From Phenylobacterium hankyongense (lineage in GTDB: Bacteria > Pseudomonadota > Alphaproteobacteria > Caulobacterales > Caulobacteraceae): 64,000 nt of DNA. The DNA lies in the NCBI RefSeq assembly GCF_003254505.1, contig NZ_QFYP01000001.1:1658001-1722000 (forward strand), in the 5' to 3' direction. A model generated the notes under the pieces. The model was not told the origin of the DNA. It ran no database searches and saw nothing but the letters and a program-made list of their open reading frames with translations. This document shows, piece by piece, positions 1-64,000 of the stretch; within the stretch, counting starts at the first letter, position 1, and each line of letters begins with the position of its first letter. The translations under genes were made by a program, and so were the position numbers.

Positions 1-2
1 CG

Positions 3-980
3 GCGGGGCCCGCCTATGGCGGCCTTCCCGCGCCGGGGCCGATGGACCTCGCCTATGCGCCGCCGGCGCCGGTCGCCGCCTACGCCCCGCCGGCCGACCG
101 TTACGCCTACGCCCGGCGCGCCTATGGCGTGGACCGCGCTGTCTACGACGCGCCGCCGGCCTACGGCTTCGCCTATGGCGACGAGCAGCCCTGGGCCTGG
201 CAGACCGCCGACGACAGCCTGCTGTACGCCGAGCCGATCGATAACGGCTACCGGTCCTACTATTACGAGCCCGGCCAGGACTATCCCTACTTCGTCCGCG
301 ACGGGTCCTACGGCTACGGCTACGGCCAGGATGGCGCCCTGATCGCCCTCTACGACGCGGCCGGCGTGCTGCTGTCGGGCGACCGCTACGGCCAGGCCGC
401 GCCCCTGGCCGGCCGCTACTGGGCGCGCGGCTACGACCTGCGGCGCACGTCCCTGCGCGCGCCGCGGATTGCGGTGGACGAGGGCCGCTGGCGCGAGCGC
501 CGGCCGCAGTTCGCCCGCGCCCAGGCCGCCTGGATCGGCGCGGCCCAGGCCCAGCCAGGCTGGCGCGACCAGGGCGGCGGCGAGCGGGACCGCCCGGCGC
601 CGCAGTTCGCCGCGGCCTACGGCCCGCGCGGCCACGGCGGCCATCACGGCGGCGAAGGTCCGGCTCCGCAGTCGATGGCCCAGGGCCAGCCCCAGTGGAA
701 CGGCGGCGGCCACGGCCGCGGTCATGGCGGCGGCGACGGCGGCGGCCCGGCTCCGCAACAGATCGCGCAGGCCCAGCCGCCCCGGGGGCACGGTGGCGGC
801 GATCATGGCGGGGGCGGGCACGGCCGGAACGGCGGTGGCGCTCCCCAGCAACCGCAGGGGGGCGGCGGCCACGGCGGCGGCGACCAGGGCCACGGTCATG
901 GCGGCGGCGACAAAGGCCATGGCGGCGGTGGCGGCGGGGGCGGCGGCGATCACGGCGGCGGCCACGACCACAAGCGGTAG
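3..980 (+). CDS. Gly/His-rich surface-type protein (5' end outside window)
   Basis: The reading frame is open from the first bases of the window, and the sequence before the first ATG (position 42) has the same Ala/Gly/Pro/Tyr-rich character, so the real start lies upstream. The visible part has a Tyr/Pro/Ala-rich N-terminal third, a middle region with Trp/Arg, and a C-terminal third (from about position 620) of Gly-His-Gly-Gly runs spaced by Gln/Pro/Ala. Such low-complexity Gly/His tails occur in secreted or cell-envelope proteins and may bind metal ions. No catalytic domain is recognisable. The function is unknown; being coding is supported by amino-acid periodicity and codon bias, not by homology. 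Confidence 0.7.
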   Translation, partial: AGPAYGGLPAPGPMDLAYAPPAPVAAYAPPADRYAYARRAYGVDRAVYDAPPAYGFAYGDEQPWAWQTADDSLLYAEPIDNGYRSYYYEPGQDYPYFVRDGSYGYGYGQDGALIALYDAAGVLLSGDRYGQAAPLAGRYWARGYDLRRTSLRAPRIAVDEGRWRERRPQFARAQAAWIGAAQAQPGWRDQGGGERDRPAPQFAAAYGPRGHGGHHGGEGPAPQSMAQGQPQWNGGGHGRGHGGGDGGGPAPQQIAQAQPPRGHGGGDHGGGGHGRNGGGAPQQPQGGGGHGGGDQGHGHGGGDKGHGGGGGGGGGDHGGGHDHKR

Positions 981-1002
981 CCGACGTCAGGCGGCCGGCG
1001 GC

Positions 1003-1233
1003 TCAGCCCTTCAGGCTCCGGGCCAGGATCTCCAGCGTCAGCTGCGCGGCCTGGCGGGTCTCGTCCTGCTCGCCGCGCTCGAAGGTGACGAGGCCGGCCT
1101 CGAAGATCTGGTCGATCTCCGCCGGGGTCAGCACGCCCTTGCGCTTCAGCGTCGACAGGGTGCCGACGATCACCGCGTGCAGCGCCGCCAGCATCCCGGC
1201 GCGCTCGGCGTCCGGCGAGATCGGCTCATCCAT
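1003..1233 (-). CDS. small helical protein of unknown function
   Basis: The protein has 76 residues and is preceded by a good ribosome binding site (AGGAGAGACAG, on the minus strand). The sequence is amphipathic and helical, with a central LTPAEIDQIFEAG stretch and a C-terminal acidic/Gln helix, and it has no signal peptide or membrane segment. It lies tail to tail with the Gly/His-rich gene. I do not recognise the family; it looks like a small cytoplasmic protein conserved in Caulobacterales. Confidence 0.65.
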   Translation of the reverse strand: MDEPISPDAERAGMLAALHAVIVGTLSTLKRKGVLTPAEIDQIFEAGLVTFERGEQDETRQAAQLTLEILARSLKG

Positions 1234-1339
1234 GTCGCTGTCTCTCCTGTAAGCCGCCAGTCAGCCGCAGTTCATCCAAAGTCGGCAAAGAGTCCAGACG
1301 CGCCCGCAGGCCCGCGGGCACTCTCATGGGGTTCACGCG

Positions 1340-1783
1340 TTGAAAGCCGTCATGCAAGACTTTCTCGTCAATGCCGACCGGGCTCTCTCCAAAGTCGCGG
1401 TGCGGTTCCTGCTCGGCGGCTATGTCGCCTTCTCCGCCCTCAACGCCCAGGCGGCCGACACCCAGGACCTGAAACCCGCGTTCGGCAACACCGTGGTGTC
1501 CACCTATCCCGACGGCCGCTCGCAGAAGGTCTGGCTGCACCCCGACGGCAGCTGGGACGGGCTGAGCCGCCGCGGCATCGCGTTGGCCGGCCACTGGAAC
1601 CTCAAGGGCGACAAGGTGTGCTTCCGCCAGAGCACGCCGCCGACCCTGCCGGTCAGCTTCTGCTCGCCGTTCCCGCAGCACCCGGCGATCGGCGTGCAGT
1701 GGACCAGCAAGGACATGGCCGGGACCCCGATCCACCTGACCCTCGAGAAGGGCATCGTGCAGAACCCGGTGTCGTCGAACTGA
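1340..1783 (+). CDS. small exported protein, unknown function
   Basis: The protein has 147 residues from a TTG start (an ATG four codons later is an alternative). Residues 20-38 form a hydrophobic stretch ending NAQA, a likely signal peptidase I site, so the mature protein begins near ADTQDL. The mature part contains the pattern YPDGRSQKVWLHPDGSWDG, two Cys residues that could form a disulphide, and no known catalytic motif. Its stop lies 4 bases from the end of the convergent serine-hydrolase gene. The role is unknown; a periplasmic location is inferred from the signal peptide. Confidence 0.6.
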   Translation: MKAVMQDFLVNADRALSKVAVRFLLGGYVAFSALNAQAADTQDLKPAFGNTVVSTYPDGRSQKVWLHPDGSWDGLSRRGIALAGHWNLKGDKVCFRQSTPPTLPVSFCSPFPQHPAIGVQWTSKDMAGTPIHLTLEKGIVQNPVSSN

Positions 1784-1787
1784 CGAC

Positions 1788-3005
1788 CTAGAGGCCGCCG
1801 TCCGCCGGGACCTGCGGGCCGGTCGCCAGCTGTCGACCGTCGCCGGGGCCGGGCGCGGCATTGCGGGCCCGCCAGCTGTCGGCCACCGCCCGCGTCACCG
1901 CCTGCATCAGCGCCAGCCGCTGCGGCACGGGCTTCCGGGTCTGGCGCATCATCACCGCCACGGCGTAGACGCGGCCGTCCGGGGCGGTCAGCAGGCCGAC
2001 GTCGTTGATCCCCACCGAGGCCCCGCGCCAGTCGGGGCCGGTGCCGGTCTTGTGGGCGATCTTCCAGCCCGGCGGCAGGCCGCCGCGCAGCCGCATGCGC
2101 CCGGTCCGCGCCTCGCCCATCAGGGTCAGCATGGTCTCGCTGGAGGCCTTCGACAGCAGGTCGCCGCGTTCCAGGGCCGCCAGCGCATGGGCCACCGCGC
2201 TGGGGCTCGCGCCGTCCGGCGGATCGGCGAGATAGGCGGCCAGCGCCTGGTCGCGCACGGAATCCGGCAGCTTCGAGCGCGCCTCCTTGAACCGCCAGCC
2301 GGCGTATTCGGGGCGCCATTCCAGTCCCGCGGTCCGGGCCTGCAGCTCGCGCTCGTAGGCGCCCACGGCGATGTGGCTCAGGCCCTTCTCGGCCAGGGCG
2401 TCGGTGACCGCGCCGGCCCCGCCGACCTCGCGCATCAGCTTGTCGTTGGCGGCGTTGTCGCTTTCGGTCAGCGCGCGCCGCAGCAGGTCATGCAGGGTGG
2501 TGGCGAAGCCCTTCTCGCCCACCCGCTCGCCCAGCGGCTGATAGAACACCGAGCGGTCGTCGCGGGTCACCACCACCGCCTGGTCCAGCGCCAGGCCGCC
2601 GTGGTCCACGGCGTCGAGCACCGACATCGCCACCCACAGCTTGGAGACGCTCTGCTGGGGATAGGCGCTGTCGCCGTCCACCGCCGCGGTCCAGCCGTCC
2701 TTCACGTCGACCACGGCGATCCCCACCGGCTCGTGGTAGGCGGCCGCCAGGGCGTCGAGCCGCGCCTGCAGCTCCGCAGGGGCTGGCGGGGGCGGCGGCT
2801 GGCGGATGTGGAGGGCGGTCTGCAGGGAGGTGAGCGCGACCTCCGGCGCCTGGCTGTGATGGCCGGCGACGGCCCAGCCGCCGGCGCCGACCGCCGCCGC
2901 CAGCAGCAGGCCCGCTGCGGCGACCGCCCGCGGCCGCGCCTTCGCCTGCGCCCAGATGCCGATGGCCAGCGATCGCATAGCCGAGCTAACGCGCGAGGCG
3001 CTCAA
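1788..3005 (-). CDS. beta-lactamase-fold serine hydrolase (class A-like), membrane-anchored
   Basis: The protein has 405 residues. Residues about 27-48 form a single N-terminal membrane/signal segment, followed by a Pro-rich linker and a class A beta-lactamase fold. The three active-site motifs are present: SVSK (Ser119-Lys122), SDN (about 182-184) and KTGTG before the last strand. The omega-loop region reads EWRPEYAGW, where classical class A enzymes have W-E-P-E-L-N, so the deacylating Glu166 and Asn170 seem to be missing. It may therefore be a slow beta-lactamase, a penicillin-binding sensor or a peptidase. The annotated start is a TTG that overlaps the stop of the upstream CDF gene (TTGA). 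An ATG nine codons in (2978) is an alternative. The overlap suggests cotranscription with the cation exporter. Confidence 0.85.
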   Translation of the reverse strand: MSASRVSSAMRSLAIGIWAQAKARPRAVAAAGLLLAAAVGAGGWAVAGHHSQAPEVALTSLQTALHIRQPPPPPAPAELQARLDALAAAYHEPVGIAVVDVKDGWTAAVDGDSAYPQQSVSKLWVAMSVLDAVDHGGLALDQAVVVTRDDRSVFYQPLGERVGEKGFATTLHDLLRRALTESDNAANDKLMREVGGAGAVTDALAEKGLSHIAVGAYERELQARTAGLEWRPEYAGWRFKEARSKLPDSVRDQALAAYLADPPDGASPSAVAHALAALERGDLLSKASSETMLTLMGEARTGRMRLRGGLPPGWKIAHKTGTGPDWRGASVGINDVGLLTAPDGRVYAVAVMMRQTRKPVPQRLALMQAVTRAVADSWRARNAAPGPGDGRQLATGPQVPADGGL

Positions 3006-3967
3006 ACGGAGCCGCGGCCATGGTGGTGATCGTGATGGGCGTCGGGGCCGCGCACCTCGACGGTGACGTGCGACAGGCCGGCGACGCTTTTCAGCCGGGC
3101 GCGGTAGGCCTCCGGCGAGCCGGGGGCGTCGGAGGCGACCACCGCCACCGCCGCATGGTGTCCGGGTCCCAGGCGCCAGAGGTGCAGGTCGATCACCCGC
3201 TCGCCCTCCGCCTCCAGACGGCTGCGGATGTCGGCGGTGAGCTCGGCCGACGGGTTCATGTCCAGCAGGGCCGCCGAGGCGCGGCGGACCAGGGTGAGGG
3301 CGAACTGCGCCACCAGCGCCGCGCCGACCAGCCCGGCCAGCGGGTCGGCGAAGCGCCAGCCCAGCCGCGCGCCGGCCAGCAGCCCGGCGATCGCCAGCAC
3401 CGAGACGACGGCGTCCGCGGACAGGTGCAGGTGGGCGGCCGAAAGATTGAGGTCGCCGTCGTGATCATGGCGTCCGGCGGCGGCGTGGGTGGGCTTCAAG
3501 AGCCAGACGCAGACCAGGTTCACCGCCAGCCCCGCCACCGCCAGCGGCAGGGCGGCGGCGTAGTCCACCCCCTCCGGCGCGATCAGCCGCTGCAGGCTCT
3601 CGACGGCGATCAGGATGGCGGTGATCCCCAGCACCACGGCGTTGCCGAACCCGGCCAGGTAGCCGATCTTGCCGGTGCCGAAGGCGAACCGCGGGTCCTC
3701 GGCGTGGCGGCGCGCGAGGGCGTAGGCGCCGGACGCGACCAGCAGGGCGGCGACGTGGGCGGCCATGTGCAGGCCGCTGGCGGTCAGCGCCATGGAGTGG
3801 AACATCATCCCGCCGATGACCTGGGCGACCAGGGTCACCGCGCAGATGCCGGTGACGATCCAGGTCCGGCGCTCGTTGCGCGCGTGGTCGGCCCCCAGGT
3901 AGGTCCGGTCCTCGCGGAAGGCGTCCAGCGGCTCGGCGGTTCGGGCGGGATCGGCGGCGCTGGTCAT
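3002..3967 (-). CDS. dmeF: cation diffusion facilitator (DmeF-type metal/H+ antiporter)
   Basis: The protein has 321 residues, six predicted membrane segments and a soluble C-terminal domain. The metal-site motifs are HMAAH in TM2 and HLSAD in TM5, the HxxxH/HxxxD arrangement of the DmeF branch of CDF exporters (Co, Ni or Zn out of the cytoplasm). The loop before TM5 is His-rich (GRHDHDGD, AAHLHL) and the C terminus ends in DAHHDHHHGRG, both typical metal-collecting stretches. The gene is divergent from a COG0523 metallochaperone gene, and a perfect GTGTTA-N5-TAACAC palindrome lies between them, only a few bases upstream of this ATG. Substrate metal cannot be decided from sequence. Confidence 0.88.
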   Translation of the reverse strand: MTSAADPARTAEPLDAFREDRTYLGADHARNERRTWIVTGICAVTLVAQVIGGMMFHSMALTASGLHMAAHVAALLVASGAYALARRHAEDPRFAFGTGKIGYLAGFGNAVVLGITAILIAVESLQRLIAPEGVDYAAALPLAVAGLAVNLVCVWLLKPTHAAAGRHDHDGDLNLSAAHLHLSADAVVSVLAIAGLLAGARLGWRFADPLAGLVGAALVAQFALTLVRRASAALLDMNPSAELTADIRSRLEAEGERVIDLHLWRLGPGHHAAVAVVASDAPGSPEAYRARLKSVAGLSHVTVEVRGPDAHHDHHHGRGSV

Positions 3968-3970
3968 CAG

Positions 3971-3987
3971 GTGTTACTCTATAACAC
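3971..3987. promoter_or_regulatory. Zur-like palindrome between CDF exporter and COG0523 GTPase
   Basis: A perfect inverted repeat GTGTTA-N5-TAACAC lies 4 bases from the CDF start codon and 56 bases from the GTPase start. Its core TGTTAcTctATAACA resembles alphaproteobacterial Zur operators (TGTTATA-type arms). Both neighbours are metal-homeostasis genes with His-rich segments, so metal-dependent control of both directions is plausible. The regulator assignment is inferred. Confidence 0.55.
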
Positions 3988-4042
3988 CGCTCGGCGATAA
4001 CAAGGCTTCATAAGTGGCGATCCGCCCCCTACATGGTGCCGC

Positions 4043-5098
4043 ATGACCGACAAGACACCCGTCACCGTGCTCACCGGCTACCTGGGCGCCGGCAAGACCA
4101 CCCTCCTCAACCGCATCCTCTCCGAAGACCACGGCAAGCGCTACGCCGTCATTGTCAACGAGTTCGGCGAGGTCGGCATCGACAACGACCTGATCGTCGG
4201 CGCCGACGAAGAGGTCTTCGAGATGAACAACGGCTGCGTCTGCTGCACCGTCCGCGGCGACCTGATCCGCGTCGTCCAGGGGCTGATGAAGCGCAAGGGG
4301 GGGTTCGACGCGATCATCGTCGAGACCACCGGCCTCGCCGATCCGGGGCCGGTGGCCCAGACCTTCTTCGTCGACGAGGACGTCCGCGCCAAGACCCAGC
4401 TCGACAGCGTCACCACCGTGGTCGACGCCAAGCACCTGCCGCTGCGGCTGGCCGATTCCAGGGAGGCCGCCGAGCAGATCGCCTTCGCCGACCAGATCAT
4501 CCTCAACAAGACCGACCTGGTCTCCGAGGCCGAGTTGGCTGAGGTGGAATCCGCCATCCGCCGGCTGAACCCGCTGGCCCCGATCCATCGCGCCCAGCGC
4601 TCCAACGTGCCGCTCGACACCATCCTCGGCCGCGGCTCCTTCGACCTGGCGCGCATCGAGGAACTGGAACCGGACTTCCTCAACCCCGCCCACGGCGAGG
4701 CCGGCCACGTGCACGACGAGCACTGCGGGCACGACCACCACGACCACGATCACCACGGGCACGGCCACGACCACGGAGCCATCCACGACCACGTGGCCGA
4801 GAGCGGCATCCGCGGGATCTCGCTGACGTCGGACAAGCCGCTGGACGCCAACCGGGTGACCGCCTGGCTCAACAACGTGCTGCAGATGCAGGGCCCCGAC
4901 ATCCTGCGCGCCAAGGGCATCATCGACGTCAAAGGCGAGGACCGCCGCCTGGTGTTCCAGGCCGTCCACATGATCCTGGAGGGCGACTTCCAGGGCCCCT
5001 GGCGCGACGGCGACAAGCGCTACTCCCGCCTGGTGTTCATCGGCCGCAACCTCGACGAATCCGCCCTGCGCGCCGGCTTCGAGAGCACGGTGGCCTGA
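4043..5098 (+). CDS. COG0523 (G3E family) GTPase, zinc-type metallochaperone
   Basis: The protein has 351 residues and belongs to the CobW/YeiR/ZigA family of metal-inserting GTPases. Visible motifs are the P-loop [11 protein letters not shown] (about residues 10-20), the metal-binding GCVCC motif (around residue 70), a Walker B/ETTGLADP segment, and the NKTD guanine-specificity motif. A His/Asp-rich insertion ([19 protein letters not shown], about residues 227-252) precedes the C-terminal CobW-C domain and should bind several zinc ions. The start is the ATG at 4043; an earlier in-region ATG (4033) is in another frame. Position next to a Zur-like palindrome and a CDF exporter fits a role in zinc allocation under deficiency. 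Confidence 0.9.
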
Positions 5099-5106
5099 AC
5101 GCGGCG

Positions 5107-5160
5107 CCCTTCTCCCCCTGTGGGAGAAGGTGTCGGGCGAGAGCCCGACGGATGAGGGGT
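5107..5160. repeat. hairpin-rich intergenic repeat
   Basis: Two adjacent stems are visible: CTTCTCCC/GGGAGAAG (5109-5129) and GTCGGGC/GCCCGAC (5132-5149), followed by GGATGAGGGG. This is a dispersed intergenic repeat type common in Caulobacterales genomes. The first stem could also help terminate transcription of the GTPase gene. Confidence 0.6.
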
Positions 5161-5171
5161 CGCGCCGCCCT

Positions 5172-5292
5172 TCCGGTCATCCCCGCGAAAGCGGGGACCC
5201 AGGCTTTTTCCGTGACCGTGACGGCGGCGGCCTGCCCACGCTCCAGCACGAACACAAAACACCTGGGTCCCCGCCTTCGCGGGGATGACCGG
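5172..5292. repeat. pair of inverted CGCGGGGATGA repeats without an internal gene
   Basis: The left arm (5172-5209) and the right arm (5261-5292) are near-perfect inverted copies of the unit containing CCCCGCGAAAGCGGGG-ACCCAGG. The 51 bases between them show no coding potential. The left arm is identical over 38 bases to the one at 24651-24688, where the pair brackets a GIY-YIG gene. Confidence 0.75.
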
Positions 5293-5314
5293 GCAGGCGT
5301 GAGCGACCGCCCAT

Positions 5315-5338
5315 GCCCGCCGGGTTTCCCCGGCGGGC
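5315..5338 (-). terminator. hairpin downstream of second exbD (copy of the one at 5910)
   Basis: A 10-bp perfect stem GCCCGCCGGG/CCCGGCGGGC lies just downstream of the minus-strand exbD gene. The 31-base segment around it is identical to the segment after the other exbD. Here no T-tract follows on the minus strand, so it is a weaker terminator. Confidence 0.5.
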
Positions 5339-5363
5339 TCTTCGTTCTTCTAGTTGGAGAAGC

Positions 5364-5783
5364 TCAGGAGATGTCTTCGTTGACCAGGCCGACCTTCTGA
5401 TAGCCGCCGGCATGCAGATGGCTGACCACGGCCATGAAGCTGCCGTAACGGACGCCGCGCTCCGCACGCACGTAGATCTGGCCCGCGATCGCCGGGGCCC
5501 CGGCCACCTGCCGCAGGTCCGCCGATAGCGCGTCGAGGCTGGTCGGCGCTTGACCGATGAACAACGCCCCATCGCGTTGCAGGTTGATCACCGTCGGCTC
5601 GACGACCTGGCCGTTCGTCTTGGCCGGCGGCAGGTCCAGCTTCAGCGACACCGTCGCGGCCGGGATCGCCACCATGAAGATGATGAGCAGCACCAGCATG
5701 ACGTCCACGAACGGCGTCACGTTGATCGTGCTGTTGTGCTGAAGGTCGAACCGACCGTGTCTCGCGGCGAGCATTGCGCCCAT
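5364..5783 (-). CDS. exbD: ExbD/TolR-family biopolymer transport protein (copy 2)
   Basis: The protein has 139 residues from the ATG at 5783, which has a strong GGAGG seven bases upstream. The longer frame to 5825 has no such site. It has one N-terminal membrane helix (residues about 23-43, DVMLVLLIIFMVAIP) preceded by INVTPFVDVMLVLL, which carries the conserved Asp used for proton-driven energisation. A periplasmic ExbD domain ends LVNEDIS. It would work with ExbB and TonB to power TonB-dependent receptors, but no exbB or tonB lies in this window. It is closely similar to the next gene upstream, with the same TPFVDVMLVLLIIFMV core and similar C terminus, so the pair looks like a tandem duplication. 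Confidence 0.9.
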   Translation of the reverse strand: MGAMLAARHGRFDLQHNSTINVTPFVDVMLVLLIIFMVAIPAATVSLKLDLPPAKTNGQVVEPTVINLQRDGALFIGQAPTSLDALSADLRQVAGAPAIAGQIYVRAERGVRYGSFMAVVSHLHAGGYQKVGLVNEDIS

Positions 5784-5903
5784 GCGCTTACCTCCCTGAC
5801 GCGCGGCGCGTTGACCGCGCACCATTAGGGAGCGCTCGGCCAGGGTTATTGTAAAGCTGAAAAATTACACGTGTGAACGACAATTGTCCGGCGCCCCCAT
5901 ACG

Positions 5904-5933
5904 AAAAAAGCCCGCCGGGTTTCCCCGGCGGGC
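5904..5933 (-). terminator. Rho-independent terminator after first exbD
   Basis: Read on the minus strand, a 10-bp stem GCCCGCCGGG/CCCGGCGGGC is followed by six T residues. It lies 28 bases after the stop of the 5961-6407 exbD gene, so the two exbD genes probably have separate transcripts. Confidence 0.8.
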
Positions 5934-5960
5934 TCTTCGTATTCGACAGGCTGGAGAGCC

Positions 5961-6407
5961 TTAGGAGATTTCTTCGTTGATCAGGGCGACCTGGTAGAAG
6001 CCGTTGCCCTGCAGGGTGTTCATCACCGCCATGAAGTCGCCGTAGCGCACCGTCCGGTCGGCGCGGATGTAGACGCGCTGTTGGGTCGGCGGCAGGGTCG
6101 GGTCGTCACGGGTGAGCACGCCCGACAGGTCCGCCGGCAGGGTGCCCAGGCTGGTCGCCTGGTCGCCGATGTAAAGGCCGCCGGTGCCCTGGATGTTGAT
6201 CAGGATCGGCTCCTTCACCTTGGTCCCGGGCGGCGGTGGGATCGCCGGCGGCAGGTCGAGCTTGATCGACACTGTCGCTGCGGGGATCGACACCATGAAG
6301 ATGATAAGGAGCACCAGCATCACGTCCACGAAGGGCGTGACGTTGATGTCGCTGTTCTGGCCGAGGTTGAAGCGTCCGCCGCCCCCGCCGCCCAGCTTTG
6401 CCGCCAT
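5961..6407 (-). CDS. exbD: ExbD/TolR-family biopolymer transport protein (copy 1)
   Basis: The protein has 148 residues and starts at the ATG at 6407 behind AAGGAATTAGCGC. A Gly-rich N-terminal tail (KLGGGGGGRFNLGQNSD) precedes INVTPFVDVMLVLL, the conserved Asp motif at the start of the single membrane helix. The periplasmic domain ends ALINEEIS. Compared with copy 2 it carries a Pro-rich PPAIPPPPGTK linker after the helix, which would change its reach into the periplasm. It is transcribed separately from copy 2, because a good terminator lies between them. The partner ExbB must be encoded elsewhere. Confidence 0.9.
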   Translation of the reverse strand: MAAKLGGGGGGRFNLGQNSDINVTPFVDVMLVLLIIFMVSIPAATVSIKLDLPPAIPPPPGTKVKEPILINIQGTGGLYIGDQATSLGTLPADLSGVLTRDDPTLPPTQQRVYIRADRTVRYGDFMAVMNTLQGNGFYQVALINEEIS

Positions 6408-6646
6408 GCGCTAATTCCTTCCCTGGGGCGCGCGTTTCCGCACCCGTCTCAAGTTCCGCCGACCATTGGCAAGCCGTTACTGGATTGTAAAGGGCCCAAG
6501 CAGGGCCTGCGCATGGGGATTTTTGTGATGCCTGACGCGAGGGCGCCCGCCGCGGCGGATTCAGGGGCGGCGCAAGAACCGCGTTCGATAGGCGGAATGG
6601 GCGAAAGGACTTTTCGTTTGCGGCCCCGTCGATCTAGGGGAGAGGC

Positions 6647-7612
6647 ATGATCCAGTCCTTCGACGCCTATGTCACCGCCGCCCTGTTCGACCGCGCCGGC
6701 CGCGCCGCCTTCGCGCTCGGCGACGGCACGGTGCGCTTCGAGGACGGGGCGAGCGTCGAGGCGCACAAGGGCGCGGCGCTCGCCGCCTGCCTGCACCCGT
6801 CCGGCGAGGGCCTGCTGACCGGCGGCGACGACGGCCGGCTGGTCTGGGCCAGGGCCGGCGGCGCCCAGGAACTGGGGAAGGTCACCGGCCGCTGGATCGA
6901 GAGCGTCGCGGCCTCCGCGGAGTCGGGCCTCATCGCCTTCGCCGCCGCCCGTGAGCTGCACGTCCGCGACGTCGCCGATCCGGCCTTCGCCCGGGTGTTC
7001 GCGCACGAGAAGTCGGTGGCGGACCTGGCCTTCGACCCCAAGGGCCGGCGGATCGCGGCGGCCACCTACAACGGCGTGGCCCTCTGGTACGCCCGCATCG
7101 CCGACCAGAAGCCGGCCATGCTCAAGTGGGCCGGCAGCCACGTGGCCATCGCCTGGAGCCCGGACGGCAAGTTCCTGATCAGCGCCATGCAGGAGAACCA
7201 GCTGCACGGCTGGCGCGTCGCCGACGAGAAGAACATGCGGATGGGCGGCTACCCGGCCAAGGTGAAGAGCCTGGCCTTCCTGGCCAAGGGAAGCCTGATG
7301 GCCACCTCCGGCGCCAACGGCGTGGTGGTCTGGCCGTTCGCCGGCTCCACCGGGCCGATGGGCAAGCAGGCGGCCGAGGTCGGCTATGAGGAGAGCGCCA
7401 CCGCCACCCGCGTCGCCGCCATGCCGGCCGGCCAGTGGGTCGCCTGGGGCCTCGACGACGGCCGCGTCCGCGCCTGCAATCTCGCCGGCCAGCAGATCGT
7501 CAACCTCAAGGCCGAGAAGGGCGCCCCGATCACCGCGCTGGCCATGACCCCGGACGGCAAGCGCGTGGCCTGGGGCGACGAGGACGGCGCCGCCGGGGTG
7601 GCGGAGATCTAG
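6647..7612 (+). CDS. WD40-repeat protein
   Basis: The protein has 321 residues behind a GGGGAGAGGC ribosome binding site. Repeated units of about 40 residues contain patterns such as LAFDPKGRRIAAATYNGVALW, IAWSPDGKFLISAMQENQLHGW, and TALAMTPDGKRVAWGDEDG, so the whole chain is probably one six- or seven-bladed beta-propeller. No signal peptide or membrane segment is seen, so it is cytoplasmic. Such propellers serve as docking platforms; no partner can be named. It stands alone between the exbD genes and a zinc-finger gene. Confidence 0.85.
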   Translation: MIQSFDAYVTAALFDRAGRAAFALGDGTVRFEDGASVEAHKGAALAACLHPSGEGLLTGGDDGRLVWARAGGAQELGKVTGRWIESVAASAESGLIAFAAARELHVRDVADPAFARVFAHEKSVADLAFDPKGRRIAAATYNGVALWYARIADQKPAMLKWAGSHVAIAWSPDGKFLISAMQENQLHGWRVADEKNMRMGGYPAKVKSLAFLAKGSLMATSGANGVVVWPFAGSTGPMGKQAAEVGYEESATATRVAAMPAGQWVAWGLDDGRVRACNLAGQQIVNLKAEKGAPITALAMTPDGKRVAWGDEDGAAGVAEI

Positions 7613-7643
7613 GCGCGAGCCGGGCGCTCGTGGGGTTCGTGGA

Positions 7644-8111
7644 CTAATAATACCGCGGAATCGGCCCGCGTTGCGGCGTGCGGCGCTCCTCGAGGTCGAA
7701 GAACACCTCGTCGACGTAGCACCAGCCCCAGCCCTCGGCCGGGTCGTAGCCCTCGATGATCGGATGCGCGGTGGCGTGGAAGTGTCGGGTGGCGTGGCGG
7801 TTCGGCGACTGGTCGCAGCAGCCCACGTGCCCGCAGGTCCGGCACAGCCGCAGGTGCAGCCAGGCCGAGCCGATCTTCAGGCACTCCTCGCAGCCGAGCG
7901 CGCTGGGGGTGACGTCGCGGATGTGGCGGGTGTGGGGGCAGGCTCTTCCATGGCCTTCTTTTAGCCCGTTGCGGCCGCGAAGTCGTGGCGGGCGCGGGCG
8001 AGTCGCGGCAGCTTGGCCGCCTGGCGATTCGACTGGAGATCGAGCCTTGGCGAGACCGACGCGCAACCCCACCCGCCGCGGCGGCAACCCGGCGCTGAAG
8101 CTGGCCGCCAT
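7644..8111 (-). CDS. UBP-type zinc-finger protein (start uncertain)
   Basis: The C-terminal 95 residues match the small bacterial UBP-type zinc-finger family: CPHTRHIRDVTPSALGCEECL, then LRLCRTCGHVGCCD, HATRHFHATAHPIIEGYDP and GWGWCYVDEVFF. The Cys/His ligands for zinc are all present. Family members are normally about 80-100 residues, but this frame has no ATG, GTG or TTG for about 45 codons before CPHT. The nearest in-frame starts lie far upstream and overlap the opposite-strand PepSY-like gene. An ATG at 7951 is in the +1 frame. The true start is therefore unresolved; the limits given are those of the open frame. A frameshift near 7945 or an unusual start codon are both possible. Confidence 0.65.
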   Translation of the reverse strand: MAASFSAGLPPRRVGLRVGLAKARSPVESPGGQAAATRPRPPRLRGRNGLKEGHGRACPHTRHIRDVTPSALGCEECLKIGSAWLHLRLCRTCGHVGCCDQSPNRHATRHFHATAHPIIEGYDPAEGWGWCYVDEVFFDLEERRTPQRGPIPRYY

Positions 8112-8541
8112 CCGGCGCTGGCACAGCTATCTGGGCGTCTTCATCGCCCCCAGCGTCATCGTCTTCGCCCTGACCGGCTCTCTGCAGGTGTTCCGCCTGC
8201 ACGAGCCCAGCGGCGGCTACACGCCGCCGGCGCTGATCGAAAAGCTCGGCCGGCTGCACAAGGACCAGGTGTTCGCCCCGCTGCCGCCGAAGCCGGCCAA
8301 GCCCGCGCCGCCGGCCGGGGCGCCGAAGCCGGCCGCCAAGCCGGCCGAGCACGCTGAGCCCGCGCCCAAGCCCGCCCACCTGGCGCTGCAGTGGTTCGCC
8401 ATCGGGCTCGGCGTGCTGCTGGCCACCTCCACCGCGCTCGGCCTGTGGATGGCGCTGGCCTACAGCGCCCAGAAGGGCCGGCTGCTGGTGCTCCTGCTGC
8501 TCGGCGTGGCGGTCCCGGCGGCGCTGGTGCTGCTGGGCTAG
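8047..8541 (+). CDS. PepSY-associated membrane protein (short form)
   Basis: The protein has 164 residues from a TTG start with GGAG nine bases upstream. The N-terminal IRRWHSYLGVFIAPSVIVFALTGSLQVFRLHE is the signature first helix of PepSY-associated membrane proteins. A Pro/Ala/Lys-rich periplasmic segment (about residues 75-115) leads to two more helices near the C terminus. In other genomes such short PepSY_TM proteins lie near iron-uptake or reductase genes. It ends with a 4-base overlap, stop to stop, with the convergent nitroreductase gene. The function is not established. Confidence 0.75.
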   Translation: MARPTRNPTRRGGNPALKLAAIRRWHSYLGVFIAPSVIVFALTGSLQVFRLHEPSGGYTPPALIEKLGRLHKDQVFAPLPPKPAKPAPPAGAPKPAAKPAEHAEPAPKPAHLALQWFAIGLGVLLATSTALGLWMALAYSAQKGRLLVLLLLGVAVPAALVLLG

Positions 8542-9200
8542 TCGAACCCCCGCAACTCGCCCCAGAGCTCGAACGGGTCGCGGGACGCCTTCAGGGCGTT
8601 GATCGGCGCGTCGGGGTCGCGGTAGCCCATGGCCATGCCGGCGAACAGCATGTGATCGTCGGGCAGGCCCAGGAACGTCGCCACCGTCTGCGGATAGCGG
8701 GCCCAGTATTCCTGCGGGCAGGTGTCGAGCCCGCGCTCCACCGCCAGCAGCATGACGTTCTGCATGTACATGCCGAGGTCCGCCCACTGCGGCGGCTCGA
8801 GCTTGCGGTCGAGGCAGAAGAACATCCCAACCGGCGCGCCGAAGAAGGCGCCGTTCTTCGCCAGCTGCCGCAGGCGGGCCGGCTTGTCCTCGCGGGGGAT
8901 GCCGAGGGTCGCGTAGAGGTCCTCGCCGTTCTGGAAGCGGCGGGTGCGGAACGGCTCCCACAGGTTCGGCGGATAGACGTCGTACTCCGGCGTTTCGCCG
9001 AAGGGGTTCGTCGCAACGACAGCCTTGAAGGCGGCCAGCGGCTCGCCGGCGAGGGCGTAGACCCGCCACGGCTGCAGGTTGCCGCCCGACGGCGCCTTGG
9101 CCGCCGCCTCGAGGATCCCGCGCACCACCGCGCCCGGCACCGGATCGGGACGGAAGGCGCGGACGGAGACCCGAGCGGCCACGGCCTCGGACACGTTCAC
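8538..9200 (-). CDS. nitroreductase-family FMN oxidoreductase
   Basis: The protein has 220 residues, the normal size for the NfnB/NfsA-like family. The N terminus carries RVSVRAFRPDPVP and the FMN-phosphate-binding APSGGNLQPWRVYAL. Downstream are the dimer-interface segments AVERGLDTCPQEYW and MGYRDPDAPINALKASR, and a C terminus ending in a Phe-Asp. The enzyme should reduce nitroaromatics or quinones with NAD(P)H in the cytoplasm; the physiological substrate is unknown. It is a single gene divergent from mtgA. Confidence 0.88.
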   Translation of the reverse strand: MNVSEAVAARVSVRAFRPDPVPGAVVRGILEAAAKAPSGGNLQPWRVYALAGEPLAAFKAVVATNPFGETPEYDVYPPNLWEPFRTRRFQNGEDLYATLGIPREDKPARLRQLAKNGAFFGAPVGMFFCLDRKLEPPQWADLGMYMQNVMLLAVERGLDTCPQEYWARYPQTVATFLGLPDDHMLFAGMAMGYRDPDAPINALKASRDPFELWGELRGFD

Positions 9201-9303
9201 CAGCTCGCCCCGTTCATGAACTCAAAACCCCTGCCGGCCCACGCTCTCGGCTGCGGGCAAATCAGCTAGCATCGTCGCCCCAGGTCAACGCAAGGACAGG
9301 CGC

Positions 9304-10038
9304 TTGAGCAAGAGACCCAGGCCCCGGCGGGCCAAGGCGGCGCCGCGGCGGCGCGGCGTGTTCGGCCGCCTTTTCCGCATCCTCATGGTGGTGGTGCTGG
9401 TCTTCGGCCTAGTCGGGCCGGCGGCGGTGGTCGCCGTCTACCGCTTCGTGCCGCCGCCGATGACCTTCCTGATGGTCGAGCGCATGTTCCAGGGCCGCGG
9501 CTTCGACCGCCGCTGGGTCCCGCTGCAGCGCATCTCGCCGCGCCTGGTGGGCGCGGTCATCGCCGCCGAGGACTCCGGCTTCTGCCAGCACCACGGCTTC
9601 GAGTTCGCCGCCATGCAGAAGGCGATGGTCGCCAACGAGCGCGGCGGCAAGATCCGCGGCGGCTCCACCATCAGCCAGCAGACCGCCAAGAACGTCTTCC
9701 TGTGGCCGCACCGCGACTATGTCCGCAAGGGCCTGGAGGCCTGGTTCACCGTCCTGATCGAGGCGATCTGGGGCAAGCCGCGGATCATGGAGGTCTACCT
9801 GAACTCCATCGAATGGGGTCCCGGCGTCTACGGCGCCGAAGCCGCCGCCCAGCGCAACTTCCATGTCAGCGCCGCCAACCTGACCCCCGCCCAGGCCGCC
9901 CGCCTCGCCGCCATCGTGCCGAAGCCGCTGGAATGGAAGGCCGCCCGCCCGGGCCCCTACATCCAGCGCCGCAGCGGCAGGATCGTGGCCCGCGCCGGGA
10001 CCGTGCGGCGGCAGGGGCTGGCCGAGTGTGTGTGGTGA
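9304..10038 (+). CDS. mtgA: monofunctional biosynthetic peptidoglycan transglycosylase
   Basis: The protein has 244 residues from a TTG start preceded by AAGGACAGG. It begins with a basic tail and one membrane helix (about residues 24-45), followed by a GT51 glycosyltransferase domain. Family motifs are [14 protein letters not shown] (with the catalytic Glu), [18 protein letters not shown], and [20 protein letters not shown]. It polymerises lipid II into glycan strands in the periplasm without a transpeptidase domain. Length and motif order match MtgA. The gene appears monocistronic. Confidence 0.93.
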
Positions 10039-10192
10039 CGATCCAAGCTGCGGCGTGGCGTCGCGAGCCGATCGGGCGAGGGGTAGTGGCGCGGCGGCGC
10101 TTGGGCCACTAGGCTTGGCCGCGAGTCTCTGGGACGGGCAAGGACGGGCCGCGCCGCATCGAGGGCGGCGGCCTTACGGAGGAAATTCGGGA

Positions 10193-10807
10193 ATGCTTCG
10201 CTCTAGCTTCGTCTTCGCCGCGCTCGCGGCGGCGCTGGCGTTCGGCCCGGCCGCCCAGACCCAGGCCCAGATGCCCGCGCCCGCGGCCCCGGCCCCCTCG
10301 CACCCGGCCTACGGCCAGCAGCAGTTGGACGCATTCGCCCGGGCGACCGTCGATATTCAGGCCCTGGGCTCGCAGGATCCCGACGCCATGACCCGGTCGA
10401 TCCAGGCCAACGGCCTCAGCGTCGAGCAGTACAACGAGATGGGCGACGCCATGCGCGGCGACCCGGCGCTGGCCGCCAGCCTCGATCCCTTCCTGCAGCA
10501 CGCCCGGGTCGAGCGGGTGGCGAGCGACGCCGCCGCCGGCCGCTACCAGCCGCATCCGGGGGCGGCGGCGACCTCCAGCCGCGCCTCCAGGACCCGCGCG
10601 GCCAGCAGCCATGTCTCCAGCGGCAAGGCCTCGCGCCACGGCAAGCGCCACGCGACCAGCGCCCACAGGTCCGCGTCCAGCCGCCACCACGTCGGCAAGA
10701 CCTCCCGCACCACCGGCCATCACGCCACGGCGCGCCACAGCGCCAGCCGCCACGCCGCGACGCACACCACCCACAAGCCGGCGACCCGGCGCCACCGCAA
10801 GAGCTGA
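10193..10807 (+). CDS. exported DUF4168-like protein with a basic His/Ser/Arg tail
   Basis: The protein has 204 residues, starting at the ATG at 10193 behind a strong GGAGG. A signal peptide ends near AQTQAQ (residue about 23). Residues about 40-105 (QQQLDAFARATVDIQAL ... GLSVEQYNEMGDAMRGDP) resemble the DUF4168 helical domain. The last 90 residues are almost only Ser, Arg, His, Lys, Ala and Thr and resemble a histone-like tail with a very high positive charge. It would be periplasmic or surface-bound and could contact anionic polymers. The function is unknown. Confidence 0.75.
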   Translation: MLRSSFVFAALAAALAFGPAAQTQAQMPAPAAPAPSHPAYGQQQLDAFARATVDIQALGSQDPDAMTRSIQANGLSVEQYNEMGDAMRGDPALAASLDPFLQHARVERVASDAAAGRYQPHPGAAATSSRASRTRAASSHVSSGKASRHGKRHATSAHRSASSRHHVGKTSRTTGHHATARHSASRHAATHTTHKPATRRHRKS

Positions 10808-10893
10808 GGGGCGGCGGGGTCATCCTTGACTCCGCAACCCCAGCCCCTCAAACCGCCTGCCAACCGCAACAATCTCCCCCATAGGAGCTGTCG

Positions 10894-12009
10894 ATGCGCG
10901 TAGGTGTGCCCCGCGAAATCAAGCCGGACGAGTACCGGGTGGGGCTGACGCCCACCGCCGTCCGCGAATACGTCACCCACGGGCACGAGGTGGTGGTCGA
11001 GACGGCCGCCGGCCAGGGCGCGGGCTATGCCGACGAGGCTTACCGGCGGGCCGGGGCCAAGGTCCTGGCCACCGCCGAGGCGGTGTTCGCCGAGGCCGAG
11101 CTGATCATCAAGGTCAAGGAGCCGCAGCCCGCCGAGTGGGCCCGGCTGGGCGAGCGGCACATCCTCTTCACCTACCTGCACCTGGCGCCCGACCCGGCCC
11201 AGGCTGAGGGCCTGCTGACGTCGGGCTGCGCGGCGATCGCCTATGAGACGGTGACCGACGACGCCGGCGGCCTGCCGCTGCTGGCGCCGATGTCGGAGGT
11301 GGCCGGCCGCATCGCGGTGTTCTCGGCCGGCGAGACCCTGCTGAAGCACAACGGCGGCATGGGCCTCTTGCTCTCCGGCGTGCCCGGCGTGCCGCCGGCG
11401 CGGATCGTGGTGCTGGGCGGCGGCGTGGTCGGCATGAACGCCGCGCGGATGGCCGCCGGCCTGGGCGCCGAGGTGGTGATCGTCGAGCGCTCGATCCCGC
11501 GCATGCGCGAGCTCGACAACATGTTCCAGGGCCGCATCCTCACCCGCTATTCCACCGCCGACGCGGTTGACGAGGAGGTGCTGAAGGCCGACGTGGTGAT
11601 CGGCGCGGTGCTGACCGCCGGCGCCGCCGCGCCCAAGCTGGTGCGCCGCGAGCACCTGAAGAAGATGAAGCCCGGCTCGGTGCTGGTGGACGTCTCCATC
11701 GACCAGGGCGGCTGTTTCGAGACCTCGCGGCCGACGACCCACAACGATCCGACCTACACCGTCGACGGCGTGGTCCACTACTGCGTGGCCAACATGCCGG
11801 GCGCCGCGCCCCGCACCTCGTCCGAGGCGCTCGGCCACGCCACCCTGCCGTTCGGCCTTCAGCTCGCCGACCACGGCCTCGACGCCCTGACGACCAACCG
11901 CCACCTCGCCAAGGGCCTCAACGTGCTGAAGGGCCAGCTGACCCACCCGGCGGTGGCGCAGGCGCTCGGCAAGGCGTTCGCGGACCCGTACGGGGCGTGG
12001 AAGGGGTAG
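10894..12009 (+). CDS. ald: alanine dehydrogenase
   Basis: The protein has 371 residues, the normal length for NAD-dependent L-alanine dehydrogenase, which interconverts alanine and pyruvate plus ammonia. The N terminus [20 protein letters not shown] and the [10 protein letters not shown] segment hold the substrate-binding Arg and Lys. The Rossmann motif [23 protein letters not shown] lies near residue 175, and the segment [21 protein letters not shown] near residue 270 is diagnostic. The start is the ATG after TAGGAGCTGTCG. The gene is followed by a repeat-rich spacer. Confidence 0.96.
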
Positions 12010-12178
12010 GCATCCCGCTCCTCCCCTGCGCAGCGGGGGAGGGGGACCATCGGCCGAAGAGCCGATGGTGGAGGGGGCGCGGGCTTGGCGCGGTGCGTCG
12101 GCTCGCCCCCTCCGTCACGCCCTCTTCGGGGCGCGCCACCTCCCCCGTCCTCTTCGGGACAGGGGAGGAGCGTAAGGC
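12010..12178. repeat. imperfect palindromic intergenic repeat (CTCCCC...GGGGAG family)
   Basis: This spacer between the convergent ald and peptidase genes is filled with complementary segments: CTCCTCCCCTGCG near the left end pairs with AGGGGAGGAGCG at the right end, and inner stems include ACCATCGGC/GCCGATGGT, GGAGGGGGCG/CGCCCCCTCC and CGTCCTCTTCGGGACAGG. It is a large dispersed repeat type seen in Caulobacterales. It may also act as a bidirectional terminator. No gene is visible in it. Confidence 0.65.
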
Positions 12179-13546
12179 TTACTTCGCCGCCGCCGGCGGC
12201 GTCGCCTTGAACCGGCCCGCGGCGCCCGGGAACACCACCGGGCTCTCGAAGCCGTCGGGGCCGATGGCGCTGAGGCCGAAGAACCAGTCGTCGATGTTGA
12301 CATCCTTCAGCACCACCTGGCCGGAGGTCCCGGCCAGCCGCGAGTAGCGCCACTGCGGGTCGGTGGTGGAGCGCCACCAGGCCCGGTAGGCCACGGCGTC
12401 GCGGCTGGGCGTCCACTTCAGGGTGGTGTCGGAGGTCACCGCACCGGCGATGTCGACGCCCTCGGGCGGCGTCGGCGCCGAGGCCAGGCTGGCCATCGCC
12501 AGCAAGTTCAGCCGCGTCACCTGGGCCAGGTAGTCGAAGTCCACGCCCTCGATCACGTCGCCGTACTTGACGCCGTTCTCGGTGCGCAGGTCCTGGTGCT
12601 GGCGGGTGTAGTTTTCCGCCGCCTCGGTGACCCGCACCGCGGGGAAGCCGGCCTTCAGCATCGGCACCTGGTCGCCGCTGCGGCCGTAGCGGTCGGTGCG
12701 GTAGACCATGATCACGTCGAAGTTGGTCAGGTAGCGGTCGGCGAGCGCGTCCATCACCCGGGCGAGGTTGCGCGACGGGCTGTCCACCTCGCCGCCGTTG
12801 TAGCGCCGCCGGTCGGCCTCGGCCGCCGTCTCCACCGTGCGCGTGCCCTCGGAGAAGACCCGCACGTGGGTGTTGTCCGCGACCCCGTTCTGCCCGTGCG
12901 AGTTGCCGACGATGTCGTTGTTGAGGTCGGCCTCCACCTGCCAGCCGTGGGCGGTGGCGTAGTCCGCCAGCACCTTGCCGCCGTAGAGCCCCTGCTCCTC
13001 GCCGGAGAGCACCGCGAACACCAGGGTGGCGGGGAACTTGTGCTTCGACAGCACCCGTGCGGCCTCCATCACCGCCGCCACGCCCGAGGCGTCGTCGTTG
13101 GCCCCGGGGGCGTCGGCCGTGGCGTTCAGCGGGTCGGAGACGCGGCTGTCCATATGGCCGGAGATGACGATCACCCGCTCGGGGTCGGTCGTCCCCTTCT
13201 GGATGGCCAGCACGTCCATCACCTCGGTGGGCTTGGGGATGCGGGCGGCGGTGAACACCTCGCTGGGCGTCTCCACCGTCAGGCAGCCGCCGCAGTCCTT
13301 CGACATCTGGGCGAACTCGGCGGCGACCCAGCGCCGGGCCGCGCCGATGCCGCGCTTGTCGGACTTGGTGTCGGAAAGGGTGTGGCGGGTGCCGAACCCG
13401 ACCAGCCGCTGGATGATCGCCTGCTGCCGCGCGCTCGACACCTCGCCGGACAGTTGCCGCAGCAGCGGCTGTTCGCCGCCAAGCGGCTGGGCGTGGGCGG
13501 TGGCGGCGATGGCCGACACGGCGGCGGCGAGAACAAGACGGCGCAA
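12179..13546 (-). CDS. exported M28-family zinc aminopeptidase
   Basis: The protein has 455 residues with a signal peptide ending in ATAHAQ (residue about 20). The M28 domain carries the di-zinc ligands in order: [24 protein letters not shown], and LNNDIVGN. A fibronectin-like C-terminal domain (about residues 355-440: [17 protein letters not shown] ... [14 protein letters not shown]) follows. It should hydrolyse peptides in the periplasm or outside the cell. It lies downstream of a cytochrome lipoprotein and a TonB receptor on the same strand, about 60 bases away, so the three may serve uptake and processing of a common substrate. This is inferred from position only. Confidence 0.9.
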
Positions 13547-13609
13547 GGGCGGGCTCCAGGTCTGAAGGCGGCGGGACCTTCGCTCCGGATCAGCTTGGCC
13601 GCAAGCGCT

Positions 13610-15655
13610 TCAGAACACCGCGCTCACCGCCAGCCGCGCGGAGATCGGCTCCAGGGGATGGCGGTGCACGTCCTCGACCCCGCCGGCCGGCTCGCCGGGC
13701 AGCCGGTCGGTGTAGAAATAGGCCGCGGCGTCGTCCTTGGAATTGGTGACGTTGAACACGTCGAGCTGCACCTTCAGCTTCGGCGTGATCCGGTAGCCGA
13801 GGTTGAGGTTCAGCTCGCGGTAGCCGGCCGAGCGCACACGGTTGTCCGGCGTCAGGGCGTGCTCGCCGAGGTCGCGGAACTCCAGCGCCCCGAACCAGGG
13901 GCCGAGGTTGTCCACCAGCATCCCGGCCGAGGCCACCAGGCTGGGGGCGTCCTCGATGTAGGGGCCGGCCGGGTCGCCGTCGGTGTAGCGGGCGCGGCTG
14001 AGCGCCAGGTTGGCGTTCAGCTCGATCCAGCGGAACGGCCGGTACTGGGCGGTGACCTCGACGCCGCGCCGCCGGCCGGGCCGTCCGGCCTCCGTCTGGC
14101 CGGCGTCGGCGTTGTAGGTCAGCTCGCTGGCGAAGCTCATCTCGAAGGCGGTGACCGCGGCCTGCACGTGCGGGATGGCGCTGGTCCGCAGGCCCACCTC
14201 GTAGCCCGTGGACTTCACCAGGAACGGCGGCCGGGCGACCACCCCGACGTCGGACAGGGTCCCCGCCCGCACGTCGTTGGAGTGGAAGCCGCCCCCGGCG
14301 CTGACATAGAGCTCGGTCCTGTTCCAGGGTCCGAGGATCAGGCTGGCCTTGGGCTGTAGGACGCTGGCCTGCCGGGCCCCGGAAAGCCCGCCGACCAGGT
14401 TCTCGTCCTGCGCCGCGAAGTGGTCGAGCCGCAAGCCCGTCACGGTGCGCGCCCAGTCGCTCCAGCGCAGGGTGGTCTCGGCGAACGCCGACAGGTTCCC
14501 CTCCCGCACCCGATCGGCCAGCAGGGTCTCCAGGTCGACGCGGCGCAGGGTGTGGCGGGCGTCCACATAGATGTCGTCCCAGCGGCCCTGGACGCCGAGC
14601 GTGGTCTCCGCCGCGACGCCCAGCACGGCGTGAGTGAACCCGGCCTGCGCCTGGCCGCCCAGGGTGGTGCGCCGGTCGTTCTGGGCGTGCTGGTCGCCGT
14701 TCACCGGGTCGTCGAGGAAATGGGTGAAGTCGTTCCACAGGGTGAGCTGGCTGCGGATCGCATAGGCCGAGACGCCGAGCCGCGCCGCGCCCAGCTGGCG
14801 ATCGAGCGTCCCCGACAAGCTGAACCTCTCTGCCTGGCCGCCGTCCGACGGATCCAGCGTGCCGAAGCGCGAGATCAGCCGCCCCTCCGCCACCGCCCGT
14901 TCCGGCTGGTCGGTGGTGGCGTTCCAGAGGCCGCGGTAATAGAGCGCCGTCAGGGCCGCGCCGTCCGCGGCGTCGCCCTGGCTCAGCCGCAGCGCGGCGT
15001 TGACCTTGCGCAGGTCGTCCGGATGGTCCCAGGGCCCGTCCAGGTGGACCGCCTCGCCGGCCATCGTCAGCCGCGCGTCGCTCGCCAGCGGGACCGTGCC
15101 GCCGGCGAACAGCCGCTGGTCGCCCACCGTGCCGACGCTGGCCGCGGCCTGCACCGGCAGCGTGTCCACCAGGCCCATGCGCACCGCGCCCACCGAGGAG
15201 AAATCGCCCTCGGCGGCGTCGTAGGGTCCCTTGGTGAAGCGGATGCCGGAGGCCAGCTCCGGGATCAGGAAGTTGAGGTCGGTGTAGCCCTGGCCGTGGG
15301 CGTGGGTCCGCTCGTTCACCGGCATGCCGTCGACGAAGGTGGCGAGGTCGGTGCCGTGGTCGAGGTTGAAGCCGCGCAGCAGGTACTGGTTGGCCTTGCC
15401 CTCGCCGGAATGCACGGTGACCACCAGCCCGGGCACGGTCTCCAGCAGCTGGCCGACGCGATAGACCGGCCGCAGCTCCAGCTCCTGCTTGGTGACCGCG
15501 CCCTGCGAGGCCGTCGAGGCCACGCCCAGCAGGTCGAGGGTGGAGGCGGTGACCACCACCTCGGACAGGGTCTTCTGCGGCGGCGCCTGGGCGTGCAGCG
15601 GCGCTGCCAGCGCGCAGGCGGCGGCGCTGGCGGTCAGGGCGGCGAGGGGCCGCAT
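13610..15655 (-). CDS. TonB-dependent outer-membrane receptor
   Basis: The protein has 681 residues: a signal peptide ending in LHAQ (about residue 23), a TonB-box-like SEVVVTAS, and a plug domain with ETVPGLVVTVHSGEGKANQYLLRGFNLDHGTDLATFVDGMPVNERTHAHGQGYTDLN. The rest alternates aromatic residues in beta strands and ends in a C-terminal Phe (VSAVF), as expected for a 22-stranded barrel. The HG-rich plug is typical of receptors whose substrate is not a siderophore (for example a metal or small organic ligand), but the ligand is unknown. Its start lies one base after the stop of the haem lipoprotein gene, so the two are cotranscribed. Confidence 0.92.
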   Translation of the reverse strand: MRPLAALTASAAACALAAPLHAQAPPQKTLSEVVVTASTLDLLGVASTASQGAVTKQELELRPVYRVGQLLETVPGLVVTVHSGEGKANQYLLRGFNLDHGTDLATFVDGMPVNERTHAHGQGYTDLNFLIPELASGIRFTKGPYDAAEGDFSSVGAVRMGLVDTLPVQAAASVGTVGDQRLFAGGTVPLASDARLTMAGEAVHLDGPWDHPDDLRKVNAALRLSQGDAADGAALTALYYRGLWNATTDQPERAVAEGRLISRFGTLDPSDGGQAERFSLSGTLDRQLGAARLGVSAYAIRSQLTLWNDFTHFLDDPVNGDQHAQNDRRTTLGGQAQAGFTHAVLGVAAETTLGVQGRWDDIYVDARHTLRRVDLETLLADRVREGNLSAFAETTLRWSDWARTVTGLRLDHFAAQDENLVGGLSGARQASVLQPKASLILGPWNRTELYVSAGGGFHSNDVRAGTLSDVGVVARPPFLVKSTGYEVGLRTSAIPHVQAAVTAFEMSFASELTYNADAGQTEAGRPGRRRGVEVTAQYRPFRWIELNANLALSRARYTDGDPAGPYIEDAPSLVASAGMLVDNLGPWFGALEFRDLGEHALTPDNRVRSAGYRELNLNLGYRITPKLKVQLDVFNVTNSKDDAAAYFYTDRLPGEPAGGVEDVHRHPLEPISARLAVSAVF

Positions 15656-15656
15656 G

Positions 15657-16211
15657 TCACGGCTTGGCGGTCGGGGCCGGCGCCGAGGTCGGTGCGTTCC
15701 AGTCGGGCAGCTTGCCGGGCGGCTCGCCGCCCTCAGCCTTCAGCTGCGGGTCGATGACGTACTGCTTGTGGCAGGCGGTGCAGACCTCGTAGACGCGGCC
15801 GCCGGCGTCGAACACCGCCTGCTTGTCGTGATTCTCGGCCGCCGCCTTGGCCTCGGTCGCCCGCGCGGTGAGCGCCTGGGCGTAGCGGTTCCAGTCTGCC
15901 TCCGGCGCCCGGATGCGGCCGGGCAGCTGCAGGAGGTTGCCGGCCTCGATCAGGGTGGCGGCGCCGTTCTCCAGCCTCTCCCAGCCCTCCTGGGTGGTCG
16001 GCGACAGGTCCCGCTCGCCCTTGTCGGTGATCTCCGTGCCCGAGCCCTGCCAGTAGGCGAAGGCGGCCGGATCGACCACGTGGCCCATCAGCTCGGCCAT
16101 CGGCAGGCCGGTTGCGAACTTCGCAGCCCCGGCCGGCGGCGGCGCGGGCTTCGGCGGCGCACAGCCGGACAGCAACCCCGCGCAGGCGGCCAGCATCATC
16201 AAGCGCTTCAA
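15657..16211 (-). CDS. haem-binding lipoprotein (cytochrome c-like)
   Basis: The protein has 184 residues starting at a TTG (16211) behind GGGGGGACAA. Its N terminus MKRLMMLAACAGLLSGC is a lipoprotein signal with lipobox LSGC. Residues about 140-160 contain one CxxCH haem site (EVCTACHKQYVID), and the helical four-helix-bundle layout resembles cytochrome c'-like proteins. Lipid anchoring would place it on the periplasmic side of a membrane. It is translationally linked to the TonB receptor downstream and is divergent from a membrane-anchored winged-helix protein, which may regulate it. The pairing of a haem lipoprotein with a receptor suggests redox handling of the imported ligand, but this is conjecture. 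Confidence 0.85.
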   Translation of the reverse strand: MKRLMMLAACAGLLSGCAPPKPAPPPAGAAKFATGLPMAELMGHVVDPAAFAYWQGSGTEITDKGERDLSPTTQEGWERLENGAATLIEAGNLLQLPGRIRAPEADWNRYAQALTARATEAKAAAENHDKQAVFDAGGRVYEVCTACHKQYVIDPQLKAEGGEPPGKLPDWNAPTSAPAPTAKP

Positions 16212-16322
16212 GGCGTTGTCCCCCCACGTCCTACTTGTCGCCCGAGGATACTTTGCCATTCCCGGCCGGGTCCGGTTATTTACGGTTCGGCTCCCGCGGC
16301 GCGGGTTACAGAAGGTTACAGA

Positions 16323-17624
16323 ATGGCCCCGGCGGAGGCGCAGGAGGAGCTGACGCGGCAGGCGGCGCTGCTGCGCGCCCATGGCGTGCTCGGCCGCTCG
16401 GGCGTTCTCCAGCGGCTGTTCGACTACCTGGCGCAAGCCGGCCGCGCCGACGCCCGGCCCAAGGAGGTCGAGATCGCGCTCGCGGTGTTCGGCAAGGCCA
16501 CCGCCTTCGACGGCGGTCAGGACGCCACCGTGCGGGTCTACATGCACCGCCTGCGCAAGAAGCTGGACGAGTTCTACGCCGGTCCGGGCCGCGACCAGCC
16601 GGTGCGGCTCTCCATCCCCAAGGGCGAATACCGCATCGACGTGCAGCCCGCCGCCGCGCCGGCGCCCGCGCCGCAGCCGCAGCCGCAGCCGCAGCCGCAG
16701 CCGCAGCCGCAGCGGCGCCCCGGCCGCGGCTTCTGGATCGCGGCCCTCGTCCTGGTGCTGGCGCTGAACGCCCTGGCCTGGGCGGCCTTCCGCCTGGCGG
16801 CGCCCGGGGACGGCCTGGCCGGAGTGCGCCGCAGCCCGCCCTGGGCCCAGCTCCTGACCCGTGAGCGGCCGCTGATCCTGGCGGTCGGCGACTACTACAT
16901 CTTCGGCGACATCGACGAGGCGACCGGCTCCGGCCGGCTGGTCCGCGAATACACGGTCAACGGCAAGAACGACCTGGACGGCTTCCTGATGGCGCATCCC
17001 GGCCTGGCGGAACGCTACCGCGACCTCGACCTGTTCTACCTGCCGACCTCCGCCGCCGCGGCCCTGCGGGACGTGATGCCGGTGCTGGCGCCGAAGGCGG
17101 CGCATCGCGACGCGGTGCGGGTGGTGATGGCCTCGGACCTGACGCCCGAGATGCTGAAGCACGACGACATCGTCTACCTGGGCTACCTCTCGGGCCTGGG
17201 CGTGCTGCGCGACCCGGTGTTCGCCGGCTCCCGCTACCGGGTGGGCGACACCTACGACGAGCTGGTCGACACCCGCACGGCGCGCCGCTACGCGAGCCAG
17301 GAGGGCGGGCCGGGTGACGCCCAGGCGAGCCAGCGCGACTATGGCTACGTCTCCAGTTTCCGCGGCCCGACCGGCAACCGCATCCTGGTGATCGCCGGGG
17401 CCCGCGACGTGGCCCTGACCCAGATCTCCGAGGCGCTCACCACGCCGGCGACCCTGAAGGCGCTGGCCGCCAGGGGCGGCGGCGCCGACGCTTTCGAGGC
17501 CCTTTACGAGGTTGCGGGCATTCGCCGCAGCAGCCTCGGCGGCCGGCTGATCGAGGTTTCCCCCTTGCAGGCGGACCGCATCTGGGCCCCGCAGCGGGCG
17601 CCGCTGAAGTTCCCCGCCGGCTGA
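16323..17624 (+). CDS. membrane-anchored winged-helix protein (ToxR-like layout)
   Basis: The protein has 433 residues. Residues about 1-108 look like a winged-helix DNA-binding domain: ARPKEVEIALAVFGKATAF ... VRVYMHRLRKKLDEFYAG ... VRLSIPKGEYRIDV. A linker of Pro-Gln pairs (coded by seven perfect CCGCAG units) is followed by one membrane helix (about residues 137-160). A 270-residue domain, predicted periplasmic, has no motif I recognise. The layout is that of one-component transmembrane regulators. The gene is divergent from the haem lipoprotein/TonB receptor operon with a 111-base gap, so those genes are the first candidate targets. The wHTH type also occurs in adenylate-cyclase-like proteins, so DNA binding is not proven. 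Confidence 0.8.
   Translation: MAPAEAQEELTRQAALLRAHGVLGRSGVLQRLFDYLAQAGRADARPKEVEIALAVFGKATAFDGGQDATVRVYMHRLRKKLDEFYAGPGRDQPVRLSIPKGEYRIDVQPAAAPAPAPQPQPQPQPQPQPQRRPGRGFWIAALVLVLALNALAWAAFRLAAPGDGLAGVRRSPPWAQLLTRERPLILAVGDYYIFGDIDEATGSGRLVREYTVNGKNDLDGFLMAHPGLAERYRDLDLFYLPTSAAAALRDVMPVLAPKAAHRDAVRVVMASDLTPEMLKHDDIVYLGYLSGLGVLRDPVFAGSRYRVGDTYDELVDTRTARRYASQEGGPGDAQASQRDYGYVSSFRGPTGNRILVIAGARDVALTQISEALTTPATLKALAARGGGADAFEALYEVAGIRRSSLGGRLIEVSPLQADRIWAPQRAPLKFPAG
16671..16712 (+). repeat. hexanucleotide microsatellite (CCGCAG)x7 inside the winged-helix gene
   Basis: Seven perfect tandem CCGCAG units encode the Pro-Gln linker between the DNA-binding domain and the membrane helix. Slippage would change linker length by two residues per unit without breaking the frame. 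Confidence 0.85.
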
Positions 17625-17717
17625 GCCTTCCGGGCCGACCGGCAAAGGGGTAAGGAACCGGCCCGCCCCGCGCCGCCTTCTCCCGCGCCCCTCCCCCGCG
17701 CCGCCTACCAAGGATCG

Positions 17718-18302
17718 ATGGAACACTTCCTGGCCAACTACGGCGTGATCGGGGTCTTCATCGGCTCGGCGGTCGAGGGCCAGACGGCGGTGATCGTCGG
17801 CGGCCTGCTGGCCAAGCAGCACCTGCTGGCCCGGTGGTCGGTGGTGCTGAGCGCCACCGCGGGCTCGGGCCTGATCGACCAGCTGCTGTTTGTCGCCGGC
17901 CGGCGGTTCCGCGACCACCGGCTGGTGGTGCGGGCCACCGAGCAGGCGGCCTTCGCCAAGGCGCTGAGCTTCATCGAGCGCTACCCGATCAGCTACATCC
18001 TGGCCTTCCGCTTCCTCTTCGGCCTGCGGCTGGTGAGCCCGATCGCCATCGGCGTGTCGCAGGTGCCGACCTGGCGCTTCGCCGTGCTCAACCTGCTCGC
18101 TGCGGTGCTGTGGGCCGGCGTCTTCACCGCCGTCGGCTACGGCGCGGCTGACGCCCTGCACCGGCTGTTCCACGGCCACCATGCGGGGCGGATGACCCTG
18201 GCGGTCGCCGGCGGTCTGATCGTCGGGGTCGTGGCGCTGGCCGTGCTGCGCTGGTGGCGCCGGCGCCGCAAGGCGCGTCGCGCCGCCGAGGCCGCCGCCT
18301 GA
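17718..18302 (+). CDS. DedA-family membrane protein
   Basis: The protein has 194 residues and carries the DedA (SNARE-associated) core: GVFIGSAVEGQTAVIVGG near the N terminus, GSGLIDQLLFVAGRRF, then AFRFLFGLRLVSPIAIGVSQVPTWRF, followed by two membrane helices and a basic C-terminal tail. The Glu and the FRF..G.R motif are those required in other DedA proteins, which flip lipids such as undecaprenyl phosphate or phosphatidylethanolamine across the inner membrane. The specific lipid here is unknown. It is convergent with the TSUP gene. Confidence 0.88.
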   Translation: MEHFLANYGVIGVFIGSAVEGQTAVIVGGLLAKQHLLARWSVVLSATAGSGLIDQLLFVAGRRFRDHRLVVRATEQAAFAKALSFIERYPISYILAFRFLFGLRLVSPIAIGVSQVPTWRFAVLNLLAAVLWAGVFTAVGYGAADALHRLFHGHHAGRMTLAVAGGLIVGVVALAVLRWWRRRRKARRAAEAAA

Positions 18303-18309
18303 CGACGCC

Positions 18310-19050
18310 TCAGCGCTGGCGCAGGAACAGGCCCACGGTCAGCGCCAGGCCCAGCAGCACCACGAAGCCGCGGATGAGCCGCTCGTCCACCCGCTTCAGC
18401 AGCAGGGCGCCGAGGTAGCCGCCGGCCATGGCCCCGGCCGCGATCACCCCGACCCGCAGCCAGGGGATGCCGGGCGTGAACAGGAAGATCGCCACCGCCG
18501 CGGCGTTCATCACCGAGGCCAGCACGTTCTTGGTGGCCCCCGCCGCCCGCACCGCCAGCCCCGCCGCGGTCAGCGCCGCCAGCATCAGGAAGCCGATGCC
18601 GCCGCCGAAATAGCCGCCGTAGGTGGCGATCAGGAACTGCATCACCGCGGCCGCGCGCGGCCCGACCCGCGGTCCCGCCTCGGCGCCCGGCTTGCGCACG
18701 AAGCTGCCGTAGGCGAACAGGCCGGTGGCGAACAGCACCAGCCACGGCACCAGCCTGGCGAAGAAGGTCGAGGGCGTCAGCAGCAGCAGCGCCGCCCCCA
18801 GCGCCCCGCCCGCCAGGCTGATGATGGTCAGCGTCTTGAAGCTCAGGCCCGCCGCGCCGCTGACCTGCTTTCGGCCCACCAGGCCGGTGGTCACCTGGCC
18901 GGGGAACAGCGCCAGGGTGGAGGCGATGTTGGCGGTGCGCGCGTCGAGGCCCGAGACGATCAGCGCCGGCAGGGTCACGAACGACCCGCCGCCGGCCAGG
19001 GCGTTCTGGATGCCGGCCCAGACCGCCACGAGCAGCAGAAGAAGGAGCAT
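18310..19050 (-). CDS. TSUP family transporter (TauE/SafE-like anion exporter)
   Basis: The protein has 246 residues, with about eight membrane segments, Gly-rich. The first repeat has AGIQNALAGGGSFVTLPALIVSGLDARTANIASTLALFPG, and the second has YGGYFGGGIGFLMLAALTAAGL, the duplicated signature of the TauE/SafE family. These transporters move sulfite, sulfoacetate or other small organosulfur anions. No sulfur gene lies beside it, so the substrate cannot be assigned. Confidence 0.9.
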   Translation of the reverse strand: MLLLLLLVAVWAGIQNALAGGGSFVTLPALIVSGLDARTANIASTLALFPGQVTTGLVGRKQVSGAAGLSFKTLTIISLAGGALGAALLLLTPSTFFARLVPWLVLFATGLFAYGSFVRKPGAEAGPRVGPRAAAVMQFLIATYGGYFGGGIGFLMLAALTAAGLAVRAAGATKNVLASVMNAAAVAIFLFTPGIPWLRVGVIAAGAMAGGYLGALLLKRVDERLIRGFVVLLGLALTVGLFLRQR

Positions 19051-19130
19051 GGGGCTCGGTAGCGCTGGGACGCCGGCTTGACCAGAGCTTCCGCCTCGCC
19101 AAACCGCGGCATCGGCGCTACGCCACGCGG

Positions 19131-19559
19131 ATGACCAGCCAGCCGGCGCTGCGGCGCCTCATCGACCTGCCGGGCGTCGCCGACCTCGAGCTGAAGGCGC
19201 TGATGAAGCGCGAATACGCCGAGCCGGAATCCCGCGCCGAGAACCCCGAGCTCGACGAGCTCTCCCGCAAGCTGTTCGGCCTGACCGCCGACGAGGCCGA
19301 GGAGACGCCCCGGCCCGCCGGCTGGGACGGCGTCGAGCGCCTGCCGATCCCCCGCCAGGTCGCCGCCTTCGAGGCCGAGGGCTGGGACGTCACCGACGAC
19401 AAGCGCCGCCCCTTGCGCAACCTCGGCCACTTCAACCAGCAGCTCTGGCTGGCCGTTCGCGGCGTGGCCGGCGAGCTGCCCTTCCAACCCGAGGACGACA
19501 AGCCGGAAGCCTGGGTGACCTCGCTGGCCGCCGAGGCCGCCCGGTTCCGCAAGCGCTAG
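19131..19559 (+). CDS. conserved acidic cytoplasmic protein, unknown function
   Basis: The protein has 142 residues, is soluble and rich in Glu, Leu and Pro, with no signal peptide or membrane segment. It contains WDGVERLPIPRQVAAFEAEGWDV and a C-terminal helical region with NLGHFNQQLWLAVRGVAGELPF. I do not recognise the family. The ATG at 19131 has only a weak ribosome binding site. It lies 32 bases upstream of the osmC-type gene on the same strand. Confidence 0.6.
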   Translation: MTSQPALRRLIDLPGVADLELKALMKREYAEPESRAENPELDELSRKLFGLTADEAEETPRPAGWDGVERLPIPRQVAAFEAEGWDVTDDKRRPLRNLGHFNQQLWLAVRGVAGELPFQPEDDKPEAWVTSLAAEAARFRKR

Positions 19560-19591
19560 CGCCGCCGTTCCCCCGCCCCAAAGGAGGTCCG

Positions 19592-20107
19592 ATGTCCGAA
19601 ACCACCACCACCGCCACGCCTCCCGCAGGCGTCCGGCCTGAAGCCGTGCTGGTCGAGGAGACCGGCGTGGGCCGCTTCCAGGTGGAGGCGCACGCGCGCG
19701 GCGCCACCTTCCTGGTGGACGAGCCGGCGGCGGTCGGCGGCCTGGGTTCCGGGCCCAACCCCTACGACCTGATCAGCGCCGCCCTGGGCTCCTGCACGGC
19801 GATGACCATGCGCCTCTACGCCGAGCGCAAGGCCTGGCCGCTGGGACGGGTGCGGGTGCGCGTCGCGCATGTTCGCGGCGCGCTCAACGCCCGCGACCGC
19901 TTCGAGCGCGAGATCACCCTGGAGGGCGACCTCGACGAGACCCAGCGCGCGCGGCTGCTGGAGATCGCCAACCGCTGCCCGGTCCACCAGCTGCTCGACC
20001 GCGGCGCCGACGTCGACACCCGCGTGGTCGCCCACGACCAGCTCGAGGGACCCGACCACGGCGTCGGCCAGCACATGCGCCACATGGTCGAGGCCTGCGC
20101 CGAGTAG
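19592..20107 (+). CDS. OsmC/Ohr-family peroxide-reducing protein
   Basis: The protein has 171 residues behind a perfect AAAGGAGG. It has the two redox cysteines of the family: the first in the helix ALGSCTAMTMRLYAERKAWPL (about residue 70), the second in IANRCPVHQLL (about residue 130). Members use these thiols to reduce organic hydroperoxides in the cytoplasm. The C-terminal extension HDQLEGPDHGVGQHMRHMVEAC is longer than in classical OsmC and has an extra Cys. An isolated gene; no OhrR-type regulator is adjacent. Confidence 0.9.
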   Translation: MSETTTTATPPAGVRPEAVLVEETGVGRFQVEAHARGATFLVDEPAAVGGLGSGPNPYDLISAALGSCTAMTMRLYAERKAWPLGRVRVRVAHVRGALNARDRFEREITLEGDLDETQRARLLEIANRCPVHQLLDRGADVDTRVVAHDQLEGPDHGVGQHMRHMVEACAE

Positions 20108-20222
20108 ACGGCCGCCGCTCCGGCGCACCCGTCTCGTGGGCCGCCAGCCTATCCAATGAGGCTTCGCGCAGGCGGCGTCTGCGCCAGAATGCCCGGCGCA
20201 GGCGCAGCGGCGGGAGGCTCAG

Positions 20223-21248
20223 ATGACGGACGATGTTTCGCCAGACCACATCTTGCAGGTCGGGTTCGGCTTCTGGGCGTCCAAGGCCCTGTTGAGCGCC
20301 GTCGAGCTGGAGGTCTTCTCCCACCTCGCGGACGGCCCCAGGACGGGCCTTGGGTTGCAGAGCGCCATGGGCCTGCACCCGCGCGCCACCTATGATTTTC
20401 TCGACACCCTCGTCGCGCTCGGGCTGCTGCAGCGGGACGGCGCCGGCGAAAGCGCCCGGTACGAAAATACGCCCTCGACCGCGCGCTTCCTGGACAAGCG
20501 GAGCCCGCAGTACATCGGCGGCATCCTGGAGATGGCGAACGCCCGCCTCTTCCGGTTCTGGGCGGATCTGACGCCGGCCTTGAAGACCGGGAAGCCCCAG
20601 AACGAGATCAAGGCGAACGGCGCCTCGATGTTCGGCGAGCTCTACGCCGACCCGGCGCGCCTGGAGCAGTTCATGGACGCCATGAGCGGCATCTCGCTGG
20701 GGAATTTCACGGCCTTGGCGGAGACGTTCGACTTCTCCAGCTACCGGACCCTGACCGACATCGGCGGCGCCACCGGCCAGCTCTCGTCCATCGTCGCGGC
20801 GCGGCATCCGCACCTGCAATGCCGGACCTGCGACCTCCCCGTCGTGCAGCCGATCGCCGAGCGGCGGCTGAAGGAACGCGGTCTGGACGGCCGCGTCGTC
20901 GCCGAGAGCCTCGACTTCTTCACCGACGAGTTTCCCCCGGCCGACGTCATCACCATGGGGATGATCCTCCACGACTGGAATCTCGAGAACAAGAAGATGC
21001 TGATCGCCAAGGCCTACCGGGCGCTGCCGCCGGGCGGCGCGCTGGTGGCGATCGAGAACATCATCGACGACGAGCGCCGGCAGAACGCCTTCGGCCTGAT
21101 GATGTCGCTCAACATGCTGATCGAATTCGGCGAGGCCTTCGACTTCACCGGCGCCCAGTTCTCCGAGTGGTGCCAGGAGGCCGGCTTCAGCCGTTGCGAG
21201 ATCATTCCGCTGGCCGGCCCGGCGAGCGCGGCGGTGGCCTACAAGTAG
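20223..21248 (+). CDS. SAM-dependent O-methyltransferase (class II, acetylserotonin type)
   Basis: The protein has 341 residues. The N-terminal part (about residues 10-95) is a winged-helix dimerisation domain (FWASKALLSAVELEVFSHL ... GLHPRATYDFLDTLVALGLL). The SAM-binding motif is DIGGATGQLSSIVA (about residue 178), followed by DLP and the catalytic-region GMILHDWN, where the His is the expected general base. A late segment reads ALVAIENIIDDERRQNAFGLMMSLNM. Such enzymes methylate hydroxyl groups of small aromatic or polyketide-like compounds. The substrate is unknown and no biosynthetic cluster surrounds it. Confidence 0.88.
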   Translation: MTDDVSPDHILQVGFGFWASKALLSAVELEVFSHLADGPRTGLGLQSAMGLHPRATYDFLDTLVALGLLQRDGAGESARYENTPSTARFLDKRSPQYIGGILEMANARLFRFWADLTPALKTGKPQNEIKANGASMFGELYADPARLEQFMDAMSGISLGNFTALAETFDFSSYRTLTDIGGATGQLSSIVAARHPHLQCRTCDLPVVQPIAERRLKERGLDGRVVAESLDFFTDEFPPADVITMGMILHDWNLENKKMLIAKAYRALPPGGALVAIENIIDDERRQNAFGLMMSLNMLIEFGEAFDFTGAQFSEWCQEAGFSRCEIIPLAGPASAAVAYK

Positions 21249-21262
21249 GCCGATCGCTGACC

Positions 21263-21733
21263 CTAGGCCGCGCGCCAGTCGCCCGACTTGCCGCCGACCT
21301 TGCTCAGCAGGCGGATGTCCTCGATGACCATGCCCTTCTCGGCCGCCTTGAGCATGTCGTAGAGCGTCAGGCAGGCCACGGAGACCGCGGTCAGCGCCTC
21401 CATCTCGACGCCGGTGGGGCCGGTGGTCTTCACCCGGGCGGTGACCGACAGCCCCCCCTCGGCCGGCTCGACCCGCACCTCGACCTTGGAGAGCGCCAGC
21501 GGGTGGCACATGGGGATCAGGTCGGCGGTCTTCTTGGCGGCCATGACGCCGGCGATCTCGGCCACGGCGCGGACGTCGCCCTTCTTGCCCTCGCCGGAGA
21601 GGGCGAGCGCCAGGGTCTCCGGCGTCATGCGCACGAAGCCCGCGGCCACGGCCTCGCGGGCGGTGTCGGCCTTGTCGGAGACGTCGACCATGCGCGCGCG
21701 GCCGGTCTCGTCGATGTGGGTGAGCTTGCTCAA
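21263..21733 (-). CDS. moaC: cyclic pyranopterin monophosphate synthase
   Basis: The protein has 156 residues. MoaC converts the 3',8-cyclo-GTP made by MoaA into cPMP in molybdenum cofactor synthesis. Key motifs are [17 protein letters not shown], the active-site [12 protein letters not shown], and [28 protein letters not shown] with the catalytic Lys-containing loop. It overlaps the upstream moaB gene by four bases and is the last gene of a compact moaA-D-E-B-C run. Confidence 0.96.
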
Positions 21734-22296
21734 CTCTCAAGCAGCCGGGGCATCAGCTCGACCATGTTGCAGGGGCCATGGCGGCTGTCGAGCTGGGCGG
21801 AGATCACCTTGTCCCAGCCGTCCTTCACCGCGCCGTTGGAGCCCGGCAGGCAGAACACGAACACGCCCATGACGATCCCGGCCGTGGCCCGCGATTGCAG
21901 GGTCGACAGGCCCACCGACTGGTAGCTGACCAGGTGGAAGATCACCGAGAAGCCGTCGATCTTCTTGTCGAACAGCGGCTCGACCGCCTCCGGGGTCACG
22001 TCGCGGCCGGTGATGCCGGTGCCGCCAGTGGTGATGATCGCCTCGACCTCGCCGGAGGCCGCCCAGGCCAGGACCTTGTCGCGGATCTCCGGGATGTGGT
22101 CGCGCACGATGGCCTTGTCGACCAGCTCGTGGCCGGCCGCCTTGACCCGCTCGGCCAGCACGTGGCCGGAGGTGTCGCTCTCCTCGTCGCGGGTGTCGGA
22201 GATCGTCAGCACGGCGATGCGGACCGGCTTGATCGGCTGCGAGGCGTCGATCCGGCCGCCGGGGCTGAGCACGGGGGCGTCCACAGGGGCGTTCAT
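21730..22296 (-). CDS. moaB: molybdopterin adenylyltransferase-like protein MoaB
   Basis: The protein has 188 residues. The MoCF fold motifs are [17 protein letters not shown] and [19 protein letters not shown], and later [19 protein letters not shown]. MoaB/Mog proteins adenylate molybdopterin before metal insertion; in bacteria the MoaB form can be catalytically weak. Four-base overlaps on both sides (with moaE and moaC) show translational coupling. Confidence 0.95.
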
Positions 22297-22748
22297 GCAG
22301 GGGTCTCCTTTTCCCAGCGCGCGATGTCGGCGTGGTCCTGGTCGCGGGGCTCGATCCAGCGGGCGCCGTCGGGACCGTGCTCCTTCTTCCAGAAGGGGGC
22401 GCGGCTCTTCAGATAGTCCATCAGGTAGTCGCAGGCCTCGAAGGCTGCGCGGCGGTGGCGCGCGGCGGTGGCCACGAAGACGATCGGCTCGCCCGGCGCG
22501 ATCTTCCCCACGCGGTGCACGACCAGCAGGTCCTCGATCCCGAACCGGGCGCGCGCCGTCTCGGCCATGCGGCCGATCTCGGACTCGGTGAAGCCGGGAT
22601 AGGCCTCCAGCTCCAGAGCGGTGGCGGCGCCGGCCTCGGCGCGAGCCAGGCCGGTGAAGGTGGCGACCGCGCCCACCTCGGCGCGGCCCCGGCAGAAGCC
22701 GGAGAGCAGGGCGCCGGGATCGAACGGGTCCTGGGTGAGCCGGATCAT
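22293..22748 (-). CDS. moaE: molybdopterin synthase catalytic subunit
   Basis: The protein has 151 residues. MoaE adds the dithiolene sulfurs from MoaD thiocarboxylate to cPMP. It shows GAVATFTGLAR near residue 27, the HRVGKIAPGEPIVFVATAARHRRAAFEACDYLMD block, and the LKSRAPFWKKEH segment with the active-site Lys. The C-terminal extension reads WIEPRDQDHADIARWE. It overlaps moaD by four bases. Confidence 0.95.
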   Translation of the reverse strand: MIRLTQDPFDPGALLSGFCRGRAEVGAVATFTGLARAEAGAATALELEAYPGFTESEIGRMAETARARFGIEDLLVVHRVGKIAPGEPIVFVATAARHRRAAFEACDYLMDYLKSRAPFWKKEHGPDGARWIEPRDQDHADIARWEKETPA

Positions 22749-22984
22749 CCGCCGCTCATCGGCGGCAGGAAGGCCACCTCGGCCAGCGGGCCCAGCGCCG
22801 CGTCGCCGCGGACGATGGCCTGGTCGAGCGCGACCTGGACGCCGCGGCCGGACAGCGCCGCGCCGAGCGCCGCGTCCTCGCCCGCCAGCCGGTTGCGCAG
22901 CTCGGCCAGGGAGGTCGCCGCCACCTCGCGCTCGCGCCAGCCGGCGAGGTCGCGAAGCGGTCCGAACAGCAGCACCCGGGCCAC
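22745..22984 (-). CDS. moaD: molybdopterin synthase sulfur carrier subunit
   Basis: The protein has 79 residues with a ubiquitin-like fold and the required C-terminal Gly-Gly (FLPPMSGG), which becomes a thiocarboxylate. The N terminus MARVLLFGPLRDLAG matches MoaD. It starts four bases after the moaA stop codon and overlaps moaE. Confidence 0.94.
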   Translation of the reverse strand: MARVLLFGPLRDLAGWREREVAATSLAELRNRLAGEDAALGAALSGRGVQVALDQAIVRGDAALGPLAEVAFLPPMSGG

Positions 22985-22988
22985 GGCC

Positions 22989-24017
22989 CTAGCCTCCGGT
23001 CGTCGACATGTGGCGGCCCACCGAGGGGCCGGCCGCGCGGGCGATCCTGAAGTCGTGGCCCTTAGGCTTGGCGTCGACGGCGTGGCGGATGGCCTCGATC
23101 AGGCCGGCCTCGTCGGCGCCGCCGCGGATCACCGCGCGCAGGTCGGAGGCGTCCTCTTGGCCGAGGCAGGTGTGCAGGGTGCCGGTGCAGGTCAGCCGCA
23201 CGCGGTTGCAGGCCTCGCAGAAATTGTGGCTGAGCGGGGTGATGAAGCCCAGCCGCCCGCCGGTCTCCTCCACCTTCACATAGCGCGCCGGCCCGCCGGT
23301 GGAGAGCGGCAGGTCGGTCAGCGTCCAGAAGCTCTCCAGCTCGGCCCGCAACGCCGTCAGCGACAGGTACTGGTCGGTGCGGTCGGCCTCGACCTCGCCC
23401 ATCGGCATGGTCTCGATCAGCGTCATGTCGAGGTCGCGCCCATGCGCCCAGCGGATCAGCTCCGGCAGCTCGGCGGCGTTGTCGTCCTTCAGGGCGACGG
23501 CGTTGATCTTGACCCGCAGGCCGGCGGCCTGGGCGGCCTCGATGCCGGCCACTACCTTGGCGAGGTCGCCGCCGCGGGTCAGCGCGCGGAACAGCTCCGG
23601 CTTCAGGGTGTCGAGCGAGACGTTGATCCGCCTGACCCCGGCCTCGGCCAGCTGGTCCGCGAACTGCGCGAGCTGGGTGCCGTTGGTGGTCAGCGTCAGT
23701 TCGTCCAGCGCGCCGGTCTTCAGGTGCCGGCCGAGGCCGGCGATCAGCCCCATCACGCCCTTGCGCACCAAGGGCTCGCCGCCGGTGATCCGCAGCTTGC
23801 GCACGCCCAGCGACACGAAGGCGCTGGCCAACCGGTCCAGCTCCTCCAGGGTCAGCACCTCCGCCTTCGGCAGGAAGGTCATGTGCTCGGCCATGCAGTA
23901 GACGCAGCGCAGGTCGCAGCGGTCGGTGACCGAGACGCGCAGGTAGGTCACGGTGCGGCCAAAACCGTCCGTCAGTCCCACCGGGCCTTGCGGCGATGCG
24001 GCGTCATAGGGTGTCAT
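22989..24017 (-). CDS. moaA: GTP 3',8-cyclase (radical SAM)
   Basis: The protein has 342 residues. The radical SAM motif CDLRCVYC binds the first 4Fe-4S cluster. The C-terminal cluster ligands are in [21 protein letters not shown], and the chain ends in Gly-Gly, which is needed for catalysis in MoaA. The motif [14 protein letters not shown] is also diagnostic. It is the first gene of the moaA-D-E-B-C operon and is divergent from a MocA-like gene with about 50 bases between, so a shared promoter region is likely. Confidence 0.96.
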
Positions 24018-24067
24018 GCGGTGCTAAACATAGAGGGGATGCCGGCTTGGCGACAGGGGTAGGGCCG

Positions 24068-24640
24068 TTGGAAGCGGTGGTTCTGGCGGCGGGATCGGGC
24101 TCGCGGTTCGGCGGCGGCAAGCTGATGGCGTCGTGGAACGGCGGGCTGCTGCTGCTGGAGGCGGCGCTCGCCAGCGCCTTCGCCGCGCCGGTGCGGTCGG
24201 TGACGGTGGTGACCGGCGCTGAGGCCGAGAAGGTCGCCGGGGTCGCCCGCGACTTCGACCCGCGCGTGCGCATCGTCCACGCCGCCGACCACGCCGAGGG
24301 CATGGGCGCCTCGCTGCGGGCCGGGATCGCCAGCCTGCCGCAGGACGCCGGCGGCGCCTTCGTCTTCCTCGGCGACATGCCGAGGGTGCCGCACGCGGTG
24401 CTGGCGCCGATGACCAGGGCCGTGCTCGAAGGCGCGCCCGCCGCCGCCCCGGTGTTCCAGGGCCGCCGCGGCAACCCCGTCCTGCTCGGCCGCGAGCTGT
24501 TCCCGCAACTGCTGGCCCTGACCGGCGACGCCGGCGCCCGCGCGGTGCTGGAAGCCCTCGGCGACCGCCTCGCCCTCATCCCCGCCCCCGACGACGGCGT
24601 CCTCTTCGACGTCGACGAGCGGGCCGATCTGAAGGCCTGA
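24068..24640 (+). CDS. mocA: MobA-like nucleotidyltransferase (probable molybdopterin cytidylyltransferase)
   Basis: The protein has 190 residues from the TTG at 24068 (AGGGGTAGGGCCG upstream); a TTG at 24047 is an alternative. The N terminus EAVVLAAGSGSRFGGGKLMASW is the MobA/MocA nucleotide-binding motif, and GDMPRVPHAVLAPM and GRRGNPVLLGRELFP are family landmarks. Its position beside moaA-E and three kilobases from a xanthine-dehydrogenase-family enzyme supports the CTP-dependent (MocA) role, since those enzymes use the cytosine dinucleotide form of the cofactor. The specificity itself is not shown by the sequence. Confidence 0.82.
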   Translation: MEAVVLAAGSGSRFGGGKLMASWNGGLLLLEAALASAFAAPVRSVTVVTGAEAEKVAGVARDFDPRVRIVHAADHAEGMGASLRAGIASLPQDAGGAFVFLGDMPRVPHAVLAPMTRAVLEGAPAAAPVFQGRRGNPVLLGRELFPQLLALTGDAGARAVLEALGDRLALIPAPDDGVLFDVDERADLKA

Positions 24641-24650
24641 AGGCAACACC

Positions 24651-25033
24651 TCCGGTCATCCCCGCGAAAGCGGGGACCCAGGCTTTTTTGTCATTCCGGC
24701 TTGTCATTCCGGCGGAAGACCCTCCGCCAAATCGCGCCAACCTGGATTGAACCGTTCGATCAGCTCGATCTCCAGGCGCGATTCCACTTCTTCATCGCCC
24801 GCTCCCGAGCAAAGGCGGCCTCTCGCGTTTCAAAGTACTCGTAATAGACCAGCAGCTTCACGCCGTACGTTGCGGTGAAGCCCTGGACGGCGCCCTCCCT
24901 GTGCTCGAAGACCCTGCGGCCAAGACTGTCCGTCTGCCCGATGTAGAGGGTGCCGTTGCGCTGGCTGGCCAGGATGTAGACGTGGAAGCCCAACCTAAAA
25001 AACCTGGGTCCCCGCTTCCGCGGGGATGAGCGG
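24651..25033. mobile_element. GIY-YIG gene remnant bracketed by inverted CGCGGGGATGA repeats
   Basis: The left arm (24651-24688) and the right arm (25002-25033) are inverted copies of the same hairpin unit found as a gene-less pair at 5172-5292; the left arms are identical over 38 bases. Between them lies a frameshifted GIY-YIG endonuclease gene, plus a short direct duplication of TGTCATTCCGGC at 24690-24713. The whole looks like a small repeat-nuclease element, now inactive. The mobile nature is inferred from the arrangement. Confidence 0.55.
24704..24993 (-). pseudogene. GIY-YIG endonuclease, C-terminal frameshift
   Basis: The intact part (to 24760, 77 residues) starts GFHVYILASQRNGTLYIGQTDSLGRRVFEHREG, with the GIY-YIG catalytic core in the form VYI/YIG, the Arg and the FTATYGVKLLVYYE and KKWNRAW segments. 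Members of this family continue KIELIERFNPGWRDL after NRAW. Here the normal end is present in the other frame (EIELIERFNPGWRDLAEGLPPE, then TGA at 24704), so one base has been lost near 24768-24773. The product lacks its C-terminal helix and is probably inactive or unstable. Confidence 0.85.
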
Positions 25034-25065
25034 AGGAGGGGTGGCGTCCCCCTTCACGGCCCGCT

Positions 25066-27273
25066 CTACGTCTTCACCAGCGGCAGGCTGGTGGTCGGGG
25101 CCTGGCCCATGGCGAGGAGGGCGTTGGCGACCGCCGGGCCGATCACCGGGGTGCCGGGCTCGCCGACGCCGCTGGGCGGGTTGGCGGAGGGGACGATGTA
25201 GGTCTCCACGCTCGGCGCCTCGGAGTGGCGCAGCACCCGGTAGCTGTCGAAGTTGTGCTGCTCCACCTGGCCGTCCTTCAGCGTGATCTTGCCGAACATC
25301 GCCCCGGACAGGCCGTAGCAGGTGCCGCCTTCCATCTGGGCGGCGATCTGGTCGGGCGAGATCGCCGTGCCGCAGTCGATGGCGGTGACCACGCGGCCGA
25401 CCTTGGGCTGGCCATTCACCAGCTTCACCTCGGCGACCTGGGCGACCACCGAGCCGAAGCTTTCGTGCACCGCCACGCCGCGGGTCCAGCCCGCCGGCGC
25501 GGGGGTCGTCCAGCCGGCCTTCTCGGCGGCCAGGTTCAGCACCGCCAGGTGCCGGTTGGCCCCGGCCTTGGTGTAGAGCGCACGGCGGTAGTCCACCGGG
25601 TCCTTGCCGGCCTTCTTCGCCAGCTGGTCGATGGTGTGCTCCATGACGAAGGCGGTGTGGGTCGCCCCCACCGAGCGCCACCAGAGCACCGGCACCCCGA
25701 CGTCGGGCAGCATCAGCTGGGCGTCGACCACCGGAGTCGCCTTCAGGTAGGGCGAGCCCTTGGCGCCCTCGACGGCGGTCTCGTCCAGCTTGCCGCCGCC
25801 CATCGGCGAGCCCTTCATGATCGACTGGCTGACGATCCGGTGGCGCCAGGTGGCCGGGTAGCCGTCCTGGTCGACGGTGACCCGCACCGCGTGGTGGATC
25901 AGCGGCCGGTAGTAGCCGCCGGCCATGTCGTCCTCGCGGGTCCAGATCAGCTTCACCGGCCGGCCCTTGCCCACGTGCTTGGCGACGTGGACGCACTCGG
26001 CGACATAGTCCGACTGGAAGTTGGCGCGACGGCCGAAGCTGCCGCCGGCGTACAGCGTCTCCACCTGGACCGCGCCCGGCAACGTGCCGACGATCTTGGC
26101 GGTGTTGAGCTGGTCCATGGTCGGGATCTGCGAGCCGTGGATCAGCTTCGCGGAGTTGCCGTCGACGATGGCCACGCAGTTCAGCGGCTCCATCGTGGCG
26201 TGGGCGAGGTAGGGGAAGTCGTAGGTGGTCTCCAGCGCCGCGGTCCCGCCGGCCGCCTTGGCCGCATCGCCGGCGCTCTGGAACGCCTGCCACTTGAGGT
26301 CGCCGGCCTGGCCCTTGCCGGCGGCGAGGTCGGCGTACCAGCTCTGGATCTGGTCGGAGCCGCGCTTCTCGGCCTTGGACTCGTCCCAGTTCACCTTCAG
26401 CGCGTCGCGGCCCTGGCGGGCGGCGTAGGTGGTCTCGGCCACCACCGCCACGCCGGTGGGGATCTGGAAGACGTCGACCACGCCGGGCGTCGCGCGGGCC
26501 GCCTTGTCGTCGAAGGAGGCGACCTTGGCGCCGAACCGCGTCGGGTGCGCCACCATGGCGGTCAGCATGTTCGGCAGGTGGACGTCCTGGGTGTAGCGCG
26601 CGGTGCCGTCGCTCTTCGACTGGCTGTCCTTGCGCCGCACCCGGTCGGTGCCGATCAGGGTGAAGGTCTTGGGGTCCTTCAGCACCGGCTTCTGCGGCGG
26701 GGTGATCTTGCCGGCCTCGGCGATCAGCGGGGCGAAGCCGGAGGTCTTGCCGCTCTTGGCGTGGGTCAGGACGCCGTTCTGCACGGTGATCTCGGCGGCC
26801 GGCACGTTCCAGGTCTTGGCCGCGGCCTGCACGAACATCGCGCGCGCGGCGGCGCCGGCGGTGCGCAGCTGCGTCCAGGAGTTGGAGATGGCCGAGGAGC
26901 CGCCGGTGCCCTGCACGCCCATCAGCCCGTTGGCGTAGACCTTGGCGATAGCCGGCGCGAAGGCGACGCGGACCTTGGCCCAGTCGGCGTCGAGCTCCTC
27001 GGCGGCGAGGGCGGCGAGGCCGGCGTGGTTGCCCTGGCCGAACTCGATGTGCTTGGACATCACCGTCACCCAGCCGTCGGGCGAGAACTTCAGGAACGGC
27101 CCGAACGGGCCGAAGTCGGTCTTCGCGCCGAGGCTCAGCACGTCGCCCATCAGGTGCGGCGAACAGCCGACCAGCAGGGCGCCGCCGGCCACGGTCGCGC
27201 CGACAGCCAGGGCTTCGCGGCGGGTCTTGCCGCGGGATTTCGAGACGTCGATGGCCTTCAGGGGCTTGTTCAT
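25066..27273 (-). CDS. iorB: molybdenum hydroxylase large subunit (isoquinoline 1-oxidoreductase beta-like)
   Basis: The protein has 735 residues, starting at the ATG at 27273 behind GAGGAGCG. The N terminus KSRGKTRREALAVGATVAGGALLVGC is a twin-arginine-type signal with a lipobox-like Cys, so the enzyme is probably exported folded. The body belongs to the xanthine dehydrogenase/IorB family: EFGQGNHAGLAALAAEELDAD, GTGGSSAISNSW, ATMEPLNCVAIVDG, GGSFGRRANFQSDYVAE, and the C-terminal GVGEPGTPVIGPAVANAL with the catalytic Glu. It needs molybdopterin cytosine dinucleotide and a 2Fe-2S subunit, encoded directly upstream. The substrate is an N-heterocycle or aldehyde, unknown. Confidence 0.92.
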   Translation of the reverse strand: MNKPLKAIDVSKSRGKTRREALAVGATVAGGALLVGCSPHLMGDVLSLGAKTDFGPFGPFLKFSPDGWVTVMSKHIEFGQGNHAGLAALAAEELDADWAKVRVAFAPAIAKVYANGLMGVQGTGGSSAISNSWTQLRTAGAAARAMFVQAAAKTWNVPAAEITVQNGVLTHAKSGKTSGFAPLIAEAGKITPPQKPVLKDPKTFTLIGTDRVRRKDSQSKSDGTARYTQDVHLPNMLTAMVAHPTRFGAKVASFDDKAARATPGVVDVFQIPTGVAVVAETTYAARQGRDALKVNWDESKAEKRGSDQIQSWYADLAAGKGQAGDLKWQAFQSAGDAAKAAGGTAALETTYDFPYLAHATMEPLNCVAIVDGNSAKLIHGSQIPTMDQLNTAKIVGTLPGAVQVETLYAGGSFGRRANFQSDYVAECVHVAKHVGKGRPVKLIWTREDDMAGGYYRPLIHHAVRVTVDQDGYPATWRHRIVSQSIMKGSPMGGGKLDETAVEGAKGSPYLKATPVVDAQLMLPDVGVPVLWWRSVGATHTAFVMEHTIDQLAKKAGKDPVDYRRALYTKAGANRHLAVLNLAAEKAGWTTPAPAGWTRGVAVHESFGSVVAQVAEVKLVNGQPKVGRVVTAIDCGTAISPDQIAAQMEGGTCYGLSGAMFGKITLKDGQVEQHNFDSYRVLRHSEAPSVETYIVPSANPPSGVGEPGTPVIGPAVANALLAMGQAPTTSLPLVKT

Positions 27274-27284
27274 GGTCGCGCTCC

Positions 27285-27776
27285 TCAGGCTTGCGGCAGG
27301 GGCAGGGTGGGCGCGGTGACCGTCACCGGCGGCAGGCCGGCGGCCTCCTTGATGGCGGCGCGGATGCGCTGGTAGGTGCCGCAGCGGCAGATGTTGCCGT
27401 CCATGGCCGCGGCGATCTCGTCGTCCGAGGGCTTGGGGTTCTGGGCCAGCAGGGCCGCGGCGCTCATCAGCTGGCCGGACTGGCAGTAGCCGCACTGCGG
27501 CACGTCGTGCTTCACCCAGGCCACCTGCAGGGGGTGGTTTCCCCCGAAGCTTTCGACGGTGGTGATCTTGGCCGCGCCGACCACCGAGATCGGGGTCGAG
27601 CAGGAGCGGATCGGCTGGCCGTCCATCTGCACCGTGCAGGCGCCGCACTGGCCGACGCCGCAGCCGTACTTGGAGCCGGTCAGCCCCAGTTCATCGCGCA
27701 GCACCCACAACAGGGGCGTCTCCGGCGTGGCCTTCACCTGATAGGCCTTGCCGTTCACATCCAGAGTGGTCGCCAT
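27285..27776 (-). CDS. iorA: 2Fe-2S subunit of molybdenum hydroxylase (isoquinoline 1-oxidoreductase alpha-like)
   Basis: The protein has 163 residues with eight cluster cysteines in the family order: [23 protein letters not shown] for the plant-ferredoxin-type cluster, and [12 protein letters not shown] ... [12 protein letters not shown] for the helical cluster near the large subunit. It shuttles electrons out of the molybdenum centre. It lies 11 bases upstream of the large subunit, same strand, as one operon. A cytochrome c gene is divergent and may be the electron acceptor. Confidence 0.95.
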
Positions 27777-27902
27777 CGCCCGATCCTTCGAACCATCAAT
27801 AGACCATCCTAACGCCGTTCAGACCGCCCGGTAAATGCGCGGCCTGTGGCGGCGCAGCTGAAGTCCCGCTAAGCCTTCGTCGACGAATTTCAGGAGATCC
27901 GC

Positions 27903-28253
27903 ATGGTCCGCTACGCCGCCGCAGCCGCCGTCCTGGCCCTCAGCCTCGCCGGCCCGGCCTTCGCCGCCGACGGCGGCCAGCTTTTCGCCATGCAGTGCAA
28001 GATGTGCCACCAGGCCGCCAGCACCGCCATGGCGCCGTCGCTGACCGGCGTCGTCGGGCGCAAGATCGCCTCGGCCGCCGACTTCACCTACTCCCCGGCC
28101 CTGAAGGGCAAGGCGGGGACCTGGACCGCGGCCAACCTCGACGCCTTCCTGAAATCGCCCGCGGCGTTCGCGCCCGGCACGAAGATGCCGATCTCGGTGC
28201 CCTCCGACGAAAACCGCGCGGCGATCATCGACTACCTGAAGACCCTGAAGTAG
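27903..28253 (+). CDS. small soluble cytochrome c (class I)
   Basis: The protein has 116 residues with a signal peptide ending in AFAAD (about residue 22). It has one haem site CKMCH near residue 33, the downstream APSLTGVVGRK segment, and the axial Met in PGTKMPISVPSD. It is a periplasmic monohaem cytochrome like mitochondrial cytochrome c. Divergence from the iorAB genes suggests that it accepts electrons from that exported hydroxylase. It may be cotranscribed with the next gene 11 bases downstream. Confidence 0.92.
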   Translation: MVRYAAAAAVLALSLAGPAFAADGGQLFAMQCKMCHQAASTAMAPSLTGVVGRKIASAADFTYSPALKGKAGTWTAANLDAFLKSPAAFAPGTKMPISVPSDENRAAIIDYLKTLK

Positions 28254-28264
28254 CGCCTGGCGGC

Positions 28265-29149
28265 ATGGACGCCTTTCCCGCCTTCTTCCCGCTCGCCGGC
28301 CGAACGGTGGTGATCGCCGGCGCGGGCGAGGCGGCGGCGGTCAAGGCGCGGCTGTTCGAGGGCTCGCCGGCGCGCATTGTCCGGCTCGAGGGCGACGCAG
28401 CCCTGGACGCCAGCGCCTACGCCGGCGCGGCCCTGGCCTTCGTCGCCTCGGCCGACGACGTGTTCGCTGAGGGCGCGGCGGCGGCGGCGCGGGCGGCGCA
28501 CGTGCCGGTCAACGTCGTCGACCGCCCGGCGCTCTGCGACTTCACCACCCCCGCCGTGATCGACCGCGGCGAGGTGGTGGCGGCGATCGGCACCGGCGGC
28601 GCCTCGCCGATGCTGGCCACCCTGCTGCGCCACGACATCGAGGCCCGCGTGCCGCAAGGCGCCGGCCGGGTGGCGGCGCTGTTCCGCAGCCTGCAGGACG
28701 AGGTGCGCCAGGCCCTGCCCGAGCCGCACCGCCGGCGCGCCTTCCTGCGCGCGGCGCTGACCGGCCGGGCGGCGGAGGCGGCCATGGCCGGCGACATGGA
28801 GCGCGCCGAGTCGCTGCTGCGCGCGGCGCTGGCCAGCGATGCGCCAGCGCCAGGCCTCGTGCAGTTCATCGACGCCCGCGGCCCCGCCGACCTCTTGACC
28901 CTGCGCGCCGCCCGGGCGCTGGCGGCCGCCGACGTGCTGGTCTGCGATCCGGACGCGGACGAGGAGGTGCTGGGCCTGGCCCGCCGCGACGCCGAGCGCC
29001 TGGCCCCGCAGAGTTCGGAGCGGCTCGCCGACCTGGCCGCCCAAGGCCGACGGGTGGCGCGCCTGATCGTCGGCACCCACTGGCGCGCCGAGCACGCCGC
29101 CCTCGACGCCGCTGGCGTCGACACGGAAGTCCTGCCGATCGCTGGCTAA
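28265..29149 (+). CDS. CysG-like protein: precorrin-2 dehydrogenase domain plus degenerate methyltransferase domain
   Basis: The protein has 294 residues. Residues about 1-105 form an NAD-binding fold (RTVVIAGAGEAAAVKARLFEGSPARIV ... VNVVDRPALCDFTTPAVIDRG), as in siroheme synthase N-terminal domains. Residues 115-190 form the dimerisation helix region (GTGGASPMLATLLRHDIEARVPQGAGRVAALF). The last 100 residues resemble a SUMT methyltransferase (FIDARGPADLLTLRAARALAAADVLVCDPD), but the glycine-rich VGxGPGD motif is changed and the domain is far shorter than the usual 240 residues. It probably keeps only the dehydrogenase/chelatase role in siroheme synthesis. Confidence 0.83.
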   Translation: MDAFPAFFPLAGRTVVIAGAGEAAAVKARLFEGSPARIVRLEGDAALDASAYAGAALAFVASADDVFAEGAAAAARAAHVPVNVVDRPALCDFTTPAVIDRGEVVAAIGTGGASPMLATLLRHDIEARVPQGAGRVAALFRSLQDEVRQALPEPHRRRAFLRAALTGRAAEAAMAGDMERAESLLRAALASDAPAPGLVQFIDARGPADLLTLRAARALAAADVLVCDPDADEEVLGLARRDAERLAPQSSERLADLAAQGRRVARLIVGTHWRAEHAALDAAGVDTEVLPIAG

Positions 29150-29216
29150 TATATTATCCGGGTATTATTGACTCGGAATTCTACCGGGGTAAAAAGGCGC
29201 GCAGCTGGAGGCGCGC

Positions 29217-30269
29217 ATGTCCGGTCCCTTTCCCGAAGCCAAGGTCGACGCCGTCGACCGCGCCCTGATGGCGGCGTTCGGTACGAACGTCCTCGACTCC
29301 GTCGCACCGCTGTCCGGCGGCTTATCCGGCGCGGCGATCTACCGGATCCGGGTCGGCGCCGTGCCCTATCTGCTGCGGATCGAGGGCGCCCGCGACGCCT
29401 TCCGCGATCCGGTGCGCGGCTACGCCTGCATGCGCGCCGCAGCCTCCGCCTTCGTGGCGCCGCGCGTCCGCTACGCCGACGCGGACGATGGCGTGGCGAT
29501 CATGGAGTTCATCGCCGAACGCTCGCTGACGCTGGACTACCCGGGCCCGCGCATCGCCCTGGTCACCGAGGCGGCGCAGACGCTTCGGGCGCTGCACGAG
29601 ACGCCCGGCTTTCCGCCGCTGGTGGACTACATGGACGGCGTCGCCGCCATGGTCGGGCATCTGGGCGCGTGGAGTCTGGCCGGGCCCGGCAAGGCCGCCG
29701 CCGAGCTGCACGCGCGGCTGGCCGACGCCTATCGCAGCGACCCCGCGGACCTGGTCTCCAGCCACAACGACCTCAATCCGCGCAACATCCTCTACGACGG
29801 CGCGCGGCTATGGCTGGTGGATTGGGAGTCGGCGTTCCGGGCGGACCGGTTCGTCGACCTCGCCTGCCTGGCGAACTTCCTGACCACCTCGCCGGAAGAG
29901 GAGGAGGCCCTGCTGCGGGTCTACTTCGGCCGGCCCCCGGACGAGATCGGTCGGGCGCGGCTCCTGGTGATGCGGCAGGTCAACCACCTGTTCTACGCCC
30001 TGTCGTTCCTGAGCACCGTCGCGCCGGCCCAAGCGGAGACGGAGGCCACGTCGCCGGCGCTGGCCGACCTGCACCAGGCGCTTGGCGTCGGCGAGTTCGA
30101 CCTCGCGCGCCCGGCGAACCGGCTGACCTACGCTGAAAGCCGGCTGGACGCCGCCCGCGCCGGGATGGCCACGGAGGCCTTCCAGCGGGCGTCGGAACGC
30201 CTGTCCCAGCTCTCGTCATCGCCCGGCTCGTCCGGGCGACCCAGCCCGCAGCCGCTCGGCTGCAGCTGA
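29217..30269 (+). CDS. aminoglycoside/choline-kinase-like phosphotransferase
   Basis: The protein has 350 residues behind GGAGGCGCGC. The N-terminal lobe shows APLSGGLSGAAIYRIRVGAVPYLLRI (nucleotide loop and Lys/Arg strand). The catalytic loop SHNDLNPRNILYDG, with Asp and Asn, and the metal-binding LWLVDWESAF are the Brenner motif and DFG-equivalent of APH/ChoK kinases. The substrate may be choline, thiamine or a sugar amine. The final 15 residues (SPGSSGRPSPQPLGCS) are read from an intergenic repeat that begins at 30212, so the C terminus seems to have been extended by repeat invasion. An AT-rich 70-base segment precedes the gene. Confidence 0.85.
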   Translation: MSGPFPEAKVDAVDRALMAAFGTNVLDSVAPLSGGLSGAAIYRIRVGAVPYLLRIEGARDAFRDPVRGYACMRAAASAFVAPRVRYADADDGVAIMEFIAERSLTLDYPGPRIALVTEAAQTLRALHETPGFPPLVDYMDGVAAMVGHLGAWSLAGPGKAAAELHARLADAYRSDPADLVSSHNDLNPRNILYDGARLWLVDWESAFRADRFVDLACLANFLTTSPEEEEALLRVYFGRPPDEIGRARLLVMRQVNHLFYALSFLSTVAPAQAETEATSPALADLHQALGVGEFDLARPANRLTYAESRLDAARAGMATEAFQRASERLSQLSSSPGSSGRPSPQPLGCS

Positions 30270-30330
30270 AGATCGACCCTGGGTTGGGTCCCCCGGACCG
30301 CCTTCGGCGACCGGAGGATGACGACCCCAG
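30212..30330. repeat. paired hairpin repeat (GTCATCGCCCGG family)
   Basis: The left half contains GTCATCGCCCGG-CTCGT-CCGGGCGACCCAG (stem 30220-30239). The right half contains the inverse order CTGGGTTGGGTCCCCCGG ... GGAGGATGACGA. The element overlaps the last codons of the phosphotransferase gene and fills the space up to the convergent transporter. A bidirectional terminator role is possible. Confidence 0.65.
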
Positions 30331-30334
30331 TACG

Positions 30335-32014
30335 TCAGCGGTCCAGCGGCCGGTCCTTGGTCTCCGGCAGGAACAGCAGGCAGACCACCACCGCGATCAG
30401 GGTGAAGCCGAACGGGTACCAGAGGCCCGAATAGATGTTGCCCACCGCGGTGACGATGGCGAAGGCGGTGAAGGGCACGAAGCCGCCCACCCAGCCGGTG
30501 CCGATGTTGTAGGGCAGCGACATGGCCGTGTAGCGGATCCGGGTCGGGAACAGCTCCACCAGGCAGGCGGCCATCGGCCCGTAGAGGGCGGCGGCGGCGA
30601 CCACGAACAGCACCAGCACGCCGAACGCGCCCAGATAGTTGATCCGCGCCGGATCGGCCTTGGCCGGATAGCCGGCGCCGGACAGACCGGCCTTGATGCG
30701 GCCTTCGCCCGCGGTCTTCACCGCCTTGGCGACGTCCTTGGGCAGGCCCGAGGCGCTGGGCGTGGCGATGGCGTTGGCGCCGATCCGCACCACGGCGGGC
30801 GCGCCGGCCGGTCCGGCCTCGTTGCGGTAGGAGACCCCGGCGTTGGCCAGCGTGCTCTTGGCGATGTCGCAGGAGGAGGTGAAGCTGGCCTTGCCGACGG
30901 GATCGAACTGCAGGCTGCAGTCGGCGGGATCGGCGACCACCACGATGGGGGTGCGCGCCTCGGCCTCCGACAGCGCCGGGTTCAGCGTCTTGGTCAGCAT
31001 GTGGAAGCCGGGGAAGTAGGCGATCAGCATCAACGTCATGCCGAACAGCATCACCGGCTTGCGGCCGACCCGGTCGGAGAGCGCGCCGAACGCCACATAG
31101 CCCACCGCGCTGACGGCGGTGGCGGCGACCATCAGCCAGTTGATGATGGCGGGGTCGACCTTCAGGAATTTCTCCATGAAGGTCTGGATGTAGAAGAAGG
31201 TGGTGTACCAGACCGCGCCCTGGGCGAACATGATCGCCACCAGCGCCAGCAGCACCACCTTGAGGTTCGCCCACTGGCCGAAGGCCTCGGCGAACGGCGC
31301 CTTGGAGCCCTCGCCCTCAGCCTTCATCTTGGCGAAGGCCGGGCTCTCGGAGAGCTTCAGGCGCATGAAGATCGACACCGCCAGGAGGCCGGCCGAGAAC
31401 AGGAACGGCACGCGCCAGCCCCAGGCGTCGAAGGCCGTCGGCCCGAAGGCGTGGCCCACCACCACCCGGGTCGCCAGGATCACGAGCAGGGCGGAGAACA
31501 GGCCGAAGGCGGCGGAGGACTGCACCCAGCTGGTCGAGCGGCCGCGGGCGCCCGGCGGCGCATGCTCGGCGACGTAGATCGCGGCCCCGCCGTATTCGCC
31601 GCCGAGCGCGAAGCCCTGCACGATCCGCATCAGCACCAGCAGCGCCGGCGCGATGATCCCGGCCTGGGCGTAGCTGGGCAGCACGCCGATGGCCACAGTC
31701 GCCCCGCCCATCAGCACCACGGTGACCAGGAAGGCGCCCTTGCGCCCGACCCGGTCGCCGATCCGGCCGAACACCAGCGCGCCCAGCGGGCGGAAGGCGA
31801 AGCCGGTGCCGAACAGCGCCAGCGCGGCGATGTAGCCGGCGGTCTCCGGAAGCCCGGAGAAGAAGGTCTTGGAGATGACCTGGGTCAGGCTGCCGAAGAC
31901 GAAGAAGTCGTACCACTCGAAGGTGGTCCCGGCGGCCGAGGCCGCCACCACGGTGCGCAGGCCGACGGCCTTTGCGACCGGCGCGCCGGCGGTTTCCGCG
32001 GCGATCTCCGCCAT
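30335..32014 (-). CDS. MFS transporter, metabolite:H+ symporter (MHS) family, with periplasmic insertion
   Basis: The protein has 559 residues from the ATG at 32014 (GGAAGGAACAAGC upstream). It has 12 predicted membrane helices, with MHS signatures TTFEWYDFFVFGSL in TM1, GRIGDRVGRKGAF in loop 2-3, RIVQGFALGGEYGGAAIYVAEHAPPGARG, and GALSDRVGRKPVM after TM8. MHS members import organic acids, betaine or proline with protons. About 115 residues (341-460) are inserted between TM9 and TM10; typical family members are about 440 residues. The insertion holds two Cys residues (366, 382), looks soluble and would face the periplasm. The substrate is unknown. Confidence 0.88.
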   Translation of the reverse strand: MAEIAAETAGAPVAKAVGLRTVVAASAAGTTFEWYDFFVFGSLTQVISKTFFSGLPETAGYIAALALFGTGFAFRPLGALVFGRIGDRVGRKGAFLVTVVLMGGATVAIGVLPSYAQAGIIAPALLVLMRIVQGFALGGEYGGAAIYVAEHAPPGARGRSTSWVQSSAAFGLFSALLVILATRVVVGHAFGPTAFDAWGWRVPFLFSAGLLAVSIFMRLKLSESPAFAKMKAEGEGSKAPFAEAFGQWANLKVVLLALVAIMFAQGAVWYTTFFYIQTFMEKFLKVDPAIINWLMVAATAVSAVGYVAFGALSDRVGRKPVMLFGMTLMLIAYFPGFHMLTKTLNPALSEAEARTPIVVVADPADCSLQFDPVGKASFTSSCDIAKSTLANAGVSYRNEAGPAGAPAVVRIGANAIATPSASGLPKDVAKAVKTAGEGRIKAGLSGAGYPAKADPARINYLGAFGVLVLFVVAAAALYGPMAACLVELFPTRIRYTAMSLPYNIGTGWVGGFVPFTAFAIVTAVGNIYSGLWYPFGFTLIAVVVCLLFLPETKDRPLDR

Positions 32015-32080
32015 GCTTGTTCCTTCCCCGATTTGCGCAAGCTCTAACACCGCTTCGCAAGGCGTTGAAAGGCGCGACGC

Positions 32081-34459
32081 TCAGGCGGCGGCGTGTTCGG
32101 CGCAGTCGTCGCCGGAGTCGTCGGCGATGTCCTCGGCGCCCGCGTCCAGCCGGGCGATCTCGCTGATCAGGGCTGTGGGCGAGATCGGCTTGCCGACCAC
32201 GCCGTCCATGCCGGCTTCGAGGTAGGCGCCGCGCTGGTGGGAGAGCACGTTGGCGGTCAGCGCCACGATCGGGGTGCGCGCCACCGCGCCGCCGAGCGCG
32301 CGGACGCGGCGGGCCGCTTCCAGGCCGTCGATGCCCGGCATCTGCACGTCCATCAGGATCAGGTCGAAGCCGCCGCGGGCGGCCGCCTCGACGCCGAGAT
32401 AGCCGTCGGCGGCGGTCTCCACCGAGGCGCCCAGCTGCTCGAGCAGCTTGGTGGCGATCATCCGGTTGGTGGCGTTGTCCTCGACCACCAGCACCCGCAG
32501 CCCCTCCAGGATCGGCGCGACGCACTCGGCCTGCGGGGCCAGGGCCTGGGCCGGCTCGGCCATGAACTCCAGCCAGAAGGTCGAGCCCTCGCCCTGCACG
32601 GAGGTGAAGCCGACGTCGCCGCCCATGATCTCGGCCAGCCGCTTGGTGATCGCCAGCCCCAGGCCCGAGCCGCCGAACTTGCGGGTGGTCGAGGCGTCGC
32701 CCTGGTCGAAGCGCTGGAAGATCCGCGGCTGCGCCTCGATCGGGATGCCGACGCCGGTGTCCTGCACTTCGAAGCGCAGCATGCCCGGCCTCGTCGACGG
32801 GCGGCAGCGGACCACGACGCCGCCGCGCTCGGTGAACTTCACGGCGTTGCCGATCAGGTTGAACAGCGCCTGGCGCACGCGCACCGGGTCGGCCCGCACC
32901 CAGCCCTGCGCGGGATCGGCCTCGACGATCAGCTTCAGCGCCTTGGCCTCGGCCTGCGGGCGGAGCAGCCGCGCCACGCCTTCCACTAGCGCCCTGGGAT
33001 CCACCGGCTCCAGGGCGAGCTCCAGGCAGCCGGCCTCGATCTTCGAGAAGTCGATGACGTCGTTGAGCAGCTCGGCCAGCATGTGGCCGCAGGACAGCGC
33101 CTCTTCCAGCATGTCGCGGCCGTCCTGCGAGAGATCCTCGGTCTTCAGCAGGTGCAGCACGCCCATCACGCCGTTCATCGGCGTGCGGATCTCGTGGCTC
33201 ATGTTGGCGAGGAAGGCGGCCTTGGCCTCGCTGGCCGCCTCGGCCGCCTGCTGGGCCTCGACCAGGGCCAGCTCCTGGCGCTTGCGGGCGTCGAAGTCGT
33301 GGATCAGGCCCACCGCCTTCAGCCAGCGGCCGTTGCGGGTCACCCGCAGGTGGTGCAGCACCCGCACCCAGCGCTCTTCGCCGTCCGGCTTGACGATCCG
33401 CGCCTCGAACGCCTCGCCGGACTGTTTGGCGCCGCCGTGCAGGGCGCGGAAGGACTCGCGGACGTGATCCAGGTCGTCGGGATGGAAGCCCGGGTAGCGC
33501 AGCTCGGTGGCCTTATCGTAGCTGGTGGCGCCCTGGCCGGTGAGCTTCTTGAATTCCGGGGAAGCCCAGAAGGTCTTGTTGACGTGGTCGATCTCGTAGA
33601 CCCCGGCCTCGGCCGCCCGCAGCGCCAGCTTCAGGCGCCGGGCATTGGCCAGGGCCTCGCGCCGGGCCTGGCGCATGCGCTGCTCGCCCAGCCGCGCGGC
33701 GTCGCGGGCCTCGGCCAGTTCGGTGATGTCCTGCGACAGGCCCTTCAGGGCGAACAGCCCGCCCGCGCGGGGCTCGGTGTGGAAGGTGGCGCGCAGGGTG
33801 ATCCAGCGGTCACCGGCCAGCATCCGGTGCTCCAGGCGCCCGGGCTCGCCGGTGGTCGCGGCATGGCGGAATCCGGCCAGGACGGCCGCGCGTTCGCTGG
33901 GATGCAGCAGGGCGCCGAATTCCTTCGGCGTCATCGCCTGCTCGCGGGCGAAGCCGGTCAGCGTCAGCAGCTCGTCGGACCAGGTGATGGCGTCTTCCGA
34001 CGGCTCGTAGGACCAGGTCCCGATGCCCGCCGAGGTCCCCAGCATCTTGCGGGTGCGGCGGGCCTCCTTCAGCTCCTCCGCCCGGGCGCGGTCCTCGGTG
34101 GCGTCGCGCAGGGTGACGATGTGCAGCCCGTCGGCCATCCGCTGGCTGCGCACCGAAACCCACAGCCAGCCGCCGGCCCTCAGCCGGATGCGACGCTCGG
34201 TCTGCGAGACCGAGCCCGGGATCACCTCGGCCAGCCGGGCGCGGATGTCGGCGTGGTCGTCGGGATGGAAGAAGTCGATCACCGCCCGGCCGATCAGCTC
34301 GTCCTCGGCCCAGCCGGTGACGCGCGGCCAGGCCGGATTGACCAGCTGCAGGCGGCCGTCGGGATCGGCCACGTGCATGAGATCGCGGCTGTTCTCGAAC
34401 AGCCACTGGATCATCTCAGCCCTGTCAGCGGCGACTTCCGTCTCGCGTCGTGCCGGCAT
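32081..34459 (-). CDS. hybrid sensor histidine kinase, three PAS domains and receiver
   Basis: The protein has 792 residues and is cytoplasmic (no membrane helix). The start is the ATG at 34459 behind GGGGAAATCC; the open frame further upstream is antisense to the neighbouring gene. Domains: PAS (about 20-125), PAS (about 145-250), PAS (about 285-395), HisKA with phospho-accepting His422 in NMSHEIRTPMNGVMG, HATPase (NLIGNAVKFTERGG, DTGVGIP, GSGLGLAITKRL; about 525-632), and a receiver (about 655-772) with Asp704 in LILMDVQMPGIDG. It should sense an intracellular signal and pass phosphate through its receiver, possibly to an Hpt protein. No cognate regulator is adjacent. Confidence 0.92.
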   Translation of the reverse strand: MPARRETEVAADRAEMIQWLFENSRDLMHVADPDGRLQLVNPAWPRVTGWAEDELIGRAVIDFFHPDDHADIRARLAEVIPGSVSQTERRIRLRAGGWLWVSVRSQRMADGLHIVTLRDATEDRARAEELKEARRTRKMLGTSAGIGTWSYEPSEDAITWSDELLTLTGFAREQAMTPKEFGALLHPSERAAVLAGFRHAATTGEPGRLEHRMLAGDRWITLRATFHTEPRAGGLFALKGLSQDITELAEARDAARLGEQRMRQARREALANARRLKLALRAAEAGVYEIDHVNKTFWASPEFKKLTGQGATSYDKATELRYPGFHPDDLDHVRESFRALHGGAKQSGEAFEARIVKPDGEERWVRVLHHLRVTRNGRWLKAVGLIHDFDARKRQELALVEAQQAAEAASEAKAAFLANMSHEIRTPMNGVMGVLHLLKTEDLSQDGRDMLEEALSCGHMLAELLNDVIDFSKIEAGCLELALEPVDPRALVEGVARLLRPQAEAKALKLIVEADPAQGWVRADPVRVRQALFNLIGNAVKFTERGGVVVRCRPSTRPGMLRFEVQDTGVGIPIEAQPRIFQRFDQGDASTTRKFGGSGLGLAITKRLAEIMGGDVGFTSVQGEGSTFWLEFMAEPAQALAPQAECVAPILEGLRVLVVEDNATNRMIATKLLEQLGASVETAADGYLGVEAAARGGFDLILMDVQMPGIDGLEAARRVRALGGAVARTPIVALTANVLSHQRGAYLEAGMDGVVGKPISPTALISEIARLDAGAEDIADDSGDDCAEHAAA

Positions 34460-34524
34460 GGATTTCCCCGCAGTGGGAGAACCTGTTACCCCAGTTGCGG
34501 TAAACGGAGTGTTTTGAAGCAGGC

Positions 34525-35715
34525 TTAAAAGGCGCTCTCGCCGGTGATCGCGCGGCCGAGGATGAGGGCGTGGACGTCGTGGGCGCCCTCGTAGGTGTTG
34601 ACCGTCTCCAGGTTCGCGGCGTGGCGCATCACATGGTACTCGCCGGAGATGCCGTTGCCGCCGTGGATGTCGCGCGCCTCGCGGGCGATGGCCAACGCCT
34701 TGCCGCAGTTGTTGCGCTTCATCAGGCTGATGGCCTCCGGGACCCAGGCCCCCTCGTCGATCAGCCGGCCGAGCGCCAGCGCCCCTTCGAAGCCCAGCGC
34801 GATCTCGGTCTGCATGTCGGCCAGCTTCTTCTGCACCAGCTGCCGCGCGGCGAGCGGCTTGCCGAACACCTGGCGGGTGAGGGTGTAGTCGCGGCTGGCG
34901 TGCAGGCAGAACTCCGCCGCCCCCATCGCCCCCCAGGCGATGCCGTAGCGGGCCTTGTTGAGGCAGGAGAACGGCCCCCGCAGGCCGCTGACGCCGGGCA
35001 GCATCATGTCTTCCGGCACGAAGACGTCGGCGAGCGCGATCTCGCCGGTCACCGAGGCCCGCAGGGAGAGCTTGTTCTTGATCTGCGGGGTCTCGAACCC
35101 CTTCGAGCCGCGGTCCACCAGGAAGCCGCGGATCACCCCGTCCAGCTTGGCCCAGACCAGGGCCACGTCGGCGATCGGCGAGTTGGTGATCCACATCTTG
35201 GCGCCGTTGAGCACGTAGCCGCCGTCGACCGCCTTGGCTGTCGTGCGCATCGAGGCCGGGTCGGAGCCGCCGTCCGCCTCGGTCAGGCCGAAGCAGCCGA
35301 TGATCTCGCCCTTGGCCATGCCGGGCAGGTACTTGCGCCGTTGATCCTCCGAGCCGAAGGCGAAGATCGGGTACATCACCAGCGAGGACTGCACGCTCAT
35401 CGCCGAGCGGTAGCCGCTGTCCACCGCCTCGATCTCGCGGGCGATCAGGCCATAGGCCACGTGGTTGACCCCGGCGCAGCCGTAGTCCTCGGGCAGCGTC
35501 GGGCCCAGGAAGCCGAGGGCGCCCATCTCGGTCATGATCTCGCGGTCGAACCGCTCCTCGGCGTAGGCCGAGACCACCCGCGGCAAGAGCTTCTCGCGGG
35601 CGTAGGCGCGGGCCGCGTCCCACACCATCCGCTCCTCCTCCGACAGCCGCGAGGCGAGGTCCAGCGGGTCGTCCCAGCGGAAGGTCTTGTGGCTCGCGCC
35701 CGTGTCGGCAGGCAT
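34525..35715 (-). CDS. gcdH: glutaryl-CoA dehydrogenase
   Basis: The protein has 396 residues from the ATG at 35715, which has GGAGATTTCCCC upstream; an ATG seven codons earlier is less well placed. It is an FAD acyl-CoA dehydrogenase of the glutaryl-CoA branch, which oxidises and decarboxylates glutaryl-CoA to crotonyl-CoA in lysine and tryptophan breakdown. Diagnostic segments are [54 protein letters not shown] and [21 protein letters not shown], where the Glu is the catalytic base. No other lysine-degradation gene lies next to it. Confidence 0.93.
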
Positions 35716-35928
35716 GGGGAAATCTCCTGAATTCAATGCGGTGGCTTATGACGCGAAATCAGCGTCCCGTGTAGACGCCTCTGCGCGGGGGAATCTTGCA
35801 ACCCCCGGCGTCTGTCCCCCGCCGTCTTCGCGGGGCATACTTCAAAAGGCATAGCGCGCGTCCCTCGGACGGCCGTGACCGTCCAGGCAGCGCGCCGGCG
35901 CCCGAAGCCGCGCGAGGAATGCCGTTCG

Positions 35929-37593
35929 ATGATTGGCGCAGCCGCCGTCCTGAAAGAACAAGACTTCATCCTGTCGAGCCTGGCGCCGAGCCCCGGGCAA
36001 AAGCGGCTCGCCCTGGCGGTCGTCGTGTTCCTGCTGGCGGCGTTTTTCACCATCGTCGGGCCGCTGGCGGCGGTTCACCTTCCGAAGGTCGGCGCGTTCA
36101 TCGCCATCTACGCCACCGCGATGTTCGTCACGGACATGATCACCGCGGTGCTGCTGTTTGCGCAGTTCTCGATCCTGCGTTCGCGCGCCCTGCTGGCGAT
36201 CTCCAGCGGCTACCTCTTCGCCGCGCTGATGGTGATCCCGTGGATGCTGACGTTCCCGAGCGTGATCGCGCCGACCGGTCTGCTCGGCGCCGGCCTGCAA
36301 AGCACGGTGTGGCTGTACATGATCTGGCACGCCGGCTTTCCCATCATGGTCATCGCCTATGCCCTGCTGAAGGATGTCGATCCGACCCAGCGGCTGTGGG
36401 CCGGCTCCGTGCGGACCGCCATTCTTTGGACGGTAGGCCTGACCGCCGGCGTGGTGTGCGCCGCGACATACCTGGTCACCGCCGACCCGCAGTTGCCGCC
36501 CCTGATGCTGGACCCCGTTCAGCTTTCACCGCTGTGGGCCTATGCCGCCGCCGGCCCGATCCTGCTGAGCGTCACGGCCGGTGTCCTGCTGTGGACGCGG
36601 CGGCGTTCGGTGCTCGACCTGTGGCTCATGGTGGTGATGTGCGCCTATGTGATCGAGATCGGCCTGATCCGGTTCCCAATCCCCGCCAGGTACAGCATCG
36701 GCTGGTACAGCGGGCGGGTCATCGGGGTCCTGTCCGCAAGTCTCGTCCTGTTCGTCCTGCTCTACGAGATAACCACCCTCTATGCCGGGCTCCTGCGGGC
36801 GGTCTCGGCGCAGCGTCGGGAGCGCGAGGCGCGGTTGATGACCGGGGATGCGGTGTCGGCTTCGATCGCTCACGAGATCAGGCAACCGCTGGCGGCGATG
36901 ACCACAAGCGCCGCGGCGGGCCGTCGCTGGCTCAACCGCGAGACTCCCGATCTCCCTGAGGCCATGGCCGCCTTCGAAGCCATCTCGACGGCGGGGGAGC
37001 GCGCCGGCGCCCTGATCGAGGGCATCCGGGCCATGTTCAGGAAGGACGCCATGACGAGAACGTCCGTCGACATGAACGAACTCGTCTCGGAGGCGCTCGG
37101 CCAACTCAGCGACGAATTGCGGGAGCACCGGATATCGGTGCGAACCGAGCTTCCGACCCGGGCGCCGCGGGTCACCGGCGATCGCGTGCAGCTGCAACAG
37201 GTGCTGGTGAACCTGATCGCCAACGCGATCGACGCGATGGCGAACACGGAAGGGCCGCGGGAACTGCGCGTGAAGTCGGCGGCTCATGAGGCGGGCGGCG
37301 CGGTCATTTCGGTCTCGGACACCGGCCCGGGCGTGGAGGCGACGCACCGGGATCAGATCTTCAATCCGCTCTTCACCACCAAGGCCCACGGCATGGGCAT
37401 GGGCCTGTCCATCTGCCGCTCGATCGTCGAGGCCCATGACGGGCAGCTCTGGGTGACGCCGAACCGGCCCCACGGAGCCGTCTTTCAGCTCCTGGTTCCC
37501 GCCGACCCCGCCGACTCCGCGGGCCGCGAAAAGCCGTCCAAGGGCGACGTTCGCGCGTCCGGCGGCGACCCGGCCGTGGCCCGCCTGCAGTAG
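35929..37593 (+). CDS. sensor histidine kinase with MASE4-type membrane sensor
   Basis: The protein has 554 residues from the ATG at 35929 (GAGGAATGCCGTTCG upstream); a GTG at 35875 is an alternative start. Residues about 25-285 hold eight or so membrane helices in the MASE4 pattern (VFLLAAFFTIVGPLAAVHLPKVGAFI ... ATAMFVTDMITAVLLFAQF). His315 lies in SIAHEIRQPLAAM, a HisKA variant of the FixL/DctB kind. The ATPase part has NLIANAIDAMANTEG, DTGPGVE, and GMGMGLSICRSIVEAHDGQLW. MASE4 sensors respond to unknown membrane signals. No response regulator gene is adjacent, so the partner is elsewhere. Confidence 0.9.
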   Translation: MIGAAAVLKEQDFILSSLAPSPGQKRLALAVVVFLLAAFFTIVGPLAAVHLPKVGAFIAIYATAMFVTDMITAVLLFAQFSILRSRALLAISSGYLFAALMVIPWMLTFPSVIAPTGLLGAGLQSTVWLYMIWHAGFPIMVIAYALLKDVDPTQRLWAGSVRTAILWTVGLTAGVVCAATYLVTADPQLPPLMLDPVQLSPLWAYAAAGPILLSVTAGVLLWTRRRSVLDLWLMVVMCAYVIEIGLIRFPIPARYSIGWYSGRVIGVLSASLVLFVLLYEITTLYAGLLRAVSAQRREREARLMTGDAVSASIAHEIRQPLAAMTTSAAAGRRWLNRETPDLPEAMAAFEAISTAGERAGALIEGIRAMFRKDAMTRTSVDMNELVSEALGQLSDELREHRISVRTELPTRAPRVTGDRVQLQQVLVNLIANAIDAMANTEGPRELRVKSAAHEAGGAVISVSDTGPGVEATHRDQIFNPLFTTKAHGMGMGLSICRSIVEAHDGQLWVTPNRPHGAVFQLLVPADPADSAGREKPSKGDVRASGGDPAVARLQ

Positions 37594-37627
37594 GGCCCAC
37601 CGTCCGGCGGCCAGGTCCGACGCCTTC

Positions 37628-37650
37628 TTGCGACTCATTCTTATTGTCAG
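37628..37650 (+). promoter_or_regulatory. Fur-like iron box upstream of siderophore receptor
   Basis: The sequence TTGCGACTCATTCTTATTGTCAG lies about 50 bases before the receptor start. Its core (TGC-A-T-ATTCT-ATT-CA spacing) resembles alphaproteobacterial Fur operators, with the two arms around ATTCTTATT. The downstream genes (siderophore receptor and PiuC-type oxygenase) are classic Fur targets. Confidence 0.6.
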
Positions 37651-37672
37651 CCTTGGCTGTTCTAGTTAAGAA

Positions 37673-37695
37673 CGCCTCGCATTTGCAGCGAGGCG
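37673..37695 (+). promoter_or_regulatory. 8-bp hairpin overlapping the ribosome binding site of the receptor
   Basis: CGCCTCGC (37673-37680) pairs perfectly with GCGAGGCG (37688-37695) around a 7-base loop ATTTGCA. The right arm contains the GAGGCGAG ribosome binding site, and the ATG begins four bases after the stem. When folded, the hairpin would hide the site from ribosomes. Confidence 0.55.
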
Positions 37696-37699
37696 AGAG

Positions 37700-40174
37700 A
37701 TGCGGGGCGGGGCGGCGTCGGGCGTGGTGGGCTATTGGACGGGCAAGGGCGCGCGCGTGGCGCAGGCCCTGGCGCTGGCCGCCGGAGCCGCGGCGTTCGG
37801 CGGGGCCGCCCAGGCGGACGACGCCGGGGCCGGCGCGGCGACGGAGATCTCCGGCGTCACGGTGACGGCCGCCCGCCCGCCGCTCGACCCGGGCCTCGCG
37901 ACCGCCCTGACCACGGTGCGGGACACGCCCCAGGCGATCAGCGTCATCGACCAGGCGCAGCTGAAGGCGCAGGGCGTCGCCAGCCTCGAACAGGCGCTGC
38001 GCAACGTCCCCGGCATCACCATCGCCATCGGCGAGGGGGGCACGCTGAACGGCGACCAGTTCAAGATCCGCGGCTTCGACGCCAAGGACGACGTCTACGT
38101 CGACGGCCTGCGCGACTTCGGCGCCTACACCCGCGACAGCTTCAACTACGAGGAGGTGCAGGTCCTGAAAGGTCCGTCCGGCGCGATGTTCGGGCGCGGG
38201 ACCACGGGCGGGGCGATCAACACCATCTCGAAGCAGCCCAGGCTGGAGGACTTCGCCAGCCTCGACGCCTATGCCGGCGGCGGCGAGTACTACCGGGCGC
38301 TGGCCGATATCAACCGCAAGCTCGGCGCCGGCGCCGCCGTGCGGCTGAGCCTGATGGCCAACGACAGCGGCGTGGTCGACCGCGACCTTGTCCATTCCCA
38401 GCGCTGGGGGGCGGCGGCGACCATCGGGTTCGGCCTGGGCGCGGACACCACCCTCACCGCCAGCTACCTGCACCAGCACAATCACCAGCGGCCGGACTAC
38501 GGCGTCGTGGTGGTGCAGCGGCCCGGCGAGCTGATCGCGCGGCCGGCGACCGAATACGACGTCGGCGTCGAGCGCTCGACCTACCTGGGCTTCCGCAACG
38601 ACGTCGACCGGTCGGACGCCGACATGCTGACGGTGCGGCTGACCCACCAGCTGAACGACAAGGTGAGGCTCACCTCGGACACCCGCTACGGCCTCTACAG
38701 CCGCGACTTCCAGTACACGACGCTGGACCAGTGCGCCGCCGCCTGCACCACGGCGCTGTTCGACGGCAATCCGGCGACCGAGGCCTTCGGCGGCATCGGC
38801 GGCTCCAGCCCCTACGCGATGGACGCCTGGGGGCTACAGAACATCTCCACCGCGCGGATCGACTACGACCTGGGGCCACTGAGGAACCAGGCCATCGTCG
38901 GCGTCGACCTGTCGAAACAGGTGAACGACAAGCTGTTCTACGCCTACGCCCTGCCGGCGGGGATCACGACGCGGCCGAACCTGCCGCATCCGATCGTCAA
39001 CCCGGACCCGAACTTCCCGCCCGGCTACACGGTGTTCCGCGCGATCCCCGGCCAGACCATCAGCTGCGCGGGCAGCGGTAACTGCACGACCAACCTGCTG
39101 GGCCCGACCGTCTTCACCAATGTGACCGGCGCGGGCGCGCTGGACAGTCATGGCGAGAGCACCGACCTCGGCGTCTTCCTGACCGACCGGCTGTGGCTGA
39201 GCGGCAAGCTGTCGGTGATCGGCAGCCTGCGGCTGGACCGCTACGCGGCGCAGGTCGGGACGCTGACCTACGCGAACGCCTTTTCCACGGTGAAGGCCAG
39301 GTCGACCCTGACCAGCCCGCGCGTCAGCCTGGTGTTCGAGCCCGCCGCCGACCAGACCTGGTACCTCTCCTGGGGCAAGTCGCAGACCCCGCAGGGGACC
39401 TCGGTGGTGGGCGCGGGCACGGCGCTGACGCTGAGCGCCAAGGACCTGGCGCCGGAGGACAGCGAGATCCTCGAGGCCGGCGCCAAGCTCGCCATTCCGC
39501 ACACCCGCCTGGCGGCCACCGTCTCGGTGTTCGACATCGCGAAGGACAACGCCCTGCAGGCGGACCCGGCCACCGGCTTCCTGCAGGCGCAGTCCGGCGA
39601 GCGGCAGGAGGTGAAGGGCGTCGAGCTCGGGCTGACGGGCAAGGTGACCGACGCCTGGAGCGTGAGCGCCGGCTACAGCTATCTCGACGCCAGGATCAAG
39701 CAGTCGTTCTCCAACTGCGCCGTCCCCACGACCACCAGCGGCGCGCCGACCAACATCGTCTGCGTCCCCGGCGTGACCGCCGCCGCTCCGGTGCTGAACA
39801 CCGTGGCGGTCGGCCGGCAGGTGACCTTTGTGCCGAAGCACTCGGCCTCGCTGTTCACCACCTACGACCTCAGCCGGTTCGTCGACGGGCTGTCGGTGGG
39901 CGGCGACGTCACCTACCAGAGCAAGCTGTTCCTGGCCTATGTCGCCCGCAGCCTCAGCTATGCCGACCCCGCGACCCTGACCGCCGCGCGGATCGCCGAG
40001 ACGCCGGAAAGCGTCACCCTCAACGCCTACGCCAGCTACCGGACCGGCCGCTGCCGGTTCGCGGTCAACGTCTACAACCTGGCGGATCGGCTCAACTACA
40101 CCCAGGTGTTCGCCAACCGCGCGGTCCCGGCGGCCGGGCGCACGGTGATCGTCTCCGTCGGGGCGAGCTTCTAG
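37700..40174 (+). CDS. TonB-dependent siderophore receptor (Fiu/catecholate type)
   Basis: The protein has 824 residues: a signal peptide ending in GGAAQA (about residue 39), a TonB-box-like region (SGVTVTAA), a plug domain ([33 protein letters not shown] ... [41 protein letters not shown]), and a barrel ending in VSVGASF with the terminal Phe. The plug closely follows Fiu/catecholate siderophore receptors. A Cys-containing extracellular loop ([14 protein letters not shown]) and a pair near residue 455 (SCAGSGNC) may form disulphides. A Fur-like box and a hairpin over the ribosome binding site precede it. The oxygenase gene follows after 2 bases. Confidence 0.93.
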
Positions 40175-40176
40175 CC

Positions 40177-40854
40177 ATGCTGCTGCACATCGAAAACGTG
40201 CTGACGCCGGAGCAGGTCGCCCAGTGCCGCCGGCGGCTGGCGGCCAGCGACTGGGTGGACGGCCGCATCACCGCCGGCGAGCAGTCGGCCCGGGCCAAGC
40301 GCAACCTGCAGGTCCCGGAGGGCTCCGATGCGTCGCGGGAGCTCGGCGAGCTGATCCTCGGCGCGCTCGGCCGCAATCCGGAGTTCGTCTCCGCCGCCCT
40401 GCCGCTCAGGGTCTTCCCGCCGCTGTTCAACCGCTACGACGCCGGCATGGGCTTCGACACCCACGTCGACAACGCCATCCGCTTCGCCGGGCCGGTGCGC
40501 TACCGGACCGACCTGTCGGCCACCCTGTTCCTCAGCGATCCCGGCGACTACGACGGCGGCGAGCTGATCGTCGAGGACACCTACGGCGAGCACGCCGTGA
40601 AGCTCGCGGCCGGCGACCTGATCCTCTATCCGGCGTCGAGCCTGCACAGGGTCGCCCCAATCACCCGCGGGTCGCGCTGGGCGGCGTTCTTCTGGACCCA
40701 GTCGATGGTGAAGTCGGACGAGCAGCGGACCCTGCTCTGGGCGCTCGATCAGGCGGTCCAGAAGCTCACCCTCAAGGTGGGGCAGGCCGACCCGGAGGTC
40801 GTCAGCCTGACCGGGACCTACCACAACCTGCTGCGGATGTGGGTCGAGGTCTAG
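40177..40854 (+). CDS. piuC: Fe(II)/2-oxoglutarate-dependent PKHD-type hydroxylase PiuC
   Basis: The protein has 225 residues, the normal size of PiuC/YbiX. The iron ligands are His and Asp in [10 protein letters not shown] and the distal His in [20 protein letters not shown], where the Arg binds 2-oxoglutarate. The N terminus [14 protein letters not shown] and the segment LRMWVEV at the end match the family. It starts two bases after the receptor stop codon and is part of the same iron-regulated transcript. The natural substrate of PiuC is not known; the conserved pairing with Fiu-type receptors suggests processing of catechol siderophores or of the receptor. Confidence 0.92.
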
Positions 40855-40914
40855 GCGGCGCAACCAAGGGCCGGCTGTGGTGTTCCCAATCCGGACGCCT
40901 GAAGGATCTGGACG

Positions 40915-41103
40915 ATGACGCAATCCGGCGCGCTCGATGTGCTGAAGCCCTTCGCCTGGCTGGCGCTGGCGGCCTTCCTGGTCGGCTTCGTCAGCTACCT
41001 GGCGCTCGGCCAGCCGTCGCAGGCCCTCGCCCACGAACGCGCCCACGCCGCGCTGGTCTCCGGCCCCGCGTCCGACGACTGGAACCTCCCCAAGCACATC
41101 TGA
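40915..41103 (+). CDS. small membrane protein downstream of piuC
   Basis: The protein has 62 residues behind GGATCTGGACG. It has one hydrophobic helix (about residues 14-34, WLALAAFLVGFVSYLALG) and then a short tail with two His residues (AHERAHAAL) that ends DDWNLPKHI. A single-pass inner-membrane protein is likely. It sits 60 bases after piuC and could belong to the iron operon. I do not recognise the family. Confidence 0.6.
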   Translation: MTQSGALDVLKPFAWLALAAFLVGFVSYLALGQPSQALAHERAHAALVSGPASDDWNLPKHI

Positions 41104-41176
41104 CGTAGGGCCTTCCCCCTGCGGGAGCAGACCTTTCCCGCGCCGGCGGCTCGCTTCTGCGCCGCAGGCGCTGTTT

Positions 41177-41271
41177 GTCCACGAACCACACGAACCACAC
41201 GAACGGGATCGCGCGCTGGCGAAGTCCTGCCAGATCAACCTTCGTTCGTGTGGTTCGTGTGGTTCGTGGAC
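41177..41271. repeat. perfect 29-bp inverted repeat made of 9-bp CACACGAAC units
   Basis: The left arm (41177-41205) and the right arm (41243-41271) are exact reverse complements over 29 bases, separated by 37 bases. Each arm is itself a tandem run of CACACGAAC-type units (or its complement). It lies between the convergent iron operon and cysQ. It could fold into a very stable hairpin and terminate in both directions, but the sequence is not GC-rich and has no T-tract, so a dispersed repeat element is more likely. Confidence 0.85.
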
Positions 41272-41332
41272 GATCTAGAGCGGCGCTGGCGCGCCATCAG
41301 GCCGTCCCCGGCGAGCAAGCCGTAATCGGACG

Positions 41333-42106
41333 CTATGCTCCGCCGCGCGCCACGAACCAGCCGTTGCGGAAGCCCTGGTCGGCCTTGCCGTAGACGAAGG
41401 GCTCGCCCTCGGGCGTGGTCAGCCGGCCGCCGGCCGCCTCCAGCACCGCCTGGCCCGCGGCGGTGTCCCATTCCATGGTCGGCCCGTGCCGCGGATAGAT
41501 GTCCGCCGCGCCCTCGGCGATCCGGCAGAGCTTGATCGAGGAGTCCATCGGCTCGCGCCGGTCGAAACCGTACTGCTCGGCGAGCTTCCGGGCGGTCTCG
41601 TCCTTCATGGTGTGGCTGACCAGGGCCAGGGCCTCGCCGGTCGGCCAGGGGCGCACCCGCACCGCCTGCGCCGCGCCGCCGTCGCGCCGCTTCAGCGCGC
41701 CGCCCGGGGCGGTGAACCAGGCCTCGCCGGTCGGCGGGGCGACGACGGCGCCGGCCACCGGGCGGCCGTGCTCGATCAGGCCGATGTTGACGGTGAAGTG
41801 CGGGTCGCCGCGCACGAAGGCCTTGGTGCCGTCCAGCGGGTCGACCAGGAAGAAGCGCGGGCCGATCGCCTCGGGGGCGCCGAACTCGCTGGCGTCCTCC
41901 TCGGAGACCACCGGGATGTCGGGGAAATGCCGGGCCAGCGCCTCCAGGATCAGCGCCTCGCCGCGCTTGTCGGCCTCGGTCACCGGGCTCTCGTCGGCCT
42001 TGGTGGTCACCGTCAGGCCCGAGCGCCACAGCGGCAGGATCAGCCGCGCCGCGGCTTCGCAGATCTCGGCGAGCGTCTCGCCCATGTCGTTCGTCGTTTC
42101 GCTCAA
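41333..42106 (-). CDS. cysQ: 3'(2'),5'-bisphosphate nucleotidase
   Basis: The protein has 257 residues of the inositol monophosphatase superfamily. CysQ removes the 3'-phosphate from PAP and PAPS formed in sulfate assimilation. Metal-binding motifs are VVSEEDA, DPLDGTKAFVRG and TMEWDTAAGQAVLEAAGG. The start given is a TTG that overlaps the stop of the upstream DUF3553 gene by four bases (TTGA); an ATG seven codons later (42085) is an alternative. Confidence 0.93.
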   Translation of the reverse strand: MSETTNDMGETLAEICEAAARLILPLWRSGLTVTTKADESPVTEADKRGEALILEALARHFPDIPVVSEEDASEFGAPEAIGPRFFLVDPLDGTKAFVRGDPHFTVNIGLIEHGRPVAGAVVAPPTGEAWFTAPGGALKRRDGGAAQAVRVRPWPTGEALALVSHTMKDETARKLAEQYGFDRREPMDSSIKLCRIAEGAADIYPRHGPTMEWDTAAGQAVLEAAGGRLTTPEGEPFVYGKADQGFRNGWFVARGGA

Positions 42107-42300
42107 CTCGCCCTCGGATCGTCGCCCACGAACACCAGCCGCACGACCGAGGCGTCGATCACCTGCTTGCCGGCATGCTCGAAATTCACCGTCACCTTGC
42201 GCCCCGCCACCGATTGCACCTGGCCCAGGCCCCAGTCCTCCTGAGTGGGATGCCGGACCAGGACGCCCGGCTCCAGGAACGGATCGGAAAACGGCCCCAT
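42103..42300 (-). CDS. DUF3553 protein
   Basis: The protein has 65 residues from the ATG at 42300. The family core is LEPGVLVRHPTQEDWGLGQVQSVAGRKVTVNFEHAGKQVID, a small SH3-like beta barrel also seen at the C terminus of UvrD-type helicases. The product may bind nucleic acid or protein. It is translationally coupled to cysQ and divergent from chpT, which is the arrangement I recall from Caulobacter. Confidence 0.85.
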   Translation of the reverse strand: MGPFSDPFLEPGVLVRHPTQEDWGLGQVQSVAGRKVTVNFEHAGKQVIDASVVRLVFVGDDPRAS

Positions 42301-42365
42301 GGGCGGGTCTCTTATGGGGCCTGGGCCGTTTTCCAAAGGCTCAAATCAGCCCAAGGTCGCGCGCC

Positions 42366-43028
42366 ATGACCGATCAGCTTCCCGTCCCCGATGCGCCCGC
42401 CGTCCGCGCGGCCGAACTCGCCGCCTACCTGGCGGCGCGGATGTGCCACGACTTCATCAGCCCGGCGAGCGCCATCGTCTCCGGCCTGGACCTCCTGGAG
42501 GACCCCTCGGCGCAGGACATGCGCGAGGATGCCATGAACCTGATCGGCGCCTCCGCGCGCAAGCTCGCCGACCTGTTGGCGTTCAGCCGCGTGGCGTTCG
42601 GCGCCTCGGCCTCGGCCGAGACCTTCGACGCCCGCGAGCTGGAGAAGCTCGCTCAAGGCGTGTTCGGCCACATGCGCGCCCAGCTCGAATGGGGGGTGGA
42701 GACGCCCGGGGTCAGCAAGCCCGCCGCCCGCGCCCTCCTGAACCTGGCGCAGCTGGCCGGCGGGGCGCTGCCGACCGGCGGCACGGCCCGCGTGCGCTGC
42801 GTGCAGGAAGGCGCCTCCATCGCCATCGCCATCGACGCCACCGGGCCGCGCGCGCGGCTGCGGCCGGAGGTGCTGGCGGGCCTGCGCGGCGAAGCCCTGG
42901 CCGAGGGCCTGCACGGCCACTGGGTGCAGGCCTACTACGTCCACCTGTTCCTGGGCGACGCGGGCGGGCGCGTGTTCGCCGACGTCAACGAGGAGCGGGT
43001 GCTGTTCGCGGCCACGGTTCCCGCCTAG
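42366..43028 (+). CDS. chpT: histidine phosphotransferase ChpT
   Basis: The protein has 220 residues. ChpT relays phosphate from the hybrid kinase CckA to CtrA and CpdR, and so controls the cell cycle in Alphaproteobacteria. The phospho-accepting His is in ARMCHDFISPASAIVSGLDLLED (helix 1), followed by a second helix with KLADLLAFSRVAFGASAS and a C-terminal degenerate ATPase-like domain (LARAL..., GLHGHWVQAYYVHLFLGDAGG) that does not bind ATP. The match to Caulobacter ChpT in the first helix is close. Two chemotaxis-like genes follow on the same strand. Confidence 0.93.
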   Translation: MTDQLPVPDAPAVRAAELAAYLAARMCHDFISPASAIVSGLDLLEDPSAQDMREDAMNLIGASARKLADLLAFSRVAFGASASAETFDARELEKLAQGVFGHMRAQLEWGVETPGVSKPAARALLNLAQLAGGALPTGGTARVRCVQEGASIAIAIDATGPRARLRPEVLAGLRGEALAEGLHGHWVQAYYVHLFLGDAGGRVFADVNEERVLFAATVPA

Positions 43029-43091
43029 AGCGCTACGGGTCCTTAACCATAGGGCGCGACAAAGACTCCCACGGGAAGGGAGCCGCCCAAC

Positions 43092-43457
43092 GTGAAGACC
43101 TGCCTGGTCGTCGACGACAGCCGTGTGATCCGCAAGGTGGCCCGCCGCATCGTGGAGGACCTTGGCTTCGAGGTGGCCGAGGCGGTGGACGGCAACGAGG
43201 CGCTGGCCTGGTGCCGCGCCATGATGCCCCAGGCCATCCTGCTCGACTGGCACATGCCGATGATGGGCGGCCCCGAGTTCCTGCGCCGCCTGCGGGCCGA
43301 GCCCGGCGGCGACCAGCCGAAGGTGATCTTCTGCTCGGTCGAGAACGACCTGGAGCGCATCCGCGAGGCGCTGGACAGCGGCGCCGACGAGTACATCATG
43401 AAACCCTTCGACGGTGAGATCGTGGCGGCCAAGTTCGCCCAGGCGGGCGTGGCGTGA
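43092..43457 (+). CDS. CheY-like single-domain response regulator
   Basis: The protein has 121 residues and consists only of a receiver domain. The acidic pair is in CLVVDDSRVIRKVARRI, the phospho-accepting Asp in AILLDWHMPMMGGPEFL (about residue 53), the Ser/Thr switch in VIFCSVEND and the Lys in IMKPFDG. It has no output domain, so it must act by binding a partner such as a flagellar switch, a kinase or the CheR protein. It overlaps the next gene (GTGA) and follows chpT by 63 bases. Confidence 0.93.
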   Translation: MKTCLVVDDSRVIRKVARRIVEDLGFEVAEAVDGNEALAWCRAMMPQAILLDWHMPMMGGPEFLRRLRAEPGGDQPKVIFCSVENDLERIREALDSGADEYIMKPFDGEIVAAKFAQAGVA

Positions 43458-44275
43458 CGGCCCGCGACTGCGAATTCGTCGCCAGCCTGTGCGCCGCCCG
43501 CGCCGGCCTGCGGGTCGACCCGGCCCGGGCCTATCTGGTGGAGAGCCGACTGGGGCCGGTGGCGCGGCGCGAGGGCTTCGGCTCGGTCGCCGAGCTGCTG
43601 CAGGTGGTGCGCGACCGCGGCGACGAACGCCAGGTCTGGGCGGTGGTCGAGGCCATGGTGCTGCCGGAGACCTCCTTCTTCCGCGACCGCGCCGGCCTCG
43701 AGCAGCTGTGGCGGGAGACCGCGCCGGAGATCGCCCGACGCCGCAACGGCGCGCCGGTGCGCATCTGGAGCGCCGGCTGCGCCTCCGGCCAGGAGGTCTA
43801 CTCCCTGGCCATGCTGCTGGAGGAGGCGGGGCCGGGGGCCCTGAAGGCGGAGCTGTTCGCCTCCGACCTCAGCGAGCGGCTGCTGGAGAAGGCGCAGAGC
43901 GGCCTCTATTCGCAGTTCGAGGTGCAGCGGGGGCTGGCGGCGCGCGAGCTGGTCCGCCACTTCGAGAAGCGCGACGAGATGTTCCTGCTGTCGCGCCGCG
44001 TGCGCCAACACGTGCGCTGGCGCCGCGTGAACCTGATCGACGACTTCTCGCGGCTGGGGCGGTTCGACATCGTGCTCTGCCGCCACGTGCTGGGCTCGCT
44101 GACGGAGCCGGCGCGGGCCCGCGTGCTCGCCGGGCTGGCGGGGGCGCTGGCGCCCGACGGGGTGCTGATGCTGGGCGCAGGCGAGTCCTGGGACGAGGCG
44201 CCGGCTGGCCTTCGCCCGGTGGACGGGCTGCCCGGCGCTTGGTCGTTCAGCCAGGCGGTCCGCGCAGCGGCCTGA
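43454..44275 (+). CDS. cheR: CheR-type protein-glutamate methyltransferase
   Basis: The protein has 273 residues from a GTG that overlaps the cheY-like stop codon. It has a helical N-terminal domain with VESRLGPVARREGFGSVAELL, then PETSFFRDRAGLEQL, and the SAM-binding IWSAGCASGQEVYSLAMLLEE. Further motifs are LFASDLSERLLEKAQSGLYSQFEVQRGL and FDIVLCRHVLGSL, where the expected family form is CRNVLIYF; Asn is replaced by His here. It would methylate receptor glutamates, but no receptor gene is near. Gene order chpT-cheY-cheR is, as I recall, shared with Caulobacter. Confidence 0.9.
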   Translation: MTARDCEFVASLCAARAGLRVDPARAYLVESRLGPVARREGFGSVAELLQVVRDRGDERQVWAVVEAMVLPETSFFRDRAGLEQLWRETAPEIARRRNGAPVRIWSAGCASGQEVYSLAMLLEEAGPGALKAELFASDLSERLLEKAQSGLYSQFEVQRGLAARELVRHFEKRDEMFLLSRRVRQHVRWRRVNLIDDFSRLGRFDIVLCRHVLGSLTEPARARVLAGLAGALAPDGVLMLGAGESWDEAPAGLRPVDGLPGAWSFSQAVRAAA

Positions 44276-44336
44276 TCAGCCTGCGAAATCCCAAAGGTCG
44301 GGAACCCGACCCTTGGGCTGGCGGTTTGCGCCTCTG

Positions 44337-44492
44337 ATGAGCAATCCTCCCGACGAGCCACGATCCTGGCAGGACCCGGAGCCTGAAGGCGACCGTGCGG
44401 TGGCGGAACTGCGCCGGGGGATCGAACGCGTGCGCTCGCGGGTCGCCGACTTCCGTGAAAAGGTCCGGCCGGAGCCACACGGCGAGGCCTGA
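44337..44492 (+). CDS. small charged protein (51 residues), hypothetical
   Basis: A 51-residue frame starts MSNPPDEPRSWQDPEPEGDR and continues as a charged helix (AVAELRRGIERVRSRVADFREKV). It lies between cheR and a bidirectional terminator on the same strand. No clear ribosome binding site is seen, and I know no function. The amphipathic helix and position before the terminator are the only support. Confidence 0.4.
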   Translation: MSNPPDEPRSWQDPEPEGDRAVAELRRGIERVRSRVADFREKVRPEPHGEA

Positions 44493-44524
44493 GCCGTCTG
44501 CTCCCGCAAGGCTCCAGGCATGCA

Positions 44525-44557
44525 AAAGCCCCGCCGCCAACCTGGCGACGGGGCTTT
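44525..44557. terminator. bidirectional terminator between cheR side and entericidin gene
   Basis: AAAGCCCCG (44525-44533) pairs with CGGGGCTTT (44549-44557), continuing inward through CGCCA/TGGCG. A and T runs flank the stem, so it works in both directions. Confidence 0.75.
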
Positions 44558-44575
44558 GCTGTATCCAGCCGTTGA

Positions 44576-44713
44576 CTAGTGCTTGGCGTCTTCGGCCGTG
44601 CTGGTGACCGCATGACCGGCGGCCGTCACGTCCTTGCCCGCACCGGACATGGTGTTGCAGGCGGCCACGGCGACGCTGGCGGCAAGGACCGCCATGAGGA
44701 CAACTTTGCGCAT
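44576..44713 (-). CDS. ecnB: entericidin-family small lipoprotein
   Basis: The protein has 45 residues behind GGGAGATATCA. The chain is MRKVVLMAVLAASVAVAAC as signal with lipobox VAAC, then NTMSGAGKDVTAAGHAVTSTAED, the usual entericidin body. Entericidins are small membrane lipoproteins induced in stationary phase and by stress. A perfect EcfG promoter (GGAAC-N16-CGTT) lies 36 bases upstream, inside the 3' end of the kinase gene, so the general stress response should drive it independently of the nepR-ecfG-kinase transcript. Confidence 0.88.
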   Translation of the reverse strand: MRKVVLMAVLAASVAVAACNTMSGAGKDVTAAGHAVTSTAEDAKH

Positions 44714-44748
44714 TGATATCTCCCGGGAGTTTGAACTCGCGGTTGCAT

Positions 44749-44773
44749 AACGATCACGCTGCAGCTTGGTTCC
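44749..44773 (-). promoter_or_regulatory. EcfG promoter for the entericidin gene
   Basis: Minus-strand GGAAC-N16-CGTT, an exact consensus. The -10 element ends about 36 bases before the entericidin start codon. Confidence 0.85.
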
Positions 44774-46472
44774 CGGCCGCAGGCGGAATGGCGTCGGCCG
44801 AGGGCGTCGGGAAGATCAGCCGCGCGGTGATCCCGCCGCTGGCGTTGCGGATCATCTCCACCTGGCCGCGCAGCTGGCGGGCGAAGGCGGTCATCAGGGT
44901 GCGCCCGACCCCGGAGGCGATCAGCGACTGTTCCGAAGCCTTGCCGTCGTCGCTGATCTCCAGCCGCGCCTGTTCGCCGTTGACGTGGAAGGTCACCGTC
45001 AGCACCCCGCCGCGGTCGGCGAAAGCGTGCTTCTGGGCGTTGGTGATCGCCTCCACCGCGAACAGGGCGAGCGGCGCCAGGCGATCGGGGTCGATCACCA
45101 GGGCGTCCACCGAGATCTCGGTGCGCACCGCTGGACCGTGCAGCATCTCGCCGGCCACCAGCTGGGCGGTCAGCTCCTCGAGGAACGGCCGCAAGTCGAC
45201 GCGTTTCAGGTCCGGCCCCTGGTAGAGGGCGCGGTAGATCAGCGCCAGCGCGGTGATCCGCTGGCGGGTGTCCGACATCGCCGCCCGCGCCGCCGGGTCG
45301 GAGAGCGCCCGCTGCTGCATGTTCAGCAGGCTGGAGATGACCTGCAGGTTGTTCTTCACCCGGTGGTGGATCTCGCGCATCAGCGCGTCCTTCTGGGCCA
45401 GCGAGTCCCGCAGGGAGGCGTCGCGCCCGACGATGGCGTCGGCCATGTCCTCCAGGGTCTCCGCCAGCTCGCGGATCTCCGGCGGCATCTGTTCGGCCTG
45501 CACCGGGCGCACGCTGAGCCGGCCCTTGGCGTAGAGCGCGGCGATGCGTTGCAGATAGGCGATCCAGCGGACCACCACCCGCTCGGCGACCACGGTCACG
45601 GCGGCCAACGCCAGAACGAAGGACAGCAGCGGGAAGAGGATGGCGGTCAGCGGGTTCAGCCGCGCCCACGACAAGAGCCCGGGCGAGGCGGCGGAGAGCA
45701 CCACATAGACGTCGTCGCCGATCACCGGGGCGGCGGAATAGACCCGGCGCTCGCCGCGCACGTCGCGGCCGTACCAGACCAGCGAGCCCTGGGCGTGGGT
45801 CCGGGCCCGCCAGCCCGCGGGAAGCGCGGGGAAGGCCTGGGGGTTGGTGGTGTTGATGAAGTGGCCCGCACGGTCGACCAGCGCCACCTCCGCCCGCTTC
45901 GGCAGCGAGGGGTCGTTGAGCGAAGGCTGCAGGCTGGCCAGCGGGATGACCGCCGAGAAGGCGCCGTCGAAGTTGCCGTCGGGGGCGGCGGCGCGCGCGG
46001 CCGCCAGGACCGCCGGCTCGTGGGCGTAGGTCGATCCGGCCTCGCGGGTGACCACCAGCGGGTCGCCGGCCGCCAGCCGCTGGAACCAGACGCGCTGGCG
46101 GCGGACGGGATCGGCGGGCACGTCGGCGGCGGCGCAGGCGACCCGGCCGCTGCGGTCGAAGCGGATCAGGTTGGCGTAGCCCGGCACGCGGTGGGTGACC
46201 TGCGCCAGCCGCTGCGCGCACTGGAAGCCGATGGAGCCCGGCGCCAGGGTCTGCAGCAGGATCTCCGCGCCTTCCAGCCGGGCGCGCGCGGCCGCAGCGC
46301 TGCGTTGCGCGCTGAAGCCCAGGTTCGCGCTCAGCGCCACCCCTTCGCGGTGGAAGGCGATGGCCGACTGCACGACGCCGAGCATCAGCACCGGCAGCAG
46401 CGCCGCCGCCAGGGCCGCGGTCAGCCGGACCCTGATCGTGCTCAATGAGCCCCAGAGGTGGCCGTTCATCAC
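44754..46472 (-). CDS. phyK: membrane sensor histidine kinase of the HisKA_2 family (PhyK-type)
   Basis: The protein has 572 residues. TM1 is at about 16-40, a periplasmic sensor domain of about 230 residues (two Cys, dCache-like in size), TM2 at about 273-296, then a HAMP-like helix and HisKA_2 with LMREIHHRVKNNLQVISSLLNMQQ (phospho-accepting His370). The ATPase domain has ALFAVEAITNAQKHAF and ISDDGK but the usual DxGxG is partly altered. PhyK kinases phosphorylate PhyR, which then releases EcfG from NepR. It starts 16 bases after ecfG and probably shares the nepR-ecfG transcript. The name phyK is given by family and position, not by proof. Confidence 0.85.
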   Translation of the reverse strand: MMNGHLWGSLSTIRVRLTAALAAALLPVLMLGVVQSAIAFHREGVALSANLGFSAQRSAAAARARLEGAEILLQTLAPGSIGFQCAQRLAQVTHRVPGYANLIRFDRSGRVACAAADVPADPVRRQRVWFQRLAAGDPLVVTREAGSTYAHEPAVLAAARAAAPDGNFDGAFSAVIPLASLQPSLNDPSLPKRAEVALVDRAGHFINTTNPQAFPALPAGWRARTHAQGSLVWYGRDVRGERRVYSAAPVIGDDVYVVLSAASPGLLSWARLNPLTAILFPLLSFVLALAAVTVVAERVVVRWIAYLQRIAALYAKGRLSVRPVQAEQMPPEIRELAETLEDMADAIVGRDASLRDSLAQKDALMREIHHRVKNNLQVISSLLNMQQRALSDPAARAAMSDTRQRITALALIYRALYQGPDLKRVDLRPFLEELTAQLVAGEMLHGPAVRTEISVDALVIDPDRLAPLALFAVEAITNAQKHAFADRGGVLTVTFHVNGEQARLEISDDGKASEQSLIASGVGRTLMTAFARQLRGQVEMIRNASGGITARLIFPTPSADAIPPAAGNQAAA

Positions 46473-46488
46473 AGGCCGGATTCCGTCC

Positions 46489-47091
46489 TCAACGGACGGT
46501 GCTTAGGCGCTCCGCGTCGGCCAGGATAGCCCGCATGGCGTCTCCAGCAGACGCGCCGTCGCGATCGTAATTCCCCTCGTCGAGGATGGCGTGCAGGGCG
46601 CGGCGCGCGCGGCTGACCCGGCTCTTCACCGTGCCGACGGCGCAGTTGCAGATCTCCGCGGCCTCCTCGTAGGCGAACCCGCCGGCGCCCACCAGGATCA
46701 GCGCTTCGCGCTGCTCGGCCGGCAGCATGGCCAGGCCCAGACGGAGTTCGTCCAGCGCCACCGGCGCTTCCGGATCGTCCACCGCCACCAGGGTCCGCTC
46801 GGCGGCTTCCTGGTCGAGCTGGCTCTGGCGCCACGAGCGGCGCTTCTCCGAATAGAACTGATTGCGCAGGATCATGAAGGTCCAGGCCTTCATGTTGGTG
46901 CCCATCTGGAAGCTGTTGCGGGCGTCCCACGCCTTCATCATCGCGTCCTGCGCCAGGTCGTCGGCCGCGGCCGGATCGCCGCACAGGGTGCGGGCGAACG
47001 CCCGCAGGTGCGGGATCAACTGGACGAGCTCACGCTTGAAGGCTTCGTCGTTCGCGCCGTCTCGCGGCGGCTTCGCGTCGGGCGGCGCCAT
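46489..47091 (-). CDS. ecfG: ECF sigma factor of the general stress response (EcfG)
   Basis: The protein has 200 residues. Sigma region 2 is FARTLCGDPAAADDLAQDAMMKAWDARNSFQMGTNMKAWTFMILRNQFYSEKRR, and region 4 is LGLAMLPAEQREALILVGAGGFAYEEAAEICNCAVGTVKSRVSRARRAL, both typical of ECF15 (EcfG). It directs RNA polymerase to GGAAC-N16/17-CGTT promoters, many of which are visible in this window. It is held inactive by NepR and freed by phosphorylated PhyR. Its start overlaps the nepR stop by one base (TGATG). An EcfG promoter in front of nepR shows positive autoregulation. Confidence 0.95.
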   Translation of the reverse strand: MAPPDAKPPRDGANDEAFKRELVQLIPHLRAFARTLCGDPAAADDLAQDAMMKAWDARNSFQMGTNMKAWTFMILRNQFYSEKRRSWRQSQLDQEAAERTLVAVDDPEAPVALDELRLGLAMLPAEQREALILVGAGGFAYEEAAEICNCAVGTVKSRVSRARRALHAILDEGNYDRDGASAGDAMRAILADAERLSTVR

Positions 47092-47279
47092 CAGCCCTTC
47101 TCCGACGAACGGCTGTCGGCTCGCCGAAGGATATCCAGGAACTCGTCGGGAACGTCCTCGTTCACCACCTCGTCGAACATCTGGCGCAGGCGCACGCCGA
47201 TGGCCTGCTGACGCAGGCGGGCCTCGTCCATCGCGGCGGAAGATTTCCGCCGGTCCTCTGAAGGTCTTTGTTCGATCAT
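47091..47279 (-). CDS. nepR: anti-sigma factor NepR
   Basis: The protein has 62 residues from the ATG at 47279. The core RQQAIGVRLRQMFDEVVNEDVPDEFLDILRRAD holds the two helices that clamp EcfG or the sigma-like domain of PhyR. A longer open frame to 47378 exists, but an EcfG promoter (47338-47362) lies inside that extension, and NepR proteins are about 60 residues, so the shorter form is right. It is translationally coupled to ecfG. Confidence 0.93.
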   Translation of the reverse strand: MIEQRPSEDRRKSSAAMDEARLRQQAIGVRLRQMFDEVVNEDVPDEFLDILRRADSRSSEKG

Positions 47280-47337
47280 GTCGCCGGCGCTCCGCTCTCG
47301 CGGCGGCCGCCCCCTCTTTGCATTCTCGTCAGCGGTC

Positions 47338-47362
47338 AACGCCCCGCTCCGCATGAGGTTCC
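47338..47362 (-). promoter_or_regulatory. EcfG promoter for nepR-ecfG-phyK
   Basis: Minus-strand GGAAC-N16-CGTT, exact. The -10 element ends about 58 bases before the nepR start. It gives EcfG autoregulation. Confidence 0.88.
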
Positions 47363-47401
47363 CAAAAGCTGCCGGCAAGATGCGGAAAACTTCTCAATTT
47401 G

Positions 47402-47426
47402 GGAACAAGTTCCCTCCGGTGACGTT
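47402..47426 (+). promoter_or_regulatory. EcfG promoter for phyR
   Basis: Plus-strand GGAAC-N16-CGTT, exact. The -10 element lies about 84 bases before the phyR TTG. It is divergent from the nepR promoter 40 bases away. Confidence 0.88.
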
Positions 47427-47510
47427 TTGGCACCATGATGGCGCCTTGTCGGGGGGATACGCCTCCCTGACGACGGCTGCCACGTATTGTTTCCATGGGA
47501 GGGGTCACCC

Positions 47511-48314
47511 TTGAGTCTTCTAGCCCGACTGGCGCCTCATCTTCCGTATGTGCGTCGTTACGCGCGCGCCCTGACTGGCGACCAGACGACCGGCGACCAT
47601 TACGTCCGGGTGGCCCTCGAAGCGCTGGCGGCCGGCGAGCGGGTGCTGGAGGCCAACCTCACCCCCCGCGTGGCGCTCTACCACGTGTTCCACGCCATCT
47701 GGTGCACCTCCGGCGCGCAGCTGGAAAGCCCGCAGGACGACGACAGCCTGGCCACCGACGACACCACGCGGCGGCTGATGCGCATCGCGCCGCGGTCGCG
47801 TCAGGCCTTCCTGCTGACCGCGCTTGAAGGGTTCACCCCCTCCGAGGCGGCGCAGATCCTCGGCACCGACTTCTCCGAGGTCGAGCAGCTGATCGCCGAA
47901 GCCCAGTCCGAGATCGACGCCGAACTGGCCACCGACGTGCTGATCATCGAGGACGAGCCGGTGATCGCCGCCGACATCGAGGCGCTGGTCAAGGAACTCG
48001 GCCATACGGTCGTCGACATCGCCGCCACCCGCACCGAGGCGGTGGACGCCGTCGCCCGCAAGACCCCCGGCCTGGTGCTGGCCGACATCCAGCTGGCCGA
48101 CGGCTCCTCCGGCATAGACGCGGTGAAGGACATCCTGGCGCGCTTCGACGTGCCGGTGATCTTCATCACCGCCTTCCCCGAGCGGCTGCTGACCGGCGAA
48201 CGGCCGGAGCCCACCTTCCTGATCACCAAGCCCTTCCAGCCGGAAACGGTGAAGGCGGCGATCGGCCAGGCGCTGTTCTTCCACCCGCGCAAGGCCAACA
48301 AGCAGGCCGCCTGA
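47511..48314 (+). CDS. phyR: anti-anti-sigma response regulator PhyR
   Basis: The protein has 267 residues from a TTG behind GGGAGGGGTCACCC; this start gives the conserved [25 protein letters not shown]. Residues 1-125 mimic sigma regions 2 and 4 ([28 protein letters not shown]), and residues 140-260 form a receiver with [18 protein letters not shown], phospho-accepting Asp192 in [16 protein letters not shown], and the switch ITAFPERLL plus Lys in ITKPFQP. When phosphorylated, the sigma-like part binds NepR and frees EcfG. It is divergent from nepR. Confidence 0.96.
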
Positions 48315-48317
48315 GCC

Positions 48318-48342
48318 GGAACGGCCGAGCTCCGCGTACGTT
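48318..48342 (+). promoter_or_regulatory. EcfG promoter for the first DUF1328 gene
   Basis: Plus-strand GGAAC-N16-CGTT, exact, four bases after the phyR stop codon. The expected transcription start (about 48349) lies directly at the foot of an 11-bp hairpin. Confidence 0.85.
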
Positions 48343-48350
48343 GAATTCGA

Positions 48351-48383
48351 AGGGCCCCGCAGGCTGCGGGGCCCTTTGTCTTT
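48351..48383 (+). terminator. hairpin between phyR and DUF1328 gene (terminator or 5' mRNA cap structure)
   Basis: AGGGCCCCGCA (48351-48361) pairs perfectly with TGCGGGGCCCT (48365-48375), followed by TTGTCTTT. It fits a phyR terminator, but it lies downstream of the 48318 promoter and would form the very 5' end of the DUF1328 transcript. Confidence 0.65.
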
Positions 48384-48396
48384 GAGGAGAGTGCGC

Positions 48397-48570
48397 ATGC
48401 TCGGTTGGGCGCTGGTGTTTGCGGTGCTGGCGATCGTCGCCGGCTTCCTGGGCTTCTTCAGCCTGGCGGGCCTGGCGGCGACCATCGCCAAGGTGCTGTT
48501 CGTGGTGTTCCTGGTGCTGCTGGTGGTGAACTTCATCGTCCGCGCGGTCCGCGGACAGTCGGTGGTCTAG
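48397..48570 (+). CDS. DUF1328 (YtjA-like) small membrane protein, copy 1
   Basis: The protein has 57 residues behind GAGGAGAGTGCGC. The sequence [53 protein letters not shown] has two membrane helices and is the standard DUF1328 protein. These small proteins are widespread stress-induced inner-membrane proteins of unknown function. An EcfG promoter precedes it. A second copy lies at 52649-52822. Confidence 0.9.
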
Positions 48571-48585
48571 AGCCCCGACACAGCG

Positions 48586-48609
48586 ACGGCGGCCCCGCGG
48601 GGCCGCCGT
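48586..48609. terminator. bidirectional terminator, 11-bp perfect stem
   Basis: ACGGCGGCCCC pairs with GGGGCCGCCGT around a GC dinucleotide, followed by TCTCT on the plus strand. It lies between the convergent DUF1328 gene and the 48635 gene. Confidence 0.7.
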
Positions 48610-48634
48610 TCTCTATTGCGCAGGTCCGGGCCGT

Positions 48635-48943
48635 CTATTGGCCGGGATTGCTGGGGTTGCCGCCGTTCTTCGGCGCCAGCGGCGCGCCTTGCTGGTAGTT
48701 CTGGCGGTCGGCGGCGCCGGGCGCAGGAGCATTGAACTGGGGCGCGCCCGCCCTGGGCCTTCCATTGTCGGAATTGGCGCGGCTGAAGTCGCCGGACTTC
48801 CAGGTGTAGGCGGCCAGGAAGCCGAGCACGACCAGCAGCAGGCTGAACAGCAGCACCCACAGGACGGGACGGCCGAGCCGGCCTTGCCGGGCGCGCGTGG
48901 CCCCCAGGGTCGGCCGGGCGGTGGTGCGCGTGGAAAGCGCCAT
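48635..48943 (-). CDS. single-pass membrane protein with Asn/Gln/Pro-rich tail
   Basis: The protein has 102 residues: a basic N terminus (TRTTARPTLGATRARQGRLGR), one membrane helix (about residues 27-46), then a polar tail rich in Asn, Gln, Pro and Gly. I do not recognise the family. It follows the next gene (48955-49164) after 11 bases on the same strand and should share its EcfG-dependent transcript. Confidence 0.65.
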   Translation of the reverse strand: MALSTRTTARPTLGATRARQGRLGRPVLWVLLFSLLLVVLGFLAAYTWKSGDFSRANSDNGRPRAGAPQFNAPAPGAADRQNYQQGAPLAPKNGGNPSNPGQ

Positions 48944-48954
48944 GCGAAGGCTCC

Positions 48955-49164
48955 TTACTCAGACGGGAAATAGCTGAACGGGCCGGTGGCGGGCGCCGCC
49001 GACACCGGTGCGTGCGGATGGGTCATGGATCCGATCAGGCCGCTGACCATGGCCATCGCCAGCACCGTGCAGACCACCATCAGCCGCCGGCGGCTGACCT
49101 GTTGGCGGTGGCTGGGCGTCTTCATCAACGTGAAACCGCCCCGCGGCGCATAGAAGCCACGCAT
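48955..49164 (-). CDS. small exported or membrane protein under EcfG control
   Basis: The protein has 69 residues behind GGGAGGGCCCGGTC. A basic stretch (HRQQVSRRRL) precedes one hydrophobic helix (about residues 29-46, VVCTVLAMAMVSGLIGS), followed by a short tail (HPHAPVSAAPATGPFSYFPSE). It is either a signal-anchored protein or a short secreted peptide. The EcfG promoter at 49214-49239 lies 50 bases upstream. No family is recognised. Confidence 0.65.
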   Translation of the reverse strand: MRGFYAPRGGFTLMKTPSHRQQVSRRRLMVVCTVLAMAMVSGLIGSMTHPHAPVSAAPATGPFSYFPSE

Positions 49165-49213
49165 GACCGGGCCCTCCCTGGCGGCGCGGGCCTGGAGCGC
49201 CCGCTTCGGAGGT

Positions 49214-49239
49214 AACGCGTCCGGCGCGACCGCCGTTCC
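49214..49239 (-). promoter_or_regulatory. EcfG promoter for the 49164/48943 gene pair
   Basis: Minus-strand GGAAC-N17-CGTT, exact. The -10 element ends about 50 bases before the start codon at 49164. Confidence 0.82.
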
Positions 49240-49392
49240 GCGAGGGCCGCGGAAAACGGTTAAGCTTTGAAATATCGTTGCCTTTTCAATGGTCTCGGGG
49301 TGAGGTGGCCGGGCCTGCGCGACCGGCGCCGGCGCTCCGCGGCGGGGCGGCGCCGGCGTGTGAAAAAAATTCTGGATTCTTCGCCGTCGGCC

Positions 49393-49417
49393 GGAACGGT
49401 TCCTGGGGGCGGGTGTT
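49393..49417 (+). promoter_or_regulatory. near-consensus EcfG promoter for a small RNA
   Basis: Plus-strand GGAAC-N16-TGTT: a perfect -35 and three of four -10 bases at the correct spacing. It has no open reading frame with a ribosome binding site downstream, but a structured segment ending in a terminator. Confidence 0.65.
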
Positions 49418-49421
49418 TAAG

Positions 49422-49542
49422 ACTTGCGGAGGCGGCGACGCCCCCCCCGACTTGAGACTGGCGACCATGCCAGTCTGCCGTCTCCGCACCCCTTTTCTCG
49501 ATGATGCACACTCAGGCGGACCTTCGGGTCCGCCCTTTCTTT
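49422..49542 (+). ncRNA. candidate GsrN-type stress small RNA
   Basis: About 120 nt run from the predicted transcription start to the end of a strong terminator. GCGGAGGCGG (49426-49435) pairs with CCGTCTCCGC (49478-49487) to close a domain. Inside it is a perfect 8-bp hairpin AGACTGGC/GCCAGTCT (49455-49476) and an unpaired stretch with eight consecutive C residues (49441-49448). The 3' end is GGCGGACC-TTCG-GGTCCGCC followed by CTTTCTTT. In Caulobacter the EcfG-dependent RNA GsrN has an exposed C-rich loop that binds mRNAs and an intrinsic terminator, and in relatives it lies near the GSR genes, as here. Identity with GsrN is inferred from structure and place, not from alignment. Confidence 0.7.
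49515..49542 (+). terminator. Rho-independent terminator of the small RNA
   Basis: An 8-bp perfect stem GGCGGACC/GGTCCGCC with a stable TTCG tetraloop is followed by CTTTCTTT. Confidence 0.85.
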
Positions 49543-49587
49543 GTGCGTCGAACAGGCTTTGTGCGTCGAACGGGCAGCCTCCGCGCC

Positions 49588-50046
49588 TCAGCGCGGCGCC
49601 AGGTGCAGCACCACGTCCACACGGCGGCGCAAGGGCGCGGCCTGGCCGCCGGCGGTGACCGAGCCCGCCTGTCCGCCCGCCGACACCCGGAACTCCGCCG
49701 GCGGCAGCCCGGCCCCCGCCAGGGCGGCGGTCACCGACTGGGCGCGGCGCTTGGAGAGCTCCAGGTTGGCCTCGGGCGCGCCGGCCGCGTCGGCCAGGCC
49801 CAACACCTCCACCCGGCGGACCGCACAGCCCTGGGCGCCGTTCGCCGCCGCGGCGATCACCGCGCGGCCCTCCGGCGTCACCTCCGCCGACTGCGGCTCG
49901 AAATAGATGTCGACGGTCTGGTCGGGACAGCGCGCCGGCGCCTTCACGATCCGCCCCCGGGCGTTCTCGATGGTCGTGCAGCCGGCCAACGCCAGCGCCA
50001 GCGCGGCGCCGGCGGCGACTGCGGCTGCGGTGCTCATGGTCTTCAT
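49588..50046 (-). CDS. OmpA-family peptidoglycan-binding lipoprotein
   Basis: The protein has 152 residues from the ATG at 50046 (GAGGGGGTACGACG upstream). The lipoprotein signal ends ALALAGC (Cys about residue 24). The OmpA-like domain shows VDIYFEPQSAEVTPEGRAVIAAAA, EVLGLADAAGAPEANLELSKRRAQSVTAAL and a final RRRVDVVL strand. The usual DxxG..Nxx..R pattern for binding diaminopimelate is only partly kept (GLADAAG). It would tether the envelope to peptidoglycan. A terminator separates it from the upstream gene; no EcfG promoter was found in front of it. Confidence 0.85.
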   Translation of the reverse strand: MKTMSTAAAVAAGAALALALAGCTTIENARGRIVKAPARCPDQTVDIYFEPQSAEVTPEGRAVIAAAANGAQGCAVRRVEVLGLADAAGAPEANLELSKRRAQSVTAALAGAGLPPAEFRVSAGGQAGSVTAGGQAAPLRRRVDVVLHLAPR

Positions 50047-50084
50047 CGTCGTACCCCCTCGGGTCCTTGCAAAGCCAACATGAC

Positions 50085-50112
50085 AAAGGGCGGCCGGAGC
50101 TTCCGACCGCCC
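50085..50112 (-). terminator. terminator after the glycine-zipper lipoprotein gene
   Basis: On the minus strand GGGCGGTCGG pairs with CCGGCCGCCC and is followed by TTTGTC, 28 bases after the stop codon of the 50140-50484 gene. Confidence 0.7.
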
Positions 50113-50139
50113 TCGCCAATCCACAGGCGTGTCCGCCGC

Positions 50140-50484
50140 CTAGGAGCGCGGGCTGCCGTCTTCCCAATAGTAACGGCCGCTGCCGGAGTCGTAGTAGTAA
50201 TACCGACCCGCACGCTCGTCGTAGTACTGGCGCCGGCTGGGCGTGCTGGCGCCGCAGCCGCCCTGGTCGTTGCAGCCCTTCACCGCGCCGGCCGCGCCGC
50301 CCACCAGAGCGCCGATGGCCGCGCCGGTGGCCGCATTGCCGGATCCGGTGTTGTTGCCGATCACCGCGCCGGCGACGGCGCCCAAGGCGGCTCCGCCCAG
50401 GGTGGTGTTGGTGGTGTGGGGGTCGTTCGCGCACGCGGTGAGCAACACGCTGGCCCCGGCGATCGCGATCCATGGTTTGAGCAT
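50140..50484 (-). CDS. glycine-zipper lipoprotein
   Basis: The protein has 114 residues behind AAGGAGAGCCC. The signal MLKPWIAIAGASVLLTAC gives a lipidated Cys18. Residues 30-70 form a glycine zipper (GGAALGAVAGAVIGNNTGSGNAATGAAIGALVGGAAGAV) that can insert in membranes. The C terminus is Tyr/Arg-rich (YYDERAGRYYYYDSGSGRYYWEDG). Similar OsmB/SlyB-like proteins are osmotic- and stress-induced outer-membrane lipoproteins. A perfect EcfG promoter lies 37 bases upstream. Confidence 0.85.
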   Translation of the reverse strand: MLKPWIAIAGASVLLTACANDPHTTNTTLGGAALGAVAGAVIGNNTGSGNAATGAAIGALVGGAAGAVKGCNDQGGCGASTPSRRQYYDERAGRYYYYDSGSGRYYWEDGSPRS

Positions 50485-50520
50485 TTGATGGGCTCTCCTT
50501 GTTTGTCCCCTGGCGGGCCT

Positions 50521-50545
50521 AACGCGGATCAAGCGTGACAGTTCC
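50521..50545 (-). promoter_or_regulatory. EcfG promoter for the glycine-zipper lipoprotein
   Basis: Minus-strand GGAAC-N16-CGTT, exact. It is back to back with the plus-strand promoter at 50549; the two -35 boxes are separated by only three bases. Confidence 0.88.
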
Positions 50546-50548
50546 GCC

Positions 50549-50573
50549 GGAACAACGCCGCCGCGCCGCCGTT
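50549..50573 (+). promoter_or_regulatory. EcfG promoter for the 50608 operon
   Basis: Plus-strand GGAAC-N16-CGTT, exact. The -10 element ends 35 bases before the ATG at 50608. Confidence 0.88.
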
Positions 50574-50607
50574 TGGAGGCTGACGAACGACGTTTGGGAG
50601 CTCCGAG

Positions 50608-50967
50608 ATGGCAGCTGCGCGCCTGCACGATAGCACGACCACCGTCGACACGGCGGGTCGGGACGAGATGAGGGCCGATCTGCGGGAGGCCTATGAACGC
50701 GGTCGCAGCGACGAGCGGGCCAGCCGCAAGCGGCATCCGGTCGCCATGACCTTCACCTTCATCGCCGCCGCCATCGGCGTGGTGCTGCTGGTGCTGGCGG
50801 CGATCAACGGCTCCTTCACCCGCGCCGGCGGCGTGGTCGACCAGAACCTCAACGTCGCCGCCAACCGCGCGGAGCCGGCGGTGCGCGACGCGGCCAGCAA
50901 CGCTGGACAGTCGCTGCGTGACGCCGGACAATCCGTGAAGACCAAGGCCGCCGACACCGCCGGCTAG
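50608..50967 (+). CDS. membrane protein with amphipathic repeat tail, EcfG-controlled
   Basis: The protein has 119 residues. A charged cytoplasmic helix (DEMRADLREAYERGRSDERASRKR) is followed by one membrane segment (about residues 48-68, FTFIAAAIGVVLLVLAAI). The tail has repeated DAASNAGQSLRDAGQSVKTKAAD units of 11 residues, as in LEA-like or YtxH-like stress proteins. Function unknown; desiccation or envelope protection is a reasonable guess. It is the first gene of a likely operon with a lipid kinase and a phosphoesterase. Confidence 0.75.
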   Translation: MAAARLHDSTTTVDTAGRDEMRADLREAYERGRSDERASRKRHPVAMTFTFIAAAIGVVLLVLAAINGSFTRAGGVVDQNLNVAANRAEPAVRDAASNAGQSLRDAGQSVKTKAADTAG

Positions 50968-50989
50968 GGAACCTCGAGGAGGGGGGGCG

Positions 50990-51856
50990 GTGACGGCAAT
51001 TCGTCGTGTGGAAGTGATCGCCAATGTGGCTTCGGGCAGCGTCGGCAAGGACGCGCCGCAGGAAGCCGCAAAGATATTCGCCGACGTCGGCCTGGACGCG
51101 AACATCCGCGCGCCGGCCACCGGGGACCTGTCCCGCGCCCTGCGCGCCGCGGTGGACGCCGCGCCAGATTTGCTGGTGGTGATCGCCGGCGACGGCACGG
51201 CCCGGGCGGCCGCGGAGATGTGCGGTCCTGACGGGCCAATCCTCGCGCCGCTGCCGGGCGGCACCATGAACATGCTGCCGCACGCCATCTACGGGTCGAG
51301 GTCCTGGCAGGACGCGCTCACCATCGCGCTGGCTCAGGGCTCGGAGCGGATGCTGGGCGGCGGCGAGGTCGAAGGCCGCCGGTTCCTGGTGGCCGCCATC
51401 CTCGGCTCGCCGGCGCTGTGGGCCCCGGCCCGCGAGGCCGCGCGCTTCGGCCAGAACAAGCTCGCCCTGATGCGCGCGCGGCGCGCCCTGCGGCGGGCCT
51501 TCTCCGGCCGGCTGCGCTACATGCTCGACGTCGGCCCGCGGGAAAAGGCCGAGGCGCTGGTGTTCCTGTGCCCGCTGACCTCCCGGGCGCTGAACGAGGA
51601 CGAGCAGACCCTGGAGGCCGCCGTGCTCGACGTGAAGGGCGCGGCCGACGCCTTCCGCCTGGGCCTGCACGCCCTGATCGGCGACTGGCGCGATGCGCCG
51701 GCGGTGGACAGCGAGCGCTGCAAGGTGGCGCGCATCTGGGCCGCGCACGGCATCCCCGCCATCCTCGACGGCGAGTCCGTGCGGCTGAAGTCGCTGGCAG
51801 AGGTCACCTACAAGCCGGAGCTGGTGCGGGTGCTGGCCATCCCAAAGGACCTCTGA
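50990..51856 (+). CDS. diacylglycerol/lipid kinase family protein
   Basis: The protein has 288 residues from a GTG with GGAGGGGGGGCG upstream. The catalytic domain shows EVIANVASGSVGKDAPQEAAKIF, the nucleotide motif LLVVIAGDGTARAAAEMC and the GGTMNMLPHAIYG segment typical of YegS/DgkB-like lipid kinases (LCB5/DAGK catalytic domain). The C-terminal beta domain follows. It would phosphorylate a lipid at the inner membrane; the substrate is unknown. It starts 22 bases after a GSR-controlled gene and 2 bases before a phosphoesterase gene. Confidence 0.88.
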   Translation: MTAIRRVEVIANVASGSVGKDAPQEAAKIFADVGLDANIRAPATGDLSRALRAAVDAAPDLLVVIAGDGTARAAAEMCGPDGPILAPLPGGTMNMLPHAIYGSRSWQDALTIALAQGSERMLGGGEVEGRRFLVAAILGSPALWAPAREAARFGQNKLALMRARRALRRAFSGRLRYMLDVGPREKAEALVFLCPLTSRALNEDEQTLEAAVLDVKGAADAFRLGLHALIGDWRDAPAVDSERCKVARIWAAHGIPAILDGESVRLKSLAEVTYKPELVRVLAIPKDL

Positions 51857-51858
51857 GC

Positions 51859-52641
51859 GTGGCCATTCGCCTGGCGCACCTGTCCGACATCCATTTCGGC
51901 GGCGAGAACGTCGCCGCGGTGGCCGGCGCGGCCGAGTACCTGAACGCTGGCGACTTCGACCTGATCGTGGTCTCCGGCGACCTCACCCGCTACGGCGAGA
52001 AGGCGGAGTTCGACGCCGCGGCCCGCTGGCTGGACAGCCTCAACGGCCCCAAGCTGGTGACGCCCGGCAATCACGACGCCCCCTACATCGCCTGGGCGGA
52101 GCGGATCTTCACCCCGTTCCGGCGCTTCGAGCACAGCATCGGCCCGGCCCGGACCCAGAGCCACCTGGGCGGCGGCTTCGCGGTGAAGGCGGTGAACACC
52201 GCGCGCGGCGCCCAGCCCCGGCTCAACTGGTCGAAGGGCCAGCTCGCCGCCGGCCAGGTGCGCGAGGCGGCGCAATGGTTCGAGACGGTCCCGGCCGAGT
52301 GCTTCCGCATCGTCACATGCCACCACCCGCTGATGGAGATGATCGGCGGGCCGATGACGGCGCGGGTCTGGGGCGGGGAGGCGGCAGCCGCGGCCTTCGC
52401 CGCCGCCAAGGTGGACCTGGTGCTCTCGGGCCACATCCACGCGCCCTTCGCCTGGCCCTACCCGTTCGACGACGGCAAGACCTATGCGGTGGGCGCCGGC
52501 ACCCTGTCGGTGCGCGAGCGCGGCGTCCCGCCGGGGTTCAACGTGGTCGACATAGAAGGGGCGGCGATTCGCATCGCCGCCCTCGTTTGGACCGGCTCGC
52601 ATTACGAGCCGTATCGCACCTGGTCTCTGGACCGGCGCTGA
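51859..52641 (+). CDS. calcineurin-like metallophosphoesterase
   Basis: The protein has 260 residues from a GTG at 51859. All metal-site motifs are present: LSDIHFGG, VVSGDLTRYG, TPGNHDAPY, VTCHHPLME and LSGHIHAPF. It belongs to the group of Icc/CpdA-like phosphodiesterases and phosphatases, though the substrate could equally be a phospholipid or UDP-lipid. Pairing with a lipid kinase in one GSR-controlled transcript suggests opposing or sequential action on a lipid phosphate. That link is inferred. Confidence 0.88.
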   Translation: MAIRLAHLSDIHFGGENVAAVAGAAEYLNAGDFDLIVVSGDLTRYGEKAEFDAAARWLDSLNGPKLVTPGNHDAPYIAWAERIFTPFRRFEHSIGPARTQSHLGGGFAVKAVNTARGAQPRLNWSKGQLAAGQVREAAQWFETVPAECFRIVTCHHPLMEMIGGPMTARVWGGEAAAAAFAAAKVDLVLSGHIHAPFAWPYPFDDGKTYAVGAGTLSVRERGVPPGFNVVDIEGAAIRIAALVWTGSHYEPYRTWSLDRR

Positions 52642-52648
52642 ACCGCGT

Positions 52649-52822
52649 CTAGGGCACCCCGCGTCCGCGTACGAAATGCATGACGATGGACACCAGGAAC
52701 AGCACCAGGAAGACGTAGAACAGGATCTTGGCGACACCCATCGCGGCGCCCGCGATCGTCGTGAAACCAAGCACTGCCGCGATCAACGCGACCACCAGGA
52801 AGGTCAGGGCCCAGCCGAGCAT
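52649..52822 (-). CDS. DUF1328 (YtjA-like) small membrane protein, copy 2
   Basis: The protein has 57 residues behind [66 protein letters not shown] is a clear DUF1328 member with two helices. It is distinct from copy 1 at about half of the positions, so the two are diverged paralogues. The EcfG promoter at 52890-52914 lies 67 bases upstream. Confidence 0.9.
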
Positions 52823-52889
52823 TGGCGTTCTCCATGCGCGCCGAAGGCGCTTCTCACGTTGCGCGGGTCGCTCGCCCGCTCGCCAATTC

Positions 52890-52914
52890 AACGTCATTCA
52901 ACCGGGGCTGTTCC
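52890..52914 (-). promoter_or_regulatory. EcfG promoter for the second DUF1328 gene
   Basis: Minus-strand GGAAC-N16-CGTT, exact, in the gap between the 52944 gene and the DUF1328 gene. Confidence 0.85.
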
Positions 52915-52943
52915 CAGCGCTCCTTTCGAAGTGATGGGATGGC

Positions 52944-53354
52944 TCAGCGGCGCCGGGTCTTCTCGGGGACCGGCGCTCGCGTGGCGCGGCTGGCGATGGC
53001 CGCGCTGACCACGGCGGAGAGGATCTTCGGATTGCGCACCAGCACCACCGCGGCGGCGACGGCCGCGCCGGTGGCGATCACCGGCTTCTCCCGCGCCAGC
53101 TCGATGAGGCGGGTGGTCATGTTCTGGTCGTCGGCCTTGATCGGCTTCGGCTTGGCCTTGCGCAGCACCACCAGGGCCAGGGTCAGCGCCAGCAGGGCCG
53201 CCAGCACGGCGATCACCGCCGCGGCGCCGGCCGGGCCGAGATAATAACGGGCGAGCGCATAGAGCGCGAAGGCCGCTGCGACGACGCAGACGGCGGCGGC
53301 CGCCGCCATCGCAGCGATGGCGGCGACAAGGCCTAGCGCCTTCTTGAAGATCAA
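52944..53354 (-). CDS. two-helix membrane protein, holin/YqjE-like
   Basis: The protein has 136 residues. Two membrane helices (about residues 8-34 and 42-63) are followed by a Lys-rich segment and another hydrophobic stretch (VIATGAAVAAAVVLV) and a basic end. Gene order after a DUF883-like gene resembles the yqjD-yqjE-yqjK stress operon of enterobacteria, where YqjE is a holin-like membrane protein. The match is by layout. It overlaps the upstream gene by four bases. Confidence 0.65.
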   Translation of the reverse strand: MIFKKALGLVAAIAAMAAAAAVCVVAAAFALYALARYYLGPAGAAAVIAVLAALLALTLALVVLRKAKPKPIKADDQNMTTRLIELAREKPVIATGAAVAAAVVLVRNPKILSAVVSAAIASRATRAPVPEKTRRR

Positions 53355-53671
53355 CGGCGGCCGGAGGAGAGCAGCAGGCCGATGAGCACGCCGACGCCCA
53401 GCGCCGCGCCGGTGGCGGCCAGCGGCCGTTCCTTCACGCGCTCGGTGACGTATTGGCCGGCCTGTTCAAGTTGCTGGCCGGCGTTGTCGGCATAGGCGCG
53501 CGACTGCGCGCGCAGCTGCTCGAGGCCGTCCTGGACCACCTGCTCGATGCGAGTGCGGGCCTCGGCGAAGGTGCGTTGAGCCTCGGCGCTCAGGCGGCTG
53601 GCGCTCTCGGTCGCATTGCCGGACGCGGCCTTCATCTCGTCGGCGGCATAGTCGGCGGCGTTCGCGGGCAT
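53351..53671 (-). CDS. DUF883 (ElaB/YqjD)-like tail-anchored protein
   Basis: The protein has 106 residues: an amphipathic N-terminal helix region (SASRLSAEAQRTFAEARTRIEQVVQDGLEQLRAQSRAYADNAGQQLEQAGQYV), then VKERPLAATGAALGVGVLIGLLLSSGRR, the C-terminal membrane anchor with the ERPLAA/GxGxLIGLLL signature of DUF883. ElaB and YqjD proteins bind inactive ribosomes to the membrane in stationary phase. Two EcfG promoters lie upstream, which fits a stress role. Confidence 0.85.
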   Translation of the reverse strand: MPANAADYAADEMKAASGNATESASRLSAEAQRTFAEARTRIEQVVQDGLEQLRAQSRAYADNAGQQLEQAGQYVTERVKERPLAATGAALGVGVLIGLLLSSGRR

Positions 53672-53718
53672 GGGGAGATCTCCAAAGGGATTTGAGCCCC
53701 GGCGGGGGGCGCAGCCTG

Positions 53719-53744
53719 AACGTCGAGCAGCATAGGCCGGTTCC
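53719..53744 (-). promoter_or_regulatory. EcfG promoter (proximal) for the DUF883 gene pair
   Basis: Minus-strand GGAAC-N17-CGTT, exact. The -10 element ends 48 bases before the start codon at 53671. Confidence 0.85.
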
Positions 53745-53783
53745 GCCTTCGGCGCAAAAGCGGGTCGTCCCCCCGGCGCCCGA

Positions 53784-53809
53784 AACGCTGTGGGAAACGC
53801 ACGGGTTCC
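53784..53809 (-). promoter_or_regulatory. EcfG promoter (distal) for the DUF883 gene pair
   Basis: Minus-strand GGAAC-N17-CGTT, exact, 65 bases upstream of the proximal one. It lies in the leader region of the divergent HWE kinase gene. Confidence 0.65.
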
Positions 53810-53860
53810 TATCGCGCGGCGCGGGCTGTAGCCCTATGGTCACCCTATGACGCGGCAGAG

Positions 53861-55264
53861 ATGGGCTGCAGAGTGAACCGAGAACGCCTGGAACTCGCGC
53901 TGAAAGCCGCCGGCCTGGGTGAGTTCGATTGGGACATGGTCCGCGACGTGTTCGCGATCAGCCCGCGGATGGCCACCCTCACCGGATTGCCGGCCGGGGA
54001 AATGCCGGCCGAGGGCGGGACCGCCCTGGACCGCCATGTGCATCCCGACGATCTTGCGGAGCTGCGGGAAAAGCGCGCCGCCAACGTCGAGGCCGGCGGC
54101 CCCTTCGAGGCCGAGTTCCGGCAGATCCGGCCGGATGACGGCCGCACCGTCTGGATCCGCTGCGCCGGCGTCCAGTTCCCGGGGCCCGACGGGCGCCCCG
54201 CCGGCGTCACCTGCATCGTCGACGACGTCACCGCGCGCAAGCTCGAGGAGGACCAGCGGCAGACGCTGATGTCCGAGCTGGACCACCGGGTGAAGAACGT
54301 CCTGGCGACCGTCCAGGCGCTGGCCTACCAGACCGCCAAGCGCACCACCTCCCTCGACGCCTTCCTGCAGAACTTCAGCGGCCGGCTGAAGGCCATGGGC
54401 TCGGCCAACGAACTGCTCACCGCCGCGCGCTGGCGCGGCGCGGCGGTGGACCACCTGGCGGCCGCCGAGCTCGGCGCCCTGGCGCCCGGCCAGACCAGCT
54501 GGGACGGTCCGGAGCTGTTCCTCACCCCGCGCGCGGCCAACGCCCTGTCGCTGGCGCTGCACGAGCTGGCCACCAATGCGGTGAAGTTCGGCGCCCTGTC
54601 GGTGGACACCGGGCACGTGGACCTGCGCTGGAAACGGCTGGCGGGCGGCGGCTTCGAACTGCAGTGGACCGAGACCGGCGGCCCGACCGTCTCGCCGCCC
54701 GCGCGGCGCGGCTTCGGCTCGACCCTGCTGGAGCAGGTCACCGGGCGCGAGCTGAACGGCGACGCCGGCGTCGAATACCGCTCCGCCGGCGTCCACGCCC
54801 GGCTGCGCGCCGGCCCGCAGGCCATCGCGCCGCGGCCGGAGACGGTGCCGGACGGCCCGCAGGTCGCCCGCGTGGCGGAGACGGTCGTGGCGTCCAGCGG
54901 CCCGGCCAGCCTGAAGGGCGCCCGCGTGCTGATCGTCGAGGACGCCGTGCTGCTGGCCCTGGAGCTGGAGATCGGGCTCTCGGAAGCCGGCGCCGAGGTG
55001 ATCGGTCCGGCCTATGAACTGGAAGAGGCGCTGGCCCTGCTCGACCGGCCGATCGATGCGGCGGTGCTCGACGCCAACCTCAACGGCCGCTCGGTGATGC
55101 CGGTGGCCGAGGCGCTGGCGGCGCGCGGCGTGCCCTTTGTCTTCGCCACCGGCTACGGCGAGGCCGGCGGCGCGCCGGGCGGCTTCAACGCCCCGGTGAT
55201 CCGCAAGCCCTACGACGTGACCCAGGTGGCCGCGGCGGTCGCCGCACTCCTCAGGTCAACCTGA
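53861..55264 (+). CDS. HWE-family histidine kinase with PAS domain and C-terminal receiver
   Basis: The protein has 467 residues and is cytoplasmic. A PAS domain (about 6-125) ends VTCIVDDVTARKLEE, the HWE dimerisation helix is LMSELDHRVKNVLATVQALAYQTAK with His142, and the ATPase domain shows ALHELATNAVKFGALS and LQWTE (Trp269, Glu271), the residues that name the family. A receiver (about 355-465) has VLIVEDAVLLALELEIGL and Asp404 in AAVLDANLNG. HWE kinases often feed PhyR in other Alphaproteobacteria, and this gene lies at the edge of the GSR island. The start could also be a GTG four codons later (53873). Confidence 0.9.
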   Translation: MGCRVNRERLELALKAAGLGEFDWDMVRDVFAISPRMATLTGLPAGEMPAEGGTALDRHVHPDDLAELREKRAANVEAGGPFEAEFRQIRPDDGRTVWIRCAGVQFPGPDGRPAGVTCIVDDVTARKLEEDQRQTLMSELDHRVKNVLATVQALAYQTAKRTTSLDAFLQNFSGRLKAMGSANELLTAARWRGAAVDHLAAAELGALAPGQTSWDGPELFLTPRAANALSLALHELATNAVKFGALSVDTGHVDLRWKRLAGGGFELQWTETGGPTVSPPARRGFGSTLLEQVTGRELNGDAGVEYRSAGVHARLRAGPQAIAPRPETVPDGPQVARVAETVVASSGPASLKGARVLIVEDAVLLALELEIGLSEAGAEVIGPAYELEEALALLDRPIDAAVLDANLNGRSVMPVAEALAARGVPFVFATGYGEAGGAPGGFNAPVIRKPYDVTQVAAAVAALLRST

Positions 55265-55445
55265 CGCACCCCTGAGACAAGGCGCCGCCTCGCGCCCGGC
55301 ACGGCCAAGCTCTAGATAGCTCGCAGGGAGACCTGCGGCGCGGCCGCAGGGGCCGGACCGGCGGCCCAGGGACATCGCCCGCGTCATGCGACCCCAGCTC
55401 CTCGTTTCGGTCCGCGGCACAGGTCGCGGGCCGATCGTCATCCGC

Positions 55446-55490
55446 GCCCCCTCAGATCACGCGCCGTCGGATCACGCCCCCTCAGATCAC
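55446..55490. repeat. three tandem 15-bp units at the CaiB gene end
   Basis: Three 15-bp units end in GATCAC; units 1 and 3 are identical (GCCCCCTCAGATCAC) and the middle one differs at four positions. The stop codon of the CoA-transferase lies in the third unit, so duplication of the gene end produced extra, out-of-use stop codons. Confidence 0.75.
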
Positions 55491-56720
55491 GCCGAGGCTG
55501 CGAAGCTCCGCGATCCGCCCGGCCGACAGCCCCGCCCGCTCGCGCAGCACCGCCTCGGTGTGTTCGCCCAGCGCCGGCCCCGGCCAGCGGACCCGGCCCG
55601 GCGTCGCCGACAGCTTCGGAAAGGCGTTCTGCATCTTGATCGCCCCGAACACCGGATGCTCGGTCTCCACGATCGCCTCGCGGGCGACGAACTGCGGGTC
55701 GTCCAGCATGTCCGGCGCGCGGTAGACGCGGCTCGCCGGCACCCCCTTGGCCAACAGCTGCGGCAGCAGGTCGTCGAGCGTCTGGTCGCGGGTCCAGTCG
55801 GCGATGATGTCGTCGAGCTCGCGCTGATGGCGGCCGCGGGCGGCGTGGTCGACGAACCGCGCGTCGGTCTTCAGGTCCGGCCGCCCCATGGCCTCGGCGA
55901 GCCGGGCGAAGACGGTGTCGCCGTTGCCGCCGATCAGGATCATCTCGCCGCCGGCGCAGGGGTAGGCGTTGGAGGGCGCGATGCCCGGCAGGATCGAGCC
56001 GGAGCGCTCGCGCACATAGCCGGTGAGGTCGTATTCGGTGACGGTGTTCTCCATCACCGCCAGCACGCTCTCGTAGAGCGCGGCGTCGACCACCTGGCCG
56101 CGGCCGGTGCGCTCGCGGGCGTGCAGGGCCATGGTGATCCCCATCACCGCATGCATGGCCGCCAGGCTGTCGCCGATGGAGATGCCCGCGCGGGCCGGCG
56201 GCCGGTCGGGCTCGCCGGTGACGTGGCGCAGGCCGCCCATGGCCTCGCCGATCAGGCCGTAGCCGGGCCGCTGCGAATAGGGGCCGGTCTGGCCGAAGCC
56301 GGAGATCCGCGCCATCACCAGGCGCGGATTGGCCTGCGCCAGGCTCTCGTAGGAGAGGCCCCACTTCTCCATGGCGCCGGGGCGGAAGTTCTCGATCACC
56401 ACGTCGGCCTGGGCGATCAGGGCGCGGGCGATCTCCTGGCCCTCAGGCGTGCGCAGATCGAGGCCGACCGACTTCTTGTTGCGCCCGATCACCGGCCACC
56501 AGGGCGACAGGCCATTGGGCAGGCTGCGCCCCCACTGGCGCATGGGATCGCCGGTGCGCGGGTCCTCGATCTTGATCACCTCGGCCCCGAAGTCGCCGAG
56601 GATCTGGCCGCAGAACGGGCCGGCGATCAGGGTGCCCATCTCGATCACCACCAGGTCGGCCAAAGGTCCTGTGGCCAGAGGTCCTGTTGCGGCGGGGGGT
56701 CCTTCGGCGGGGACGGTCAT
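55482..56720 (-). CDS. CaiB/BaiF-type CoA-transferase (class III)
   Basis: The protein has 412 residues from the ATG at 56720 (GAGGAGCCTGC upstream); 20 extra codons are open upstream. Family motifs are IEMGTLIAGPFCGQILGDFGAEVIKIEDPRTGDPMR, then GRNKKSVGLDLRTPEGQEI, ADVVIENFRPGAMEKWGLSYE, and GRGQVVDAALYESVLAVMENTV; the Asp of VDAALYE is the nucleophile. Class III transferases move CoA between organic acids. The acid is not identifiable; the nearest CoA genes are far away. Confidence 0.92.
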   Translation of the reverse strand: MTVPAEGPPAATGPLATGPLADLVVIEMGTLIAGPFCGQILGDFGAEVIKIEDPRTGDPMRQWGRSLPNGLSPWWPVIGRNKKSVGLDLRTPEGQEIARALIAQADVVIENFRPGAMEKWGLSYESLAQANPRLVMARISGFGQTGPYSQRPGYGLIGEAMGGLRHVTGEPDRPPARAGISIGDSLAAMHAVMGITMALHARERTGRGQVVDAALYESVLAVMENTVTEYDLTGYVRERSGSILPGIAPSNAYPCAGGEMILIGGNGDTVFARLAEAMGRPDLKTDARFVDHAARGRHQRELDDIIADWTRDQTLDDLLPQLLAKGVPASRVYRAPDMLDDPQFVAREAIVETEHPVFGAIKMQNAFPKLSATPGRVRWPGPALGEHTEAVLRERAGLSAGRIAELRSLGVI

Positions 56721-56871
56721 GCAGGCTCCTCGGAACGGCGGCGTGGGCCAGGTGGAGCCGCCGGCGGGCCCGGTTGTCAATCCGGCGCCCCGGTCGGGCA
56801 GAGCCGCCGGGCGGCGAATTCCCCTGGAGACTCGGCTTCACTTCTCGGCGTGCCGGGTCTAAGCGCGGCTT

Positions 56872-57552
56872 ATGACCTCCTTCGCCTTCGCCCCGCCCGC
56901 CGTCCCCGCCGTCCCGGTGGAGGGCGAAACCGCCGCCTTCCCGGTCCGCCGCATCCTCTGCGTCGGCCGCAACTACGCCGCGCACCGCCGCGAGATGGGC
57001 GGCGACGACCGCGACCCGCCGTTCTTCTTCGCCAAGCCCGCCGACGCCATCGTCACGCCGGGCGGCGAGGTGCCCTATCCGCCGCGCACCGCCAACCTGC
57101 ACCACGAGATCGAGCTGGTGGTGGCGCTGAACGGCTCGGGCGCCGACCTGACGCCGGAGCAGGCGCTGGAGCTGGTCTACGGCTACGCGGTCGGCGTCGA
57201 CCTGACCCGCCGCGACCTGCAGAACGCCGCCAAGGAAAAGGGCCAGCCGTGGGACTCCGGCAAGGGGTTCGACGCCTCGGCCCCCATCTCGGCGATCCGC
57301 CGATGGACCGGCGCGCCGCCGCAGGGCCGCATCTGGATCTCGGTGGACGGCGAGGTCCGCCAGGACGCCACCGTCGCCGACATGATCTGGAACGTCGGCG
57401 AGGTGATCGCCGAGGCCTCCAAGCTGTGGCGCCTGGCGCCCGGCGACCTGATCTTCACCGGCACGCCGGAAGGGGTTGGTCCGATCCCCCGCGGCGCTAA
57501 GGTGGACGGCGAGGTCGAAGGGGTCGGCCGGGTGACGTTCACGGTGAGCTGA
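56872..57552 (+). CDS. fumarylacetoacetate hydrolase-family protein
   Basis: The protein has 226 residues, a short single-domain FAH protein. The core shows RRILCVGRNYAAHRREMG, FFFAKPADAIVTPGGEVPYPP, the metal-binding Glu pair in LHHEIELVVAL and Asp in GYAVGVDLTRRDLQ, and LIFTGTPEGVGPI at the end. It cleaves C-C bonds in beta-diketo acids such as fumarylpyruvate or fumarylacetoacetate. The next gene, one base overlapping, is an isomerase, which fits the last two steps of gentisate or homogentisate breakdown. The dioxygenase is not in the window. Confidence 0.9.
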   Translation: MTSFAFAPPAVPAVPVEGETAAFPVRRILCVGRNYAAHRREMGGDDRDPPFFFAKPADAIVTPGGEVPYPPRTANLHHEIELVVALNGSGADLTPEQALELVYGYAVGVDLTRRDLQNAAKEKGQPWDSGKGFDASAPISAIRRWTGAPPQGRIWISVDGEVRQDATVADMIWNVGEVIAEASKLWRLAPGDLIFTGTPEGVGPIPRGAKVDGEVEGVGRVTFTVS

Positions 57553-58193
57553 TGAGCTTCGTCCTGCACAGCGCCTGGCGGGCGACCGCGCCCTATCGGG
57601 TGCGGATCGGCCTGGCGCTGAAGGGCGTGGCCTACGACTACGCCGCGGTCGACCTGATCGCCGGCCAGCAGCGCGAGCCCGCCTACCGCGCGGTGAACCC
57701 GCAGGGGCTGACGCCGGCCCTCGACATCGGCGACCGGGTGCTGACCCAGAGCCTGGCGATCCTGGAGTGGCTGGAGGAGGCCTATCCCGAGCCGCCGATC
57801 CTGCCCAAGGCGCCCCTCGACCGCGCCGCCGTCCGGGCCATGGCCGGGATCATCGCCTGCGACATCCATCCGCTGAACAACACCCGCGTCGGGCGCAAGC
57901 TGCACAAGATGGGCGTCGACCAGGCCGGCATCCTGGCCTGGACCCAGGGCTGGATCGTCGACGGCTTCGACGCCCTGGAGCCGATGTTGGCGCGCCATGG
58001 CGCCGGCTTCGCGTTCGGCGACCAGCCGACCCTCGCCGACTGCTGCCTGATCCCGCAGGTCTATTCGGCCAACCGCTACGAGGTCGACCTGACGCCCTGG
58101 CCGGCCATCCGCGCGGTGGCCGAGCGCGCCGCCGATCATCCCGCCTTCGCGGCCGCCCACCCGGATCGCCAGCCCGACGCCAGGCCGGCCTGA
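57552..58193 (+). CDS. maiA: zeta-class glutathione transferase (maleylacetoacetate/maleylpyruvate isomerase-like)
   Basis: The protein has 213 residues. The thioredoxin-fold half starts SFVLHSAWRATAPYRVRIGLALKGVAYDY and the segment NPQGLTPALDIGDRVLTQSLAILEWLEE is typical of MaiA. In other members the glutathione-activating motif is RSSAAYRVRIAL or SSCSWRVRIAL; here it reads RATAPYRVRIGL, with Thr in the Ser position. The C-terminal helical domain has IACDIHPLNNTRV and FGDQPTLADCCLIPQVYSANRYEVDL. It is translationally coupled to the FAH gene. Confidence 0.88.
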   Translation: MSFVLHSAWRATAPYRVRIGLALKGVAYDYAAVDLIAGQQREPAYRAVNPQGLTPALDIGDRVLTQSLAILEWLEEAYPEPPILPKAPLDRAAVRAMAGIIACDIHPLNNTRVGRKLHKMGVDQAGILAWTQGWIVDGFDALEPMLARHGAGFAFGDQPTLADCCLIPQVYSANRYEVDLTPWPAIRAVAERAADHPAFAAAHPDRQPDARPA

Positions 58194-58240
58194 CCGGAGA
58201 CGAGCTTGCGCTGGCCGTTCCGGAGGCCTAGAGCGCGGCC

Positions 58241-58855
58241 ATGCTCGATCATCTGAAGGCGAACAACCGGGCCTGGGCCGACCGCAAGGTCTCCGCCGAC
58301 CCTGGCTTCTTCAAGCGGCTGGAGGGCCAGCAGGCCCCCGAATACCTGTGGATCGGCTGTTCCGACAGCCGGGTCCCGGCCAACGAGATCGTCGACCTCG
58401 ATCCCGGCGAGCTGTTCGTGCACCGCAACGTCGCCAACCTCGCGCCGCCGCAGGACGCCAACTACCTGTCGGTGCTGCAGTTCGCCGTCGACGTCATCAA
58501 GGTAAAGCACATCATGGTGGTCGGCCACTACGGCTGCGGCGGGGTGGCCGCGGCGGTGGACGGCGAGCGCCGGGGCCTGGTGGACCACTGGCTGCACCCG
58601 ATCCGCGAGGTCCACCACGACCACCGCCACGAGCTGGAGGCCCTCGACGGCGACCGGGCCCGCTGGGACCGCCTGGTGGAGCTGAACGTCATCCGCCAGG
58701 TCAAGAACGTCGCCTCCGACCTCTTCGTGCAGGACGCCTGGGCCCGCGGCCAGGAGCTGTGCGTCCACGGCTGGGTCTATTCGCTGGCCAACGGCCTGGT
58801 GACCGATCTGAACGTCAGCGTCCACCGCGCCGAGGAGATCGAGCGGCTGGGCTAG
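58241..58855 (+). CDS. can: beta-class carbonic anhydrase
   Basis: The protein has 204 residues. The zinc ligands are in LWIGCSDSRVPANEI (Cys and Asp) and VVGHYGCGGVAAAV (His and Cys). The FVHRNVANLAPPQDANYLSVLQFAV block is the family core. It hydrates CO2 to bicarbonate in the cytoplasm. It is separate from the preceding GST gene by 47 bases and could be cotranscribed with it. Confidence 0.95.
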   Translation: MLDHLKANNRAWADRKVSADPGFFKRLEGQQAPEYLWIGCSDSRVPANEIVDLDPGELFVHRNVANLAPPQDANYLSVLQFAVDVIKVKHIMVVGHYGCGGVAAAVDGERRGLVDHWLHPIREVHHDHRHELEALDGDRARWDRLVELNVIRQVKNVASDLFVQDAWARGQELCVHGWVYSLANGLVTDLNVSVHRAEEIERLG

Positions 58856-58985
58856 CCCTGCGCGGCGACGCTCCCGCGCGCCCGGATCTTCATGCTGAAC
58901 AGGGATTTACCGTCTCTGGCGCCGCATTCCTTTACGCTGACCGGGTGACCTTGCCCGCTACTTCGTCAGGAATCGGGGCTGCCCC

Positions 58986-60551
58986 ATGGCTATCGGCAAC
59001 GTCACTCGCAAGCTTCGCGACCGCCTGCTCCGCGGCGCGCGGGACGACCGCGGCGCGACGGCGGTGGTGTTCGCCCTGAGCATCGCCGTCCTGGCGCCGA
59101 TGGCGCTGGGGGTGTTCGACGTCTACACGGCCACCGAACAGCGCGGGAAGCTGCAGGACGCTCTCGACGCCGCCACGCTCTACGCCGCCCGCTCCACCGC
59201 CCAGACCTCGGCGGACGTCGACGCCATCGGCGACAAGGCCCTGGCGGCCAACCTGTCGATGATGCAGGGCGTGGTGCTGAAGTCCTCCAACTTCACCCTG
59301 TCCGGCAGCACGGTGCTGGCCTCGGCCTCGGTGCAGATGCCGAGCTTCGCGCCGGTGGTCTCCGGCTCGGGCGTCGTCAGCGCCTCGTCCGAGGTCAAGC
59401 GCGCCGGCAAGATCGAAGTCGCCCTGGTGCTCGATAACACCGGCTCGATGTCGCAGAACAACAAGCTGCCGAACCTCAAGGCGGCCGCCAACAGCCTGAT
59501 CGACAAGCTGGTCCTCGCCTCGCAGCGGAGCGCCGACCCGACCCCGCTGCGCATCTCGCTGGTGCCGTTCTCCTCGACCGTCCGCGTCCAGGGCACGACG
59601 GCGCTGACCAACTACGTCAGCCCCACTCAGCGGGGAACCGCCATCCCGGGCTGGATCGATCCGATGGCGACGTCGCGCTGGAACGCCAGCGCCGACATCT
59701 TCAGCGCCCAGACCGATCGCCTGGCGCTGATGAAGAGCCTCGGCCAGCCCTGGAACGGCTGCGTGGAGACGCGCGCCGAGCCCTACGACATCCAGGACAC
59801 GGCGCCGGACAGCGCCACGCCGGACAGCATGTTCATCCCGTTCTTCGCCCCGGACGAGAAGGGCGGCCGGAACAACCCGTCGTCGGGCTATAGCAACAGC
59901 TACACCGCCGACCCTTCTTCGGGCACCGATCTCACCAAGCTCAAGGCGGTCAGCAAGTACGTTGGCGTCACCAGCGTGCCGAGCGGCACGGGTCCCAACG
60001 TCGGCTGCGCGATGCAGACCATCGTGCCGCTCACCACCGCCAGCGCCTCGGTGAAGGCCGCCATCAACGGGATGACCGCGGTGGGCGAGACCAACATCCC
60101 CATGGGACTGCTCTGGGGCTGGCTGAGCATCAGCCCGACCGGGCCGCTGAACGCCAAGGGCGCACCGTACCAGACCGCCGATCTGCGCAAGGTCATCGTG
60201 CTGATGACTGACGGTCAGAACACCTTCCAGAACCGCAGCAACTCCTACGGCTCCTACTACGACGGCCTGGGGTACGCGTTCCAGAAGCTGCTCAGCGGAC
60301 TCGGCGTCAGCTCCAGCGACGCTGACCGTACGACCGCCATGGACAACCGGCTGAGCGCGCTCTGCACCAACATCAAGGCCAAGAACATCACCGTCTACAC
60401 GGTGCGGGTGGACGTCACGACCGGCTCCAGCAGCCTGCTGCAGAACTGCGCCTCGTCGCCGGACAAGTTCTTCAACGTGCAGTCGGCGGGGATGAGCGTC
60501 GCCTTCGACTCGATCGCGGACTCGATCCAGAACCTGCGCCTGAGCAAGTAG
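58986..60551 (+). CDS. TadG-like pilus-assembly protein with VWA domain
   Basis: The protein has 521 residues. The N terminus DDRGATAVVFALSIAVLAPMALGVFDVY is a TadE/TadG-type pilin-like helix with RGATA before the hydrophobic segment. Residues about 140-515 contain a von Willebrand A domain with the metal-ion site DNTGSMSQ (about 152) and VIVLMTDGQNTF later. Most of it is in the periplasm. TadG proteins belong to tight-adherence (Flp) pilus systems, but no other tad gene is here, so it may be a stand-alone paralogue. Its codon use resembles its neighbours. Confidence 0.88.
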   Translation: MAIGNVTRKLRDRLLRGARDDRGATAVVFALSIAVLAPMALGVFDVYTATEQRGKLQDALDAATLYAARSTAQTSADVDAIGDKALAANLSMMQGVVLKSSNFTLSGSTVLASASVQMPSFAPVVSGSGVVSASSEVKRAGKIEVALVLDNTGSMSQNNKLPNLKAAANSLIDKLVLASQRSADPTPLRISLVPFSSTVRVQGTTALTNYVSPTQRGTAIPGWIDPMATSRWNASADIFSAQTDRLALMKSLGQPWNGCVETRAEPYDIQDTAPDSATPDSMFIPFFAPDEKGGRNNPSSGYSNSYTADPSSGTDLTKLKAVSKYVGVTSVPSGTGPNVGCAMQTIVPLTTASASVKAAINGMTAVGETNIPMGLLWGWLSISPTGPLNAKGAPYQTADLRKVIVLMTDGQNTFQNRSNSYGSYYDGLGYAFQKLLSGLGVSSSDADRTTAMDNRLSALCTNIKAKNITVYTVRVDVTTGSSSLLQNCASSPDKFFNVQSAGMSVAFDSIADSIQNLRLSK

Positions 60552-60554
60552 GCC

Positions 60555-61508
60555 TCAGGCCAGCTTGATCTCGCGCAGGCGCTCCTGGAGGTATTCGTCG
60601 GCGGTGATCGGCTGCGGGTAGCGGTCGGGGTGCTCGGCGTCCACGCAGTTGGGCAGGGTGCGGATCTCGTAGTCCGAGTTGAAGTGCAGGAAGAACGGCG
60701 TCGAGTAGCGCGGGAAGCCGCGGCGCTCCGGCGCCGGATTGACCACCCGGTGCGTCGTCGACGGCAGGCGGTGGTTGGTCAGCCGCTGCAGCATGTCGCC
60801 GATGTTGCACACCAGCGCCCCCGGCGGCGGGTTGATCGCCAGCCAGCGGCCGTCGCGGTCCAGCACCTCCAGCCCGGCCTCCTCGGCGCCGAGCAGCAAG
60901 GTGATGACGTTGATGTCCTCGTGCGCACCGGCGCGGATGTGCGGGCCGTCCTTCGGCACCGGCGGATAGTGCAGCAGGCGCAGGATCGAGTTGCCGAAGT
61001 CGACGGTGGACTCGAAGAAGCGGGGCTCCAGGCCGAGGTAGGCGGCGATCGCCTCCAGCACCTTCAGGCCCATCTGGTCGAGGGCGTCGTAGAGCCAGCC
61101 GACGGTCTCGTGAAAGCCGGGGACATCGGCGTCGGGCCAGACGTTGTCGGGCATGTGGCTGCGGAAGCGGTGACCGGGCGGCAGGTCGCGGCCGACGTGC
61201 CAGAACTCCTTCAGGTCGTAGTGCTCGGCGCCCTTGGCGGTCTCGATCCCGAACGGGGTGTAGCCGCGCTGGCCGCCGACCGGCAGCTTGTACTTGCGCT
61301 TCTCGTCCTCCGGCAGGGCGAAGAAGGCCTTGCCGGCGGCCACCGCCGCATCGATCCGGTCCTGCGGGATTCCGTGGTCGGAGATCACCGCAAAGCCGTA
61401 GCGGGCGAAGGATCCGCCCAGGCGCTGGGCGAAGCCGTCGAAGTCGCGGCTGAACTGGTTGAACGAGACGGGCTCGATGGCGGGCGCGGCGGCGTGGGCT
61501 TGGCTCAT
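60555..61508 (-). CDS. isopenicillin N synthase-like Fe(II)/2-oxoglutarate oxygenase
   Basis: The protein has 317 residues. The N-terminal DIOX_N region is SRDFDGFAQRLGGSFARYGFAVISDHGIPQDRID. The iron facial triad is His and Asp/Glu in AGAHEDINVITLL and the distal His in STTHRVVNPAPERRGFPRYSTPFFLHF, where the Arg-x-Ser binds 2-oxoglutarate. Such proteins hydroxylate or desaturate small molecules; the substrate is unknown. It follows the antiporter gene by 9 bases on the same strand. Confidence 0.88.
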   Translation of the reverse strand: MSQAHAAAPAIEPVSFNQFSRDFDGFAQRLGGSFARYGFAVISDHGIPQDRIDAAVAAGKAFFALPEDEKRKYKLPVGGQRGYTPFGIETAKGAEHYDLKEFWHVGRDLPPGHRFRSHMPDNVWPDADVPGFHETVGWLYDALDQMGLKVLEAIAAYLGLEPRFFESTVDFGNSILRLLHYPPVPKDGPHIRAGAHEDINVITLLLGAEEAGLEVLDRDGRWLAINPPPGALVCNIGDMLQRLTNHRLPSTTHRVVNPAPERRGFPRYSTPFFLHFNSDYEIRTLPNCVDAEHPDRYPQPITADEYLQERLREIKLA

Positions 61509-61517
61509 CCGCCGTTT

Positions 61518-63407
61518 CTACACGTCCTCGCGGTCGCCCTCCACCCGGGCGAGCGCGTCGCGGGCCCGTGCGGCCTCGGCCCCGTCCTCCTCCGCGGCGA
61601 TGCGCGCCATCTCCGCCCGCAGCAGCTTCTCCATGGTCTGGCGTGAGGCGACGGTGGCGGAGATGTAGCGTTCCTGCTCGCCGTAGGCCGGCTGCAGCTG
61701 CTTGAACAGCACCAGGTCCTGGTCGCGGAACAGGTTGGCCGCCCGCGCGGCGAACCGCTCCGACTGGCCGAGCCGCACCAGCGCCCGGCGGCCGAAGTTC
61801 AGTGCGCCCTCGAAGGTCTCGCGCTCGACTTCCCGCGAGCCGGCCTTCAGCAGTTCGTAGGCGTGCGGCCGGTCGAAGGCGCGGGCCAGGATCGTCAGCT
61901 GCGGGAAGGCCTCCGCGGCCGCCGCCACCAGCTGCAGGGCCTTGTCGCGGTCGTCGATGGCCACCAGCAACAGCTTGGCCTTCTCGATGCCGGCGGTGCG
62001 CAGCAGGTCCAGGCGCGTGGCGTCGCCGTAGTGCACCCGCCAGCCGAAGCGGCGGATCAGGTCGATCTGCTCGATGCTGGAATCCAGCAGCACCACCTTG
62101 AAGTTGTTGGCCATCAACAGGCGGGTGGCGATCTGCCCGAAGCGGCCGAAGCCGGCCACGATGACGTCGGGATCGCCTTCGTCGAAGGGCAGGCGCTCGG
62201 GCTCGGCGTGCTGCTGCGGGCGGGCGAGCACGAAGCGTTCGTGGGCGGCGAGCGCGAACGGCGTCAGCGCCATGGAGAGCGCCACCACGGCGGTCAGCAG
62301 CTTCACCATCTCGGCGTCCATCACCAGGGCGCCGCCGGCGAAGCCCAGCAGCACGAAGGCGAATTCCCCGCCCTGCGCCAGCGCCACCGCGGTGGTCGCC
62401 GCGTCGCGCGACGACCGGCGGAACAGCCGGCCGGCGGCGTACATGGCCAGCGCCTTGACCAGCATCAGGCCCAGCACCAGGCCGATCAGCAACAGCGGCC
62501 TCGCGCCGATCACCGAGAAGTCCAGGCCGGCGCCGACGGTGATGAAGAACAGGCCGAGCAGCAGGCCGCGGAACGGCTCGATGTCGGTCTCCAGCTCGCG
62601 GCGGAACTCGCTCTCCGCCAGCACCACCCCGGCCAGGAAGGCGCCCAGCGCCGGCGACAGGCCGACCAGCTCCATCAGCGCCGCCACCGCCACCACCAGC
62701 AGCAGGGCCGAGGCGGTGAAGATCTCCCGCAGGCGCGCGGCGGCGATGAACCGGAACAGCGGCTGCGTCAGGTAGCGCCCGCCGACCACGACCGCGGCCA
62801 CCGCGGCCAGCACCGCCAGCGCCCGGGCCCAGCCGGGCAGGGCGTCCAGCATGCCGGCGTCGTGCGCCGTCGCGCCGGCCGCGCTCCCCTGCGGCGTCAG
62901 CAGCGGCAAGAGGGCGAACAGCGGGATCACCGCCAGGTCCTGGAACAGCAGCACCCCGAACGAGGCCTCGCCGACGGGCCCCTGGCGCAGGCCCTTCTCC
63001 TCCAGGCTCTGCAGCACGATGGCGGTGGAGGACATGGCCAGGATCAGGCCGGCGGCCACGGCGGTGCGCCAGTCCAACCCAAAGGCCATGGCGGCTGCGG
63101 CCACGAGGGCCGCCGTGCCGAGCATCTGGGCCAGGCCCAGGCCGAAGATCGAGGTGCGCATGCGCCACAGCAGCGCCGGGCGCACCTCCAGGCCGATCAG
63201 GAACAGCAGGATGACCACGCCGAACTCGGCGAAGCGCATCACGTCGCCCTGCGGCCCGACCAGGTTGAGCAGGAAGGGTCCGACCAGCACCCCGGCGATC
63301 AGGTAGCCCAGCACCGAGCCCAGCCCCAGCCGCTTGGCGATCGGCACCGAGACCACGCCGGCGGCGAGGTAGACCAGCGCCTGGATGAGGAGCGAGTGGC
63401 TGTTCAT
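61518..63407 (-). CDS. CPA2-family monovalent cation:proton antiporter (KefB/KefC-like)
   Basis: The protein has 629 residues. Twelve or so membrane helices (about 5-390) include VILLFLIGLEVRPALLWRM, AMSSTAIVLQSLEEKGL and FGVLLFQDLAVIPLFALLPLL, where the Gln-Asp and following motifs mark the CPA2 group. The RCK-N domain (about 405-520) starts VIVAGFGRFGQIATRLLMANNFKVVLLD, a Rossmann fold that binds NAD or AMP, then ends in a charged helical tail. Kef systems export K+ upon electrophile stress when glutathione adducts bind. No KefF/KefG ancillary protein gene is next to it. Confidence 0.9.
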   Translation of the reverse strand: MNSHSLLIQALVYLAAGVVSVPIAKRLGLGSVLGYLIAGVLVGPFLLNLVGPQGDVMRFAEFGVVILLFLIGLEVRPALLWRMRTSIFGLGLAQMLGTAALVAAAAMAFGLDWRTAVAAGLILAMSSTAIVLQSLEEKGLRQGPVGEASFGVLLFQDLAVIPLFALLPLLTPQGSAAGATAHDAGMLDALPGWARALAVLAAVAAVVVGGRYLTQPLFRFIAAARLREIFTASALLLVVAVAALMELVGLSPALGAFLAGVVLAESEFRRELETDIEPFRGLLLGLFFITVGAGLDFSVIGARPLLLIGLVLGLMLVKALAMYAAGRLFRRSSRDAATTAVALAQGGEFAFVLLGFAGGALVMDAEMVKLLTAVVALSMALTPFALAAHERFVLARPQQHAEPERLPFDEGDPDVIVAGFGRFGQIATRLLMANNFKVVLLDSSIEQIDLIRRFGWRVHYGDATRLDLLRTAGIEKAKLLLVAIDDRDKALQLVAAAAEAFPQLTILARAFDRPHAYELLKAGSREVERETFEGALNFGRRALVRLGQSERFAARAANLFRDQDLVLFKQLQPAYGEQERYISATVASRQTMEKLLRAEMARIAAEEDGAEAARARDALARVEGDREDV

Positions 63408-63575
63408 CGGCCTAGGGTAGGGGCGCGGGGCGCGGGGCGGGAGTCATGGCCGCACTATGGAGCGTCCCTTCGCCCCGCGCGCACGGATTTCTTCGCCGCG
63501 GGGAAAGTTCACCTCTTGGTGAATTTCTTGCGCGGCGGTGTTCTCAAGCCGCGATTTCGAGCGTAAAGGCCGAGC

Positions 63576-64000
63576 ATGGTCAGCAAGCTACAGACAAGCG
63601 CCGCGGACGCCCTGGCAGGGGTCCTGTTCGACGGCATGACGATCATGGCAGGCGGCTTCGGCCTCTGCGGGATCCCCGAGAACCTGATCGCCGCGATCCG
63701 CGACGCCGGCGTCAAGGACCTGACGGTGGTCTCCAACAACTGCGGGGTCGACGGCTTCGGGCTCGGCGTGCTGCTGGCCGGCGGCCAGATCCGCAAGATG
63801 ATCTCGTCCTATGTCGGCGAGAACAAGCTGTTCGCCGAGCTCTACCTCTCCGGCCAGCTGGAGCTGGAGTTCAACCCGCAGGGCACGCTGGCCGAGCGCA
63901 TCCGCGCCGGCGGCGCCGGCATCCCGGCGTTCTTCACCAAGACCGGCGTCGGCACCCTGGTGGCCGAGGGCAAGGAAGTCCGCGAGTTCGACGGCGAGAT
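63576..64000 (+). CDS. scoA: 3-oxoacid CoA-transferase subunit A (3' end outside window)
   Basis: The frame starts at the ATG at 63576 and stays open to the end of the window (about 141 codons). The translation [21 protein letters not shown], then [41 protein letters not shown], and [49 protein letters not shown] is the classical subunit A of succinyl-CoA:3-ketoacid CoA-transferase (normally about 230 residues), used in ketone-body and acetoacetate use. Subunit B would lie just beyond the window. It is divergent from the Kef gene. Confidence 0.93.

Follow-up and report, generated by a model that had tools for sequence, protein, structure and literature searches.

The closest described system is GsrN of Caulobacter crescentus, a small RNA induced in Caulobacter and related bacteria by an EcfG-type stress sigma factor (PMC5869019). 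Its ends have been mapped to C53, T54 and T64; the 5' loop holds six C residues in tandem, four of which take part in the 7-nucleotide pairing with katG (PMC5869019). The C. crescentus gene is described as unusual in being distal from sigT-nepR-phyR (PMC5869019). The same report proposes GsrN-like RNAs in Rhizobiaceae, Brucella and Bradyrhizobium, each with an EcfG-type site, a position near GSR genes and a predicted exposed C-rich 5' loop; as presented there, no sequence homology is claimed for them (PMC5869019).

We analyzed a 64-kb stretch of the Phenylobacterium hankyongense genome, called the window below, in which a sequence-only reading had proposed a GsrN homologue within a 423-base intergenic gap. 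Recounting gave the same gap, 423 bases from the end of a small ORF at 49164 to the start of an OmpA-like gene at 49588. In an Rfam scan, family RF01529 (Caulobacter sRNA CC3552) matches positions 49428-49535 of the plus strand with 88.8 bits (E 6e-13; gathering cut-off 50 bits). The match spans model positions 1-106 of 106, is the sole Rfam family reported in the window, and occurs as a single copy in the whole 3.84-Mb genome. This full-length covariance-model match bears out the proposed homology, as do the fit to the published numbering, loop and target, the conserved promoter and the proximity of ecfG-nepR-phyR. The sRNA at 49426-49542 is very probably the GsrN orthologue (RF01529) of Phenylobacterium, made by EcfG and acting on mRNAs through its C-rich loop. 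By homology the RNA is real; its expression and EcfG dependence would be those known from Caulobacter. The presence of GsrN in a Phenylobacterium genome was expected: GsrN, including its occurrence in this genus, was already published in 2018, and the kind of RNA is therefore not new. The elements of the gene are as follows.

49393-49397, plus strand: -35 element GGAAC, invariant in 39/39 genus loci
49414-49417, plus strand: -10 element TGTT (consensus CGTT) after a 16-nt spacer, in register in all genus loci
49426-49542, plus strand: GsrN-type sRNA gene (Rfam, 88.8 bits), with a predicted +1 at 49426
49426-49436, plus strand: closing stem, 5' strand, 11 bp with 49477-49487; 100% of cells paired in 29 sequences
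49437-49454, plus strand: exposed C-rich loop GACGCCCCCCCCGACTTG, unpaired in the fold and the best-conserved stretch
49455-49476, plus strand: inner hairpin of a perfect 8 bp, 49455-49462 with 49469-49476
49477-49487, plus strand: closing stem, 3' strand, paired with 49426-49436
49515-49542, plus strand: intrinsic terminator, GGCGGACC-TTCG-GGTCCGCC then CTTTCTTT, from fold and covariation

RF01529 and GsrN were equated through G130, the genome of a Caulobacter relative recognized as such by its features. Numbered from its predicted +1, the homologue in this genome has C at base 53, T at bases 54 and 64, and a run of six C. Its loop is the exact complement of the published sites GUCGGGG, UCAAGUCGGGG, AAGUCGGGGGGCG and GUCGGGGGGCGUC. 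The katG leader of G130 contains GTCGGGG, the heptamer of the published katG pairing, and the RF01529 match of this genome lies 84 kb from nepR, in agreement with the distal gsrN of C. crescentus. From these numbered bases, the six-C loop, the target-site complements, the katG leader and the distal location, it follows that RF01529 is GsrN. The step from CC3552 to R0081 is drawn from such sequence features rather than from a stated synonym, and fixes the Rfam name 'CC3552' as GsrN. The predicted +1 at 49426 was placed by aligning the sRNA with its G130 homologue, whose numbering follows that of published GsrN.

The structure read earlier from the letters recurs almost entirely in our fold: the perfect 8-bp inner hairpin, the run of eight unpaired C (49441-49448, within the loop) and the TTCG-loop terminator with its T-rich tail are all found at the positions listed, and the closing stem is present with 11 bp instead of the 10 first counted. 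The segment folds with z = -4.84, and 0/200 dinucleotide shuffles were as stable. The terminator consists of an 8-bp stem with a TTCG loop (49515-49534) and a CTTTCTTT tail (49535-49542); this stem and T-tail provide the predicted 3' end of an RNA of the GsrN type (about 106 nt). In a structural alignment of 29 RF01529 homologues, paired cells amount to 100% in the closing stem, 99% in the inner hairpin and 93% in the terminator. Both sides changed in 13 of 28 pairs, namely three in the closing stem, 5/8 in the inner hairpin and 5/9 in the terminator; this exceeds 500/500 shuffles and every slid control, and on each of the five covariation measures 0/500 shuffles reach the observed value. Loss of the C-run and stems in related genomes had been named as grounds for rejecting the homology, and both are kept, with these 13 pairs covarying. 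Across the aligned homologues, GCGACGCCCCCC-GAC hardly varies. The C-run measures 7-9 in 38/39 genus loci and 14 in the remaining one, and 6-8 in loci outside the genus. By analogy, the loop GACGCCCCCCCCGACTTG is expected to be the base-pairing seed.

RF01529 is present in 165 of 249 Caulobacteraceae genomes and is also matched in the Caulobacter vibrioides control; a sample of 200 genomes drawn at the order level gave no match beyond this family. A 28-base core recurs exactly in 12 GTDB records, eleven from Phenylobacterium, including P. deserti and P. kunshanense, and one from an 'Alphaproteobacteria bacterium'. Four genomes from another genus of the family (G151, G155, G159 and G204; genus g3) carry two RF01529 matches each, possibly a second copy. 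Two repeats flank the gene in the window: two tandem copies of CTTTGTGCGTCGAACRGG (17/18 identical; 49539-49574) lie directly 3' of the terminator, the first overlapping its T-tail, and a spacer-less inverted repeat, whose GC-rich arms of 17 nt are 82% complementary, lies just 5' of the promoter (49323-49356).

Genes for ecfG, nepR, phyR and a sensor kinase are found 1-5 kb upstream of the sRNA:

44754-46472, minus strand: HWE/HisKA_2 sensor kinase gene (Pfam)
46489-47091, minus strand: ecfG sigma factor gene (Pfam Sigma70_r2/r4_2, PhyR_sigma2)
47091-47378, minus strand: nepR anti-sigma factor gene (Pfam NepR PF18557, E 4e-15)
47448-47456, plus strand: phyR-leader motif GTCGGGGGG, a complement of the sRNA loop and a weak candidate target
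47511-48314, plus strand: phyR response regulator gene (Pfam PhyR domains)

The start of phyR is probably the TTG at 47511, which is backed by the Shine-Dalgarno sequence GGGAGGGG and a conserved TTGAGTCTTCT; the longest ORF begins at 47487. The HWE/HisKA_2 kinase is likely the GSR kinase, its function being assigned from its domains. Proximity to the GSR locus is typical of the GsrN family and is not required. In 37 of 38 fetched congeners and in the window (38/39 loci), ecfG, nepR and phyR lie within 3 kb of the sRNA. The sole congener with its GSR core elsewhere is L036 (G074), where the best nepR match is about 700 kb off on the same contig. Among 56 genus genomes, 42 have both NepR and the sRNA, 3 have NepR only, none has the sRNA only and 11 have neither; the sRNA is thus absent from all 11 congeners without NepR (Fisher p 2e-9 over the 56 genomes, shared ancestry ignored). 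Strict GGAAC-N16/17-CGTT sites number 11 in the window versus 0.6 expected, and all lie within 44.7-53.8 kb. This interval of about 9 kb (44749-53809) forms a GSR promoter island; several of its 11 strict EcfG-type sites lie just 5' of neighboring genes, among them nepR, phyR and one for a small membrane protein. A 69-aa membrane-type ORF at 48955-49164, divergent from the sRNA, has its own strict EcfG site (49214-49239, minus strand).

The known target katG (PF00141) has no gene in this genome, which encodes a monofunctional catalase. Looking for G-rich pairing sites in the katG leader, as the sequence-only reading had proposed, is therefore inapplicable here, and, katG being the one proven target, GsrN must act in this species on other messages. 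Activation of katG is accordingly missing from the picture; katG is a target in one species and does not define the family. Of 60 sampled genomes of the genus, 20 lack katG. Twenty-nine genomes with gsrN are also in the katG sample, 10 of them without katG, and in all 10 the C-run is retained at 8 or 9 residues; katG is therefore not the cause of loop conservation. In an energy test of loop pairing, katG leaders of 29 congeners gave 3 cases at p <= 0.05. The homologue of the proven target, the G130 katG leader, gave p 0.44 in the same test, which is thus powerless and says nothing either way. Phenylobacterium species that lack katG offer a natural setting in which to seek conserved GsrN targets.

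Our best target lead is GTCGGGGGG in the phyR leader, and it is a weak one; no candidate target was found convincing. The motif shows no enrichment genome-wide (25 sites versus 28 for the reversed control), and duplex energies reach p <= 0.05 in 5/38 phyR leaders, barely above chance. The katG-target heptamer GTCGGGG, on the other hand, occurs in 7/38 phyR leaders versus 0.5 expected, a level reached in 0/400 shuffles. It was not found on the antisense strand of the 38 leaders; among other nearby leaders most lack it and the count never exceeds 2. A G-rich element is present in the phyR leader of many congeners, and in the window a strong hairpin (47434-47510, z -2.8) encloses the G-run. Recurrence of GTCGGGG may be explained by a conserved leader hairpin, and the genomes are also related. 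Although GsrN of C. crescentus is reported to have brought down nepR-sigT mRNA on co-purification, no feedback of GsrN on sigma-T was seen there. The phyR-leader heptamers may be taken as a weak lead for such a feedback.

The promoter had been described from the letters as a near-consensus EcfG promoter, GGAAC-N16-TGTT. This description holds, with a -10 element that is off consensus and a register kept in 39/39 genus loci: each has GGAAC, 16 or 17 bases, NGTT and a constant distance to the RNA. GGAAC is also present in all 30 other-family loci tallied, and the predicted +1 lies about nine bases 3' of the -10 element. Our analysis suggests that the gsrN promoter of the genus is held under full strength, the level of GsrN being tuned down. 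We may further hypothesize that Phenylobacterium GsrN has been rewired as a whole, combining a weakened EcfG promoter with independence from katG and with pairing to the phyR leader, so as to feed back on the sigma activator; we consider this extended scheme unlikely.

The same element might instead reflect a switch of the gsrN promoter to another sigma factor, which is possible and less likely than a weakened EcfG promoter. In its full form, with the promoter moved to an EcfG paralogue or other ECF factor and the general stress response no longer the main role of GsrN in the genus, this explanation is very improbable. It would account for the first -10 base, which is T, A or G in 37/39 genus gsrN promoters and C in 2/39; among the remaining EcfG-like sites of these loci it is C in 305/344 (Fisher 4e-27), and among gsrN promoters of other genera in 26/29 (Fisher 3e-13). 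The base preceding the -10 element, G in 35/39 genus loci, points the same way, as does the history of the first base: on the phyR tree it changed at least 12 times and is C at only two tips, so that the off-consensus -10 is not one inherited change. However, GGAAC, GTT and the spacing are fully retained, and the gene tracks the presence of NepR and the GSR locus. Furthermore, TGTT and GGTT both serve as -10 boxes for the Sphingopyxis EcfG, and the change from CGTT to TGTT merely lowers in vitro transcription by this factor (PMC7083833).

With transcription by EcfG as the preferred reading, a working scheme can be proposed after the Caulobacter model. PhyR would remove the anti-sigma factor NepR, allowing EcfG to transcribe gsrN from 49426, and transcription would stop near 49540, at the intrinsic terminator. 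In its folded 5' domain the RNA would expose the C-rich loop, which would pair with G-rich segments in several mRNAs and alter their translation or stability. A cut in the closing stem, placed near 49482/49483 by comparison with C53/T54 in Caulobacter, would probably yield a stable 5' form like the GsrN form of about 53 nt. The genome contains an Hfq gene, and Hfq may protect full-length GsrN.

Intergenic location, and the fact that the sRNA is known here from its sequence, would also fit a cis element, that is, the leader or terminator of a neighboring mRNA and not a free sRNA. This is extremely improbable: both genes flanking the gap are encoded on the other strand, which leaves no mRNA of the sRNA's strand beginning or ending there; the element comes with a promoter and a terminator of its own; and its Caulobacter counterpart is described as a proven free RNA (PMC5869019). 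A chance GC-rich hairpin segment beside a chance GGAAC motif, for which the GC-rich genome and the genome-wide count of the strict CGTT motif (56 sites versus 31 for the reversed control) might speak, is refuted by conservation and excluded by the folding z-score, the Rfam E-value, the promoter and the covarying stems.

Homologues in the same genus, of the same family and GSR-proximal, appear in Tien et al. 2018 (PMC5869019, Fig. 9); the text of that report presents no target, promoter-variant or katG analysis for Phenylobacterium. The interest left lies in the absence of katG, the off-consensus promoter and the tentative phyR lead. Compared with C. crescentus GsrN (CCNA_R0081; RF01529 'CC3552'; PMC5869019), the Phenylobacterium RNA is alike in sequence, closing stem, inner hairpin and terminator, in the C-rich loop followed by GACTTGA, and in the GGAAC -35 element, N16 spacer, GSR link and Hfq in the genome. 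It differs in having eight C where the Caulobacter RNA has six, a longer inner hairpin loop and a TGTT instead of a CGTT -10 element. The gene sits beside ecfG-nepR-phyR, whereas Caulobacter gsrN is about 84 kb away, and katG, the proven target in Caulobacter, is missing from the Phenylobacterium genome.
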